Below, piece by piece: positions 1 to 64,000 of a DNA stretch of 64,000 bases; within the stretch, counting starts at the first letter, position 1, and the number at the start of each line of letters is the position of its first letter. The DNA is from Hyphomicrobiales bacterium (GTDB taxonomy: Bacteria > Pseudomonadota > Alphaproteobacteria > Rhizobiales > Xanthobacteraceae), in NCBI GenBank assembly GCA_003135415.1, contig PLBP01000005.1, positions 29,313 through 93,312 on the forward strand, given 5' to 3'. A program made the translations under genes and the position numbers. The notes under the pieces are model-generated. The model saw only the letters and a list, made by a program, of their open reading frames with translations. It was not told the DNA's origin and did no database searches.

Positions 1-94
1 GTGCGCGCCTTCGGTGGGCGTACGGCGCGGCCTTGTGTTTCGTGGATTTAAAGCGCCCGGTATGCCGAAATGGGCGTAGCCGAGGTGTTGGTCT

Positions 95-250
95 ATGGCG
101 GAAAAGATCATTCAAGCACCTAATTGCCGAAAATGCGCGGCTGAGATGGCCGAAAAGTCCAGCCTGCAGATACCCGGCACCACGGTCCATCGCGTGACTT
201 TCGCTTGCGACAACTGCGGCATTGAAGCAATTATGACGACCAGACTATAG
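95..250 (+). CDS. small zinc-ribbon-like protein (51 aa, two CxxC motifs)
   Basis: Not in the ORF track (short). Own translation: MAEKIIQAPNCRKCAAEMAEKSSLQIPGTTVHRVTFACDNCGIEAIMTTRL*; paired CRKC and CDNC motifs. Confidence 0.5.
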   Translation: MAEKIIQAPNCRKCAAEMAEKSSLQIPGTTVHRVTFACDNCGIEAIMTTRL

Positions 251-306
251 CGGCCGGGATTCTTCCAGTAGCATTATCGCCCTAACACCCGCGAAAAGGC
301 ACGCGC

Positions 307-1743
307 GTGAGGATACTCGCAAACTCCATGATATCGCGCGGCGCCCTCCTTCACTTTCATCGCCATCTTTTCCTCGCGGCAGCCCTCGCGGCGATCCTCA
401 ATTTCATCGCCTTCTATCCGGGCATCCTGCACCACGACGCCTGGGCCTATTTCGCCGCCGCACGCAGCGGCGACTTTACCAACTGGCAGCCGCCGCTCCT
501 CGGCAAGATGTGGATTCCGCTGCAGGCGATCTGGAACGGGCCGCAGCCGATGCTCGTCTTGTTCATGGCCGGCTATTGGTCCGGCTTCGTTTTGATCGCC
601 CGCGCTTATGAAGCGGAAGGCGGCAAGCTCGCCGCCTGCACCTTCGCCGCCGGGCTTTTCCCGCTCGCGCTCAACTTCAACGGCCAGTTGGTGAAAGACG
701 TGAGCATGGCGGTGTGCCTGTTGCTCGCGGCCGGCTGTGCTGCGGCGCTTGTGCGCGGCGCGATCAAGTGGCGCGCGGCGACCGTCGGCGCGATGTGGCT
801 GTTCCTCATCATGGGCGCGTTCATGCGCGCGAACGCGCTGTTCGCGCTGCCGCCGCTTCTCGATCTTGCTGGCATCGCCACGAGCCCCTATTGGGCGAAA
901 ACCGGGTGGATCAAACGGGCGATCGCCGTGTGCCTGATCTCGCTCGCCTTCGCGCCCGGACACATTCTCGCCGACCGCAATATTTTTCGCGTGCGCGACC
1001 TTTTTCCGATGTCGCAACTGCAAATCTTCGACATTGGCGGCATCACCTATTTCTCCGGCATCGACCGTTTCCAGGGGTTTTTCGGGCCCGACTTCGCGGC
1101 GAAGAACCGCACCTGCTACAAGCCGAAAGCATGGGATGTTTACGGTTGGGGCGGCTGCGAGGAAGTCTACGAGAACTTGCAGCCGCAATTCGGCTGGCCG
1201 CTCACGAAGATGTGGCTCGCGGCGCTTGCGGCCGATCCGACCACCTACCTTGAGCATCGTGTCGCCCACATCAATCGCTTTCTCGAGTTCCTCTGCCACG
1301 ACTGCAAGGAGATGATCTACACCGGCGCGCAGTCCTCGAATCAGAACGAGTTCACCTTCGAGCCGACAGTCATCTATCGAGCGATCGACTGGACATCGGA
1401 GGCAATCAACGATTCTCCATTCGGCCGGCCCTATGTGTGGCTTTTGATTTGCCTTGCCTGGTCGCTCGTGGCATTCGCGATTCCCGATCCGGTGACGCGG
1501 CGCATCACGCTGACGATGACGGCATCCGGCGCGCTCTATGCGCTCGCCTTCGCGGTCGTCGGGATAGCGAGCGATTATCGCTACATCTATTGGACGATGC
1601 TGTGCGCGCTAATCGCGACGCCCGCGGTCGTCGCGCGCGTCATCATGCGGCGCGACGCGCCGGCGCGGCTCCGCTTCGGACCGCTCGCAGGAATTTTTAT
1701 TCTGATTGTGCTCCGCGAGATCGCGGTTCGCGCGATACCTTGA
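307..1743 (+). CDS. polytopic integral membrane protein, GT-C/DUF6020-like
   Basis: 478-aa ORF with many hydrophobic segments and an HHDAWAYF-type acidic loop; overlapping ORFs are shadow frames. Confidence 0.6.
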   Translation: MRILANSMISRGALLHFHRHLFLAAALAAILNFIAFYPGILHHDAWAYFAAARSGDFTNWQPPLLGKMWIPLQAIWNGPQPMLVLFMAGYWSGFVLIARAYEAEGGKLAACTFAAGLFPLALNFNGQLVKDVSMAVCLLLAAGCAAALVRGAIKWRAATVGAMWLFLIMGAFMRANALFALPPLLDLAGIATSPYWAKTGWIKRAIAVCLISLAFAPGHILADRNIFRVRDLFPMSQLQIFDIGGITYFSGIDRFQGFFGPDFAAKNRTCYKPKAWDVYGWGGCEEVYENLQPQFGWPLTKMWLAALAADPTTYLEHRVAHINRFLEFLCHDCKEMIYTGAQSSNQNEFTFEPTVIYRAIDWTSEAINDSPFGRPYVWLLICLAWSLVAFAIPDPVTRRITLTMTASGALYALAFAVVGIASDYRYIYWTMLCALIATPAVVARVIMRRDAPARLRFGPLAGIFILIVLREIAVRAIP

Positions 1744-1759
1744 TAAGTATCTGTACGGG

Positions 1760-2209
1760 CTACGCTTTCTTCTGCCAGCGGCCGTCCTTGTCCTGCTGCC
1801 AATAGATCACCTCGAAGCCTTCGCCCTGCGTCTCTTTCCACAGGTCGCGCGCGGTATCGACCGCGTCGGGATCGTTGCCGTCGAACAAAATGATCGCGCG
1901 CTGGTAGGCCGAAAGATCCGCGGCGGTGGCGCCGTCGATCAAAAAACGCACCTCGGAGCGATTCGGATTTTCCGGCTTCGTGGTCAACATCACGGGATGC
2001 TCGGCGGCCTCCTCGTCGCGATCGGTGCCGTGGGCAAGGAAGCTGTCGTCGCGATAGGTCCACAGCAGCGAGTCGAGCGCGTCGACGCGCTCGCCGGAGG
2101 CCGTCTGCACCACGCAGCGCCAGCCGCGCTCGAGACATTTTTCAATCAAAAGCGGCAGCGCGCGTTCGAGCGGTTGCGACTGCAAATGATAAAAATGGAT
2201 CTCGGTCAT
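1760..2209 (-). CDS. holC: DNA polymerase III subunit chi
   Basis: MTEIHFYHLQSQPLERALPLLIEKCLERGWRCVV..., HolC-like start and domain; close to pepA as is common in alphaproteobacteria. Confidence 0.85.
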   Translation of the reverse strand: MTEIHFYHLQSQPLERALPLLIEKCLERGWRCVVQTASGERVDALDSLLWTYRDDSFLAHGTDRDEEAAEHPVMLTTKPENPNRSEVRFLIDGATAADLSAYQRAIILFDGNDPDAVDTARDLWKETQGEGFEVIYWQQDKDGRWQKKA

Positions 2210-2217
2210 TTTAGTTA

Positions 2218-2904
2218 TTACTCTATCAATTGCTGAATGCGCTTAGGAACGCTAACGCTCGTAAGCGCTTTCATTGCTTCTTTGCTGAGCCGTCTCAATT
2301 CAAATCTAACCCGTTTTTTCTCGATCGCGGTACGAATGCTATCTTGAATTTTTGATAGTCGGCTTTGACCTGTTTTGAATTCAACAAAAGTTATGTCGGT
2401 AACTGCGCCTTGAAAATAACCGTCAAAAACAACGAAGTCGACTGGATCGAAAACAGGACGAACATCGTATGGATGATGCCCAAACCCTGGAAACATCGGA
2501 GCAATTTTTTCTAACGTTTTGCCTAATTGGCCAACGCGCGCTCTAGCAATGGCATCTTTTCGAATCTGGCGTACCGTTTTTAGTAACTGCCGCTCAACTG
2601 CAGTAGAGACTTTGTCTTTCCATCTATCGTCCAGAGTCCCCAACTCGTTATCATGTTCAAGCTGGGTATCCTCGATATCCTCTTCAAGTTGCTCCAATTT
2701 CTCTTTCAATCGATCTCGTTCACTTTTCATTCGAGTTAAAAGGTCCTTTGGGGGCTCCTTTCCATAAGTCAATTTGACTTCCGAAAGGCGAAACGGCTCC
2801 TGACAATGAGGGCACCGACCGAAAAGACGAGTTTCCTCTTTATAAAAATTAAGAAGTGATCCGATGTTGCCATTTATTTCAATTCTCGCCATTTGCTCCC
2901 CCAT
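2218..2904 (-). CDS. Holliday-junction-resolvase-related endonuclease (PD-(D/E)XK-like) with N-terminal CPHC motif and coiled coil
   Basis: 228 aa; FGRCPHC, charged coiled coil, then VDFVVFDG...DITFVEFKTGQSRLSKIQDSI (D...ExK pattern). Alternative start MARIEINGN at 2892. Confidence 0.65.
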   Translation of the reverse strand: MGEQMARIEINGNIGSLLNFYKEETRLFGRCPHCQEPFRLSEVKLTYGKEPPKDLLTRMKSERDRLKEKLEQLEEDIEDTQLEHDNELGTLDDRWKDKVSTAVERQLLKTVRQIRKDAIARARVGQLGKTLEKIAPMFPGFGHHPYDVRPVFDPVDFVVFDGYFQGAVTDITFVEFKTGQSRLSKIQDSIRTAIEKKRVRFELRRLSKEAMKALTSVSVPKRIQQLIE

Positions 2905-2925
2905 ATTCTGTCCTGAAAAGAATGA

Positions 2926-4425
2926 TTAGTTCTCGTAGCGATCGCGCACGAGCCGGTCGAGGAGCCGCACGCCCCAGCCCGGCCCCCAGCTTGTGTTGAT
3001 GTCGGAGGCCGACGCGCCCATGCCGGTGCCGGCAATATCTAGATGCGCCCACGGCGTCTTGTCGACGAAGCGCTGCAGAAATTGCGCGGCGGTGATCGAG
3101 CCGGCGTGGCGGCCGCCGGTGTTTTTCATGTCGGCGAATTTGGAATCGATCATCTTGTCGTATTCGGGACCGAGCGGCAGCTGCCACACGCGCTCGCCGG
3201 TCTCGATGCCTGCTTCGATCAGGTGCTTGGCGAGCTTGTCGTCGTTCGAAAACAGGCCGCTATATTCCTGGCCAAGCGCAATCAGGATCGCGCCGGTCAG
3301 CGTCGCGAGATCGATCATGAATTTCGGCTTGAAGCGCTCCTTGGTGTACCAAAGCGCATCGGCAAGCACCAAGCGGCCTTCGGCGTCGGTGTTGATGATC
3401 TCGATGGTCTGGCCCGACATCGACTTCACGATGTCGCCGGGCCGTTGTGCTGCGCCATCGGGCATGTTCTCGACCAGGCCGATGACGCCGACAACGTTGG
3501 CGCGCGCCTTGCGCGCGGCCAGCGCGTGCATCAAGCCGACGACGCAGGCGGCGCCCGCCATGTCGCCTTTCATGTCTTCCATGCCGCCTGCGGGCTTGAT
3601 CGAAATACCGCCGGTGTCGAAGCACACGCCCTTGCCGACGATCGCGACGGGCTTGTCGCCTCGCTTGCCGCCGTCCCAACGCATGACGACGAGCCGCGGC
3701 TCGTGGACGGAGCCCTGGCCGACGCCGAGCAGAGCGCCCATGCCGAGTTTTTTCATTCGGCTCACGTCGAGAATGTCCACCGCGACGCCAAGCTTCTTCA
3801 GGGTGCTCGCGCGGCGCGCAAACTCGACCGGAAAGAGCACGTTCGGCGGCTCGTTGACGAGGTCGCGCGCGATCTCCACGCCACGGGCGAGCGCCTCGCG
3901 CGCGTTCCATTTCTTGCGCGCCGCCGCCGGTTCGGCGAATGCAATGGTGACATTCGCCGGCGCCGGTTCGCTCTTGTCCTCGCTATCTTTCTTTTTTGTT
4001 TTGTAGCGATCGAAGCGATAGGCACGGAGCCGCATACCGAAGGCGAAATCAGCGGCCGCTTCCGCGCTCGCCGCGCCTTCTGGAAATTCGAACAACACAG
4101 TGACGTTTTTGGCGGCGGCGATCTTGCCCATGATCCCGCCGCCCAACTTCGCCCAGTCTCCGTGCCCGATCTCCTTCAACTCGCCGAGACCGAGCACGAT
4201 CAGCCGGTCGGCTTTGAGGCCGGCAGGAGCGACCAGATCGAGAGCTTTGCCCTTCCCGCCCTTGAACCCCTCGGTGCGCGCGGCGCGGGAAACGAGGTCC
4301 TTGGCGGGCTCGAGAACCCTTCGCGTGAGTCGGCCGGAGTGCAAATTTTCGTCCGCGAGGATCACAAACGTCCCGTCGGAGAGCGGTTTCGGCTCGGAAA
4401 AGGAGATTTTGGGAGTTCCAGACAT
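2926..4425 (-). CDS. pepA: leucyl aminopeptidase
   Basis: [13 protein letters not shown] start; [31 protein letters not shown] and [14 protein letters not shown] signatures of M17 aminopeptidase. Confidence 0.95.
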
Positions 4426-4582
4426 GATTTTCCCTGTCGATTCAAGGCGTCGCAAAGACTGTTAACCGATCGGGCCAAAAGGAGCGAGACGCACCCTAAA
4501 GCCGTAATATCGCCAAATCTTCCAAGTCTTTAGATGGTGGGGACGTGGGTTAGCTGCTCGCTTAACGCGAAGTGGCGCGGGG

Positions 4583-5797
4583 ATGCAATCGATGGGGCGG
4601 CTCGACCGATACATCGTGATGACGGCGGGCGGGGCGTTCCTCGCCGCGCTTTCGACTCTCACCGGCATGGTCTGGCTCACCCAGATCCTGCGCCGCTTCG
4701 ATCTCGTGACGAGCCAAGGCCAAACTATTTTGATGTTCTTCACGGTGACGGGGTTGGCACTTCCTACGCTCATTCAGCTCACCGCGCCGATGGCGCTCTT
4801 CCTCGCTATTACCTACACGCTCAACAAGCTCAATGGCGACTCCGAATTGATCGTGATGGGCGCCGCGGGATTCAGCCAGTGGCAGCTTTTCCGGCCGCTC
4901 TTTTTGTTCGCGCTCGTGGTGACCTCGGCTACCGCCTTCCTCAGCATCGAGGGCGGCCCGCTCAGCGTCCGGATGCTGCGCGAACAGCTCGCGGTGGTGA
5001 ACGCCGACATCATCAGCAATGTCGCACAGCCCGGCCGGTTCGCCGCGCTCGACCGCGGGCTGACGTTCCACATCCGCGAACGCGCACCGGGCGGCGCACT
5101 GCGCGGCATCTTCGTGCACGATTCGCGCGACCCCAAGGGGGTCACGACCTACATCGCCGATCGCGGCCAGATCGTTTCCTCGGACGCCGGAATCTTTCTC
5201 GTCCTCGAGGACGGTACCATGCATCGCTCGGCGGAGAGATCGGACAGCGCCTCGATGGTCGAATTCAAGAACTATGCGTTCGACATGTCGCAGCTCAACG
5301 CCGGCGAGAAATCGGCCCAAGCGAGCGCCGCCGACATGCCGTTCTACGACTTGCTGTGGCCGTCGAAGGACGACCCCAATCCCAAGGTCGAGGACAGCCG
5401 CAATTCCAAGATCGAGAACAGCAGCAATCTCAAGGCCGAAGAGAGCCGCATCCGAGTCGAGCTGCACAAGCGGCTTTCGTCTGCGCTCTATCCCATCGCC
5501 GCCTTCATCATCCCGTTCGCGTTTATCGGCTCGCCGCAAACCACGCGGCAAAGCCGCAACGCCGCGATCTCGGGTGCGGCCCTCATCTTCATGGCGATCG
5601 AGATCGCGGGCTTCGGTACGTGGGGATTCGTCCAGCGCAACGAATACGCTTGGTTCCTGCCCTATCTCATGCCGCTGGCCGCGATCGTGCCAGGACTCAT
5701 GGTCGTCGCCGGGTTCATCGAACTGCGAATGCCCACCTTCGTGCAACAGCTGACGAGCGCGCTGATGGCACGGATCGCGCGTCTGCAATCGGCGTAA
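4583..5797 (+). CDS. lptF: LPS export ABC transporter permease LptF
   Basis: YjgP/YjgQ-type permease, MGRLDRYIVMTAGGAFLAALSTLTGMVWLTQ..., followed by lptG and lptD. Confidence 0.9.
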   Translation: MQSMGRLDRYIVMTAGGAFLAALSTLTGMVWLTQILRRFDLVTSQGQTILMFFTVTGLALPTLIQLTAPMALFLAITYTLNKLNGDSELIVMGAAGFSQWQLFRPLFLFALVVTSATAFLSIEGGPLSVRMLREQLAVVNADIISNVAQPGRFAALDRGLTFHIRERAPGGALRGIFVHDSRDPKGVTTYIADRGQIVSSDAGIFLVLEDGTMHRSAERSDSASMVEFKNYAFDMSQLNAGEKSAQASAADMPFYDLLWPSKDDPNPKVEDSRNSKIENSSNLKAEESRIRVELHKRLSSALYPIAAFIIPFAFIGSPQTTRQSRNAAISGAALIFMAIEIAGFGTWGFVQRNEYAWFLPYLMPLAAIVPGLMVVAGFIELRMPTFVQQLTSALMARIARLQSA

Positions 5798-5804
5798 GGA
5801 ATTT

Positions 5805-6902
5805 GTGATGGTCGCGTTTGGTAGGCTCGGGCGTTATTTCGGCCGCCGTTTTATCGGCGCGGTGATGCTTGTGTTCATCAACTGCGCGCTGTTGATCGGC
5901 ATCGTCGATTTCTTCGAGTTCAGCCGGCGGCTCGGCGAACGCGGAGACATCTCGGTCGCCGATATCGGCTATCTCGTCCTTTTGCGTTTGCCCGCTTACA
6001 GCGAACAGATGTTTCCTTTCGCCGTCTTGCTCGGGGCCATGGCGAGCTTTCTCACGCTCTCACGCCGGCTCGAACTCGTGATCGCGCGCACGGTGGGGGC
6101 TTCGGTCTGGCAATTCACGCTTTCCACGCTCGCGCTCGCGGTCCTGCTCGGCGCCTTCCTGACCGCCGTTTACAATCCTATTTCCGCCGCCCTGAAAGAG
6201 CGCGCGAACAAGATCGAAGCGTCGCTGTTCAATGCGAATCGTAGTCTCTTTCAGCAGAGCACCGACGGAATCTGGGTGCGGCAGCAGAGCGTCGACGGCC
6301 AAGCGATCCTGCAAGCACAGGCGAGCTCGGACAAGGGCCGCACACTCACGGGTATTCGTATTTTCTCGTTCGACCGGCACGACAAGTTCGTCGAACGCAT
6401 CGAGGCGCAGTCGGCCGCGCTCGAGAGTGGCGTTTGGCGGTTGAACAAAGCGCGTGTCTTCCCCGCCGGCGTCGAGCCGCAGGATTACGATTCCTATCTT
6501 GTCAGCACGAATCTGACGCCCGAGCAGGTGCAAGGCAGCCTCGCCAGTCCCGACTCCCTTTCGTTCTGGGATCTGCCTGCCGCGATCAGCGCATCCGAGC
6601 GCGCCGGCATCAAAGCCGAGCGTTACAAGCTGCAATACCAGACCTTGCTCGCCCGGCCGCTATTGTTCGCGACGATGGTGCTGATCGCCGCTTCCGTGAG
6701 CCTCAGGATCTTCCGGCTCGGCGGCGTGGGAAAAATGATTCTGAGCGGCGTGCTCGCGGGCTTTCTCTTGTACGTGGCACAAAAGCTCACGGGCGAGCTC
6801 GGCGAAAACGGTATTTTGAATCCCGTGGTGGCCGGGTGGCTGCCTGTCGTTATCGGCGGATCGATGGGCTGCTGGATATTGTTGCAGCAAGAGGACGGTT
6901 GA
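5805..6902 (+). CDS. lptG: LPS export ABC transporter permease LptG
   Basis: Second YjgP/YjgQ permease in tandem with lptF; stop overlaps the lptD start. Confidence 0.9.
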   Translation: MMVAFGRLGRYFGRRFIGAVMLVFINCALLIGIVDFFEFSRRLGERGDISVADIGYLVLLRLPAYSEQMFPFAVLLGAMASFLTLSRRLELVIARTVGASVWQFTLSTLALAVLLGAFLTAVYNPISAALKERANKIEASLFNANRSLFQQSTDGIWVRQQSVDGQAILQAQASSDKGRTLTGIRIFSFDRHDKFVERIEAQSAALESGVWRLNKARVFPAGVEPQDYDSYLVSTNLTPEQVQGSLASPDSLSFWDLPAAISASERAGIKAERYKLQYQTLLARPLLFATMVLIAASVSLRIFRLGGVGKMILSGVLAGFLLYVAQKLTGELGENGILNPVVAGWLPVVIGGSMGCWILLQQEDG

Positions 6903-9457
6903 TGGTTCGGCGTAGTTCCGTCCTATTCCGGTGGCGAGCGTTCGCGCGCAGTCTCGCGCGCGCGTTTTTGCTTGCGCCGCTCGTGCTATTCGCGACTCCC
7001 GCGAACGCGCAATCGGATCAGACCCAACCTCAGCCTCAGGTCCAGACTGCGACCCCGCCACAGGCGCAACCCCAGCCTCAGCCGGCCAAGAAAAAACCGA
7101 CCCTCCTGCAAGGGATGCGAGAGAAGAAATCGGATCCCAACGCGACCATGCTCGTGAACGCGGACGAACTCGTTCACAATTATCACGACAATATCGTTTC
7201 CGCCGTCGGCCACGTGCAGATCTATTACGATGGCGCGGTGCTGGAAGCTGACCGCGTGACCTACGACCGCAACACCAATCGAGTGCATGCGCAGGGCAAA
7301 GTCCGCTACAAGACGAAAGACGGCAAGATCCTGTACGGCGAAGTGCTCGAGATGGACAGGAATTTCCAAATGGGCTTCGCCGACTCGCTTCTGTTAGAGA
7401 CGCCGGAAAAGACGCACTTCGCCGCGGCGCGTGTCGACCGCACTGAGGGCAACATCTCCGTGTTCCGAAGCGGCGTCTACACCGCGTGCCAAGCCTGCGA
7501 GGACGACCCGAGTAAGCCGCCGCTATGGCGGGTAAAGGCGCAGCGCATCATTCACAACGAAAACGAGCAGATCATCTATTACGAAAACGCGATTTTCGAG
7601 CTACTCGGCCAGCCGGTCCTCAGCGTACCCCTCTTTTCGACTCCCGATCCAAGCGTGAAACGGCGATCGGGATACCTGGTGCCGCACTTCTTCTCGACAA
7701 GCAACCTGGGGGTCGGCGTGGAATTTCCCTATTTCTGGGACATCGCGCCGGACAAGGACCTGACCTTCGCCGCCGTTCCGCTTACCCGTCAGGGCGGACT
7801 TCTGAAGGCCGAGTATCGGCAGCGGCTGGAGACCGGCGCATTCACGATTAACGCCTCGGGCATCATTCAGCAGGACCCGGGCGCCTTCTTTAACGGCATT
7901 GGCGTGAGTCCGGGAGACATAAAGGCTCGCGGCGCGATCGAAACCGCGGGCCAATTCAACATCAACAAGCAATGGGTATGGGGCTGGGACGCAGCACTCG
8001 TCAGCGATCGCGCCTATCTCAATGACTACAACACGCTCACGCTGAATCGCCAGAACGAAAAAGCTTCGCAGCTTTTCCTCGTTGGCCAAGGCGACCGCAG
8101 CTATTTCGACATGCGCGTTTTGAGCTTCCTCGGCATGTCACTGGTCGACCGCAATAACGAGCAGCCGATCATCCATCCGGTGGTGGATTATTCCTACATT
8201 TACGGCCAGCAGGTCTTGGGCGGCCAACTCGGATTCAACGTGAACTTCGCGAGCGTTTCGCGACAGGAAGCGCAGTTCAACGCGATCAATGCCAACGCCA
8301 TTAACAACCAGAACCTCGCTCTAGGCCCAATTGGGGCTAATTTGTGCGACAGCCGAAACATTGTCCTGGGCACCTCTCCGGCGAACTGCATCATGCGCGG
8401 CGCGCCAGGCGAATACACGCGCGCGTCCTACCAATTGGACTGGAAAAAAACGATCACCAACAGTCTCGGCCAGATATTCACTCCATTCGTGCGGCTGCGC
8501 GCCGACGCCGCCTACAGCAACATCAACAACGACAACGGGGTCACTTCGCCGTTCATCAATACCGGCGGCGAGACGCTCGTTCGCACCATGCCCGCGATCG
8601 GATTCGAAACGCGTTGGCCGTTCATGTCCGTGCACGAATGGGGCACGCAAGTTCTGGAGCCGATCGCGCAGCTGATCATCCGGCCGAACGAAACGCAGAT
8701 CGGGAAATTCCCCAACGAAGACGCCCAGAGTCTCGTCTTCAGCGACGCCAATCTGTTCTCGATCGACAAATACTCCGGCTTCGACCGCGTCGAAGGCGGC
8801 TCACGCGTCAATGCCGGTATTCAGTATTCGATGAACATCAACCGCTTCGGCACCATCAATGCGCTGTTCGGACAGTCCTACAACATCATGGGCAAGAACT
8901 CGTTCGCCATCACCGATGCGACCAATGTCGGCTTGGATTCCGGGTTAGAGAACAACGTCTCCGATTATGTCGGGCGCCTCTACTATCAGCCCACCAACAA
9001 CCTAACCTTCACGACACGCTATCTTTTCGATCACAACACTTTCTCAGTTAACCGCTTCGAAGCGGAGGCGACGGTCATCTGGGGCCGGCTCCAGCTATCG
9101 ACGATTTATGCGAGCTATCAGGCGCAGCCGGACATCGGATTCCTCATCCGCCGCGATGGCATTCTAGAGTCGCTCACATACAATTTAGCGAAGCACTGGA
9201 ACGTGACGAGCGTCATTCGCTACGATCTCGACCTCAAACACCTGGACCTTTATACGATCGGGTTAAGCTATATTGACGAATGCTTCGCACTCTCGGCCGC
9301 CTTTTCGCACGATTCCACGAACTTCCTCTTCTCGAAGCCAGACAACAGATTCATGGCGAAAATCACGCTGAAAACGTTCGGCAACCAGGATATGCCAACC
9401 GGCGTCACGACCGTCGGACCGACCGCCGGTACGAACGTGTTCACGACGCCAAACTGA
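6902..9457 (+). CDS. lptD: LPS-assembly protein LptD
   Basis: Signal peptide MVRRSSVLFRW...ANAQ, OstA-like domain (ANELVHNY...GHVQIYYDGAVLEADRVTYDRNTNRVHAQGKV), then beta-barrel. The ORF track start 6434 is an upstream extension over lptG. Confidence 0.9.
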   Translation: MVRRSSVLFRWRAFARSLARAFLLAPLVLFATPANAQSDQTQPQPQVQTATPPQAQPQPQPAKKKPTLLQGMREKKSDPNATMLVNADELVHNYHDNIVSAVGHVQIYYDGAVLEADRVTYDRNTNRVHAQGKVRYKTKDGKILYGEVLEMDRNFQMGFADSLLLETPEKTHFAAARVDRTEGNISVFRSGVYTACQACEDDPSKPPLWRVKAQRIIHNENEQIIYYENAIFELLGQPVLSVPLFSTPDPSVKRRSGYLVPHFFSTSNLGVGVEFPYFWDIAPDKDLTFAAVPLTRQGGLLKAEYRQRLETGAFTINASGIIQQDPGAFFNGIGVSPGDIKARGAIETAGQFNINKQWVWGWDAALVSDRAYLNDYNTLTLNRQNEKASQLFLVGQGDRSYFDMRVLSFLGMSLVDRNNEQPIIHPVVDYSYIYGQQVLGGQLGFNVNFASVSRQEAQFNAINANAINNQNLALGPIGANLCDSRNIVLGTSPANCIMRGAPGEYTRASYQLDWKKTITNSLGQIFTPFVRLRADAAYSNINNDNGVTSPFINTGGETLVRTMPAIGFETRWPFMSVHEWGTQVLEPIAQLIIRPNETQIGKFPNEDAQSLVFSDANLFSIDKYSGFDRVEGGSRVNAGIQYSMNINRFGTINALFGQSYNIMGKNSFAITDATNVGLDSGLENNVSDYVGRLYYQPTNNLTFTTRYLFDHNTFSVNRFEAEATVIWGRLQLSTIYASYQAQPDIGFLIRRDGILESLTYNLAKHWNVTSVIRYDLDLKHLDLYTIGLSYIDECFALSAAFSHDSTNFLFSKPDNRFMAKITLKTFGNQDMPTGVTTVGPTAGTNVFTTPN

Positions 9458-9546
9458 GCAGCGTGTCCCATTGCGGCCACATGACTTATGCATGTCAGGG
9501 TACAAGACAGGGGATCGGAAACGCGGGCCAGCCCGATCAGCGATTC

Positions 9547-10524
9547 ATGAACGACCTTAAATCGATCAAAATGCGCGCGCTTCGAACCGCCCCGTCCATT
9601 GGGCTGCTCTTCGCTTTGGCTCTTGCCGCTGCTTCTGCCGCCACTTGGGCGCACGCGGCTCAGTCCCCTCCTGCCGCCGGCGGCGGGCAGGTTGTCGCCC
9701 TCGTCAATGGCGATCCCATCACCGCGCTCGACGTCGTCCATCGCATGCGCTTGTCCGAATTGATGTCGCACAAGCCGCAGAGCCGGCCCGATGCACTCGA
9801 TGAAATGATCAACGAAAAGATCAAGCTGCAACAGACGAAAAACGCAAAAGTCGATATCACCGACGCACAGGTCGACAAGGTGGTTGGTGGAATGGCGCAG
9901 CGCATGAGCCGCAAGTCGACTGATTTTTTGTCAGCGCTCGCGCAGGCGGGCATCGACATCCCGCGATTCAAGCTCCGCCTGCGCGCCGAACTCGGCTGGC
10001 GGCAGGTGCTCGAACAACGCGCGCCAGGCATCTTTCAGGTGCGCGACGCCGACCTTGTGGCGATCCTGATGGCGCGCGGCGAGGCGGCGCAGACGAAAGC
10101 GGTGCAATATTCGTTGCAGCAAATCGTGCTCGTGGTACCGCGCAACTCTCCCGAGGCGGTGCGTACGGGACGCATGAAGGAAGCGGAAAACCTGCGCAAC
10201 CGCTTCTCCGGCTGCGAGCAGGATATGGCGCTTGCGCGCGAGATCAGGGAAGTCGTCGTCAAGGAGCCGATCGTGCGGCTGTCGACCGATCTCGGCGTGC
10301 AATACAAGCAATTGCTTGATAAGACGGCGGATGGAAAAATGACGCCGCCGGAAGTCATCGCCACTGGCATCGAGCTCGTCGCCATTTGCAGCCGCAAGGA
10401 AGTCGTCGCTGACGTTTCCTCGCGCCGCGAATTCAAAGAAGAGTTACTCACCAAGCGCCTGGCGGAGTACGAAAAATACCTGCTCGACTACTTCAGGAAG
10501 CAGTCGACCATCGAATATCGTTGA
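9547..10524 (+). CDS. SurA N-terminal domain periplasmic chaperone / peptidylprolyl isomerase-like protein
   Basis: Signal peptide then VVALVNGDPITALDVVHRMRL...; position between lptD and pdxA as for surA. Confidence 0.8.
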   Translation: MNDLKSIKMRALRTAPSIGLLFALALAAASAATWAHAAQSPPAAGGGQVVALVNGDPITALDVVHRMRLSELMSHKPQSRPDALDEMINEKIKLQQTKNAKVDITDAQVDKVVGGMAQRMSRKSTDFLSALAQAGIDIPRFKLRLRAELGWRQVLEQRAPGIFQVRDADLVAILMARGEAAQTKAVQYSLQQIVLVVPRNSPEAVRTGRMKEAENLRNRFSGCEQDMALAREIREVVVKEPIVRLSTDLGVQYKQLLDKTADGKMTPPEVIATGIELVAICSRKEVVADVSSRREFKEELLTKRLAEYEKYLLDYFRKQSTIEYR

Positions 10525-10531
10525 GCGCGCC

Positions 10532-11548
10532 ATGCGCCCGCTCGCTCTTACTCTCGGGGAGCCCGCCGGCGTCGGGCCGGAACTGACGCTTGCGCTTTGG
10601 GCCAAGCGCAAGGCGCTGTGCCTCCCCGCCTTCATCGCGATTGGCGATCCGGCACTGCTCGCGAGCCGCGCGCGGCTCCTGAAACTCGAAATTCCGCTCG
10701 CCGAATGCACGACCGAACAAGCAACGGCCCGCTTCGCTAGCGCGCTGCCAGTATTTCCTACGGGAGAAGTGGCGACGGCATCGCCGGGGAAGCCCGACCG
10801 CACGAGCGCCGCCGCCGCCCGCGCCGCGATTGAGCGCGCCGTCGACCTCGCGGGCGCCGGAAAAGTTTCCGCCGTCGTCACCAACCCGATTGCGAAGTCC
10901 GTACTCTACGAGGCCGGATTCGAATTTCCGGGCCACACCGAATACCTCGCCCATCTTGCGGCGAGACGAGGCGGAGCGGTGCCGCGCCCGGTTATGATGA
11001 TCTGGTGCGAGGAGCTGGCGGTCGTGCCGGCGACCATTCACGTGCCGCTGAAGGAAGTGCCGGCGCTCTTGAGCATCGATCTCATCGTCGAGACCGGCCG
11101 GATTGTCGCGCGCGAACTTAGAGAGCGCTTCGGCATCGCGCGCCCGCGTCTTGCCGTGTGTGGGCTCAACCCGCATGCCGGCGAGGAGGGGCGCATCGGC
11201 CGGGAAGAAATCGAAATCATCGGGCCCGCGATCGAGCGGCTCGTGCAGGAAGGAATCGCCGCGAGCGGACCGTATCCCGCCGATACGCTGTTCCATCCGG
11301 AGGCGCGCAAGCGCCACGACGCGGTAATCGGCATGTATCACGACCAAGTGCTCGCCCCGATCAAGACGATCGCATTCGATCGCGCCGTCAACGTGACACT
11401 CGGGCTTCCGTTCGTGCGCACCTCGCCCGACCACGGCACGGCGTTCGATCTCGCCGGCACCGGCCGCGCCAATCCCGCGAGTCTTCTTGCCGCACTGAAG
11501 CTCGCCGAGCGCCTGGTCGCGGCCAGGACCGCCGTCGCGGCAAAATGA
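10532..11548 (+). CDS. pdxA: 4-hydroxythreonine-4-phosphate dehydrogenase
   Basis: [54 protein letters not shown] motifs. Confidence 0.95.
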
Positions 11549-12381
11549 CAGCGCTGCCGCCGCTGCGTGAAGTCGTCCGCCGTTTCGAATTGCGGGCGAG
11601 AAAATCGCTCGGACAGAACTTTCTTCTCGATCTCAACCTGACCGGCCGCATCGCACGCGCAGCCGGCCCACTTGAAGGTGTGACGGTGATCGAAGTCGGA
11701 CCCGGCCCCGGCGGGCTCACCCGCGCGCTGCTCGCGGAAAGGGCAAAGCGCGTCGTCGCGATCGAGCGCGACCCGCGTTGCATCGCGGCGCTCGCCGAGC
11801 TTGCCGAAACTTATCCCGGGCGCCTCAAAGTGATCGAGGGCGACGCGCTCGACTTCGATCCGCGCCCGCATCTCGACGCCGGCCCCGCGCGCATCGTCGC
11901 CAATCTTCCCTACAACATCGCCACGGCACTTCTCCTGCGCTGGCTTTCCATCGAGCCGTGGCCGCCGTTTTACGATTCGCTGGTATTGATGTTTCAGCGC
12001 GAGGTCGCCCTCCGCATCGTCGCCGGTCCCGACGACGACAGCTACGGCCGCCTGAGCGTCATTACAGGCTGGCGCACAGAGGCGAAGATTCTTTTCGACG
12101 TGAACCCGTCCGCCTTCGTGCCACCGCCGAAGGTCACCTCCTCGGTCGTCCGCCTCGTTCCGCGCGCCGTACCGCTCCCGTGCGAGCGCGCTATGCTCGA
12201 GCGCGTGAGCGCCGCCGCATTCGGCCAGCGCCGGAAAATGTTGCGCGCAAGCCTGCGCACGCTCGGCACCGATCCCGCGGCGTTGCTCGCACGCGCGGGC
12301 ATCGATCCGACAAAGCGCGCCGAGGAAATCGATGTCGCCGGATTCGTTGCGCTCGCCAACGCGCTTGCTAAGGTCGAATAA
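11545..12381 (+). CDS. rsmA: 16S rRNA (adenine1518/1519-N6)-dimethyltransferase
   Basis: [48 protein letters not shown] motifs; overlaps pdxA by 4 nt. Confidence 0.95.
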
Positions 12382-12407
12382 AATCCGCGGGCAGCGAGGG
12401 AACGAAC

Positions 12408-13466
12408 ATGAGCCGCATGAGGCGTGAAGTATTCAACGACTATGGCGTTCCGCTCTGCGAAGCGATGAGCGATGTCCCGGCGCCGAAAGGCAGTGAAGTA
12501 CTCGTGCGGGTGGGCCATTGCGGCGTCTGCCATTCCGACATCCATCTGCACGAGGGCTACTTCGATCTCGGGGCTGGCCGGAAACTCGAACTCGCGGGCG
12601 GGCGTCCGCTCCCCTTCACGCTCGGCCATGAAATCGAGGGCACGATCGAAGCGGCGGGTCCCGAGGCCAAGGACGCTCAGGCGGGCCGGCGGGTCGTGGT
12701 CTATCCGTGGATCGGTTGCGGGTCTTGCGCGTTTTGCGCGCGCGGCGAGGAGCATCTGTGCCTCAAGCCGCAGCAGATCGGCATCCAGGTCGATGGCGGC
12801 TATGCGACGCATGTGATGGTGCCGCATCCGCGTTATCTCTTCGACTATGACCCGATCCCGGCTCCGCTCGCCGGCACCTATATGTGTTCCGGCGTTACCG
12901 CTTATTCCGCGGTCGAGAAACTGGGTGCTGTCGCCGAAGACTATCCGGTGCTCATCGTCGGCCTCGGCGGCGTCGGCATGATGGGATTTTCGTTCCTCAA
13001 GGCGCGCTCGAAGTACCCGCCGATCGTGGTCGAGATCGACGCGAAAAAACGCGAATACGCGCTCGCGAACGGCGCCGCCGCCGCGTTCGATCCGAACGAT
13101 CCGGCCTCGCGCAAAGGCATCATGGCCGCGAGCAATGGCGGTGTCCTGGGTGCGATCGACTTCGTTGGCTCGGATAAATCAGCAACTCTTGGCTTTGGCT
13201 CGCTCACCAAGGGCGGAAAGCTCGTGCTCGTGGGCTTGATCGGCGGCGAGATCAAACTTCCGGTGCCGACCTTCCCGCTCAAAGGCGTTTCGATCCTCGG
13301 CAGCTACGTTGGCTCGCTTGCGGAAGCGAAGGCGATGCTTGCGCTTGTGCGCGCAGGTCGCGTGCCTCCAATTCCCGTCTCGACGCGGCCGCTCGCCGAG
13401 GCGCAAGCGGCGCTGGAGGATCTCCGCGCCGGCAAGACCGTCGGCCGCACGGTACTCGTGCCCTAG
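12408..13466 (+). CDS. zinc-dependent alcohol dehydrogenase family protein
   Basis: GHCGVCHSDIHLHEGYF, GHEIEGTIEAAG, GCGSCAFCARGEEHLC, GLGGVGMMG motifs (MDR superfamily). Confidence 0.9.
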   Translation: MSRMRREVFNDYGVPLCEAMSDVPAPKGSEVLVRVGHCGVCHSDIHLHEGYFDLGAGRKLELAGGRPLPFTLGHEIEGTIEAAGPEAKDAQAGRRVVVYPWIGCGSCAFCARGEEHLCLKPQQIGIQVDGGYATHVMVPHPRYLFDYDPIPAPLAGTYMCSGVTAYSAVEKLGAVAEDYPVLIVGLGGVGMMGFSFLKARSKYPPIVVEIDAKKREYALANGAAAAFDPNDPASRKGIMAASNGGVLGAIDFVGSDKSATLGFGSLTKGGKLVLVGLIGGEIKLPVPTFPLKGVSILGSYVGSLAEAKAMLALVRAGRVPPIPVSTRPLAEAQAALEDLRAGKTVGRTVLVP

Positions 13467-13512
13467 AGCATGATCCCGAAAAGTGGAAACCGGTTTTCGA
13501 AAAAGATCATGT
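13465..13512. repeat. Rhizobiales-type palindromic intergenic repeat
   Basis: agagcatgatcccgaaaagtggaaaccggttttcgaaaaagatcatgtc; second, rearranged copy at 55550-55622. Confidence 0.75.
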
Positions 13513-13513
13513 C

Positions 13514-14197
13514 CTAAAGTCTCTTCTGCAACTCGCGCACGAATGTCGCGAGTCCCGTTTGACGCGCGCGCTTCAACCGCTCGGCCGCGACGATCGCGCG
13601 GAGTTCGGCGAAGGCCCGCTCCAGATCGTAATTGATCACAACGTAGTCGTATTCCCGCCAATGGCTCATTTCCCTCCCCGCCTCCGCCATCCGGCGGCGG
13701 ATCACGGGCTCGGAATCCTGCGCTCGACTCTTGAGCCGGCGGCCAAGCTCGGGCGCCGACGGCGGCAGCACGAAGATCGTGACGAGATCGCTGCCGACCT
13801 TGCGCCTGAGCTTATTCGCGCCCTGCCAATCGATGTCGAAGAGAACATCCTTGCCGGCGGCGAGCGCCCGCTCGACCGGCGCGCGCGGCGTGCCGTAGCG
13901 GTGGCCGAAGACTTCCGCCCATTCGAGCAGGTCGCCGCCGCGGATCATATGGGCGAAGCGATCGGCGCCGATGAAATGATAGTGACGCCCGCCGACCTCG
14001 CCCGGCCGGCGCGGACGCGTGGTGACCGAGATCGAAAGCTCGATGGATTTGTCCGCGTCGAGCAGAAGGCGCGACAGCGTGGTCTTGCCCGCCCCCGAAG
14101 GCGAGGACAGCACCAGCATCAGCCCGCGGCGCGCGATCGGGCGGACGCGGCGCTTGCCGTTCGCCTTGCGCAATTTTTTCGACTTCTGCTTCTTCAT
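13514..14197 (-). CDS. gmk: guanylate kinase
   Basis: RGLMLVLSSPSGAGKTTLSRLLL, TTRPRRPGEVGGRHYHFI motifs. Confidence 0.95.
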   Translation of the reverse strand: MKKQKSKKLRKANGKRRVRPIARRGLMLVLSSPSGAGKTTLSRLLLDADKSIELSISVTTRPRRPGEVGGRHYHFIGADRFAHMIRGGDLLEWAEVFGHRYGTPRAPVERALAAGKDVLFDIDWQGANKLRRKVGSDLVTIFVLPPSAPELGRRLKSRAQDSEPVIRRRMAEAGREMSHWREYDYVVINYDLERAFAELRAIVAAERLKRARQTGLATFVRELQKRL

Positions 14198-15090
14198 TCG
14201 ATGTTCTGCACCTGCTCGCGAAACTGGTCGACCGCGGCCTTAAGGTCTAACCCGATGGCGGTGAGCGAGACGTCGTTCGACTTCGCGCAAAGCGTATTCG
14301 ATTCGCGGTTCAGCTCCTGCGCCAGGAAATCGAGCTTGCGCCCGGCCGGGCCGCCTTCGCTCAGCAACTTCTGCGCCGCCTCGACATGCGCCTTCAGCCG
14401 GTCAATCTCCTCACGCACGTCGGCCCTGGCGGCGAGCAGGATCGCTTCTTGATAGAGGCGGTCGGAATCGAGCTTTTCGCCGGTGCCGATAATCGACTTC
14501 ACTTGTTCGGCGAGACGGGCACGGATCGCCTCCGGCGCGCGCGCGGGAGATGCCTCGGCCGCCGCGGTCAGCCGGGCGATCTCGGCGAGACGCGTCTCCA
14601 ACACGCGCGCGAGTGCTGCACCTTCGTTGCGGCGCGCATTCACAAGATCGGACAACGCCGCTTCGAAGCCCCTGGCGACGGCACCTTCCGCTGCGCGGCG
14701 ATCGCCGGCGTTTTCTTCCGTCTCGGTGATTTCCATGACGCCCTTGAGTCCGAGAATTCCGTCGAGGCTCGGCGGGCTCGCGTCGACGCGCTTGGCGATT
14801 CTGCGGATCGTCTCGAGGAGTGCCGCGAGCACCTCCTCGTTCACGCGTACCGCCGGCAGCGCGCCGTTGCGCTCCACATTGAGCGTCGCCGAGACGTTGC
14901 CGCGCGCGAGCTGACGTGCGGCACTCGTGCGCGCCGGCACTTCGATCGCGTCCCAACCTTGCGGCAGGCGCAGACGCAGATCGAGACCCTTGCCGTTGAC
15001 GGATTTCAGTTCCCAAGCCCAGTGGTAGCTGCCCGCCGACCCTTGCGAGCGGGCGAAGCCGGTCATGCTTGCGAGCGGCATCGAAGCCAA
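14194..15090 (-). CDS. yicC: YicC/YloC family endoribonuclease
   Basis: ASMTGFARSQG, ELKSVNGKGLDLRLRLPQGWD, DFLAQELNRESNTLCAKSND signatures. Confidence 0.9.
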   Translation of the reverse strand: MASMPLASMTGFARSQGSAGSYHWAWELKSVNGKGLDLRLRLPQGWDAIEVPARTSAARQLARGNVSATLNVERNGALPAVRVNEEVLAALLETIRRIAKRVDASPPSLDGILGLKGVMEITETEENAGDRRAAEGAVARGFEAALSDLVNARRNEGAALARVLETRLAEIARLTAAAEASPARAPEAIRARLAEQVKSIIGTGEKLDSDRLYQEAILLAARADVREEIDRLKAHVEAAQKLLSEGGPAGRKLDFLAQELNRESNTLCAKSNDVSLTAIGLDLKAAVDQFREQVQNIE

Positions 15091-15155
15091 TTCCCGGCTG
15101 ATCGTTCGAGACGGCGCGAACCTTAGCCGCGCCGCAGGACAGCCTCAAGTCCGCG

Positions 15156-16622
15156 CTACTGCTTTTGGCTCGTGCCTTGCGCCGGCGGGGTCGCGGCGGA
15201 TTGCCCCGCGGCGTCGGTCTTCTTCGCGGTCTTTTTCTTCTGGTTCGTGATCACCGTGCGGGGCGAAGTGAGCGGCGCGCCCGCGGCCGCCGACTGCGGT
15301 TTGGCTTGCGGTACCGGAGTGGACGGTGTGGTCTGCGGAGCGATCTGATCCTGTGCGTTCTGCACCGGATCCTTCGGCTGCTCATTTGACTGGGGCTGCT
15401 GGGTAGCGGCGGGAACGGGTTGTGGCACGGAATTCTGCTGTTGTTTTTCGACGTCGCGCCAGCGCGCGACGTTCTTCGCATGCTGGTCGAGATTCTCCGA
15501 GAAGACATGGCCGCCGCTGCCGTCGGCGACAAAATAGAGGTCGCGGGTGCGGGCGGGATGAGCGGTCGCTTCCAGGGAAGCGCGGCCGGGATTGGCGATC
15601 GGTCCCGGCGGCAGCCCGTCGATCTGGTAGGTATTGTACGCATTGGGCTCGTCCAGCTCCGTGCGCAAAAGCGGCCGGCCGAGCGCGCCCTTGCCGCCCA
15701 TCAGCCCGTAGATGATGGTCGGGTCCGATTGCAGCCGCATGCGCTTGTTGAGCCGATTCACGAAGACGGCCGCGACGCGCGGGCGCTCGTCGGTCTTGCC
15801 AGTTTCCTTTTCGACGATCGAAGCCAGGATGATGAATTCATCCACGCTCTTCAGCGGCAGATCGGACGCGCGGCGATCCCAAACCTCCTGGACGAGCCTG
15901 CGTTGCAAGGCCGCCATGCGCTGCAAAACCTGGTCGCGGGTCGTGCCGACCGTCACCTTGTAGGTTTCCGGAAGTAAGGTGCCTTCCTTCGGGATTTCGC
16001 TCACCTCGCCGGTCAAAACATTGGAATCGCGCAACCGCTGCACGATCTGCTCGCTGGTGAGACCCTCGGGTATCGTCACTTGATGCTGAATCGAACGTCC
16101 GTCGATGATGGCGGAGAGCACGTCGCGCATGCTGGCGTGGGGCTCGATCAGATATTCGCCCGCCTTCATTTCGTCGGTGACGCGAAACGCGACGGCGCCG
16201 GCGACGAACGGAAAGACCTGATCGATGACGCCTTCGCGCTTGAGTGTCTCGGCGATTTCGCGAATTCCCTGGCCGCGCTGAATCACAATGGTGCGCTCGC
16301 GCTCCAGCGGTCCGGCTGCGGTGAGCTTGCCTCGGCCGAGATAGAGCGTGGCGCCGCCCGCGAAAATGAGCAGCAAAAGGCCGGTGAAGATCGCGTTGCC
16401 AATGATCACGAGCGGATTGCGCGCACGCCGGGAAGGCGGCGGCGGCAGGTGGTCGGGAACGAGCGCCTGACGCGGGCTGCGCGGTTGCACGATCGGCCGG
16501 CGCTCGGAATATAACTCGTCGGTGTTCCGAGGCCTCTGCGGCCCCTGTTGATCGCCCGGCATAAATTCGCGTTTCCGTGGTGACCGATTGCGAAACCGAC
16601 GGGTCGGTTTCGTCTGCTCCAT
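15156..16622 (-). CDS. mltG: endolytic murein transglycosylase MltG
   Basis: IPEGLTSEQIVQRL, ASIVEKETGKTDERPRVAAVFVNRLNKRMRLQSDPTIIYGL; Pro/Gln-rich C-terminal tail. Confidence 0.92.
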   Translation of the reverse strand: MEQTKPTRRFRNRSPRKREFMPGDQQGPQRPRNTDELYSERRPIVQPRSPRQALVPDHLPPPPSRRARNPLVIIGNAIFTGLLLLIFAGGATLYLGRGKLTAAGPLERERTIVIQRGQGIREIAETLKREGVIDQVFPFVAGAVAFRVTDEMKAGEYLIEPHASMRDVLSAIIDGRSIQHQVTIPEGLTSEQIVQRLRDSNVLTGEVSEIPKEGTLLPETYKVTVGTTRDQVLQRMAALQRRLVQEVWDRRASDLPLKSVDEFIILASIVEKETGKTDERPRVAAVFVNRLNKRMRLQSDPTIIYGLMGGKGALGRPLLRTELDEPNAYNTYQIDGLPPGPIANPGRASLEATAHPARTRDLYFVADGSGGHVFSENLDQHAKNVARWRDVEKQQQNSVPQPVPAATQQPQSNEQPKDPVQNAQDQIAPQTTPSTPVPQAKPQSAAAGAPLTSPRTVITNQKKKTAKKTDAAGQSAATPPAQGTSQKQ

Positions 16623-16666
16623 GGGTACAGTCTTTGGGCCGAAGTGTCGACTTCAGCCCTGGCAAC

Positions 16667-16741
16667 CTAGTGCCCCGAACCCGAAGTTCGCACGCACCCT
16701 GCCGCAAGGACGATTGCGAACTTCGGAATCGGGACACTAGC
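16667..16741. repeat. long imperfect inverted repeat in the mltG-fabF intergenic region
   Basis: tagtgccccgaacccgaagttcgca ... tgcgaacttcggaatcgggacacta; arms complementary at about 22 of 25 positions. Confidence 0.8.
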
Positions 16742-16774
16742 GGCAATTATGGCGAAAGCGCGAAGGGAGCCGCG

Positions 16775-18043
<1,269 letters not shown>

Positions 18044-18165
18044 TCCCTAACCTCCGGCCGCGGCGACAGAGCGGCTCGAATATCAAAGATCGTTCAAGCT
18101 TGACATGGCCAGTCGAAGGCGACCCTGCAAGTGCTTGAGGCGAGCGTCCTGAAACGCGAAAAGCG

Positions 18166-18402
18166 TCAGGCCGCGGTTTTTTCGAGGAATTTAACGGCGT
18201 CGCCGACGGTGAGAATCGTCTCCGCCGCATCGTCCGGAATTTCGCAGCCGAACTCTTCTTCGAACGCCATTACGAGTTCGACCGTGTCCAGGCTGTCGGC
18301 CCCGAGATCGTCGATGAAACTCGCCTTGTCGGTGACCTTCTCGGGATCGACCCCAAGGTGTTCGACGACGATCTTTTTTACGCGTTCCGGAATATCGCTC
18401 AT
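18166..18402 (-). CDS. acpP: acyl carrier protein
   Basis: [51 protein letters not shown] (DSL phosphopantetheine site). Confidence 0.97.
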
Positions 18403-18546
18403 CGCTCCGCCCTTCGTGGCCCTGTTGCTAAAATCCGTTTTTTCCAGCCGCGGCACTCGTCCGCCGCGAAATCGTTGCGGTCGTTACCATACTTCATTTC
18501 CCATGGCCAGCGCCCCGGCGAAAGCATGCCGAGGGGAAAAGGCCAG

Positions 18547-19284
18547 CTAGATCATTGCCATACCGCCATTCACGTGGATGGTCGCGCCGGTGACATAAGC
18601 GGCTTCGGTCGAGGCAAGATAGACGACCGCCGCGGCGATATCATCCGGCGTGCCGAGACGTGCCGCCGGCACCCGCGTGAGGATCGCCTCGCGCTGCTTG
18701 TCGTTCAGCTTGTCGGTCATGGCGGTGGCGACGAAGCCGGGGGCGACGCAATTCGCGGTAACGCCGCGCCGCGCGTATTCCGACGCGATCGATTTCATCA
18801 TGCCGATGATGCCGGCCTTGGCCGCCGCATAGTTTCCCTGGCCCGGATTGCCGGTGACGCCGACGACCGAGGTAATGCCGATGATGCGGCCGAAGCGGCG
18901 GCGCATCATGCCGATGGTTGCCTTGCGCGCGAGGCGAAAGGTCGCGGTGAGATTGACCGCGATCACCTGATCCCACTCTTCGTCCTTGAGCGACACGAAC
19001 AGATTGTCGCGGGTGATGCCGGCGTTGCAGACGAGAATATCGAGTTGCTTCATGGCAGCCTCGGCCGCGGGCACCAGCGCCTCGACCTCATCCGTCTTGG
19101 AAAGATCGCAAGGCAGCACATGCACGCGCGAGCCAAGCTCGCTCGCGAGCTTGGCGAGCGCGTCCCGCCGCGTGCCGGAAATCGCCACGGCCGCACCCTG
19201 CTTGTGTAGCGCTCGCGCAATGGCGCCGCCGATGCCGCCCGAGGCACCGGTGACAAGCGCGGTCTTTCCGGAAAGATCGAACAT
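18547..19284 (-). CDS. fabG: 3-oxoacyl-ACP reductase
   Basis: TALVTGASGGIGGAIARAL, NAGITRDNL, YAAAKAGIIG motifs; fab cluster. Confidence 0.93.
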   Translation of the reverse strand: MFDLSGKTALVTGASGGIGGAIARALHKQGAAVAISGTRRDALAKLASELGSRVHVLPCDLSKTDEVEALVPAAEAAMKQLDILVCNAGITRDNLFVSLKDEEWDQVIAVNLTATFRLARKATIGMMRRRFGRIIGITSVVGVTGNPGQGNYAAAKAGIIGMMKSIASEYARRGVTANCVAPGFVATAMTDKLNDKQREAILTRVPAARLGTPDDIAAAVVYLASTEAAYVTGATIHVNGGMAMI

Positions 19285-19296
19285 GACGGCTCCGCT

Positions 19297-20238
19297 TTAA
19301 GCCTTGACGTTTTTGAAAGCTAGCACGTCGTCGGCGGTGCCGACGGTCGCGGTACTTACTTCCTTGGCGATGCGCTTTACAAGACCCGCGAGCACCCGAC
19401 CGGAACCGATCTCGACGATCCGGTTCACGCCGTTCGCGGCCAGATACGCCACCGACTGCCGCCAGCGCACGGTGTCGGTGATCTGCGCGACCAGGAGTTT
19501 CACGATCTCGGCGGGATCCTTCACCGGCAGGGCGGTGACATTCGCCACCACTCGAACTTTGGGCGTCCCGACTTTCACCTTTGCAAGTGAAACGGCCATC
19601 ACATCGGCGGCGGGCTTCATCAATGCGCAATGGAAGGGCGCCGACACCGGCAGCATCATCGCCCGCGCGCCGCGGGTTTTGGCGATCGCGACCGCGCGCT
19701 CGACTGCGGTCTTATGGCCGGAGACAACGACCTGCCCCGGCGCGTTGTCGTTCGCGGCTTCGCACACTTCGCCTTGCGCGGCCTCGCGCGCGACCGCTCT
19801 CGCCGCCTCGTCGTCGAGGCCGAGGAGTGCCGCCATCGCGCCGACGCCGACGGGCACCGCCTGTTGCATCGCGCGGCCGCGAATGCGCACGAGGCGTGCC
19901 GCGTCCGCAAGCGCGAAACTGCCGGCGGCGGCGTGGGCGGAATATTCGCCGAGCGAATGGCCGGCGAGGAAGGCGACATCACGCGTGAGATCAATACCGG
20001 CTTCCGCCTCCAACACCCGCAATGCCGCGATCGAAACCGCGAGCAGCGCCGGCTGCGTATTCTCGGTGAGCATGAGCTTGTCGGCCGGCCCTTCCCACAT
20101 GGTCTGCGTCAGCTTCTCGCCGAGCGCCGTGTCCACTTCGTCGAATACCGTGCGCGCGGAGACAAAATTGTCCGCGAGGCTCTTGCCCATGCCGACCGCC
20201 TGGCTGCCCTGGCCCGGGAAAACGAACGCGGTTGTCAT
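19297..20238 (-). CDS. fabD: malonyl-CoA ACP S-malonyltransferase
   Basis: MTTAFVFPGQGSQAVGMGK start at 20238; GHSLGEYSA active site. The ORF track's upstream extension is unlikely. Confidence 0.95.
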   Translation of the reverse strand: MTTAFVFPGQGSQAVGMGKSLADNFVSARTVFDEVDTALGEKLTQTMWEGPADKLMLTENTQPALLAVSIAALRVLEAEAGIDLTRDVAFLAGHSLGEYSAHAAAGSFALADAARLVRIRGRAMQQAVPVGVGAMAALLGLDDEAARAVAREAAQGEVCEAANDNAPGQVVVSGHKTAVERAVAIAKTRGARAMMLPVSAPFHCALMKPAADVMAVSLAKVKVGTPKVRVVANVTALPVKDPAEIVKLLVAQITDTVRWRQSVAYLAANGVNRIVEIGSGRVLAGLVKRIAKEVSTATVGTADDVLAFKNVKA

Positions 20239-20544
20239 GCGGCACGCACTCCTTGCAAAAGCGGGGTGAGAGACAACGGCGGCGCAACTTCTGTCAAGGC
20301 AGGCGGCTCTAAAGATTATGAAATTTCTCGCTTTTTCGGATCGCCCGGAATGCTTGCGCCCCCGCCAAAACCGCGTATAAACCCGCGCTTCGCCGGTTTC
20401 GGCCGGGGGCTGAACGGATGGCCGCTTTACACGCGGCAGGGCTAATTTCCCGGCATCCCGTGTCCCCGCCTTCGAGGATTTTCGAGCCTTTCCGAGGCTC
20501 GGGGGGCTCGGCGCCGGACGGCGATCGAACAGGAAAGGCAATTC

Positions 20545-20970
20545 ATGCCGCTTTACGAGCACATTATTCTCGCGCGTCAGGATGTGACCGCGCAGCAAGT
20601 CGAAGAATTATCCACCCAATACAAGGACGTGATCGAGAAGCACGACGGCAAGATCGTCGGCGATCTCGAATATTGGGGCGTCAAAACCCTCACCTTCCGC
20701 ATCAAGAAAAACCGCAAGGCGCACTTCGCCATGCTCCGCATCGACGCGCCGCCCGCGGCCGTCGTCGAGATGGAGCGCCTGGAGCGCATCAACGAGGACG
20801 TGATCCGCTTCCTCACCGTCCGCGTCGATCAACACGACGAAGGTCCCTCGATCATGTTGCAGAAGCGCGACCGCGACGAGCGCCGCAGCCGTCGCGACCG
20901 CGGCGAAGGTGAGTTCGACGCTCCGGAAGGCGTCGTCGAGGAACCGGCTGCTGAGAAGACCGCGTTATGA
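20545..20970 (+). CDS. rpsF: 30S ribosomal protein S6
   Basis: [31 protein letters not shown]...; next to rpsR. Confidence 0.95.
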
Positions 20971-21245
20971 GCCGCTCTGCACCTTCCGACGATGGAGGCG
21001 GTGGTGGTGGTGGTGGCGGCGGACGCCGCCCGTTCTTTCGCCGCCGCAAGACCTGCCCGTTCTCCGGCGCCAACGCGCCCAAGATCGACTACAAGGACGC
21101 CAAGCTCCTGCAGCGCTATATCTCCGAGCGCGGCAAGATCGTGCCGAGCCGCATCACGGCGGTGTCGGCGATCAAACAGCGCGAGCTTGCGTCCGCGATC
21201 AAGCGCGCGCGCTTTCTCGGGCTCCTCCCCTACGTAATCCGTTGA
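20967..21245 (+). CDS. rpsR: 30S ribosomal protein S18
   Basis: [39 protein letters not shown]; 4-nt overlap with rpsF; N-terminal poly-Gly tract. Confidence 0.95.
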
Positions 21246-21345
21246 GGCGCAAGCCTCGGCATAAGTCGTAAGCCGCCCGGATGGTCCGGCGGCGATGGTT
21301 GGGGCGGCGACGCCTCTAACCGCTCAAAAAGCGGGACAGCTGACG

Positions 21346-22314
21346 ATGGTACAGATCGTTTTCATCGGCCTCGGCGCGGGCATCGCCTCCGCGCTCCTGT
21401 TCGCGTCGATCGCATCGGGCTCGCCGATATCGATTCTTCTGTTCTACCTCGCGCCGCTACCGATCCTCTTGGCCGGCATCGGCTGGAGCCACCTCGCCGC
21501 ACTCATCGCGGCCCTCGCCGCTGCTGCTGGTCTTGGAGTTCTGTTCGGCTTCTGGTTTCTCATCGCCCACTTCGTCGGTGTCGGCGTACCCGCCTATCTC
21601 ATCGCTTATGTCGCAATGCTCGGCCGACACGCGCCGGATGGCACGGTGGAATGGTATCCGGTAGGTAAGCTCGTGCTGTGGGCCGCCGGGATCGCGGCGG
21701 TTTCGACCGCGCTCACAATTCCCGTGTTCGGCAGCGATCTCGATTCCTACCGCTCGACGGTGAAGGAGATTTTCGAGCGCGTCATACGCCTGCAGCTCGG
21801 CACGCCCGCTGGCGAACCGCTGAAGTTGCCGAATGGCGGCGACCCCGCCGCCGCGCTCGATCTCCTCGCAACCGTGATGCCGCCCATCGCCGCGGCGATC
21901 GCGATGCTCACCAGCCTCTTTAATCTGTGGCTGGCGGGAAGGATCGCGCGGGTGTCGGGAAGGCTCAAGCGGGCGTGGCCCGATCTTTCCGCCCTGAACT
22001 TTCCGGCGATGACGCCGGTCGCCCTCCTCGCGGCGATCGCGCTGTCGTTTCTCGCCAGCATCGTCGGCGTTGCCGCCGGCATGCTCGCGGCCTGCCTTCT
22101 GCTCGCTTACGCCATCCTCGGCTTCGTGGTCATCCATCAGCTCACCCGCCCACTCACGGCGCGCAGCGTCATCCTCGGCGCGGTGTGGCTCGTGGTGCTC
22201 TCGCTCGGGTGGCCCGCAATCGTCGTCGCCCTGGTCGGGCTCGCCGACGGGTTGCTGGACCTGCGCAAGACGAACAAACCAAATTCCAATCTTCCCCCCA
22301 ACAAACCGAACTGA
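21346..22314 (+). CDS. DUF2232 domain-containing membrane protein
   Basis: Polytopic protein between rpsR and rplI, typical alphaproteobacterial position; start taken at MVQIVFIGLG. Confidence 0.75.
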   Translation: MVQIVFIGLGAGIASALLFASIASGSPISILLFYLAPLPILLAGIGWSHLAALIAALAAAAGLGVLFGFWFLIAHFVGVGVPAYLIAYVAMLGRHAPDGTVEWYPVGKLVLWAAGIAAVSTALTIPVFGSDLDSYRSTVKEIFERVIRLQLGTPAGEPLKLPNGGDPAAALDLLATVMPPIAAAIAMLTSLFNLWLAGRIARVSGRLKRAWPDLSALNFPAMTPVALLAAIALSFLASIVGVAAGMLAACLLLAYAILGFVVIHQLTRPLTARSVILGAVWLVVLSLGWPAIVVALVGLADGLLDLRKTNKPNSNLPPNKPN

Positions 22315-22329
22315 ACGAAGGAGCCTGCC

Positions 22330-23082
22330 ATGGAAGTTATCTTGATCGAACGCGTCGCCAAGCTCGGCCAGATCGGCGAGGTCGTGCGCGTGCGCAGCGG
22401 TTTCGCGCGCAACTTTCTCCTGCCGCAGGGTAAGGCGCTCCGCGCCACCAAGGAAAACCGCGAGCGCTTCGAAAGCATCAGGGCGGAGCTGGAGGCGAAG
22501 AACGCCCATAAGAAATCGGGCGCCGACGTAGTCGCGAAAAGTCTCGACGGCCAGAGCTTCGTGCTCATCCGGCAGGCGGGCGAGAACGGCCAACTCTACG
22601 GCTCGGTCTCCGCACGGGACATCATGCAGGCGCTGTCCGCCAAGGAATTCGAGGTCTCGCGCCAGCAGATCGTGCTCAACATGCCGATCAAGACGATCGG
22701 CTTGCACAAGCTGCCGGTCGAGTTGCACCCCGAGGTCGAGGTCATCATCACGGTGAACGTCGCCCGCAGCCCCGACGAGGCGGCGCGCCAGGCAAAGGGC
22801 GAGGATCTCCGGATCGCGCGGAGCGACGAGGAAGAAGCGCGCGCCGAGGCGGGGATAGCGGCGGGGAAATTCTTCGAGCGCGGAGAGGACGGCGAGCCGC
22901 CACGGGAGAGGAAGCCGCGGCGCGAAAACAGGGTGAAGGCCGAAGACAAGGCCGATGCAGAGGCGGACGCGAAGCCCACGGCCAAGGCTCTGCGCGGCCA
23001 GAAACAGGCTTCACCTGCGGCCGGAGAGGCCGACGCCAAGCCCGCGAAGAAGCCGAAGAAGGAGAAGCCGGCAAAGGAGTGA
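22330..23082 (+). CDS. rplI: 50S ribosomal protein L9 with long charged C-terminal extension
   Basis: [37 protein letters not shown]; 250 aa. Confidence 0.95.
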
Positions 23083-23301
23083 GGCCCTTGGTCAGCCCGG
23101 CGGGGCCGAATATCATCCATTTGGTCACCCTCGCCGTCCGCCTTTCGGACGGTTGTGGGCCGGGCGGCTCTTTCTTCGGTGTTTCCCCGGCGGCGCCTTG
23201 TCGCAGCGGAAGACCGCGAACTTCGTTATCGGTTCAATTTTACGAAAGGATTGAGCGTTAATGTGCGGGCGGTTTTGCTCCTCGGAAGGGGCGCCACGGC
23301 C

Positions 23302-23568
23302 ATGGTCGAGTACAGAAAACATACACGCCACCGCACGTTGAAGGGCGGAAAAATTATCTACAACCGGCGGCTGACGGTGATCGATTGCGTGATCCGCAAC
23401 CTGTCGCCAGGGGGCGCGTGTCTGGAAGTGGACACGCATTATTTGCCTGACGAATTCGACCTTTCGATCCCGATCGATGGCGCCAAGCACCACTGCCGGG
23501 TGGCGTGGCGGACGCCGAACCGCGTCGGCGTCGCCTTCGGGGATACCGGCGCCGACCGCGCGGCTTAA
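23302..23568 (+). CDS. PilZ domain-containing protein
   Basis: EYRKHTRHRTLKGGKI...CVIRNLSPGGACLEV...RVAWRTPNRVGVAF. Confidence 0.75.
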   Translation: MVEYRKHTRHRTLKGGKIIYNRRLTVIDCVIRNLSPGGACLEVDTHYLPDEFDLSIPIDGAKHHCRVAWRTPNRVGVAFGDTGADRAA

Positions 23569-23575
23569 AAAAATG

Positions 23576-23596
23576 GCCCGGCGGGGAGCCGGGCCT
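23576..23596 (+). terminator. possible hairpin terminator after PilZ gene
   Basis: ggcccggc...gccgggcc inverted repeat just after the stop codon. Confidence 0.4.
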
Positions 23597-23703
23597 GGGG
23601 GTCTTGGCTGAGTTTTCGAACGCTCCTTATTTAGACATTCTTGATGACGCTCCGATGACCGCCCGCCCGCTTGTGGACAACGGTGTCACATCGGCCCGTA
23701 CAC

Positions 23704-24996
23704 TCAGGCTGGCATTGATTGGGCGGCCGCAGGCTGCCGCTTGCCGAGCAGCATGAAGGTCGCGATCAGGCCGCAAAGTGCCGCGAACGACATCCATAGG
23801 CCCGGTGCCGCCTTGTTTCCGGTCGCCTCGATCAGCGCGGTCGAAATCGCCGGTGTGAAGCCGCCAAAGAGTGCCGTTGCCAGACTATAGGCGAGCGAAA
23901 ATCCGGCGGTGCGGACGTCCGCAGGCATCACTTCGGTGAGCGTCACCACCATGGCGCCGTTGTAGCTGCCGTAGAGAAACGACAGCCACAGCTCGGCGGC
24001 GAGCATGCGCTCGAAGCTCGGTTCCGCCACCAACCACGAAAGGGCGGGATAGGCGGTGAGGATCGTCAATATCGTGAAGCCCAACAGCACGGGCTTACGG
24101 CCGATGCGGTCCGATACCGCACCCCAGAGCGGAAGCCAGGCGAGATTCGAAACTCCGACCGCGAAGGTGACGATCAGGCTGTCGGCATCGGTGAGTTTGA
24201 GCACGTTCTTGCCGAAAGTCGGCGTATAGACCGTGATGAGATAGAACGACACGGTCGTCATCACGACGAGCAGCGTACCGGCAAGCACGATCCGCCAGTT
24301 CACGAGCATATCGCGGTAGATTTCGGCAAGGCCCGGATGATGCTTCTTCGCCAGGAACACCTCGGTTTCGGCGAGCGATTGCCGGATGACGAAAATGATC
24401 GGCACGATCATGCAGCCGACGAAGAACGGCACGCGCCAGCCCCAATCGCTGATCGCCGCCGGATCGAGATACCGGTTGAGCGCGTAGCCGATCGCCGCCG
24501 CGACGATGATCGCCACCTGCTGGCTGCCGGACTGCCAGCTCACATAGAATCCTTTATTCCCCGGCGTTGCCATCTCCGAGAGATAGACCGAGACGCCACC
24601 AAGCTCGGCGCCCGCGGAAAAACCCTGCAACAGGCGGCCGATCAAGACGAGGGCGGGGGCCGCGAACCCGATCGTCGCATAGCCCGGCACAAAGGCGATC
24701 AGAATCGTGCCGCAGGCCATGATGGCAAGCGTCGTGATCAGGCCCTTGCGGCGGCCGACCCGATCGACATAACCCCCGAGCACGATCGCGCCCAAGGGCC
24801 GCATCAAAAAGCCCGCGCCGAAGGTCATCAGGGTCAGCATCAGCGAGGCGAATTGGTTATCGAGCGGGAAAAAGGTCTTGGCGATGTAGATGGCGTAGAA
24901 GCCGAACAGGAAGAAATCGAACATTTCGAGGAAATTGCCGCTGGTCACCCGCAGCACGGTCGCGAGTCTGGATTGCGATCCACTCATCACAGCCAT
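23704..24996 (-). CDS. MFS transporter, metabolite:H+ symporter-like (citrate/tricarballylate type)
   Basis: [20 protein letters not shown]...[44 protein letters not shown] typical of MHS family. Confidence 0.85.
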
Positions 24997-25182
24997 GACG
25001 CTCCCTCATATGATTTAGCGCTCGTTCCGGCGGAAACCGAGCATGCTTTCCGAAAGCCTACACCCGCGGGGAACAATTGCCGATTGCCCTCGTTAGAAAG
25101 CTTTGCTTTAATTTGGTCCGACGCCGAGGTGGAGGGTTAGGGGCCAAGGCAATTTTGAGAACGGTTGAGGGCGCGTTCAGTC

Positions 25183-26442
25183 ATGGAGCGGTGGCTCAAA
25201 CGCATACTCGGAAAGCGTGTTCAACGGGGCACGCTGAAGGTTTCACTCGGCCCGAAGCATGCATTCACGGTCGGTGACGGGACCGGTAAGCCGATTGCCA
25301 TTGCCTTCGACCGCCCCGCCACCCTGTTGTGGATTCTGACCGACCCCGATCTCAAACTCGGCGAAGCCTATATGGACGGCAGCCTCCGCGTCACCGAGGG
25401 CTCGCTCGCCGACTTCCTCGACCTCGTCGAATCGCAAAACCCGGCTTCGCCGACATTTGCCTCGCTCATGCTCGCCGGCGCCCGCTATCTCGGCCGCCGC
25501 GCCGCACAATTCAATCCGCGCGGGCGGGCACGCAAGAACGTGCACCACCACTACGACCTCGACGGCCGGCTCTATTCGCTCTTCCTCGACGCCGACCGGC
25601 AATATTCTTGCGCGTATTTCGAGGACGAGAGCATGACGCTGGATGACGCGCAGATCGCGAAGAAGCGCCATCTCGCCGCGAAGCTCTTGGTGAATAAGCC
25701 GGGCCTGCGCGTTCTCGACATCGGCTCGGGATGGGGCGGCCTTGGGCTTTATCTGTCGGAAATCGCTGGCGCACGGCACGTCACCGGCGTCACGCTGTCC
25801 GACGAACAAGCCGCCGCTGCCCGGGCGCGGGTGGCCGAACACGGGCTCAAGGGAAAGGTCGAGTTCCGCCTGCAGGATTACCGGGATATCGACGAGAGCT
25901 TCGACCGCGTCATTTCGGTCGGCATGTTCGAGCATGTCGGCATCAATCATTACGGCACTTTCTTCCGCAAGATCGCGGACATGCTGAACGAGGACGGGGT
26001 GGCGCTGGTGCACTCGATCGGCCGCTCGGGGCGGCCGTCGACGACCAGCGCCTGGATCAAGAAATACATTTTCCCCGGCGGCTATATCCCGTCGCTGTCC
26101 GAGGTCATGCCCTCGGTCGAGCGCTCGGGCCTCGTCGTCACCGACGTCGAGATCTTGCGGCTGCACTACGCCGAGACGCTAAAGGCATGGCGCGAGCGCT
26201 TCCTCGCCCGGCGCGAGGAAATGGCGGCGCTCTATGACGAGCGCTTCTGCCGCATGTGGGAATTCTACTTGGCGGGATCGGAAATGGCCTTCCGCCACCA
26301 AGGGATGGTGGTATTCCAGATTCAACTGGCCAAGCGCCAAGGAGCGGTGCCGCTCACGCGCGACTATATTGGTCAGGCCGAGGAGCGGCTGCGTTCGGCC
26401 GAGCGGCGGACGAAGCCGCTATTGCGGCTCGCGGGCGAGTAA
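25183..26442 (+). CDS. cfa: cyclopropane-fatty-acyl-phospholipid synthase family protein
   Basis: DRQYSCAYFEDESMTLDDAQIAKK, VLDIGSGWGGLGLYLSE, SVGMFEHVG, KYIFPGGYIPSL motifs. Confidence 0.92.
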   Translation: MERWLKRILGKRVQRGTLKVSLGPKHAFTVGDGTGKPIAIAFDRPATLLWILTDPDLKLGEAYMDGSLRVTEGSLADFLDLVESQNPASPTFASLMLAGARYLGRRAAQFNPRGRARKNVHHHYDLDGRLYSLFLDADRQYSCAYFEDESMTLDDAQIAKKRHLAAKLLVNKPGLRVLDIGSGWGGLGLYLSEIAGARHVTGVTLSDEQAAAARARVAEHGLKGKVEFRLQDYRDIDESFDRVISVGMFEHVGINHYGTFFRKIADMLNEDGVALVHSIGRSGRPSTTSAWIKKYIFPGGYIPSLSEVMPSVERSGLVVTDVEILRLHYAETLKAWRERFLARREEMAALYDERFCRMWEFYLAGSEMAFRHQGMVVFQIQLAKRQGAVPLTRDYIGQAEERLRSAERRTKPLLRLAGE

Positions 26443-26617
26443 GCGCCCAAAACTGCCGCTGCATTTTCTTCACAGTCAAGCTCGAATCTTTTTTCGCACA
26501 CAGTTGCGCCTATCATGTGAATTGGTGGGATGAGTCGCGTATTCGCGTCGGCATTCCTTGCCTTCGTGTTAAGCCGGTTTTGCCACAGTTCAAAATAGAT
26601 AGATCTGACTTGCCGCC

Positions 26618-28114
26618 ATGGCCCTCGAATCGACCCTGCGAAAAGTTATCGACCAGCCGGAACCGAGTTACCGGCAGGCGCCGCACAACGTCGAGGCGGA
26701 GCAGGCGTTGCTCGGCGCCATCCTCATCAACAACGAGGCGTTCTACCGCGTCTCGGATTTTCTCGAGCCGAAACATTTCTTCGAGCCGATCCACGCGAAA
26801 ATCTACGAGGTGGCGGCGAGCATCATCCGCGCCGGCAAGATCGCGACCCCGGTCACGTTAAAGACGTTCCTGCCGCCCGACGCCGACATCGCCGGGCTTT
26901 CGCCGCCGCAATATCTCGCCCGCATCGCCGCCGAGGCGACGACCATCATCAACGCCGAGGATTACGGCCGCACAATCTACGATCTCGCGACGCGGCGCGA
27001 TCTCATTCAGATCGGCGAGAACATGGTGAACGTCGCCTATGAGGCGCCGGTCGACTTCGCACCGCAAACGCAGATCGAAGAGGTCGAGCGGCAGCTTTAC
27101 GCGCTCGCCGAAACCGGCCGTTACGACGGCGGGTTCCTCCGATTCTCCGACGCGCTGAAGGACGCCGTCGATCTCGCGAGCAAGGCCTATCAGCGCGACG
27201 GCCATTTGTCGGGGCTCGCCACCGGCCTTCTTGACCTCGATCAATTGATGGGCGGTCTGCAGCCGTCCGACCTTGTCATCCTCGCCGGCCGACCCGGCAT
27301 GGGAAAGACGGCACTTGCGACCAACGTCGCCTACAACGTCGCGGTCGATTACCGCGGCAAGCCTAAGCCTGACGGCTCGATCGAAACCGTCTCCGGCGGC
27401 ATCGTCGGCTTCTTCTCGCTCGAAATGTCGGCCGAACAGCTCGCGACCCGCATCCTTTCCGAGCAGACCGAAATCCCCTCCTCGCGCGTGCGGCGCGGCG
27501 ACATTTCGGAGGCGGACTTCTCCAAGCTCGCCGCGGCCGCGCAGACGATGCAGTCGATCCCGCTCTTCATCGACGAGACCGGCGGCATTTCGATCGCGCA
27601 ACTGGCCGCGCGCGCGCGGCGGCTCAAGCGCCAGCGCGGGCTCGACCTGATGATCGTCGATTACCTGCAATTGCTTTCCGGCTCGACGCGGCGCGCGATG
27701 GAGGGCCGCGTGCAAGAGGTGACTGAAATCACCACCGGCCTCAAGGCGCTGGCGAAGGAACTCGCGGTGCCGATCCTGGCGCTGTCGCAGCTCTCGCGTC
27801 AGGTCGAATCGCGCGACGACAAGCGGCCGCAGCTCTCGGACTTGCGCGAATCGGGCTCGATCGAGCAGGACGCCGACGTCGTGTTGTTCGTATTCCGCGA
27901 AGAATATTATTTGAAAAACAAGGAGCCGCGCGAAGGCTCGGAGGAATGGTTCAAGTGGGAGGCGGACATGAAAGCCGCCGAGAACCGCGCCGAGCTCATC
28001 ATCGGCAAACAGCGTCACGGACCGACCGGCACCGTGAAGCTCTCGTTCGAGGCGCATGTCACGCGTTTTGGCAACCTCGCGCGCGAGGATCGCCTGCCGG
28101 AGCGGACGCGGTAA
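26618..28114 (+). CDS. dnaB: replicative DNA helicase
   Basis: PHNVEAEQALLGAILINNEAF, LVILAGRPGMGKTALATNVA, VDYLQLLSG motifs. Confidence 0.96.
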   Translation: MALESTLRKVIDQPEPSYRQAPHNVEAEQALLGAILINNEAFYRVSDFLEPKHFFEPIHAKIYEVAASIIRAGKIATPVTLKTFLPPDADIAGLSPPQYLARIAAEATTIINAEDYGRTIYDLATRRDLIQIGENMVNVAYEAPVDFAPQTQIEEVERQLYALAETGRYDGGFLRFSDALKDAVDLASKAYQRDGHLSGLATGLLDLDQLMGGLQPSDLVILAGRPGMGKTALATNVAYNVAVDYRGKPKPDGSIETVSGGIVGFFSLEMSAEQLATRILSEQTEIPSSRVRRGDISEADFSKLAAAAQTMQSIPLFIDETGGISIAQLAARARRLKRQRGLDLMIVDYLQLLSGSTRRAMEGRVQEVTEITTGLKALAKELAVPILALSQLSRQVESRDDKRPQLSDLRESGSIEQDADVVLFVFREEYYLKNKEPREGSEEWFKWEADMKAAENRAELIIGKQRHGPTGTVKLSFEAHVTRFGNLAREDRLPERTR

Positions 28115-28119
28115 GCGTC

Positions 28120-28148
28120 TTATCCCTCCCCGCCTCGGGGAGGGATAA
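28120..28148. terminator. perfect 13-bp stem hairpin between dnaB and the convergent small ORF
   Basis: ttatccctccccg-cct-cggggagggataa. Confidence 0.6.
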
Positions 28149-28163
28149 ATTGCGCGATCAAAA

Positions 28164-28316
28164 CTAATGCCGCTTGAAATACTGCACTTCGCGCTCGTGC
28201 TTCTCGGCAGCTCCGCGCGTCGTGAAGGTGCCGAGATTGCGGCGGCGTCCGTTTTTCGGATTTAGCTTGCGGGAATAAAGCCGGTATTTGCCGGATTTCA
28301 GTTTGCGGATCATCAT
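28164..28316 (-). CDS. small basic conserved protein (about 50 aa)
   Basis: MMIRKLKSGKYRLYSRKLNPKNGRRRNLGTFTTRGAAEKHEREVQYFKRH. Confidence 0.6.
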   Translation of the reverse strand: MMIRKLKSGKYRLYSRKLNPKNGRRRNLGTFTTRGAAEKHEREVQYFKRH

Positions 28317-28431
28317 CGCCTCCTGTGCGGACCTTTTACCTGCCGCGGCCCGAATTGCGCCACGCCGATCCTGCATCCACAACGATCGAGGATACGCTAA
28401 GGTTCGCCTGGATCGTGTCGAGAGCCGAAAA

Positions 28432-29598
28432 ATGAGCCAGAAAACCGCCGCCCGCGTAAAGCCCGAAGAGGCCGAGACCGCCTTCGGCCCCGGCGACGCC
28501 GAAACAGGCGGCTTATTGACCGTCGATTTGAACGCGCTCGCCGCGAACTATCGCGACCTCGCCGCGCGCGCGAAACCGGCGGAGTGCGCGGCGGTGGTGA
28601 AGGCCGACGCCTACGGCATCGGGCTCAAGCCCGCCACCGCGGCACTCGCCAGCGCCGGCTGCAAGACTTTCTTCGTGGCGCTCATCGACGAAGCGTTGAA
28701 GCTCCGCACCGTCGCGCCCGATGCCGCGATCTATGTGTTGAACGGACTCAACCCGGGCACCGCCGGCGCCTTCCGCGACATCGATGCGCGGCCGGTGCTG
28801 GGCTCCATGCTCGAAGTGGAGGAGTGGGATGCCGCCGCGCGCGCGGCGAAGGAGCCGCTCCCGGCCGCGATCCATATCGACACCGGCATGTCGCGCCACG
28901 GACTTTCCGCCGACGAGGCAAACGCGCTCGCGGCAAAGCTGAAAAGCCTCGCCTTCAAGCCCTCGCTGGTGATGAGCCACTTCGCCCGCGCCGACGAGGC
29001 CGGTCGGCCGATGACTTTGAGGCAGATCGCGGATTTCAAGGCGCTCGCAGCAAAGTTTCTCGGCGTTACGGCGTCGCTCGCAAATTCCGCCGGGTTGCTC
29101 GCATATCCCGATGCGCGCTTCGATCTCGTGCGCCCCGGCATCTCGCTCTATGGCGGCCGCGCGCTGATCGAGGGCGACAATCCGATGCAGCCGGTGGTGC
29201 GGCTCGACGTGAAGATCGTCCAGGTGCGGAAGGCCAAAGCCGGCGACAGCGTCGGCTATGGCGGCGAGTTCAAGCTCACGCGGGATAGCCGCCTCGCAGT
29301 GCTGTCGGCGGGCTACGCCGACGGCATTCCGCGCGCGTCGGGCTCGACCAACGAGAAGCGCGGCATCGAAGCCGTGGTCGCGGGCAAGCGCTGCCCAACC
29401 GTCGGCCGCGTGTCGATGGACCTCGTCGTGATCGACGTCACCGAACTCCCCGAGGGCGCGGTCAAGCGTGGCGATCTCGCGACCTTGCTCGGCGAAGGGA
29501 TTTCGGTCGACGATCTCGCCGCCCCTTCGGGAACGGTGGGCTACGAGGTGCTGACGCGGCTGGGCAGCCGCTATCGGCGCACTTATATTGGCGGCTGA
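28432..29598 (+). CDS. alr: alanine racemase
   Basis: VKADAYGIGLKPA PLP motif, HIDTGMSRHG, DLVRPGISLYG, GRVSMDLVVIDVT motifs. Confidence 0.94.
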   Translation: MSQKTAARVKPEEAETAFGPGDAETGGLLTVDLNALAANYRDLAARAKPAECAAVVKADAYGIGLKPATAALASAGCKTFFVALIDEALKLRTVAPDAAIYVLNGLNPGTAGAFRDIDARPVLGSMLEVEEWDAAARAAKEPLPAAIHIDTGMSRHGLSADEANALAAKLKSLAFKPSLVMSHFARADEAGRPMTLRQIADFKALAAKFLGVTASLANSAGLLAYPDARFDLVRPGISLYGGRALIEGDNPMQPVVRLDVKIVQVRKAKAGDSVGYGGEFKLTRDSRLAVLSAGYADGIPRASGSTNEKRGIEAVVAGKRCPTVGRVSMDLVVIDVTELPEGAVKRGDLATLLGEGISVDDLAAPSGTVGYEVLTRLGSRYRRTYIGG

Positions 29599-29612
29599 AA
29601 GAAAATTTTCGA

Positions 29613-30587
29613 ATGCCCCCGGGTGAATGGATCGTCGCGCAGGAATACCAGCCGAAGCCCTCCGACTACGGCTACAATCTCGGCCGCGCGCTGACCTCGG
29701 TCGTCGGCTTGCGCTCGATCATTCCCGCCGACGCCGCGACCGCCGAAGTGCTCGGCACCGAGCGGACGGGAAACGGCGTCGTTATCCGCGAGAACGGCCT
29801 CGTGCTCACGATCGGCTACCTCGTCACCGAGGCCGAGACGGTGTGGCTCTCCACCCATGACGGACGGAAAATCTCCGGCCATGTACTTGCCTTCGATCAG
29901 GAAACCGGCTTCGGCCTCGTGCAGGCGCTCTCGAGCCTCGACCTTCCGGCGCTCTCCTTCGATCAATCCTCGACCGCCAAGGTCGGCGAGCAAGTGGTGG
30001 TCGCCGGCGCCGGCGGTCGCGCGCATGCGGTGGCGGCAAAAATCGTCGCCAAGCAAGAATTCGCCGGCTACTGGGAATACTATCTTGATGAAGCGCTCTT
30101 CACCTCCCCGTTCCACCCCAACTGGGGCGGCACGGCATTGATCGGGCCCGGCGGCGACCTCTTGGGCATCGGCTCGTTGCAACTCGAGCGTACGCGTGAC
30201 GGCGGCCGTGCCGAACCGATCAACATGATGGTGCCGATCGACATCTTGAAGCCGGTGTTGAACGACCTCGTGAAGTTCGGCCGCCTCAGCCGCCCGCCGC
30301 GGCCGTGGCTCGGGCTCTACTCCACCGAGATCGACCAGCGCATCGTGGTCGCGGGTCTCGCCAAGCGCGGGCCGGCGCGGCGCGCGGAATTGAAGATCGG
30401 CGATATCATCGTTGCTGTCGGCGGCAACGAGGTGAGCGATCTCGCCGACTTCTACCGCAAGATCTGGTCGCTGGGTGCCGCCGGTGTCGGCGTGCCGCTC
30501 ACCATCCACCGCGACGGCGATACCTTCGATGTGACGGTGAAATCCGGCGAGCGCAACCAGTTCCTGAAGAAGCCGAGCGTGCATTGA
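29613..30587 (+). CDS. S1C-like serine protease with PDZ domain (Deg/HtrA-like)
   Basis: GNGVVIRENGLVLTIGYLV trypsin-like segment; C-terminal PDZ-like GLAKRGPARRAELKIGDIIVAVGGNEVSDLADFYRKIW. The usual GNSGGP is not obvious (HPNWGGTALIGPGGDLLGIGSL), so catalytic status is uncertain. Confidence 0.65.
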   Translation: MPPGEWIVAQEYQPKPSDYGYNLGRALTSVVGLRSIIPADAATAEVLGTERTGNGVVIRENGLVLTIGYLVTEAETVWLSTHDGRKISGHVLAFDQETGFGLVQALSSLDLPALSFDQSSTAKVGEQVVVAGAGGRAHAVAAKIVAKQEFAGYWEYYLDEALFTSPFHPNWGGTALIGPGGDLLGIGSLQLERTRDGGRAEPINMMVPIDILKPVLNDLVKFGRLSRPPRPWLGLYSTEIDQRIVVAGLAKRGPARRAELKIGDIIVAVGGNEVSDLADFYRKIWSLGAAGVGVPLTIHRDGDTFDVTVKSGERNQFLKKPSVH

Positions 30588-30641
30588 GCGCCAGCCGATT
30601 GTGCTAGCGTTCGGCTCGCGACTCCCTATCTCCTGAGCTTC

Positions 30642-32060
30642 ATGGCCAAAGCGCACGCATCCTTCGTCTGCCAATCCTGCGGCGCGGTCTATCCGCGCTG
30701 GCAGGGCAAGTGCGAAGCCTGCAATGGATGGAACACCATCGCCCAGGAAGCGGGCGCGAAGGATTCCGTTCCCGCAGCACAGCGCACGAGCCGCAAGGGC
30801 CGCGCCTTCAGGCTCGAGCCGCTCGCGGGCGAGGGCGAAGAAGCGCCGCGCACGCCGTCCGGCATCAAGGAATTCGATCGCGTCACCGGCGGCGGCTTCG
30901 TGCGCGGCTCGGTGCTTCTCTTGGGCGGCGACCCCGGCATCGGCAAATCGACGCTGCTGATCGAAGCCGCCGCGACGCTCGCGCGCGCGGGGAAGCGCGT
31001 CATCTATGTCTCCGGCGAGGAAGCGATCGGTCAGGTGCGGATGCGCGCGGCCCGCCTCGGGCTCGCGAGCGCCAAGGTTGAACTCGCCGCCGAGACCAAT
31101 GTCGAGGATATCCTGGCGACGCTGAAGGATGCAGCACCGCCCGCCCTCGTCGTCATAGATTCGATCCAGACGCTGTGGACCGAGTCGGTCGAGTCGGCGC
31201 CCGGCACCGTCACGCAGGTGCGCGCCTCGACCCAGGCATTGCTGCGCTACGCCAAGCGCAGCGGCGCCGCCGTGGTGCTGATCGGCCACGTCACCAAGGA
31301 CGGGCTGATCGCGGGCCCGCGCGTCGTCGAGCACATGGTCGACGCGGTGCTCCACTTCGAGGGCGATAGCGGCCATCAGTTCCGCATCCTGCGCGCGTTG
31401 AAGAACCGCTTCGGGCCGACCGACGAGATCGGCGTGTTCGAGATGACCGGCGAAGGTTTGCGCGAGATCGAAAATCCGTCGGCGCTGTTCCTGTCCGACC
31501 GCCACCTCGGATCGCCCGGCACCGCCGTGTTCGCCGGCATCGAAGGCACGCGGCCCCTGCTGGTGGAGATTCAGGCGCTGGTGGCGCCGACCGCGCTCGG
31601 CACGCCGCGCCGCGCCGCCGTCGGCATCGACCCCAACCGGCTTTCCATGATCCTCGCGGTCCTGGAGGCGCGCTGCGGCGTGCGGCTCTCGGGCCACGAC
31701 GTCTATCTGAATGTGGCGGGGGGTCTCCGCATCATCGAGCCCGCCGCCGATCTTGCGGTCGCCGCCGCCCTCGTCTCGTCGCTTTCAGGCGCGGCCCTTC
31801 CGGGCGACGCGGTCTATTTCGGCGAGGTGAGCCTGACCGGCGCCGTGCGCGCGGTGCCGCAGGCGGCCGCCCGCCTCAAAGAGGCCGGTAAGCTCGGCTT
31901 TACCCGCGCCGTGCTACCTGAATTGGGCCGCGCGGAAGCGGCGGAGGGCTTGAAAATCAACGCTCTCGCCACACTTTCAGCCTTGGTTGCGGAGATCGCG
32001 GCTCGCAGCCCCCGGGGACCACGGCGGGCGGCCGATCTCGGGTTTACCCGAGATCGGTAA
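30642..32060 (+). CDS. radA: DNA repair protein RadA
   Basis: FVCQSCGAVYPRWQGKCEACNGWNT zinc finger, GGDPGIGKSTLL Walker A, KNRFG motif, Lon-like C-terminus. Confidence 0.96.
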   Translation: MAKAHASFVCQSCGAVYPRWQGKCEACNGWNTIAQEAGAKDSVPAAQRTSRKGRAFRLEPLAGEGEEAPRTPSGIKEFDRVTGGGFVRGSVLLLGGDPGIGKSTLLIEAAATLARAGKRVIYVSGEEAIGQVRMRAARLGLASAKVELAAETNVEDILATLKDAAPPALVVIDSIQTLWTESVESAPGTVTQVRASTQALLRYAKRSGAAVVLIGHVTKDGLIAGPRVVEHMVDAVLHFEGDSGHQFRILRALKNRFGPTDEIGVFEMTGEGLREIENPSALFLSDRHLGSPGTAVFAGIEGTRPLLVEIQALVAPTALGTPRRAAVGIDPNRLSMILAVLEARCGVRLSGHDVYLNVAGGLRIIEPAADLAVAAALVSSLSGAALPGDAVYFGEVSLTGAVRAVPQAAARLKEAGKLGFTRAVLPELGRAEAAEGLKINALATLSALVAEIAARSPRGPRRAADLGFTRDR

Positions 32061-32157
32061 TTAGTTGCCCAAGTCGGCTAAAGCCGACTTGGGTGTCTCG
32101 GGTTTACCCGAGATCGGCAATAACCGGGCACAAGTCGGCAACAGCCGACTTGTGGTG
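32032..32157. repeat. tandem array of four hairpins (two ~60-bp direct repeats)
   Basis: Stems at 32032-32057, 32068-32093, 32096-32113 and 32130-32153, read directly. Confidence 0.9.
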
Positions 32158-32256
32158 CAGGAGAAGACGGATGACGCCGTGCCCGGCTAACGCTATACCC
32201 CTCGCGCGGGCGCTGCCCCCTCTTGAGTCGGTCGGAGTTCAGGGACTTTAGGCCAG

Positions 32257-32943
32257 ATGCCCTTTTCCCTTCTCGATATCGGCCTGATCGCGGTGATGCT
32301 GGTTTCCGGCATCCTCGCCATGGTGCGCGGCTTCATGCGCGAAGTGCTGTCGATCGCCGCATGGGTGATCGCCGCCTTGGTCACGCTCTACGGCTATGCC
32401 AAGGCCGTCCCCTACGCCAAGCAATACATTTCCAACGATCTGATCGCGACCGGCGTCGCGGTCGCCGTGCTCTTTCTTGGCACGCTCCTCGTCGTGTCGC
32501 TGTTCACCGTCAAGGTTTCCGACCTCGTACTCGATTCGCGCGTCGGCGCGCTCGACCGCTCGCTCGGCTTTCTGTTCGGGCTCGGCCGCGGCCTCGTGAT
32601 CATGGTCGTCGCCTTCCTGTTCTTCGTCTGGCTCGTGCCCGCCAAGAGTTTGCCCGATTGGGTCAAGAACGCCCGCTCGCGCCCCGTGTTGCAAGGAACC
32701 GGCGATTGGTTGCTCTCCCTCTTGCCGGACGACCCCGAGACCGCCATCTTGAAGAGACTGCGTCGCCCGAAGGACGGCGACGATTCGGCGCCGCCCGACG
32801 CCCCACCCGGCCCGGGACAGCGTTCGGAATTGGGTTCCGCGCCCGCGCGCGTCGCCGGTGGCGATACGGATTCCGGCTACAAGCGCAATGACCGGCAAGG
32901 CTTCGAGCAACTTCTCGAAAGTACCCGCGGCGTAACTCGCTAG
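32257..32943 (+). CDS. cvpA: CvpA family protein
   Basis: SLLDIGLIAVMLVSGILAMVRGFMREVLSIAAWV; immediately upstream of purF. Confidence 0.92.
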   Translation: MPFSLLDIGLIAVMLVSGILAMVRGFMREVLSIAAWVIAALVTLYGYAKAVPYAKQYISNDLIATGVAVAVLFLGTLLVVSLFTVKVSDLVLDSRVGALDRSLGFLFGLGRGLVIMVVAFLFFVWLVPAKSLPDWVKNARSRPVLQGTGDWLLSLLPDDPETAILKRLRRPKDGDDSAPPDAPPGPGQRSELGSAPARVAGGDTDSGYKRNDRQGFEQLLESTRGVTR

Positions 32944-32964
32944 CAAACCAGGCGGAGGACGAGG

Positions 32965-34458
<1,494 letters not shown>

Positions 34459-34469
34459 CGCGAAGCGTC

Positions 34470-34577
34470 ATCCCGGAAGTGCGCGAAGCGCACTGTCCGG
34501 GATCTACATTCGCTGCCATTTGATATTCATGAGACCGGTGGTTATGGATTCCGGCCCTCGCTCCGCTCGGCCGGAAT
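34470..34577. repeat. intergenic palindromic element (two hairpins) after purF
   Basis: atcccggaagtgcgc-gaa-gcgcactgtccgggat and attccggccctcgctccgctcggccggaat. Confidence 0.75.
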
Positions 34578-34592
34578 GACAAGAGAACATCG

Positions 34593-35333
34593 ATGTCCAA
34601 ACCACTTTCCGATCGCATCGCGCTCGTGACCGGCGCCTCGCGCGGCATCGGCCGCGCCACTGCGATTTCGCTCGCCGGCCGCGGCGCGCATATCGTGGCG
34701 CTTGCGCGCACTGTCGGCGGCCTCGAGGAACTCGACGACGAAATTAAAAAGGCGGGATCGAGCGCCACCCTCGTGCCGCTGGATCTGCGCGATTTCGACG
34801 CGCTCGACCGGCTCGGCGCCTCGCTGCACGAGCGCTTCAAGAAGCTCGACATCCTGGTGGGAAACGCCGGCCAGCTTGGGGCGCTTTCGCCGCTCGGGCA
34901 TCTCGATCCGAAAGTGTGGGACGAGGTATTCGCGGTGAATGTGACGGCCAATTGGCGGCTGATCCGCTCGCTCGACCTACTGCTCCGCGCTTCCGATGCC
35001 GGCCGCGCCGTCTTCGTCACCTCCGGGATCACCTATCACGCGCGCGCTTATTGGGGGCTTTACGCCGCCTCGAAGGCGGCGCTCGAAATGCTGGTGCGCG
35101 TCTATGCCGAGGAAACCGCCAAGACGAACGTGAAAGTAAACCTGTTCAATCCCGGCTCGATCCGCACGCGCATGCGCGCCAAGGCCATGCCCGGCGAGGA
35201 TCCGATGACGCTCGACACACCGGAACAAGCGGCGGAGGCGATCGTGCCGTTATGTCTGCCGTCGTGTGAGAAAACCGGCATGATTTTCAACTATCCGAAC
35301 CGGAAATTCCTCGCCTTCAACGCGCCAGCGTAA
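34593..35333 (+). CDS. SDR family NAD(P)-dependent oxidoreductase
   Basis: IALVTGASRGIGRATAISLAGRGA, NAGQLG, YAASKAALEMLV. Confidence 0.9.
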   Translation: MSKPLSDRIALVTGASRGIGRATAISLAGRGAHIVALARTVGGLEELDDEIKKAGSSATLVPLDLRDFDALDRLGASLHERFKKLDILVGNAGQLGALSPLGHLDPKVWDEVFAVNVTANWRLIRSLDLLLRASDAGRAVFVTSGITYHARAYWGLYAASKAALEMLVRVYAEETAKTNVKVNLFNPGSIRTRMRAKAMPGEDPMTLDTPEQAAEAIVPLCLPSCEKTGMIFNYPNRKFLAFNAPA

Positions 35334-35358
35334 TCAATCAAGCGAGTACGAAGTCGGC

Positions 35359-36732
35359 TTATTTCTTTTTCGCGAACGGGTTATCCGACTCGCGAAAGGC
35401 CATGCGGATCGGCACGCCCGGAAATTCGAACGTCTCGCGCAACGAATTAACGAGATAGCGCGTGTACGAATCCGGCAGCGCGCTCGTGCGCGTTCCGAAC
35501 AAGACGAAGCTCGGCGGCCGCGCCTTCGGCTGGGTGATGTAGCGGAGCTTGATCGTCTTGCCGGTGACGGCGGGCGGCGAATTCTGCTCGATCACGGCGC
35601 GGAGCCACCGATTGAGCGCGGCGGTCGAGGCGCGGCGGTTCCACACCACGTAGAGCGCGATCACCGCCTGCATCAGGCGATCGAGCCCCTCGCCGGTTTT
35701 TCCCGAAACCGGCACCACGGGCATTCCCCGCGCCTGCGGTAGCCAATGGTCCGAGTCCTCACTGAGCTTTTTCAGCGCGATTTCGCCGCGCGGCACGAGG
35801 TCGCACTTGTTCATGCCCACAACGAGCGCGCGGCCCTCCTTCAGCACGAGGTCGGCGATACGCAAATCCTGCTCCTCCCACGGACGGGTGGCGTCGAGGA
35901 GCAGAATCACGACCTCGGCGAAACGGATCGCGCGCAATGCATCGGCGGCGGACAGCCGCTCCAGCTTGTCGTCGATCCGGCCGCGGCGGCGGAGGCCCGC
36001 GGTGTCGAAGAGCTCGAAGCGCCGGCCGGAATGCTCGAAATCGACGGCGATCGAATCGCGCGTGATCCCGGCCTCGGGCCCGGTGACGAGCCGCTCCTCG
36101 CCGATCAGCGCGTTGATCAGCGTCGATTTGCCCGCATTCGGCCGGCCCACCACCGCGACACGGATCGGGCGGGCGTTCTCGTCTTCGGTTTCGAGCGTTT
36201 CACCGTCCGAAGGTTCGGCTTCGCTTTCCTCGGGCTCCTGCGTCAGCACTTCGCGCAAGGCGCCGTATAGATCCGCCATGCCTTCATTGTGCTCGCTGGA
36301 GATCGGAACCGGCTCGCCGAGGCCGAGTTCGAAGGCTTCGTAATAGCCGGCGGTGCCCGCCTTGCTCTCGGATTTGTTGGCGACCACGATCACGGGCTTC
36401 CCCGCGCGGCGCAACTCATCGGCGAAGGCGCGGTCATCGGGCAGCACACCCGCGCGCGCATCGAGTACGAAGAGCACAACATCCGCTTCCGCGATCGCGG
36501 CCTCGGTCTGGGCGCGGATGCGGCCCTTGAGGCTCTCTTCTTTCGCCTCCTCGAAGCCGGCGGTATCGATAACGCGAAACTCCAAGCCGCCGAGGCTCGC
36601 CTCGCCCTCGCGGCGGTCGCGCGTGACCCCCGGCCGGTCGTCGACCAGCGCAAGCCGCCTGCCGATCAATCGGTTGAACAGGGTCGATTTGCCGACATTG
36701 GGCCGGCCGACGATGGCGACGATGGGAAGCAT
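35359..36732 (-). CDS. der: ribosome biogenesis GTPase Der
   Basis: Two tandem GTPase domains: [15 protein letters not shown] and [21 protein letters not shown]. Confidence 0.96.
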
Positions 36733-36769
36733 CGCGAGCGGCGGTACAGCAACCGCGATTTAAGTCAAA

Positions 36770-37174
36770 TCAGTTCGGCGTGCGCGTATCCGACCACGGA
36801 TCGTCCGCAGCGGCGGGCTGCGCGACCGAGCGCGGTGGCTGTTGAGGTGGGTTCTGCGGGGCATTGCGCGCGGTGCGCGATTTTGCGTGCGGAACCGCCG
36901 GCTGATCCTTTTCGTATTCGCCGGGTTGCGCCCCTTCCCGGTTCTGGCCGGTGGCTGAAATTTGCGTATCGATGGGGATATTCGAGTTGGTCGGCTGCAT
37001 CGGCGGCGCGTTGTAATTTACGCCCGGAACGCCGGCTGGGAAGATTGGCTTGCGATCGCCGGCAAGCGGCGTCTTCTTCTCATCGAACCAGTCGAAACTC
37101 TCACAGGCCGTCAGTGCAAGTGGCAGCGCGACCAGCACGCAGCGAAGAAGGAAAGAAGGACGGATCGATCGCAT
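36770..37174 (-). CDS. small lipoprotein
   Basis: MRSIRPSFLLRCVLVALPLALTACESFDWF lipobox (LTAC); Pro/Gln-rich. Confidence 0.65.
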   Translation of the reverse strand: MRSIRPSFLLRCVLVALPLALTACESFDWFDEKKTPLAGDRKPIFPAGVPGVNYNAPPMQPTNSNIPIDTQISATGQNREGAQPGEYEKDQPAVPHAKSRTARNAPQNPPQQPPRSVAQPAAADDPWSDTRTPN

Positions 37175-37182
37175 GCTCGTCC

Positions 37183-37869
37183 TCACTGCGTCGCCGATCC
37201 CGGCTTCGTGGGCCGGTCGGTGCCGGCGGAGGCGAGCGCTTGCATCACCTCGGCACGGTTGCGAAGGGCGGGCGGCGTCTCGGGATCGCTCGCAAGCTCC
37301 GCGAACATCGTGCGCGCCGCCTCCTGCTCTCCCGCCTTGTAGCGGGCGAGCGCGAGCGTTTCGCGCGCCGAAAACCGAACCGTAGAAGTGACAGCCATGA
37401 GCGGCTCGACGCGGGACGCGATTTCCGCGACTTGGGCGGTATCGAGGAGGAGAAATGCCGCGCGCAGCCGCGCCACGTCGCGGATGCCGCCATCGACCGA
37501 GCCGTCGGCGGCGATCGCGTCGTAAGCGGCGGCACCCGCGGCGGCATCGCGCACGCCAGTCTCCGCCGCGAGCCGCATGCGCGCGAGCAAGCGGTAGCCC
37601 CAATTCGCGTCTTTCGTGAGTGCTGCAAATTCCTGCTCGGCCTCGGCATGCTTGCCCGACTCGGCGAGCGCGAGTGCCGACTCGAAACGCGTTCCCGCCG
37701 CGAGGCCCTCGCGCGTTTGATACCACTCCCATCCGCGCCAGCCGCCGGTGGCGGCGACGATGAGGAAAGCCGCGATGACGGCATAGAGGCCGTATTGCTC
37801 CCACAGCTTCAACAGGCGCTCGCGCCGAAGGTCCTCGTCGATCTCGCGGATGAATTGGGTGTCGGACAT
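37183..37869 (-). CDS. YfgM-like tetratricopeptide membrane protein
   Basis: FIREIDEDLRRERLLKLWEQYGLYAVIAAFLIVAATGGWRGWEWYQ then TPR-like region; upstream of der in operon orientation. Confidence 0.8.
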   Translation of the reverse strand: MSDTQFIREIDEDLRRERLLKLWEQYGLYAVIAAFLIVAATGGWRGWEWYQTREGLAAGTRFESALALAESGKHAEAEQEFAALTKDANWGYRLLARMRLAAETGVRDAAAGAAAYDAIAADGSVDGGIRDVARLRAAFLLLDTAQVAEIASRVEPLMAVTSTVRFSARETLALARYKAGEQEAARTMFAELASDPETPPALRNRAEVMQALASAGTDRPTKPGSATQ

Positions 37870-37964
37870 CGAAAATCCCGCCGCATGGCGCGGCCCTTGT
37901 TCAGCGCGGACGTACGATAGAGATGTGGACGGAACGTGGCAAACCGCCCAAATACTTGTGGACG

Positions 37965-38786
37965 TTAAGCTTTCGCCTTGAGCGGATAGACGTTGGCAAG
38001 CCCCGGAAATTCGCGATTCCGCACCTCGCGGGCGTATTCCTTCACCGCGGCCTCGATGCCGCCGGCGAGTTCACCATACTTTTTCACGAATTTCGGCACC
38101 CGCGGCGACAGTCCGAGCATGTCCTCGAGGACGAGGATTTGACCGTCGCAGGCGGGGGAAGCGCCGATGCCGATGGTGGGAATCGGCACGGCTTCCGTGA
38201 TGCGCTTCGCCAAGGGCTCGGCGACCGCTTCGATCACCATCGAAAAAGCGCCGGCCTCCGCGATCGCGCGGGCATCTTCGAGAAACGGCGCCCAGTCCTT
38301 CTCCTCGCGGCCGAGCGCCTTGAAGGAGCCGAGCGCGTTCACCGCCTGCGGCGTGAGACCGACATGGCCCATCACCGGCACGCCGCGCTCGGACAGAAAG
38401 CGCACGGTCTCGGCCATCTTGGCGCCGCCCTCCAACTTGATGGCGCCGCAGCCGGTTTCCTTCAAGACGCGCGCAGCAGAACGAAATGCATCTTCCTTGC
38501 TCGCCTCGTAGCTGCCGAAGGGCATGTCGACGACGACGAGCGCGCGCTGGGAGCCGCGCATCACCGCGTGGCCTTGCAGGATCATCATTTCGAGGGTGAC
38601 GGGGACGGTGGTCTCGAGCCCGTGCATCACCATGCCGAGCGAGTCGCCGACCAGGAGAAAATCGACATACGGGTCGAGAATGCGCGCGGTGTGCGCGTGA
38701 TAGGAGGTGAGTGCCACGATCGGCTCCTTACCCTTGCGGGCGCGGAGTTCCGGCGCGGTGATGCGGCGCGTTGGCTCGATACTCAT
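37965..38786 (-). CDS. panB: 3-methyl-2-oxobutanoate hydroxymethyltransferase
   Basis: [53 protein letters not shown] motifs. Confidence 0.95.
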
Positions 38787-39352
38787 GTAGGCAACACCTC
38801 GAGGCCGATGACATAGGGATGGAAGAGCTTGGCGAGGAGGAGGAATAGCACGAGGCCTGCGGCGACGGCGACCCCGTCAGCGACCCATTTCGGCGCTGGA
38901 TAGCTCGGTGCGGGCCGCCATTTCATGGAGATACGGCTCCAAACCGCCCATGCCAGCACCGTCGTGAAAAGGATAATGCCCGCGAGGTCGCCATTGGCGA
39001 GGAGATGCGCGAGCGCCCAAATCTTCACGCCCACCAGCATCGGATGCTTGAGCCAGACGCGGATGTGCGTCGGCGGATAGGCGGCGATCACGCAAATGCT
39101 CGCGAACAGCATCAACAGGATCGCGAGGTGCTTGGTCCAGAGCGGCGGGTACCAGAGCTGCGGCGAGCCTTCGGCGCGCCAGGCGGCGAAGCCGTAGCCG
39201 ATCAGGAACAGGCCCGCGATCGAGACGAGCGAATAAAGGCCCTTGTACGGCCCCTCGCCTATCTTCGCGACCACGCCCGCGCGGGCGACGCGCATGGTGG
39301 TGAACACATGCGCGCCGATAAAGACGAGAAGGCCGAGGAGCATCAACTTCAT
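38783..39352 (-). CDS. NnrU family protein
   Basis: Polytopic NnrU-like: [45 protein letters not shown]. Confidence 0.8.
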
Positions 39353-39405
39353 GGGAGGCCCGGCCGGTTTTCGCGGAGCAAGTTATTCAAACTCGCGCGC
39401 GCCAT

Positions 39406-39621
39406 TTAATCCTTGTCGCGATACTTGAACGAGACCTTCAAGCGCACCCGGTAGGCTTCTACTTTTCCATTCTTGAGCTGCAAATCGAGTTCCTTGACCT
39501 CGGCGACGCGAAGGTCCTTCAAGGTTTTCCCGGCCCGATCGACGGCGGACTTTGCCGCTTTCTCCCAGGACTCGGTGCTAGTACCGACGATTTCAATAAG
39601 CTTATAAACGCTCTCCGCCAT
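39406..39621 (-). CDS. dodecin family protein
   Basis: MAESVYKLIEIVGTSTESWEKAAKSAVDRAGKTLKDLRVAEVKELDLQLKNGKVEAYRVRLKVSFKYRD. Confidence 0.93.
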   Translation of the reverse strand: MAESVYKLIEIVGTSTESWEKAAKSAVDRAGKTLKDLRVAEVKELDLQLKNGKVEAYRVRLKVSFKYRDKD

Positions 39622-39695
39622 GGCTCTCTCCCATATTTCTGTCGTTATCGGCAAGCTTGTCGTCGAGGAGAGTGTAGCACCCGCACAGGGAAATC

Positions 39696-39713
39696 TCACT
39701 CCCACTCGATCGT
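39696..39713. repeat. duplicated guaA 3' end (att-like direct repeat)
   Basis: tcactcccactcgatcgt vs guaA 3' end tcactcccactcaatcgt at 40802-40819; 17/18 identical, same orientation; encodes TIEWE* on minus strand. Confidence 0.8.
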
Positions 39714-39846
39714 CAATGACCAGTATAATATATTGAAGTAGCTTTGTTCTCTGTGTCGAGCTTCTCGACATACCGTCAGACGGAACTCCGCGGTTGCTAG
39801 TTCGTTATGGGTTGAATCGAGCAAGCTTCAATCCCCGCGAATCAAG

Positions 39847-40302
39847 ATGATCGAACGACCCGCGCGTTATCGGAACGCGATTGTGCCTCACAGCTATGTC
39901 GACGGGGCCTCAGACGGAATCGCCTTTTACAAGCGGGCGTTCGGCGCGCTGGAGTTGTTCCGGATCGCCCATCCTAACGGCAAGATATTGCATGTTGAGA
40001 TCTCGATCTGCGGTTCGGTGGTGATGATCGGCGACCCCGACGACAGGCTGTACGGCGAGCCGCGGGCACTTGGGCGTTGCACCGCTAGCCTCCACATCTT
40101 CTTAGACGATAACGCCGCCTTGCTGCGGCGCGCGGTCGAGGCAGGCGCCGAAGAAATCCAGGCACCCACTGAGCTGTTTTACGGAGCCAACTCCGCCAGC
40201 GTGCGCGACCCCTTCGGTCATGTTTGGGTACTCTTGTCGTGGAAACAAGATCTCGATCTGGCCGAAATAGAACGTCTTGGAAATGCACCCTTAAGGCAGT
40301 GA
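39847..40302 (+). CDS. VOC family protein (PhnB/glyoxalase-like)
   Basis: IVPHSYVDGASDGIAFYKRAFGALELFRIAHPNGKILHVEISICGSVVMIGDP...RDPFGHVWVL. Confidence 0.88.
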   Translation: MIERPARYRNAIVPHSYVDGASDGIAFYKRAFGALELFRIAHPNGKILHVEISICGSVVMIGDPDDRLYGEPRALGRCTASLHIFLDDNAALLRRAVEAGAEEIQAPTELFYGANSASVRDPFGHVWVLLSWKQDLDLAEIERLGNAPLRQ

Positions 40303-40333
40303 GCGTCTCTTCTGAGAGCGGACGGGGCGAGCG

Positions 40334-40743
40334 TTAGCTCGCACCGACGTGTTCAGTGCCACGGCGGCGCGAATGAGCGGCCTTCAACACCTTTTCATCA
40401 ATCTTGTCGCCCTCATGGAAATCGATGGCACGCCTGGTGTTGCCTTCGAGGCTGGAGTTGAAGAGGCCTGAAGGGTCCTCCAACGAAGCGCCCTTGGCGA
40501 AGGTTATCTTCACGACATTCTTGTACGTCTCACCGGTGCAGATTATTCCGGCGTGCGACCACACCGGAACTCCTCTCCACTTCCACTCCTCGACCACTTC
40601 GGGTCGGCCCGCTTGATGAGAATTCGGACCCGAGCGAGCGTCTCGCCCCGCCAATCGCTCAGCTCCTTGATTCTCGCATCTATCAGCTGAGAGGGAGAGT
40701 CTCCTCCTTTTCCTTCCTTCGAGCCGCTCCCGCTCTTCTTCAT
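40334..40743 (-). pseudogene. DUF1801 (YdhG/YdeI-like) protein, frameshifted
   Basis: MKKSGSG...RIKELSDWRGETLARVRILIKRADP in one frame continues as EVVEEWKWRGVPVWSHAGIICTGETYKNVVKITFAKGASLEDPSGLFNSSLEGNTRRAIDFHEGDKID in another; junction near 40599-40608. Confidence 0.75.
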
Positions 40744-40801
40744 GGTTGTTGCCGCTCGCCCCCCGTGCTGGTGTAATTTCGATGCGTCCGGATCGGCAAA
40801 A

Positions 40802-42358
40802 TCACTCCCACTCAATCGTGCCCGGCGGCTTCGAGGTTACGTCGTAGACCACGCGGTTGACGCCGCGCACCTCGTTGATGATGCGGGTGGCGACGCGGCC
40901 GAGGAAAGCCATGTCGAAGGGATAGAAGTCCGCGGTCATGCCGTCGGTGGACGTGACGGCGCGGAGCGCCACCACCTCGTCATAGGTGCGACTGTCGCCC
41001 ATGACGCCGACGGTGCGCACGGGCAGGAGCACCGCAAAGGCCTGCCAGATTTTATCGTAGAGGCCGGCGCGGCGGATCTCATCGAGGTAAATTTCATCGG
41101 CGAACCGCAAGGTGTCGAGCTTTTCCTTTGTCACTTCGCCGGGGACGCGGATCGCGAGCCCCGGCCCCGGAAACGGGTGACGGCGGACGAAGGCGTCGGG
41201 CAGGCCGAGTTCGCGGCCGAGCGCCCGCACCTCGTCCTTGAACAATTCTCGCAGCGGCTCGACGAGCTTCAGCTTCATCCGCGCCGGCAGGCCGCCGACA
41301 TTGTGGTGCGACTTGATCGTCACCGACGGTCCGCCGGAGAACGACACGCTCTCGATCACGTCGGGATAGAGCGTGCCTTGCGCCAGGAACTCGACCTTGC
41401 CGATCTTCTTTGCTTCCGCCTCGAACACGTCGATGAATAATTTGCCGATGGTCTTCCGCTTCGCCTCGGGATCGCTCACGCCCTTCAGTGCCTTCAGAAA
41501 CCGCGCCCCCGCCTCCACGTGCACGAGCGGGATATTGTAGCTCTCGTGGAAGAGCGCCACGACCTGCTCCGCTTCGCCGAGCCGCAACATGCCGTGATCG
41601 ACGAAGACGCAGGTCAGCTGGTCGCCGATCGCCTCGTGCAGCAGCACCCCCGCGACCGCGGAGTCGACGCCGCCGGAAAGCCCGCACAACACGCGCGCGT
41701 TGCCCACTTGTTTCCGGATCTTCTCGATCGATTCCGCGCGGAAGGCGCGCATGGTCCAGTCGCCCTTGGCGCCGGCGATCTTGCGCGCGAAGTTCTTGAG
41801 AATGGCGGCGCCGTCGGGGGTGTGCACCACTTCGAGATGGAATTGGGTGGCGTAGAATTTTCGTTTTTCGTCGGCGATCATCGCCATCGGGGCGTTCTCC
41901 GAAGTGCCGATCGCCTCGAAGCCCGCGGGCAATTTGGTCACGCGGTCGCCATGGCTCATCCACACCGGATAGCGGTGACCGACCTGCCAGACGCCCTCAA
42001 AGAGCGCCGAGGGCTTCTTGACCTCGACCTCGGCGCGGCCAAATTCGCGGTGATGGCCGCCCTCGACCTTGCCGCCGAGCTGCTCGGCCATCGCCTGCTC
42101 GCCGTAGCAGATGCCGAGCACCGGCACGCCCGCCTCATAGACCGCCTTCGGCGGCAGTGGCGCGTTTTTTTCGTGCACCGAAGCGGGGCCGCCGGAGAGG
42201 ATCACGGCCTTGGGTTTGGCGCCGTTCAAGGCGGCTTCGGCGCGGTCGAAGGGGACGATCTCGCTATAGACCCCCGCTTCGCGTACGCGCCGGGCGATCA
42301 GTTGCGTGACCTGGGAGCCGAAATCGACGATCAGGATCTTGTCGTGAGGCGCCGCCAT
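40802..42358 (-). CDS. guaA: GMP synthase (glutamine-hydrolysing)
   Basis: [47 protein letters not shown]-terminal KPPGTIEWE. Confidence 0.97.
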
Positions 42359-42420
42359 TGCCGCGCTTCTAAGGCTTCGGCGCGCGGCTGTCGAGGCTCC
42401 GCGCGTGCCGCATCAACCAT

Positions 42421-43536
42421 TCAAATCGGCAGCAGCATCACGAGCCGCTTCAGCTGCTTCGAGCGCGCGAGCTCGCGGCCGAGCATGATCGCCTTGGCGG
42501 CGCCGGCCGCGAGCGCGTTCGGCGCGAAGTCGAACTGGCCGGGGATCTCGGCGACCCGGCCACGCTTGCCGACATTGCCGAACTTGTAGAGCTGGAGACC
42601 CGGGTCCCGCTCAGCGCCACCGAGGTCAAGCCAGCGCGCTTCGGTACCGCGCAGGCGTTCCATGATCCTCCAGCGCAGCACGTAGCCGGCGCGGAGTTCC
42701 AGCGCCTTTTCGTCGGTGGCGCTGAACGGCACGAACGCGCGCTCGCCCGCACCGATGATGACCGAGCCGGCCACGGGTTTTCCTTGATGGGAGGCGATGA
42801 ACAGGCGCATGCCGAGCGCGGGGCCTGCGGCTTTCGCGATTGCCGCCAAATCCTCAATGCCAGGGCGGCCGTCGAATTGTTTGCGCGCAAGCATGTCGCG
42901 GTTGAGCGCGAGAAATTCAGGCAGTCCTTCTTCGAGATCGGCTTCGCGGATGTCGAGCTGATCGATCGCGGACTTGGCGAGATGATAGCGCCATTTCGAG
43001 CCGAGGCTCTTGAGTTGATCGCCCTCGGACAGCGTGAGATCGACGAGGTAGCGTTCGCGATCGGTCGCTTTCGCTCGAAACGCGAAATTTGCGCAGGCGA
43101 GCGCGTCTTTCCATACCCGCTCGTAGCCGGGATCCGCCGGCGGCCTGATGCGCAAGGCGAGTCCCCGCTTTTGCGCGAACTCCCCCTTCAGCGCTTCCAG
43201 CATGAGCGCGAGATGCGCAGGGTCAGCGGGGATGCCGCGGCGGCGCCAGAGCGGGCCGAATTTCACATCGGCAAAGCCAAGGCCGATCACCGGCAAGGTC
43301 GCGATGATCGCGAGCGCCATCGCCACCGGCTCATTGCTTGCCGCCTCGCGCAAGATCACACCGATCGAAGGCGCGGCGTCGGCGCGCAGATCGGCGAAGG
43401 CCGCCGTTTGCTCAAGGCACATATCGGCAAAGCCGCCCGCCAGCCGGTCCCATTCCGCGCCCGGCTCGGCCATGATTTCGCAGCGATAGGATACGAGCGA
43501 CGGCGCGAGGACAGGCGCATCGCGAGTTTCCATCGG
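42421..43536 (-). CDS. FemAB-like / GNAT-fold aminoacyltransferase family protein (start uncertain)
   Basis: GSKWRYHLAKSAIDQLDIREAD..., RLFIASHQGKPVAGSVIIGAGERAFVPFSATDE, MERLRGTEARWLDLGG; several candidate in-frame ATGs lie upstream between 43536 and 43623. Confidence 0.6.
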   Translation of the reverse strand, partial: PMETRDAPVLAPSLVSYRCEIMAEPGAEWDRLAGGFADMCLEQTAAFADLRADAAPSIGVILREAASNEPVAMALAIIATLPVIGLGFADVKFGPLWRRRGIPADPAHLALMLEALKGEFAQKRGLALRIRPPADPGYERVWKDALACANFAFRAKATDRERYLVDLTLSEGDQLKSLGSKWRYHLAKSAIDQLDIREADLEEGLPEFLALNRDMLARKQFDGRPGIEDLAAIAKAAGPALGMRLFIASHQGKPVAGSVIIGAGERAFVPFSATDEKALELRAGYVLRWRIMERLRGTEARWLDLGGAERDPGLQLYKFGNVGKRGRVAEIPGQFDFAPNALAAGAAKAIMLGRELARSKQLKRLVMLLPI

Positions 43537-43817
43537 GGCTTGCATTGTCATCGGCATCGGCATCGGCATCGGCAACCAAAAGTTCGGAGGTAAGGCCGCA
43601 AGGTTGCAAACAAACCTCAACAACAGGTTGTGGTGAACGCATAAAAACGGGCCGAATCACATTTCGTTAGTGAGCGGCGTGCGACAAAATGCCTTCTTCG
43701 GTCACCGTCCGGATTGGCTCGAATGCACGCGGCGCATGGAAATTTTTCGTCCCTTTCCAAGAATGAGGCGGCGGAGTGGCGTGCAGAGCTTTTTCGCGAG
43801 ATGCCGCGGCTCGTGGC

Positions 43818-45119
43818 TTAGCTCGCCCGCTTTATCAGCGAAATAAAGAAGCCGTCGGTTTCGGTGCGCTTCGGCGTGAGCAAAATTCCTTCCGTGCCCG
43901 TTCGCGCCGCGGCGCGGAGAATTTGGCCGCGCTCGCCGAGTGCCGCGCAAACTTCCGCGACGGGAACCGCCGACCAGCCGGGGGCGCGCGATAGAAAGCC
44001 TCTCACCTGCGCGCCGTTCTCGGCGTCGAGGACGGAGCAGGTGACATAGGCGATCCGGCCGCCCGGCTTGGCGAAGCGCGCGGCCTGATCCAGGAGCGCC
44101 GCCTGTTCTTTCACCCGTTGCTCGAGCGCGCCCGGGCGCATGCGCCACTTGGCGTCGGGGTGACGGCGCCAGACGCCGGTGCCGGTGCAGGGCGCGTCAA
44201 TAAGGACGAGATCCATCTTCCCTTCAAGATCCGAAAGAACGTCGGTCTTCCCCTTCGGTGCCCGCGTTTGAATGTTGCGGGCTTCCGCGCGCTGGATGCG
44301 CTCGTAAATCGGCGCAAGCCGGCGGAGATCCGCGTCATAAGCGAAAATCTGGCCGTGATTTTCCATTGCTGCTGCGAGCGCGAGCGTCTTGCCGCCCGAG
44401 CCCGCGCAGAGATCAAGCACCTGCTTGCCGGCCTTTGCGCCGGCAAGAAAGGCCGTCACCTGCGAGCCCTCGTCCTGCACCTCGAACCAGCCTTTCTGGA
44501 AGGCCCCCTCGGCGGTGACCGGCGGATGGCGGCCCTGCATGTCGAGCGGAATGCGGAGGCCGGCCTGCGACCACCGCGTCTCTTGTGGCCCGAGATAAGA
44601 AAGTGAATCGCGCACCTTCTCGCGTGTTACCTTCAACGTGTTGGTGCGGAGATCAAGCGGCGCCCGCGCCGAAAGTGCTGCCCCTTCCGCCGCGCGCTCT
44701 TCGCCGAAGGTCTCGTTGAATTGCGGCTCCAGCCATTCGGGATAATCGCCCACGACATGCGCCGGCGCACCATCGAGGCTGCCGGATTCAAGCCTTGTTC
44801 GTTCTTGTTCGGAAAGCGGCGGCGGCGAAAAACGCCCGCCGTCGAATAATTTTTCGATGGCGGCAAGATCAAGGCCGCGCGCACGCCGTAGCATTCCGAG
44901 AATAATTGCGCGCGGCGAACGGTCGTCCATGACAAAGGCCGCCGAGGCCTTCCGCCGCAGCGTGTCGTAGACGAGGCCCGCGATCGCGGCGCGGTCGCCG
45001 GAGCCGGCGAAGCGGTGCGCTACACCCCACGTCTTCAGCGCTTCCGACGCCGGACGCACATGCGCGTCGAGTTCCGCTAATACCTCGATCGCGGCGGAGA
45101 TTCGGGCCGAAGGCGTCAT
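43818..45119 (-). CDS. RsmB/NOP family class I SAM-dependent RNA methyltransferase
   Basis: QDEGSQVTAFLAGAKAGKQVLDLCAGSGGKTLALAAAM, DAPCTGTGVWRRHPDAKWR, YVTCSVLDAENGAQV. Confidence 0.92.
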   Translation of the reverse strand: MTPSARISAAIEVLAELDAHVRPASEALKTWGVAHRFAGSGDRAAIAGLVYDTLRRKASAAFVMDDRSPRAIILGMLRRARGLDLAAIEKLFDGGRFSPPPLSEQERTRLESGSLDGAPAHVVGDYPEWLEPQFNETFGEERAAEGAALSARAPLDLRTNTLKVTREKVRDSLSYLGPQETRWSQAGLRIPLDMQGRHPPVTAEGAFQKGWFEVQDEGSQVTAFLAGAKAGKQVLDLCAGSGGKTLALAAAMENHGQIFAYDADLRRLAPIYERIQRAEARNIQTRAPKGKTDVLSDLEGKMDLVLIDAPCTGTGVWRRHPDAKWRMRPGALEQRVKEQAALLDQAARFAKPGGRIAYVTCSVLDAENGAQVRGFLSRAPGWSAVPVAEVCAALGERGQILRAAARTGTEGILLTPKRTETDGFFISLIKRAS

Positions 45120-45123
45120 TCCA

Positions 45124-45543
45124 TCAGAGGAGATAGAGACGGAGCGCGAGTTCGATCCAGAGCGCCAGCACCATCAATACGCCGAGACCGTAAACGAGGC
45201 CGCGGCGCGCCACCCGGTTCGAGGTGGTGTGAATAAAGGCGTGGACGTAGCGCAGGATTACGAACAGCCAGGAGAGGAAGACGAACAGCAAATCGGCCTG
45301 CCGCGTGATCAACGCAAGAATGGTCACGATGTAGAACAGGACCGGAATCTCGAACTGGTTGCTGAAGCAATTCGCCACCTGCATCGCCTTCGCCGGCCAT
45401 TTCGGCTCGCGCAGCGCGATGTCGCGGTGATGCACCTCGCCGCGCCGGAGCGCGGTCTGGCGCTCTTTCGCCATCCACATCATCAGGATGAAGACGAGCA
45501 GGACCTGGAAAAACAACGGCGCGAGCGCGAATTGGATGGACAT
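45124..45543 (-). CDS. MAPEG family membrane protein
   Basis: NQFEIPVLFYIVTILALITRQADLLFVFLSWLFVILRYVHAFIHTTSNRVARR. Confidence 0.85.
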   Translation of the reverse strand: MSIQFALAPLFFQVLLVFILMMWMAKERQTALRRGEVHHRDIALREPKWPAKAMQVANCFSNQFEIPVLFYIVTILALITRQADLLFVFLSWLFVILRYVHAFIHTTSNRVARRGLVYGLGVLMVLALWIELALRLYLL

Positions 45544-45666
45544 GGGTTTTCTCCTGCAACTCGTCGCTGTCGTATAACGCGTCCCGGTCGTCCGCCGAAG
45601 AAGAAAGATAAGCAATCGGTCGCGAACGGCTAAGCGGTTGGGATCGTTGCGGCAGGCGTCATCGGA

Positions 45667-46524
45667 TCAAGCAGCCTGGCGCGGCCGGAAAATCGCATTG
45701 TGTGCGACTTTCTTCAGCGGGATACCGCTCTTGAGCCGCCGCGCGCCCGGCCGCGTATGGTGCCGCTCCGCGAGCGCGTAGCCGCAATCGGCAAGAAATG
45801 ACGCGATTTCCTCTTGCTCGCCGATATTGAGTTCCACCTGCACGGCGCGCGGGCGGTCCTTGCCGGCAAGGAACTTTTTCATGCCCTGCAAAATCTTGAT
45901 TTCATTTCCGTCAACGTCGATTTTCACGAGGTTGGGCGCCTTGATCGTTCCGCCGGCGATCAACTCGTCGACGGTGACCGCCGCCAGCATCTCGCGCGCG
46001 ACCGGCTTGAAATCATGGCTCGCGCCGGCGACGCGCGTATGGCCGAACTGGCTGCCGCTCGAAGCCGAGGCGAGCGAGACATAATTAAAGGGAAGCACGT
46101 CGGAAGCATCCGAGAGCGCGCAAGCGAAGAAATCGACGCGCTCGGCAAGGCCGCTCGCTGCGAGATTACGCAGTAATGTAACGCCGTTCATTTTATGCGG
46201 CTCGAATGCATAGACCTTGCCGGTGTCCCCGACGCGATGCGCGTCCGCGAGCGTGTAAATGCCGATGTTGGCGCCGATATCCATGAAGATGTCGCCGGCG
46301 CGGACCTCGCCGTCGATCCAGCGCATCGTGCCTTCTCCCTTGAGCCACAACGCCATCGGCCGCTCGGCGTCGTGCTTGCTTTCGCACAGATAAACAGAGC
46401 GGTGGCCGTTGTCGTCGAGCCGCACGCGCACGAGAAGCAGGCGGCGGAGACCGCCCGCCGCCTTCAGCAGGATTTTTTCCAACCGATTGGGAGGCCGGCG
46501 GCCGTCGGAGCGGAACAAGATCAA
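45667..46524 (-). CDS. FkbM family methyltransferase (possible TTG start)
   Basis: AGDIFMDIGANIGIYTLADAHRVGDTGKVYAFEP...NLVKIDVDGNEIKILQGMKKFL; fused in the ORF track to the upstream frameshifted gene. Confidence 0.8.
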   Translation of the reverse strand: MILFRSDGRRPPNRLEKILLKAAGGLRRLLLVRVRLDDNGHRSVYLCESKHDAERPMALWLKGEGTMRWIDGEVRAGDIFMDIGANIGIYTLADAHRVGDTGKVYAFEPHKMNGVTLLRNLAASGLAERVDFFACALSDASDVLPFNYVSLASASSGSQFGHTRVAGASHDFKPVAREMLAAVTVDELIAGGTIKAPNLVKIDVDGNEIKILQGMKKFLAGKDRPRAVQVELNIGEQEEIASFLADCGYALAERHHTRPGARRLKSGIPLKKVAHNAIFRPRQAA

Positions 46525-47253
46525 TACTTGCGTTCGATATTGATGGTGACGGTCTTGCGGAGCGCGTTGTCGGTCTTCGAGGTCATCGGGTTGACCGCGT
46601 GCCAGGAGTTGAACGTCTTGACGAAGATCAGCGCTTGGTTCGGGTTGAAGCCGTATTCCTTCACTACGTCCACTTCCTCGAGGGGAAGATAGTAATTGAT
46701 CTGGTTGTAGCTCTTGCGCTTGTCCTTCGGCCAAACGACCGCCGTGCCGCCGCCCCCACTCGCCCGGCTTCACCATCGAGAACACGATGGTGATGAGCTT
46801 GCGCGGCATGTCGGTATGCGGCCGGATGCTGCCGCCCTTGCCGTTCATCATCGAGAACTCGAAGCGCGCCGAAAGCTCCGGCACGCGCAAGAGCGCGTTC
46901 CACGGATAAGCGCGGTTGCTCCGTTTGTTGGAGACGGTGCGGTATTTTTTCATGCCGAGATCGATGAAATTGGTGCCCAGCATGCCGATCGTCTTTTCGA
47001 TGAATTCCCTGCTCTTGATGTAGTCGTGAAAGCGGCCCCAACCCTCGTTTTCCTTGAGGAAGCGGTGGTAGTCCTTCGGGTTATTCGATTCCGACAGTGA
47101 ATATTTGTGGCCGAGATTCGGCATGTATTTGAACAGCTCGAGCTGCGGATAATCCCCGGTCAGTCCTTGATACAGTTTCGGCTTGAGCACGTTCTCGATC
47201 AGGCCGATCGGGTAAGGCTCGTAGTCGAACTTTACCTGGTCGTAGCGCAACAT
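46521..47253 (-). pseudogene. 2OG-Fe(II)-oxygenase-like protein with apparent single-base frameshift
   Basis: MLRYDQVKFDYEPYPIGLIENVLKPKLYQ...IRPHTDMPRKLITIVFSMVKPGEWG, then in another frame GGTAVVWPKDKRKSYNQINYYLPLEEVDVVKEYGFNPNQALIFVKTFNSWHAVNPMTSKTDNALRKTVTINIERKY*; break at C5/G5 run 46753-46757. Confidence 0.75.
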
Positions 47254-47400
47254 GGAACGCTTCCTTGCCCTTCATGGGGGACCGAAAACCCGTCTTCGCG
47301 GCAAGCGGGCTTATAGCCCGCCCGGGCGGATCGTGAACCGGAAAAAATCGAGGTGGGGCTTTTCGCCGCGCAATGATCTCCGATGGGTGAGAAAAATAGA

Positions 47401-48894
<1,494 letters not shown>

Positions 48895-49097
48895 CTCCTA
48901 AGCCCGGTTTTCCCGGAATTCAGTTAGCGCGGTTGATATGGAATTGCCGCAGCGGGTTGGCGAGGGTCGTTAGCACGCTCCTCTCCTTCTGCAAAGGGCC
49001 GGGCGGGCTTGCGCGCCGCGCATGGGAAAAGGTGGTAAAAGGCGGCTGACGCCGATCAAACTGCCCTTCAATATCGAGGGCTTCGGGGAGGTTTTGG

Positions 49098-49871
49098 ATG
49101 ACCGACCATGTCCGCGTTTCGCGCGAGCAGGGCGTTCTCACGCTCACCTTCGCGCGACCCGAAAAGAAAAACGCGCTCACCAACGCCATGTACGAGGCCG
49201 TAGTGCGCGAGATGAATCGCGCGGAGAACGATCCCGAAGTCCGCGCCATCGTGTTAGCCGCCGAGGGCGACATGTTCACCGCCGGCAACGACATCGGCGA
49301 CTTTACCGCGGTCGCGACCGGCGCGGTGGCACCGCGTAGCATTGGTGCCAGCCCGTTTCTGCTGGCGCTCGCCCACCTCACCAAGCCCTTGATCGCGGCG
49401 GTGCAGGGCAATGCCGTGGGCGTCGGCACCACGATGCTCTTGCATTGCGACATGGTGTTCATCGCCGAGGGCGCGCAACTCACCACCCCCTTCGTCAACC
49501 TCGCGCTGGTGCCGGAAGCGGCTTCGACCTGGTTACTGCCCGCCCGCATCGGCTACGCACGGGCCTATGCGATGTTCGCGCTCGGCCAGCCGATCGACGG
49601 CAAGACAGCAGCGCAAATCGGTATCGCAACCGCGGCACTCCCCGCCAACGAGGTTCAAAACCGCGCGCAGGAAGCGGCGCGCGCCTTGGCCGCCAAGCCC
49701 GCGGGTGCGTTGCGCGCGATGAAAAAACTCATGCGGGACGTCGAGACCATCAAGGAAGTGATGCAGCGCGAAGGCGATGAGTTCCAGGCGCGTCTGAAAA
49801 GCCCGGAAGCAATGGAAGCCTTCCGCGCCTTCGCCGAGCGCCGGCCGCCCGATTTCAGCAAGGTAGCCTAA
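49098..49871 (+). CDS. enoyl-CoA hydratase/isomerase family protein
   Basis: VLTLTFARPEKKNALTNAMYEAV, AAEGDMFTAGNDIGDF, AVQGNAVGVGTTMLLHCDMVF. Confidence 0.92.
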   Translation: MTDHVRVSREQGVLTLTFARPEKKNALTNAMYEAVVREMNRAENDPEVRAIVLAAEGDMFTAGNDIGDFTAVATGAVAPRSIGASPFLLALAHLTKPLIAAVQGNAVGVGTTMLLHCDMVFIAEGAQLTTPFVNLALVPEAASTWLLPARIGYARAYAMFALGQPIDGKTAAQIGIATAALPANEVQNRAQEAARALAAKPAGALRAMKKLMRDVETIKEVMQREGDEFQARLKSPEAMEAFRAFAERRPPDFSKVA

Positions 49872-49878
49872 AAACCAT

Positions 49879-49898
49879 CCCTCCCCTCTAGGGGAGGG
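49879..49898. repeat. palindrome ccctcccc-tcta-ggggaggg
   Basis: Shared core with hairpins at 28120-28148 and 51735-51855. Confidence 0.7.
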
Positions 49899-49922
49899 TG
49901 GCCGCGCAGCAGTGAAATGGGG

Positions 49923-50177
49923 TTACTGCTTCCACCCCGGCGGCGGGCCGTGGCGCTCGATCGCATCCACAATCTCGCGATGCTTGCGGTTCTCCCGCGC
50001 CATGTAAATCGCGATCACGGCATGCGCCGAGGGCACCAAAAGAAGCAGATGAAAAAACGGAATGAGCCCGAAGAGGAAGCAGGGCACGATCAGGAACACG
50101 TTCAGGATCGCCGAGAACGGCTGGCCGTTCAGCAGCAACGCGAGCGGCGGCAGAAAGATCGCGAGCAGATAGATCAT
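49923..50177 (-). CDS. YqaE/Pmp3-like small membrane protein
   Basis: MIYLLAIFLPPLALLLNGQPFSAILNVFLIVPCFLFGLIPFFHLLLLVPSAHAVIAIYMARE. Confidence 0.75.
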   Translation of the reverse strand: MIYLLAIFLPPLALLLNGQPFSAILNVFLIVPCFLFGLIPFFHLLLLVPSAHAVIAIYMARENRKHREIVDAIERHGPPPGWKQ

Positions 50178-50304
50178 GGCGCACTCCCCGGTGGCGCCGA
50201 TCAATGTGGGAGCGCTTGCCGCCCGGCGCAAGCCCGCCTCGCGGGATGACGGGGGCGGCCGAAGCCGCTATTCCAGCCTGTCAAAATAAGCCCCGGTCCC
50301 CCTC

Positions 50305-51726
50305 ATGCCCACCCAAATGATCGTCCCCTTGATCGTCGCCTGCGCCCTCTTCATGGAGAACCTCGATGCGACGGTGATCTCCACGGCGCTGCCGGCGATC
50401 TCGATCGATCTCCACGAGGACCCGATCGCGCTCAAGCTCGCGCTTACTTCCTATTTGTTGACGCTCGCGGTCTTCATTCCGATTTCAGGCTGGATGGCCG
50501 ACCGCTTCGGCGCGCGTACGGTGTTTCGCGTCGCGATCGTCATCTTCACGGCGGGCTCGGCGCTTTGCGGCTCCGCCACCTCGCTTCTCGATTTCGTCGT
50601 TTACCGCATCATCCAAGGCGTCGGCGGCGCGATGATGACGCCGGTGGGCCGGCTGGTGATCGTGCGTCTCGTGCCCAAGCACGAACTCGTCTCGGCGCTC
50701 GCCTGGCTCGTGGTACCGGCGCTGCTCGGGCCGTTGATCGGGCCGCCGCTCGGCGGCTTCATCACAACTTATTTCTCGTGGCGCTGGATTTTCTGGATCA
50801 ACATTCCGATCGGAATCATCGGCATCCTGCTCGCGACCCGCTTCATCGAAAACATCCGCGAGCAGAACGTGCCGCCACTGGACGTCAGGGGCTTCGTGCT
50901 CTCGGGCGCAGGCCTCGCGGGGCTTGCCTTCGGCTTCACCACCATCGGCCAGAATTTTATGCCGACATCGATCTCGCTCGCGCTCATGGCCGTGGGCGCG
51001 GCCGCGCTCTTCGCCTACGTGCTGCACGCGCGCTCGGTGCCCTTCCCGCTCCTCGATCTCAAGCTGCTTTCGATCCCCACCTTTCGCGCGAGCGTCGCCG
51101 GTGGCTCCTTGTTCCGTATCGGTATCGGCGCGCTGCCGTTCCTGTTGCCGCTCCTCTTCCAGATCGGCTTCGGAATGAGCGCGCTGCAATCGGGATTGCT
51201 CACCTTCGCAGGCGCGATCGGCGCCATGGTGATGCGCGCGAGTGCCGCGACGATTCTCCGCCACTTCGGTATCAAGCGGGTCGTGTTGATCAATACGATG
51301 GTGGCCGCGGCCTTCATCGCAGCCTGTGCGCTGTTCCGGCCGGACACGCCCTATGCTTTCATTATATTCGTTCTGCTTGTCGGCGGCTTCTTTCGCGCGC
51401 TGCAGTTCACGAGCCTCAATTCGCTCGCCTTCGCCGACCTGGGTTCAAGCGAGATGAGCCAGGCGACGAGCTTCACGAGCGTCGCCCAGCAGATTTCGAT
51501 CACCGCCGGCGTCGCGGTCGCAGCACTCGCGCTCGAAGGCGTGCGCTTCGTGCGCGGCGATGTCGTGCTCGCGGCGAGCGACTTTATCCCGGCATTCCTG
51601 GTCGTTGCCGTGGTTTCGGCCTCTTCGATCTTTTTCTTGCTGCCGCTGCCGATCGACGCCGGCGCTTCGCTCACCGCGTTGCCGCCGGACGAAGCGCCAC
51701 CGCCGGAATCGGGCAAGGAGATTTGA
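50305..51726 (+). CDS. MFS transporter, DHA2 (EmrB/QacA-like) family
   Basis: MENLDATVISTALPAISIDL, SGWMADRFGARTVF, GPLIGPPLGGFITTYFSWRWIFWINIPIGIIG. Confidence 0.92.
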   Translation: MPTQMIVPLIVACALFMENLDATVISTALPAISIDLHEDPIALKLALTSYLLTLAVFIPISGWMADRFGARTVFRVAIVIFTAGSALCGSATSLLDFVVYRIIQGVGGAMMTPVGRLVIVRLVPKHELVSALAWLVVPALLGPLIGPPLGGFITTYFSWRWIFWINIPIGIIGILLATRFIENIREQNVPPLDVRGFVLSGAGLAGLAFGFTTIGQNFMPTSISLALMAVGAAALFAYVLHARSVPFPLLDLKLLSIPTFRASVAGGSLFRIGIGALPFLLPLLFQIGFGMSALQSGLLTFAGAIGAMVMRASAATILRHFGIKRVVLINTMVAAAFIAACALFRPDTPYAFIIFVLLVGGFFRALQFTSLNSLAFADLGSSEMSQATSFTSVAQQISITAGVAVAALALEGVRFVRGDVVLAASDFIPAFLVVAVVSASSIFFLLPLPIDAGASLTALPPDEAPPPESGKEI

Positions 51727-51731
51727 AGTTT

Positions 51732-51859
51732 CTTATCCCTCCCTTAAGGGGAGGGATGGCGAGCACCGAAGGTGCGAGCCGGGTGGGGTGAACTTTAGAA
51801 CCCCACCCGGTCGCTCGCTAACGCTCGCGACCACCCTCCCCGGAACGGGGAGGGATAAG
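51732..51859. repeat. composite palindromic intergenic element
   Basis: Outer arms cttatccctccc/gggagggataag; inner hairpins at 51735-51757, 51779-51810, 51809-51832 and 51835-51855. Confidence 0.85.
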
Positions 51860-51863
51860 GGGC

Positions 51864-52526
51864 TTAGCCGCGGAATCCCGTCGCCAGCACGTAAAGCTCC
51901 GCCGAATCGGCGCGGCTCGCGGGCGGCTTGATGTGCTTCACGCTGGTAAAATCGCGCTTGAGCGATGCCAGCAACGCGGCCTCGGTGCCGCCCTGGATGA
52001 CTTTGGCGAGAAACGCTCCGCCCGGTGCCAGCACTTCGCGGGCGAATTCGGCTGCGGCTTCGACGAGCGCCACGATCTTCAAATGGTCGGTGCGGCGGTG
52101 ACCGGTGGCGTTCGCCGCCATATCGCAGAGCACCGCGTCGGCGGGGCCATTGAGCAAAGTCTTGAGTTTTGCGGGCGCGTCAGCGTCGAGAAAATCGAGC
52201 CGCAGGAACTCGACGCCCGGAACGGACTTCATCTCCAATAGATCGATCGCGACCACGCGGCCCTTGCCCGCGCCCACGCGTTCGGCCGCGATCTGGCTCC
52301 AGCCGCCGGGGGCGGCGCCCAAATCGACGACGCGGGCGCCCCGCTTCAAGAACCTCGCCTTGTCGTCGATCTCGGCGAGCTTATAGGCTGCGCGCGAGCG
52401 ATAGCCTTCGGTTTTCGCGCGCTTTACATAAGGGTCGTTGAGCTGCCGCTCGAGCCACAGGCGCGAGGAGTGCTTGCGCTTCTTCGGCTTCAGCTTCACT
52501 TTCTTACGGCGGTTCTCGTCGGGCAT
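51864..52526 (-). CDS. rlmE: 23S rRNA (uridine-2'-O-)-methyltransferase / RlmE family
   Basis: [43 protein letters not shown]. Confidence 0.94.
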
Positions 52527-52531
52527 CGCCC

Positions 52532-53626
52532 CTAGTTAGCCCAAACGCCGTCGGCGCGCATCAATTCGACCAGCATCCCTTCGCGCAAGCCGCGGTCGGC
52601 GACGCGCAGGCGATCGCACGGGAACACGCGGCGGATCGCCTCGAAGATGGCGCAGCCCGCAAGCACGAGATCGGCGCGGTCGGCGCCGATGCAAGGATGC
52701 GCGACGCGCTCGGCATAGCTCGTCGACAACAGGCCCTCAACGACCGCGCTCACGTCCTTGGCGCAAAGCCACACCCCATCGACCTGCTGGCGGTCGTAGC
52801 GCGGCAATTTCAGGTGCACGCCCGCGATCGTCGTCACCGTGCCGGACGTCCCCAGCAGGTGATAGTTCTTGGCGCCGTTCGCCTTGGCCTCGCGGGAGAA
52901 CGCCTCGATCAGCGGGACCGCTTCGCCCACCATCGATTCGAACGTCTCGCGCGAGACCAACTCGCCACCGTGGCGCTCGGCGAGCGAAACCACCCCCATT
53001 GAGAGCGATACCCAGGCGAGCATCGGCGCAACCGGCGGCCCGCGATCGAGCGTTTGCGCGCGGCCCAGAAGCGCCAGCTCCGAAGAGCCGCCGCCGATGT
53101 CGAACAAGATCGCGCCGTCGGCGTCGGGATCGAGCAAAGGCGCGCAACCATAAGCGGCGAGCCGCGCCTCGGTCTCGCGATCGATGATTTCGAGCGTGAG
53201 ACCCGCCTCTTGCTTGACGCGCGCGAGAAACTCGGCGCCGTTCTCGGCGGCGCGCGCCGCCTCGGTCGCGATCAGCCGCGCGCGCACTTGGCCGCGATGC
53301 GCGAGCTTCATCGCGCAGACCCTGAGCGCGCCGATCGCGCGGTCCATCGCGCTATCCGCGAGCCGGCGGGTGCGGCCGAGCCCCTCGCCGAGCCGTACGA
53401 TGCGGGAGAAAGCGTCGACTACGCGAAAAGAATCCCGCGTCGGATGCGCGACCAACAGGCGGCAGTTGTTGGTGCCAAGATCGAGCGCGGCATAGAACGA
53501 GCGGCCCGCCGCGTCGTCATGACGCGAGGATGAACCGTACCGTCCGAAACGGGACCGGTGTCGGCGCCGGTTGCGCGTGCCCGTTCCGTGCGGTCCGGAC
53601 GCGCCCCCTGCGCGCTCGTCCGCCAT
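52532..53626 (-). CDS. Ppx/GppA phosphatase family protein
   Basis: [49 protein letters not shown]. Confidence 0.93.
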
Positions 53627-53890
53627 GGCGTTCCTTTCCCGTGCGTGCCGGCCGCGCCAATTTTGCGCTCGACGGCCGCTCGGTGTTCTTGAGTTCCTCC
53701 AGTTGAGGGCGAGTGTAACAGCGCGCCCTGGGGGCGCAACACCTGTGCGATGATCGGGCGGGTTGCACGGATTTCTTGCGGCGTGCGAGATAGAAACGGT
53801 AATTACCTCCCTGCTTGCACGGGCGGGACGCCTCGACTAGTTGTCTCCCCCTCCAGCGGGCCCAGAGTCATTCGTTCAGGGTAGAAGATC

Positions 53891-54670
53891 ATGGACAGGC
53901 ATGAGCTCAATCGCATCATCGATCATGTGGCGGCCGCGATCGACGCGGCACCGGTGGGACAGGACCCGTTCTTCCATCTCAAGCTCGGCAACATCTTTCC
54001 GCCGGACGTGTACGCGAAAATGATGCAGGAAATGCCGGTCGCGAGCGATTACCGGCGCATGTCCGGCCGCACCAAATCGACGCGGAAGATGGACGGGGGC
54101 GGCACACGCGTAAAAATCGACCTCTTCCCCGAATATATCCGGCATCTGCCGCGCGAGAAGCGCGAGCTTTGGAACGCGATCGGCAAGGTGCTGTGCTCCG
54201 CCAAGGTGCGCGACGCCTTCATGCGGCGGCTCGCGCCCGGCCTCGAGCGGCGCTACGGCGCGAATTACCAGAAGGTCGGCATGTATCCGATTCCGATTCT
54301 CACCCGCGACGTGCCCGGCTACCGCATCGGGATTCACCCCGACACGCGTTGGAAGGGCATGACCATCCAGCTTTACTTGCCGCGCGACAACTCGATCGAT
54401 CACGTCGGCACCATCTTCCACTCGCGCAATCCGGACAAGACATTCATCCGCGCTTCCCAAATGAAGTTCGCACCGAACTCGGGTTATGCCTTCGCGGTCG
54501 ACAAGAATACTTGGCACTCCGTCGACACGGTCGGGCCGGAGGTCGATACGCGCGATTCGATCCTGCTCACCTATTTTGTCGACAAGAACCCGCTGCAGGT
54601 GTTGCGCAACCGCGGCAAGCGGATCGGCAACTTCCTCCTCAACGAAGTCCGCAACATCGCACGGCAGTGA
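53891..54670 (+). CDS. 2OG-Fe(II)-oxygenase-like protein
   Basis: YRIGIHPDTRWKGMTIQLYLPRD...AFAVDKNTWHSVDTVGPEVDTRDSILLTYF (HxD...H pattern). Confidence 0.7.
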   Translation: MDRHELNRIIDHVAAAIDAAPVGQDPFFHLKLGNIFPPDVYAKMMQEMPVASDYRRMSGRTKSTRKMDGGGTRVKIDLFPEYIRHLPREKRELWNAIGKVLCSAKVRDAFMRRLAPGLERRYGANYQKVGMYPIPILTRDVPGYRIGIHPDTRWKGMTIQLYLPRDNSIDHVGTIFHSRNPDKTFIRASQMKFAPNSGYAFAVDKNTWHSVDTVGPEVDTRDSILLTYFVDKNPLQVLRNRGKRIGNFLLNEVRNIARQ

Positions 54671-54699
54671 CAAGCGCCGCCGCGGCCGATTGACCGAAG

Positions 54700-55488
54700 A
54701 TGGAACGCGAGTTTGACGGCAAGATCGTGGTGGTGACCGGCGGCAGCCGCGGCATCGGCCGCGCGATTGCCGCCGCCTTCGCGGGCGCCGGCGCGCAAAC
54801 CGTGATCGCCGCTTCGTCGGAGAAAAATCTCGCCAGCGCCGCCGAAATCATCGCGAAGAAGGGCGGGCCGGCAACGCTCACCCGTGCCGGCGACCTCAAA
54901 CAGCTCGAAAACTGCGAAGCGCTGTTCGATCTCGTCGGCTCGCGTTTCGGCCGCTGCGATATCCTGGTGAACTGCGCCGGCGCGACAAAAGCGGGAAATT
55001 TTCTCGAGCTGATCGACGAGGACTGGCAAGACGGCTTCGCGCTCAAATTCTTCGCGGCTGTTCGCCTATGCCGCCTGTTCTGGCCGATGCTGAAGGCGGC
55101 GAGCGGCCACGTCGTCAATATCGTCGGGGGTGCTGCGCGGACGCCGGACCAGAATTTCCTCATCGGCGGATCGGTGAATGCCGCGTTCGCAAATTTCTCC
55201 AAGGGCCTCGCCGACCGCGGCAAGCACGACGGCGTCAACGTCAATGTCATCCATCCGGGGCTGACGGAGACTGAGCGCTTCTTCGAGCAGGCGAAACGCC
55301 GCGCCAAGGCTGCGAACATCACGCCCGAGGAAGCGATCAACCGCGTGATCGAGAAACAGGGCATCCGGCGGATCGCCAAGCCCGAGGACATCGCCGAGCT
55401 CGCACTATTTTTGTGCTCGCCGCGCGGCAGCCATATTCAGGGCAGCGCCATCGCCGTCGACGGCGGCGCGACACCGGGATTTTATTGA
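54700..55488 (+). CDS. SDR family oxidoreductase
   Basis: IVVVTGGSRGIGRAIAAAFAGAGA, NCAGATKAG, C-terminal GSAIAVDGGATPGFY. Confidence 0.88.
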   Translation: MEREFDGKIVVVTGGSRGIGRAIAAAFAGAGAQTVIAASSEKNLASAAEIIAKKGGPATLTRAGDLKQLENCEALFDLVGSRFGRCDILVNCAGATKAGNFLELIDEDWQDGFALKFFAAVRLCRLFWPMLKAASGHVVNIVGGAARTPDQNFLIGGSVNAAFANFSKGLADRGKHDGVNVNVIHPGLTETERFFEQAKRRAKAANITPEEAINRVIEKQGIRRIAKPEDIAELALFLCSPRGSHIQGSAIAVDGGATPGFY

Positions 55489-55549
55489 GCGCGGCTGGCC
55501 GTAATCTCACCGCCGGCGTTATCGCATCGAATGCTCGTCACGATATTGG

Positions 55550-55622
55550 GGCATGATCTTTTCCGAAAACCGGTTCCCACCCCGGATCAAGTCCGGGGCA
55601 GTCTTTTTCGGGATCATGCCCT
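55550..55622. repeat. Rhizobiales-type palindromic repeat interrupted by a smaller palindrome
   Basis: gcatgatcttttccgaaaaccggttcccac[cccggatcaagtccggggcagtc]tttttcgggatcatgcc; inverted relative to 13465-13512. Confidence 0.8.
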
Positions 55623-55642
55623 AACCCGCTCTGGAGGAAGCC

Positions 55643-56032
55643 ATGCCATTGGTCAGAATTTCGCTCCGAAAAGGAAGGCCCGCAAGCTATCGCAAGAAGA
55701 TCGCGGATAATATTTATCTGGCGCTCCGCGAGACGTTCGACGTGCCGGAAGAAGATCGTTTCGTCACGGTGGACGAATATGAGCCGGATAATTTCTTCTA
55801 CAGCAAAAACTATCTCGGGACCGAGCGCAGCAACGATTTCATCGTCGTTCAGATCACGGTCAGCAATACGAGAACGGTGGCGCAGAAGCAGGCGCTGTTC
55901 AGACGCATCGTCGAGCGGCTGCAAGCTGATCTCGGCCTCAAGCCTGACGACGTTTTCATCAATTTGCTCGAAGTCGGAAAAGAAAATTGGTCGTTTGGAC
56001 GCGGCATCGCGCAGTATGTGACTGCGGCGTAA
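55643..56032 (+). CDS. tautomerase family protein
   Basis: MPLVRISLRKGRPASYRKKIADNIYLALRETFDVPEEDRFVTVDEY; N-terminal Pro after Met. Confidence 0.88.
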   Translation: MPLVRISLRKGRPASYRKKIADNIYLALRETFDVPEEDRFVTVDEYEPDNFFYSKNYLGTERSNDFIVVQITVSNTRTVAQKQALFRRIVERLQADLGLKPDDVFINLLEVGKENWSFGRGIAQYVTAA

Positions 56033-56116
56033 CGTCAGGGCAATGCCGGCGTTTTTACTGTTTTTCGCAAACGGATTCGCCTAGACTCGCGATCGAATGG
56101 TCATGGAGGGTTGAAT

Positions 56117-56464
56117 ATGAGCGATATCGATTGGGGCGGCCTGCTCAAGGGCGTCGCCAGTGAGCTCGGCAAGCAGGCGCCGACCATCCTGTCGCAGGTG
56201 CTGGCGAATAGCGGCGGGTTACAGGGCGTTGTCAACAAGCTGCAGCAGGCGGGCCTCGACAAGCAGGTCGCCTCCTGGCTTTCGAACGGACAGAACATTC
56301 CGGTCACCAAGGAGCAGCTGCGCGCCGCGATCAACGACAAGGAGCTGCAGCACATCGCCCGCTCGCTGGGCGTGCCGGTCGATCAGGCGCTCGATGTGCT
56401 GGCGAAATACTTGCCGGAGGCGGTCGATCAGGCGAGCCCGAACGGGCAAATCCAGAAGAAATAA
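56117..56464 (+). CDS. YidB family protein
   Basis: GGLQGVVNKLQQAGLDKQVASWLSNGQNIPVTKEQLRAAI. Confidence 0.85.
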   Translation: MSDIDWGGLLKGVASELGKQAPTILSQVLANSGGLQGVVNKLQQAGLDKQVASWLSNGQNIPVTKEQLRAAINDKELQHIARSLGVPVDQALDVLAKYLPEAVDQASPNGQIQKK

Positions 56465-56522
56465 AATTCGATGCGAAATGAAGTTGCGGCGGCGCAATGA
56501 GATCGCGCCGCCGCCGCACTAA

Positions 56523-56999
56523 TCACATGCCTTTTTCTTTCATGCGTTTATCGCACGCGCTCCAGTATTTCGGCCAGGTCTGACCCTTTTCGATGTGGCC
56601 GGCCGCCTTTTCCTCACGCCATTCCTTGCCGCAAGCACGCTCGCGCGCGTACATCGCCTCACGGCCTGACTTACCCTTCACTTCGCCCGCGGTCGACGGC
56701 GGCGTGGTGACTGGCGGCATGGTTGTCTTCTCGGCCTTCTCTTTCTTGGCTTCCTTCTTCTCTTCGGCCTTCTCTTTCTTGGTTTCCTTCTTCTCTTCCT
56801 TGCCGCCGCCGGCTTTCGCCTCGCATGCGGCAACCCAATCCTTTTTCTTGGAGTCTTTCTTCTCGGCCTTCGTCATGTCCCTCCACTGGGTGTCACAGTT
56901 CCTCGTCCTTGTTTCTTGCGCTGAAACGGGAGCGGTGAACGCGACGGCGGAACCGAGAAACGCGACAGAACACAAACCAACAATCAAACGGCTATTCAT
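56523..56999 (-). CDS. secreted Lys/Glu-rich PsiF-like protein
   Basis: Signal peptide MNSRLIVGLCSVAFLGSAVAFTAPVSAQ; Cys motifs around a repeated KEEKKETKKEKAE segment. Confidence 0.6.
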   Translation of the reverse strand: MNSRLIVGLCSVAFLGSAVAFTAPVSAQETRTRNCDTQWRDMTKAEKKDSKKKDWVAACEAKAGGGKEEKKETKKEKAEEKKEAKKEKAEKTTMPPVTTPPSTAGEVKGKSGREAMYARERACGKEWREEKAAGHIEKGQTWPKYWSACDKRMKEKGM

Positions 57000-57519
57000 T
57001 GCGGCCTCCTTGATGGCGCATCGGAAGTCGCTCGGCCGCGGCGCCCAACTGCGCCCAGGTCGGAGCTCTTCTTGCGGCAATTCCGCACTAGAACTGCGGG
57101 AAATACAAGACAGGGAAATAGCCACTTCACGCTTGTGATCGAAAACGCCGCAGCCGTGCGGTATCCGAGGCGGGGCTAAATTTGCACAGCGAAATCATTG
57201 CCTTATCTTGCCGCAATCGGTTTCCTGCACTGCAGCGACGCGCCGGCGTGATGCGGCGTGCCGTCCGTCATTACCAAATCGGCGCGCTTTTGAGGCGACT
57301 CACGGCGCGCGCTTCCGCGCCGAGGTTCGCGTCCGAGGATTCGTGACAAGCGTTTCCTATCCTCCCAGAGCCTCCCGGATGTCGCGTTTTTTCGTTTGAG
57401 TAAGCCGTCCGGATCGAGCAGTCTTCGTTTTCCGTGCCGTCCGGCCGCGCTGGAACACGGGCGCCGGGGCCGTGGGGGCGTCGGTGTGAGGCGCCTACCC
57501 GAAACGGAAGGAAGCCCGT

Positions 57520-57681
57520 ATGTCGACGCTTATCAGCCTCCTCATCACCGTTCTTGTCATCGTTCTCGTCCTCTATCTCGTCAATATGCTTCCGCTCGAC
57601 CGGAAAATGAAACAGATCGCGCAGATCATCGTCATCATCATCGGCATTCTCTCGCTCTTGCGTTATCTCGCGGTGTTCTAA
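57520..57681 (+). CDS. small two-TM membrane protein (53 aa), Thivi_2564-like
   Basis: Below the ORF-track cutoff; own translation MSTLISLLITVLVIVLVLYLVNMLPLDRKMKQIAQIIVIIIGILSLLRYLAVF*; rrn-like ggaag upstream and a terminator follows. Confidence 0.7.
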   Translation: MSTLISLLITVLVIVLVLYLVNMLPLDRKMKQIAQIIVIIIGILSLLRYLAVF

Positions 57682-57711
57682 AAACCCGCCCTGCCGGAGC
57701 CGGCATAGAAA

Positions 57712-57741
57712 CGCGGCCCTTCGCGGGCCGCGTAATCTTTT
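57712..57741 (+). terminator. Rho-independent terminator
   Basis: gcggccc-ttcg-cgggccgc followed by taatctttt. Confidence 0.75.
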
Positions 57742-57762
57742 CAACCGGCCGCCTTTCCCGAT

Positions 57763-58386
57763 TTACATCGGCGGCGTTAGGCCGTCACGCCCGACGCCGA
57801 TGCGGGCCGCGACGAGGCTCCCATCCGGCTGCTTGGCGGCGCCCGCGATGAAGATCTTGGCGCCCACCTTCAACTCGCTTTTGTCGCCCGGTACATAGGC
57901 CACGATCGGCACGCCGGGCGGAACGACGATGGTTTTTTCGCCGTCCTTATATTTGAGCGTCATCGTTTGGGCGTCGGCCTTGGCCACCACCTCGGCGACG
58001 GTCGCGTTGGTCATGGTGCTGTTTGGCCGCAAGTCCCAGGGCCGGAAGCCCTCGGCGGTGCCGCGCATCGCTTCCGGGAAGATCAGCACCTCGAGCGCGC
58101 GCTGGCTGCCGTCCTCCTGCGGCATGCCGGCGATGCCGACATAGCTGCCCGCTTTGATGTCGGCCATCGACGCCTTAACGACGCCCGCCACGGTCGCGTT
58201 GTCGGCGATCTTGATCGCGAGTTTCGTCCCGTCCCGTGCGGTTACGCTCATCGTCTGGCCGTCAATACCGTCGATGGTGCCGCGCACACGCACGGTCTGT
58301 TCCTGCGCCGACGCGATCGCGACGATAGCGACGGCGAGCGCAAGCGCAGCGACGGTAACGAGGCGCCATTTGGTTTTGCGATCCAT
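57763..58386 (-). CDS. secreted/periplasmic protein, DUF5666-like
   Basis: Signal peptide ...AIVAIASAQ; VRVRGTIDGIDGQTMSVTARDGTKLAIKIADNATVAGV repeats. Confidence 0.6.
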   Translation of the reverse strand: MDRKTKWRLVTVAALALAVAIVAIASAQEQTVRVRGTIDGIDGQTMSVTARDGTKLAIKIADNATVAGVVKASMADIKAGSYVGIAGMPQEDGSQRALEVLIFPEAMRGTAEGFRPWDLRPNSTMTNATVAEVVAKADAQTMTLKYKDGEKTIVVPPGVPIVAYVPGDKSELKVGAKIFIAGAAKQPDGSLVAARIGVGRDGLTPPM

Positions 58387-58532
58387 GACTTTCTCCGATT
58401 ATTGTCGGCTAACAACCCCTCGAACCGCCGAGCCGGCTGTTTATTCCCCGGAGGTATGGCGCTCCGAGCCTGTTTTCAGGAGTATATTGAGGTGTCTATT
58501 GGCGCCCGCGAACCTGCAAGGGAGGAACTTTC

Positions 58533-59135
58533 ATGACCGACTCCAAGCTTTACCATGAGGGAAATCGCCGGCTGCAGGATCGGTTCCAAAGCCGCAAGAT
58601 CGCCGACCGGCTGGAGCAGGTCACCACCCGCGCGCAGTTCACCGAAGGCGACAAGGATTTCATCGAAAGCGTGCGCTACTTCTTCCTCGCGACCGCTGAC
58701 AGCGAGGGCCGGCCGGACTGCTCGTTCAAGGGTGGTGCGCCGGGTTTCGTGCGGGTCACCGGTCCCTCCGAGCTCGTCTTCCCCGATTTCGACGGCAACG
58801 GAATGTTCAAGAGTCTCGGCAATATCGAGGTCAATTCCGAGGTCGGCTTGCTCTTCCTCGACTTCGAAAAACCGCGCCGCCTGCGCGTAAACGGAAGGGC
58901 TCTCATCCGCGCCGACGATCCCTTGCTCGCGCACACGGTCGGCGCGCAATTGATCGTGCGCGTCCGCGCGCGCGCGATCTTTCCCAATTGCCCGCGCTAT
59001 ATCCCGACGATGAAGCTCGCCGAGGAATCGAACTACGCACCACGGAAGGGTCGCGATTTTCCCGAGCCCGCCTGGAAAGGCTTTCCTGAATTCAAGGATG
59101 CCATTCACCCGCGGCAGCCGACATTCAAAGGTTAA
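58533..59135 (+). CDS. pyridoxamine 5'-phosphate oxidase family protein
   Basis: FFLATADSEGRPDCSFKGGAPGFVRVTGPSELVFPDFDGNGMFKSLGNI. Confidence 0.88.
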   Translation: MTDSKLYHEGNRRLQDRFQSRKIADRLEQVTTRAQFTEGDKDFIESVRYFFLATADSEGRPDCSFKGGAPGFVRVTGPSELVFPDFDGNGMFKSLGNIEVNSEVGLLFLDFEKPRRLRVNGRALIRADDPLLAHTVGAQLIVRVRARAIFPNCPRYIPTMKLAEESNYAPRKGRDFPEPAWKGFPEFKDAIHPRQPTFKG

Positions 59136-59224
59136 GGCTTTTCAAGGCCTCCGTCGCCGCCGGGAACCAACTTTCACTTCCTGCGTTGAGGCTCAGATTT
59201 TCCATCAACGCGCGAGGGAACGCC

Positions 59225-59605
59225 ATGATTCTACTTATTCGCACTTCCGCCTTGATTGCGGCACTCGCCGCAGCCGCGCCGGCAGCGCTGGCGCAGACCA
59301 CCGTGACCACGACGGTGACCAAAGAAACTATGGGGCCTTATCGGCTCACGCCCGAGCAGCGCACCACCGTTTACCGCACCGTGACCCGAGAGCGGCAAAT
59401 GGCGCCTGTCGCGCGCCCCGCTCCTACCGTGCGCTATGAAATCGGCGCGCCGGTTCCTCCCGGCGCCGTCGAACTCTCGGATTTTCCCGAGGATGTCTAT
59501 GTCGATGTGCCGGTGCTGAAGCGCTACCGCTACGTCTATATCAATAACCAGCTCGTGCTTGTGGATCCCGAGACAAGCCAGGTCGTCGACATCATCAACG
59601 AATAA
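59225..59605 (+). CDS. DUF1236 domain-containing secreted protein
   Basis: Signal peptide; VGAPVPPGAVELSDFP-type motif (IGAPVPPGAVELSDFPEDVYVDVPVLKRYRYVYINNQLVLVDPETSQVVDII). Confidence 0.85.
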   Translation: MILLIRTSALIAALAAAAPAALAQTTVTTTVTKETMGPYRLTPEQRTTVYRTVTRERQMAPVARPAPTVRYEIGAPVPPGAVELSDFPEDVYVDVPVLKRYRYVYINNQLVLVDPETSQVVDIINE

Positions 59606-59740
59606 TCAACGCGAACCGGCGCCTGCGCGCCGGGCCGTTCACAACAAGGCCGAAGAGTCGCCCGACGAGAGCCGCATTGTGGCGCTACTCGGGGGGCGGG
59701 AAGAAAAAGACACAGTTCACGGGTCGAATGGAGGCTGAGT

Positions 59741-60406
59741 ATGAAACGCGCATTTCAATCGATGGCGGCCATCGTCGTATTCGCCGCCGCCGCACAGACA
59801 GCGTTCGCAGCCGATCTGCCGCGTCGTCCGCCGCCCGATTATCCCACCAAGGCACCCCCGCTACGCGCCTTTGACTGGAGCGGGTTTTATGTCGGCGTTA
59901 ATGGCGGTTATGGCTGGGGCACGTCGCGCTACGATTTCGGCGCCGCCGGAATCAACCGCTTCAACGTGAACGGCGGCCTCGTTGGCGGCACCATCGGCTA
60001 CAACTACCAATTCGGCCAGACGGTGCTCGGCATCGAGGGCGACATCGATTGGGCCGATATCAACGGCAGCGCGGCATGCGTCGCGGGTCTGTGCCAAACG
60101 AAGGTCGATTGGCTCAGCACCGTGCGCGGGCGCCTCGGCTATGCGATCGACCGCTTCATGCCGTTCGTGACGGCCGGCGCCGCCTTTGGCGACGTGAAGG
60201 CGAACATCCCGGGCCTCGGCTCGCAGAGCAATACGCAGGCGGGCTGGACGGTTGGCGGTGGCGCGGAATACGCCTTCGCGCCGAACTGGACGATCAAGGC
60301 CGAGTATCTCTACGTCGATCTCGGCAAGTTCAACTGCAACACTTGCGGTGCGAACGTGAAGTTCAACGAAAATATCGTACGCGCGGGCTTAAACTACAAG
60401 TTCTGA
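59741..60406 (+). CDS. outer membrane beta-barrel protein (Omp25/31-like porin family)
   Basis: ADLPRRPPPDYPTKAPPLRAFDWSGFYVGVNGGYGWG...VRAGLNYKF. Confidence 0.92.
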   Translation: MKRAFQSMAAIVVFAAAAQTAFAADLPRRPPPDYPTKAPPLRAFDWSGFYVGVNGGYGWGTSRYDFGAAGINRFNVNGGLVGGTIGYNYQFGQTVLGIEGDIDWADINGSAACVAGLCQTKVDWLSTVRGRLGYAIDRFMPFVTAGAAFGDVKANIPGLGSQSNTQAGWTVGGGAEYAFAPNWTIKAEYLYVDLGKFNCNTCGANVKFNENIVRAGLNYKF

Positions 60407-60432
60407 CGCCCCTCACGAGTTATCGGACAAAC

Positions 60433-60460
60433 CCCGGATCGAAAGGCCCGGGGTTTTGCT
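60433..60460 (+). terminator. Rho-independent terminator after OMP gene
   Basis: ccccgg-atcgaaaggc-ccgggg followed by tttt. Confidence 0.65.
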
Positions 60461-60582
60461 TGGCGCTTAGCCCGTAGCAAGCGCGCTTGCGGGCCGTGCG
60501 CCTGCCAAGCTAGAACGTCCGCGCTGTTCCGCTGAATCGGCTGCGTGCGAGCACGATAGGCTGTTAAGTTCAGCCAGCTCTT

Positions 60583-60624
60583 TGGGGGATCGTCCAACGG
60601 TAGGACATCGGACTCTGACACCGC
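60583..60624 (+). pseudogene. 5'-half fragment of tRNA-Gln(CUG)
   Basis: tgggggatcgtccaacggtaggacatcggactctgacaccg: acceptor 5' strand, D-arm and anticodon loop with CTG; no adjacent canonical T-arm or acceptor 3' strand. Confidence 0.65.
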
Positions 60625-60730
60625 CTCTTAACGAGGCTACCCCCTCCCTCCAAAGGAAGGGGTACTTATTTGAATCTCCTATTTTCACCTGCGTACGTAC
60701 CTCGGTTGGCACATTCCTGGGATGGATGAC

Positions 60731-60848
60731 GGTCGCTATCGGAGGCATAGCGGACATTGTTCGGCACTCGCGCTGAATGTATCGGTAGCGAATGACCCAA
60801 AGCGGACATTGGTCGCGCGCCCGGAATGCGTCTGTAGCGAATGACCCA
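60731..60848. repeat. left copies of an intergenic repeat (one full ~68 bp, one partial)
   Basis: ggtcgctatcggaggcatagcggacattgttcggcac...gtagcgaatgaccca then agcggacatt...ggaatgcgtctgtagcgaatgaccca. Confidence 0.85.
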
Positions 60849-61013
60849 ACTGCGACATCGGGGGCCGTAGTTTATTGCGGTGCACTCCAGTCGTTACCAC
60901 GCGGCCTTGTCAATCTCGACCGGACCGCGTCTCTACAGAACTACTGGGTATGTTGAACAGATCTTTTCAATGCATAATGTGCCTGAACGGATATTAATTG
61001 CGGGGGTTAGGGT

Positions 61014-62306
61014 TTGAACGGCAGCATCCGCGGTTCCGCGGCCAATCGCCCCATCTCGTTCGCACTTATTGGTGCTGGGTCAGCAGGCGCGGGCGTGTTC
61101 CATCAGTCTCTACTTACCGAGAATGTTCGTTGTGACGTTGTTTGTGATTCCAATATCGAACGCGCGCTTGCATGCAACGATTCTACTCGTGCTGCTAAAC
61201 TGGTGACGTCTGTAGGAGAGCTTGCAGATGTTGTGCGCACAGGACGGTTAGCCATATGCGAAGACGCCACTCTGGCAGCCGCAGCTCCGAGTATTGATGT
61301 TCTCTTTGACGCATCAACCGCAATCGATGCCGCACCACAATTCATAACGATGGCAATGGCAACCGGCAAACATGTCGTCTTGATGAATGCAGAGGCGGAT
61401 ACGCTTTTCGGTCCTTTTTTCTGGAGGGAAGCGCAACGCTACGAAGTAGGGTACACAAGCGCTGACGGGGATCAGCCTGTCGTATTGGCGCGCTTGGTCG
61501 AGGAGTTACGCTTCTACGGTCTGACTTTTGTCATGGCTGGAAACATTAAGGGGTTCCTTGATCGCTATACAGATCCCATCAAGATTCAACCCGAAGCGGC
61601 AAAAAGGTATCTCGATCCGCAACAGTGCGCGTCTTACACAGATGGTACGAAACTCGCGGTGGAAATGTCTATTGTGGCCAATGGCCTGGGCTGCAACCTT
61701 TTGCGAAAAGGAATGATCGGCCCACGCGTGGCCGAAATCGATCTTCTTGCGGCGTTTGATTTGGCTGGTCGATGGGGGCCGGGGAAGCCGCCGGTAGTGG
61801 ATTATATACTGGGTGCGAAGCCGAAAGGCGGGATATTTGTAGTTGGCTACACGGATGATGCTTACCAACGTCGCATGCTCAATTGGTTTCCGTCTGATTT
61901 GGGGCAGCCTGGACCATTTTATTTTTTGACAAGGCCTTATCATCTTGTCCACATGGAAACTATGCGGACTGTGATCGAAGTGGGGCGAACGGGACGTTCT
62001 ATACTTGCGCCGCGATATGGGATGCGAACTGAGGTCATCTGCTACGCAAAGCAGGAGTTGCGGGCGGCCACAATACTGACCGGCCCCGGCGGTTTTGAGT
62101 GTTATGGATTGATTGAAGAACGTGATCGAAGCACCCCAGGCCTACCGATCTGTCTCTCGTCCGGTGCAAAACTGAATAGGGCCATTCAAAAAGACAGCCG
62201 GATTGAATTCCGTGACGTTGACGAAGGCTTGCTTCCGCGGCAAGCGTTGAAGGCCTATCGAGAGGCGCTTGCGGTGACGTCGAGTACTGGTTTTCTCGCT
62301 GAGTGA
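61014..62306 (+). CDS. NAD(P)-dependent oxidoreductase, homoserine-dehydrogenase-like with SAF-like C-terminus
   Basis: ISFALIGAGSAGAGVFHQSLL Rossmann motif; VLFDASTAIDAAPQFITMAMATGKHVVLMNAEADTLFGP. Confidence 0.75.
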   Translation: MNGSIRGSAANRPISFALIGAGSAGAGVFHQSLLTENVRCDVVCDSNIERALACNDSTRAAKLVTSVGELADVVRTGRLAICEDATLAAAAPSIDVLFDASTAIDAAPQFITMAMATGKHVVLMNAEADTLFGPFFWREAQRYEVGYTSADGDQPVVLARLVEELRFYGLTFVMAGNIKGFLDRYTDPIKIQPEAAKRYLDPQQCASYTDGTKLAVEMSIVANGLGCNLLRKGMIGPRVAEIDLLAAFDLAGRWGPGKPPVVDYILGAKPKGGIFVVGYTDDAYQRRMLNWFPSDLGQPGPFYFLTRPYHLVHMETMRTVIEVGRTGRSILAPRYGMRTEVICYAKQELRAATILTGPGGFECYGLIEERDRSTPGLPICLSSGAKLNRAIQKDSRIEFRDVDEGLLPRQALKAYREALAVTSSTGFLAE

Positions 62307-62324
62307 ATGGTCGGAGCTCCCTAA

Positions 62325-63263
62325 ATGGTTGCGGCCACAGTCTTGATTCCAACCCATAACCATCCGCAAGCCTTGGCCCACGCCGTTGCGGGTGTTCAGA
62401 CACAGACGCTGCAAGATTTTGAACTCTTCATAGTTGGCGACGGGGTAACTGACGAGACGCGTGACTGCATCGCCGAGCTGGCGAAAGATGAACCTCGTAT
62501 TCGCTTCTTTGATTTTCCTAAGGGTCCGCGGAAGGGCGAGATCCATCGCCATCAGGCCTTGCAGCACGCGCAAGGCCGTTTCGCTGCATATCTTGGCGAC
62601 GACGATTGCTGGATGCCTAACCACCTGGAAGTGCTTGACGAGCTTTTAACCGACGTGGACTTCGGCCACACGTTGCAAGTGGGCATAGACGCCAAACGGC
62701 AGATCGTTGTCATGCCCGCTGACCTGCAAAATTCTGCGTTTAGGAATCGAATGCTGACCGAATTGTTTAATCGCTTTGATTTTACTTTTGCGGGTCACAC
62801 GATGGCTGCCTATCATCGGCTGCCCCATGGCTGGCGCACGACGCCGACTAAGTTTCCCTGGACCGATTTATTTATGTGGCGTCAGTTCCTTGCAGAACCG
62901 TGGTGCCGTGCACGATCCGCAATGGTTCCGACGGGGATCAATACCTGGACCCACCAACGTCCCCATCTTAGCGACCGGGAGCGCGCCGATGATTTGGCCT
63001 ATTGGTGCGCGCAAGCCGCCACGCCGGCCTTTCGCGAAAACCTCTGGCGTCTCACGGCGCAACGCTTCGCCAGTGAATCTGTTGCCTTCGAGCTCGAACG
63101 CTTCGAGCTGGCAAATTCGCTAGAAGCGATGAGGAATTCGACCGAGCTCGAGCGCTTCGAGCTGGCGAATTCGCTAGAAGCGATGAGGAATTCGACCTCT
63201 TGGCGGGTGACACGACCGCTGCGCGAACTCGGGCGCATGGCGGCGAGATTTAATGGTCGATGA
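62325..63263 (+). CDS. family 2 glycosyltransferase with C-terminal tandem repeat
   Basis: ATVLIPTHNHPQALAHAVAGVQTQTLQDFELFIVGDGVTDETRD...YLGDDDCWMPNHLEVL. Confidence 0.9.
   Translation: MVAATVLIPTHNHPQALAHAVAGVQTQTLQDFELFIVGDGVTDETRDCIAELAKDEPRIRFFDFPKGPRKGEIHRHQALQHAQGRFAAYLGDDDCWMPNHLEVLDELLTDVDFGHTLQVGIDAKRQIVVMPADLQNSAFRNRMLTELFNRFDFTFAGHTMAAYHRLPHGWRTTPTKFPWTDLFMWRQFLAEPWCRARSAMVPTGINTWTHQRPHLSDRERADDLAYWCAQAATPAFRENLWRLTAQRFASESVAFELERFELANSLEAMRNSTELERFELANSLEAMRNSTSWRVTRPLRELGRMAARFNGR
63090..63197 (+). repeat. two tandem 54-bp repeats inside the GT2 gene
   Basis: gagctcga(a/g)cgcttcgagctggc(a/g)aattcgctagaagcgatgaggaattcgacc x2; encodes ELERFELANSLEAMRNST x2. Confidence 0.95.
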
Positions 63264-63413
63264 ATCGCTGCTCGCGATTCTCAGTGGACACTCGATTTAC
63301 CGCTCGGTGATGCTTACCGGATGGAATATCTTGCTTAAGATCTGTGGCAGGGAACATCCAAGTCGAAAGTCCGCTGTTGGCACTTCGCGTCATTCGCTGC
63401 ATCGCAGCGCTTT

Positions 63414-63482
63414 GGTCGCTATCGGAGACATAGCGGACATTGATCGGCACTGGCGCGGAATGCGTCTGTAGCGAATGACCCT
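63414..63482. repeat. right copy of the ~68-bp intergenic repeat
   Basis: ggtcgctatcggagacatagcggacattgatcggcactggcgcggaatgcgtctgtagcgaatgaccct; direct orientation relative to 60731. Confidence 0.85.
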
Positions 63483-63519
63483 GAGCGACCATGCGGACTA
63501 CGCGCGGCGTACCCGCGTC

Positions 63520-64000
63520 TTACCACCAGCCCTGTCGCGCCCGAGGATAGTACTGGCCGCCGCCCCGACGCGTATTGCCGTCCCAATTGCGGCGGAAAAA
63601 GGAGCCGAAGCCGAAGTCGCCCCAGCCGTTGTCGCCCGCAACGCGGTCGTCGGTCGTAGGCTTGCGCGTTATAAAGCCGCCTTGGGGCTGATTGCTCAGC
63701 ACCGCGACAAACTCGGTGCGGTAGTTGGTCTCGCGGCTCAGCGGCTCGTCCGAGACGATGATCGAGGATCGCGGCAATGCAGTCGGCGCGATGCGATCGA
63801 GCAAATCCTGCGGGATGGTGATGCGGTCGAGCGCGTCCTTGGCGTCGTCCGCCTCGTCGATCGTGACCGCGGTCCAGCGAAGGCCGGCCTCGTTGCGCGC
63901 CATCGCCGTGAACACATGCGTGCCGATCGGCTTGTCGGGATTGCGGATCGTGACGGGGACCTCAATGGTCGCATCGAACACCTCGCCCCCGTCCGGCCAC
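63520..64000 (-). CDS. C-terminal part of a secreted protein running off the window (possibly L,D-transpeptidase-like)
   Basis: Reading frame open through the window edge (...WPDGGEVFDATIEVPVTIRNPDKPIGTHVFTAMARNEAG...NQPQGGFITRKPT). Family recognition tentative. Confidence 0.4.
   Translation of the reverse strand, partial: WPDGGEVFDATIEVPVTIRNPDKPIGTHVFTAMARNEAGLRWTAVTIDEADDAKDALDRITIPQDLLDRIAPTALPRSSIIVSDEPLSRETNYRTEFVAVLSNQPQGGFITRKPTTDDRVAGDNGWGDFGFGSFFRRNWDGNTRRGGGQYYPRARQGWW

Follow-up and report, generated by a model that had tools for sequence, protein, structure and literature searches.

The RIME repeats of rhizobia are short intergenic palindromes of Hyphomicrobiales that occur in mosaic groups. 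The REP/BIME and TIR families of Bradyrhizobia are likewise short intergenic palindromes grouped in mosaics (PMC3733652). In Acinetobacter, the dif/pdif (Xer) modules carry 28-bp sites in which two inverted 11-bp arms surround a 6-bp centre, and Xer module islands consist of rows of accessory genes between such sites, whose orientation alternates between C/D and D/C (PMC12907356). Here we describe a gene pair from a Hyphomicrobiales bacterium that is bracketed by direct repeats, which belong to a family of three-palindrome elements, each about 120 bp long, that punctuate head-to-tail rows of accessory genes in this genome and in relatives. The DNA analysed, here called the window, is a stretch of 64,000 nucleotides (G000:C25:29313-93312) from a 3.0-Mb draft genome in 41 contigs (G000, the own genome). 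Positions below are those of the window unless a contig or locus is named.

A gene pair bracketed by direct repeats

A sequence-only reading of the window had claimed direct repeats of ~68 bp in one orientation around an oxidoreductase and a family 2 glycosyltransferase (GT2), with a partial copy after the left repeat. The repeats are indeed there, at 60731-60809 and 63414-63492 with 86% identity over 79 bp, and the partial copy follows in tandem at 73% identity; the actual length of the repeat, however, is about 115-125 bp. The features of the locus are as follows, with element borders set by a model built from 22 genome copies and with G001 denoting a genome of the same genus.

59741-60406, + strand: left flank, outer-membrane beta-barrel protein (OMP; PF13505), in synteny with upstream genes in G001 (L106)
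60583-60623, + strand: truncated 5' half of tRNA-Gln(CTG), 88% identical to the intact tRNA-Gln of G001
60697-60811, + strand: left element copy, model match 87.2 bits
about 60696-60723: unit A of the left copy, degenerate, spacer TGGCAC at 60707-60712
60729-60757: unit B of the left copy
60782-60809: unit C of the left copy, spacer TGACCC at 60793-60798
60816-60858, + strand: tandem partial copy, the 3' end of an element, 23.7 bits; unit C at about 60831-60858
61014-62306, + strand: cargo gene 1, DRL-family oxidoreductase, 430 aa (PF21135, E=1.5e-32)
62325-63263, + strand: cargo gene 2, family 2 glycosyltransferase, 312 aa (PF00535, E=1.1e-19)
63369-63493, + strand: right element copy, model match 102.1 bits
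63367-63394: unit A of the right copy
63412-63440: unit B of the right copy
63476-63481: spacer TGACCC of unit C of the right copy
63520-63999, - strand: right flank, an L,D-transpeptidase-type gene of about 494 aa that runs past the window, which holds its 3' part

Both gene assignments follow from these family matches, the PF21135 DRL catalytic domain of cargo gene 1 scoring 113.3 bits against a curated cut-off of 27. This protein is related to the Brucella DRL structures PDB 3UPL and 3UPY (3upy_A, E=9e-37), with which it shares a protein family over residues 10-381, although as a distant paralog; a second DRL in the own genome, on C33, is 30% identical to it. Among 60 related genomes, relatives of the DRL gene are at most 35% identical, and the GT2 is nearly absent, with one distant match at 26%. 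The looser codon usage previously remarked on for the pair was confirmed when composition was checked over 61014-63263, which is anomalous: GC is 0.533 in the DRL gene and 0.566 in the GT2 gene against a reference mean of 0.632 (sd 0.040), GC3 is 0.52 and 0.62 against 0.74 (sd 0.10), and the DRL gene has a codon-bias distance of 0.53, the mean being 0.31. Taken together, these data support the view that the two genes are accessory and of foreign composition, and that the direct repeats around them come from a recombining family. The suggestion that it is surface-glycan modification cargo fits a GT2 ending in STSWRVTRPLREL beside a DRL-type oxidoreductase, a match by resemblance only; judging from family membership, the pair probably serves to make or modify a surface-glycan sugar. 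The GT2 gene also contains an in-frame 54-bp tandem duplication (96%) at 63089-63196, near its 3' end, after which comes the C-terminal stretch STSWRVTRPLREL.

The flanks of the segment

The genes on the left (rrmJ, ppx, 2OG, SDR, OMP and others) keep their synteny in G001, where they lie together on contig C59 and where a BA14K-like gene and a histidine kinase (names given by eye from sequence) come after the OMP gene. The right-hand gene encodes a YkuD-type L,D-transpeptidase, according to its sequence and family matches, and aligns with homologues in relatives up to its last residue; its G001 counterpart is on another contig, C132, adjoining a tRNA-Arg. Since the OMP and transpeptidase genes are on different contigs in G001, the junction between them is rearranged. 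We found no empty site joining 60730 to 63483; none of the relatives examined has these two flanking core genes side by side, so such a site cannot be read. The tRNA-Gln fragment at 60583-60623, at which ARAGORN called no tRNA, is the sole match of its kind in the own assembly, the G001 copy being intact; it possibly marks the rearranged junction to the left of the array segment, as an old integration or rearrangement point. Just past the window end (C25 about 93313), near the contig end, a run of N breaks the transpeptidase gene.

It had also been proposed that similarity beyond both repeats reflects a duplication of the right-hand gene end when the module arrived. A 35-base local match is present, but it is weak, being equalled in 2 of 500 shuffles. 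Several other element copies carry a related ACCACGCGGCC tail, so the similarity need not represent a duplicated gene end, and the proposed duplication is not needed.

A repeat family in Hyphomicrobiales

A genome-wide count with BLAST gave 26 clear copies of the repeat in the own genome, and the model gave 52 matches (E<=0.01). The earlier idea of a single insertion with a private repeat is not supported; the repeat belongs to a genome-wide family arranged in head-to-tail rows. Model searches found 93 matches in G276 and 72 in G302, both from another genus of the same family, and none in the same-genus G001; 24 of 300 sampled family genomes match the element consensus at E<=1e-4. A 22-bp element pattern hit nine loci, in records from Xanthobacteraceae, Bradyrhizobium and others that are mostly alphaproteobacterial, while a degenerate 29-bp pattern had no match in the genome contig database. 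The element hits no Rfam family at gathering score, its arm sequence is not found in the main text of PMC3733652, and searching the literature for the repeat's sequence and for arrays of this kind returned nothing relevant, no paper among those searched giving the sequence in a bacterial context. To judge by these searches, the repeat family is undescribed. In the own genome 19 of the 26 copies lie within 5 kb of a contig end, against 14% expected, and from this enrichment it follows that element sites break assemblies; the array-rich genomes are all drafts, whose contigs often end inside arrays.

The architecture of the element was read in G276, which has the best-preserved copies. A clean element comprises three palindromes of 28-29 bp in a rigid arrangement, 45-46 bp apart, each with TGTCCGCT/AGCGGACA arms and an asymmetric spacer that differs between units (TGGCAC in A, CGGGGGT in B and TGACCC in C). 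The G276 arrays hold 83 palindromic units in 57.7 kb, against none in shuffles, with unit A followed by B 12 times and B by C 9 times at 45-46 bp start to start, alongside about ten irregular adjacencies. Copies in the own genome have a clean unit B, a partly degenerate A and a C that is largely degenerate on its left arm. Units A and C, with a 10-nt loop between 9-nt arms, correspond to an 11-6-11 arrangement and unit B to 11-7-11; the 11-6-11 geometry and asymmetric spacer suggest a putative tyrosine-recombinase core site. The element ends are inverted (ATGTCCGCT / AGCGGACAT), and no duplicated flank of the MITE type was recognised by eye. The REP tag GTAG/CGTC does not mark the ends either: GTAG lies inside some own-genome copies, is missing from others and is never an end tag. 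A conserved folded structure found no support: the consensus folds at -4.75 kcal/mol and 1 of 13 pairs changes on both sides.

Neighbouring elements mostly share one orientation and separate low-GC accessory segments

In the array-rich genomes, neighbouring copies 0.3-6 kb apart are co-oriented in 51 of 54 cases among the matches listed (binomial p 1.5e-12), a count that uses the best copies of the search, so that weak copies are under-represented, and in which pairs within one array are not fully independent. Among the listed matches, 28 contigs with at least two copies have uniform orientation and 5 are mixed. Pairs more than 6 kb apart are only a handful, mixed in orientation and too few to test replication polarity. 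Relative to the element, upstream genes are co-oriented or opposed in 23 and 20 cases and downstream genes in 18 and 29 (genes here being simple long ORFs, some possibly spurious), so gene orientation does not explain the co-orientation of the elements.

The elements separate segments of 0.3-5 kb made up of low-GC accessory genes. For 21 inter-element segments of the own genome, mean GC is 0.536 against 0.630 for the window, and the module has 0.543; the oxidoreductase-GT2 module is a typical array segment. Array regions encode an autotransporter, an L,D-transpeptidase, an FKBP isomerase, a cupin, a methyltransferase, a kumamolisin-like protease and a TPR protein, and of seven segment genes tested one, a YcbB-type transpeptidase, has a match in G001, at 43%. 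Two recurrent genes were seen: a PilZ-like family (83-90% DNA identity) in four own-genome array regions (L028:8645-8947, L029:6189-6442, L030:5125-5383 and L031:1615-1917), and a VKOR/DsbB-type-looking gene (400 bp, 83.5%) that adjoins the element in two genomes (L109, L130) with differing neighbours.

Crossovers within the element

In several pairs of copies, crossovers lie within the element: the first palindrome stays with the left flank, and the other two stay with the right flank. The copy on contig C37 has a left flank and unit A about 99% identical to those of copy B on C27, while its units B-C and right flank resemble copy A on C27. The copies L027_16403 and L035_6751 are 94% identical over 209 bp of left flank, and their right sides then diverge; two G302 copies have the right flank in common and not the left; and, across genera, a G000 copy and a G276 copy share the left flank and the start of unit A. 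Over 22 copies, positions in the A part are linked among themselves (r=0.52) and show no linkage to the remainder of the element (r=-0.05). Linkage falls away at the A/B border, although this drop is only supportive because the right part carries little internal phylogenetic signal (r=0.07).

Candidate recombinases

Tyrosine-recombinase matches lie in or near arrays in 5 of 11 cases (C27, C33, C35, C38 and C15) and belong to differing subfamilies. Against the integron-integrase profile TIGR02249, the best of three array-linked recombinases scanned scored 19.6 bits, with a cut-off of 265. A 211-aa solitary tyrosine recombinase adjoins the element in both G000 and G302, the two proteins being 90% identical; the element end and the gene are common to the two genera at 88% DNA identity over 770 bp, a homology that stops exactly at the stop codon (L031:3703-4472, L132:3834-4466). 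This recombinase family is widespread, and those of its other members that we inspected show no link to the element. Its plasmid and viral relatives have no DNA match upstream of the gene, and as the enzyme of the system the protein was kept as a lead only. Separately, at the start of the C38 array an integrase gene lies beside a tRNA 3'-half-like sequence (L027:3021-4806); a 65-bp piece recurs at L032:4721-4784.

Discussion

On balance, we lean towards reading the module as a single segment in a cassette-like array that recombination at the element has assembled. The near-uniform orientation of the copies suggests that genes were inserted or exchanged at the repeat. Segments would be gained, lost or exchanged when an incoming copy and a resident one undergo a single crossover, with the incoming, element-bearing DNA perhaps passing through a circular intermediate; a single crossover at the element always leaves direct repeats in one orientation. 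The crossover might be made by a site-specific enzyme, itself putative, or by homologous recombination, and segments may still be mobile today. Set against this reading, neither an excised circle nor an empty site was seen, and genes lie on both strands between the elements, which is not the case for integron cassettes. Its more ambitious extension, an undescribed site-specific gene-cassette system of Hyphomicrobiales in which triplet sites gather accessory genes in head-to-tail order through the action of a recombinase for which the 211-aa protein is one candidate, we regard as speculative and, as matters stand, unlikely. Plain RecA recombination between dispersed 120-bp repeats, with no special recombinase, could give the same outcome as a sub-question of the best explanation, and single-crossover integration by homology also yields direct repeats, with crossovers falling inside the repeat as seen here; we give it, too, a real but minority place; against it, copies mostly 77-94% identical over 70-80 bp are poor substrates and several joints lie near the A/B border.

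A different account would make the element an intergenic mosaic repeat, akin to REP/BIME/RIME or MITE families, that spreads by itself and accumulates in poorly constrained islands with foreign genes; the module would then have come by other means, the bracket would be a by-product, and the shared orientation would reflect strand polarity or tandem spread. In agreement with it, the units are palindromic, copies are dispersed and mostly have unlinked flanks, some copies are partial or in tandem, and the islands also carry integrase genes and tRNA fragments. Independent insertion, however, predicts random orientation rather than the 51 of 54 seen, conserved asymmetric spacers in a fixed A-B-C order are not REP-like, and a common flank plus half an element in different contexts requires recombination, so that we give this account a real but minority place. 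That two copies bracket an ordinary, horizontally acquired pair of genes by chance, which the sequence-only reading had named as the outcome if the repeat were very abundant, gains something from the abundance of the repeat in islands, but clustering and orientation far from random, and the same low GC across 21 segments, make it improbable. Least credible of all is that the segment is an integron gene cassette with attC sites as repeats: in size, in direct orientation and in a spacing of one to two genes it looks like a cassette array, yet the consensus ends in ATGTCCGCT and AGCGGACAT without the RYYYAAC/GTTRRRY core ends, has no supported conserved hairpin (1 of 13 pairs changed on both sides) and is accompanied by genes in both orientations, and the best of the three array-linked recombinases scanned reaches 19.6 bits against the cut-off of 265 for an integron integrase.

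If the element is a recombination site, soil-type Alphaproteobacteria would gain a gene-capture route beside integrons and Xer modules, and the envelope, secreted and glycan genes carried in the arrays could be catalogued straight from sequence. Even as no more than a mosaic repeat, the element flags hypervariable islands, disrupts assemblies and presents a clear orientation puzzle.

Comparison with known systems

Like integron arrays, or attC clusters without an integrase, the rows described here have head-to-tail repeats of about 120 bp, 0.3-5 kb apart, that separate unrelated accessory genes; they differ in the lack of attC cores and of a conserved single-strand fold, in having genes on both strands, and in that no integron integrase was recognised among the three array-linked recombinases scanned. 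With dif/pdif modules they share the rows of accessory genes, and units A and C match the 11-6-11, 28-bp geometry. The arms, however, are ATGTCCGCTTT, unrelated to the Xer TTATGTTAAAT type (table in PMC12907356), the sites are rigid triplets of about 118 bp, and the copies are nearly all co-oriented (51 of 54 neighbours) instead of alternating. The element is, like the REP/BIME, TIR and RIME families, composed of short intergenic palindromes in Hyphomicrobiales; in contrast to them, it conserves both arms and asymmetric spacers, keeps a fixed A-B-C order and spacing, has an array-wide orientation, and is linked to accessory genes.
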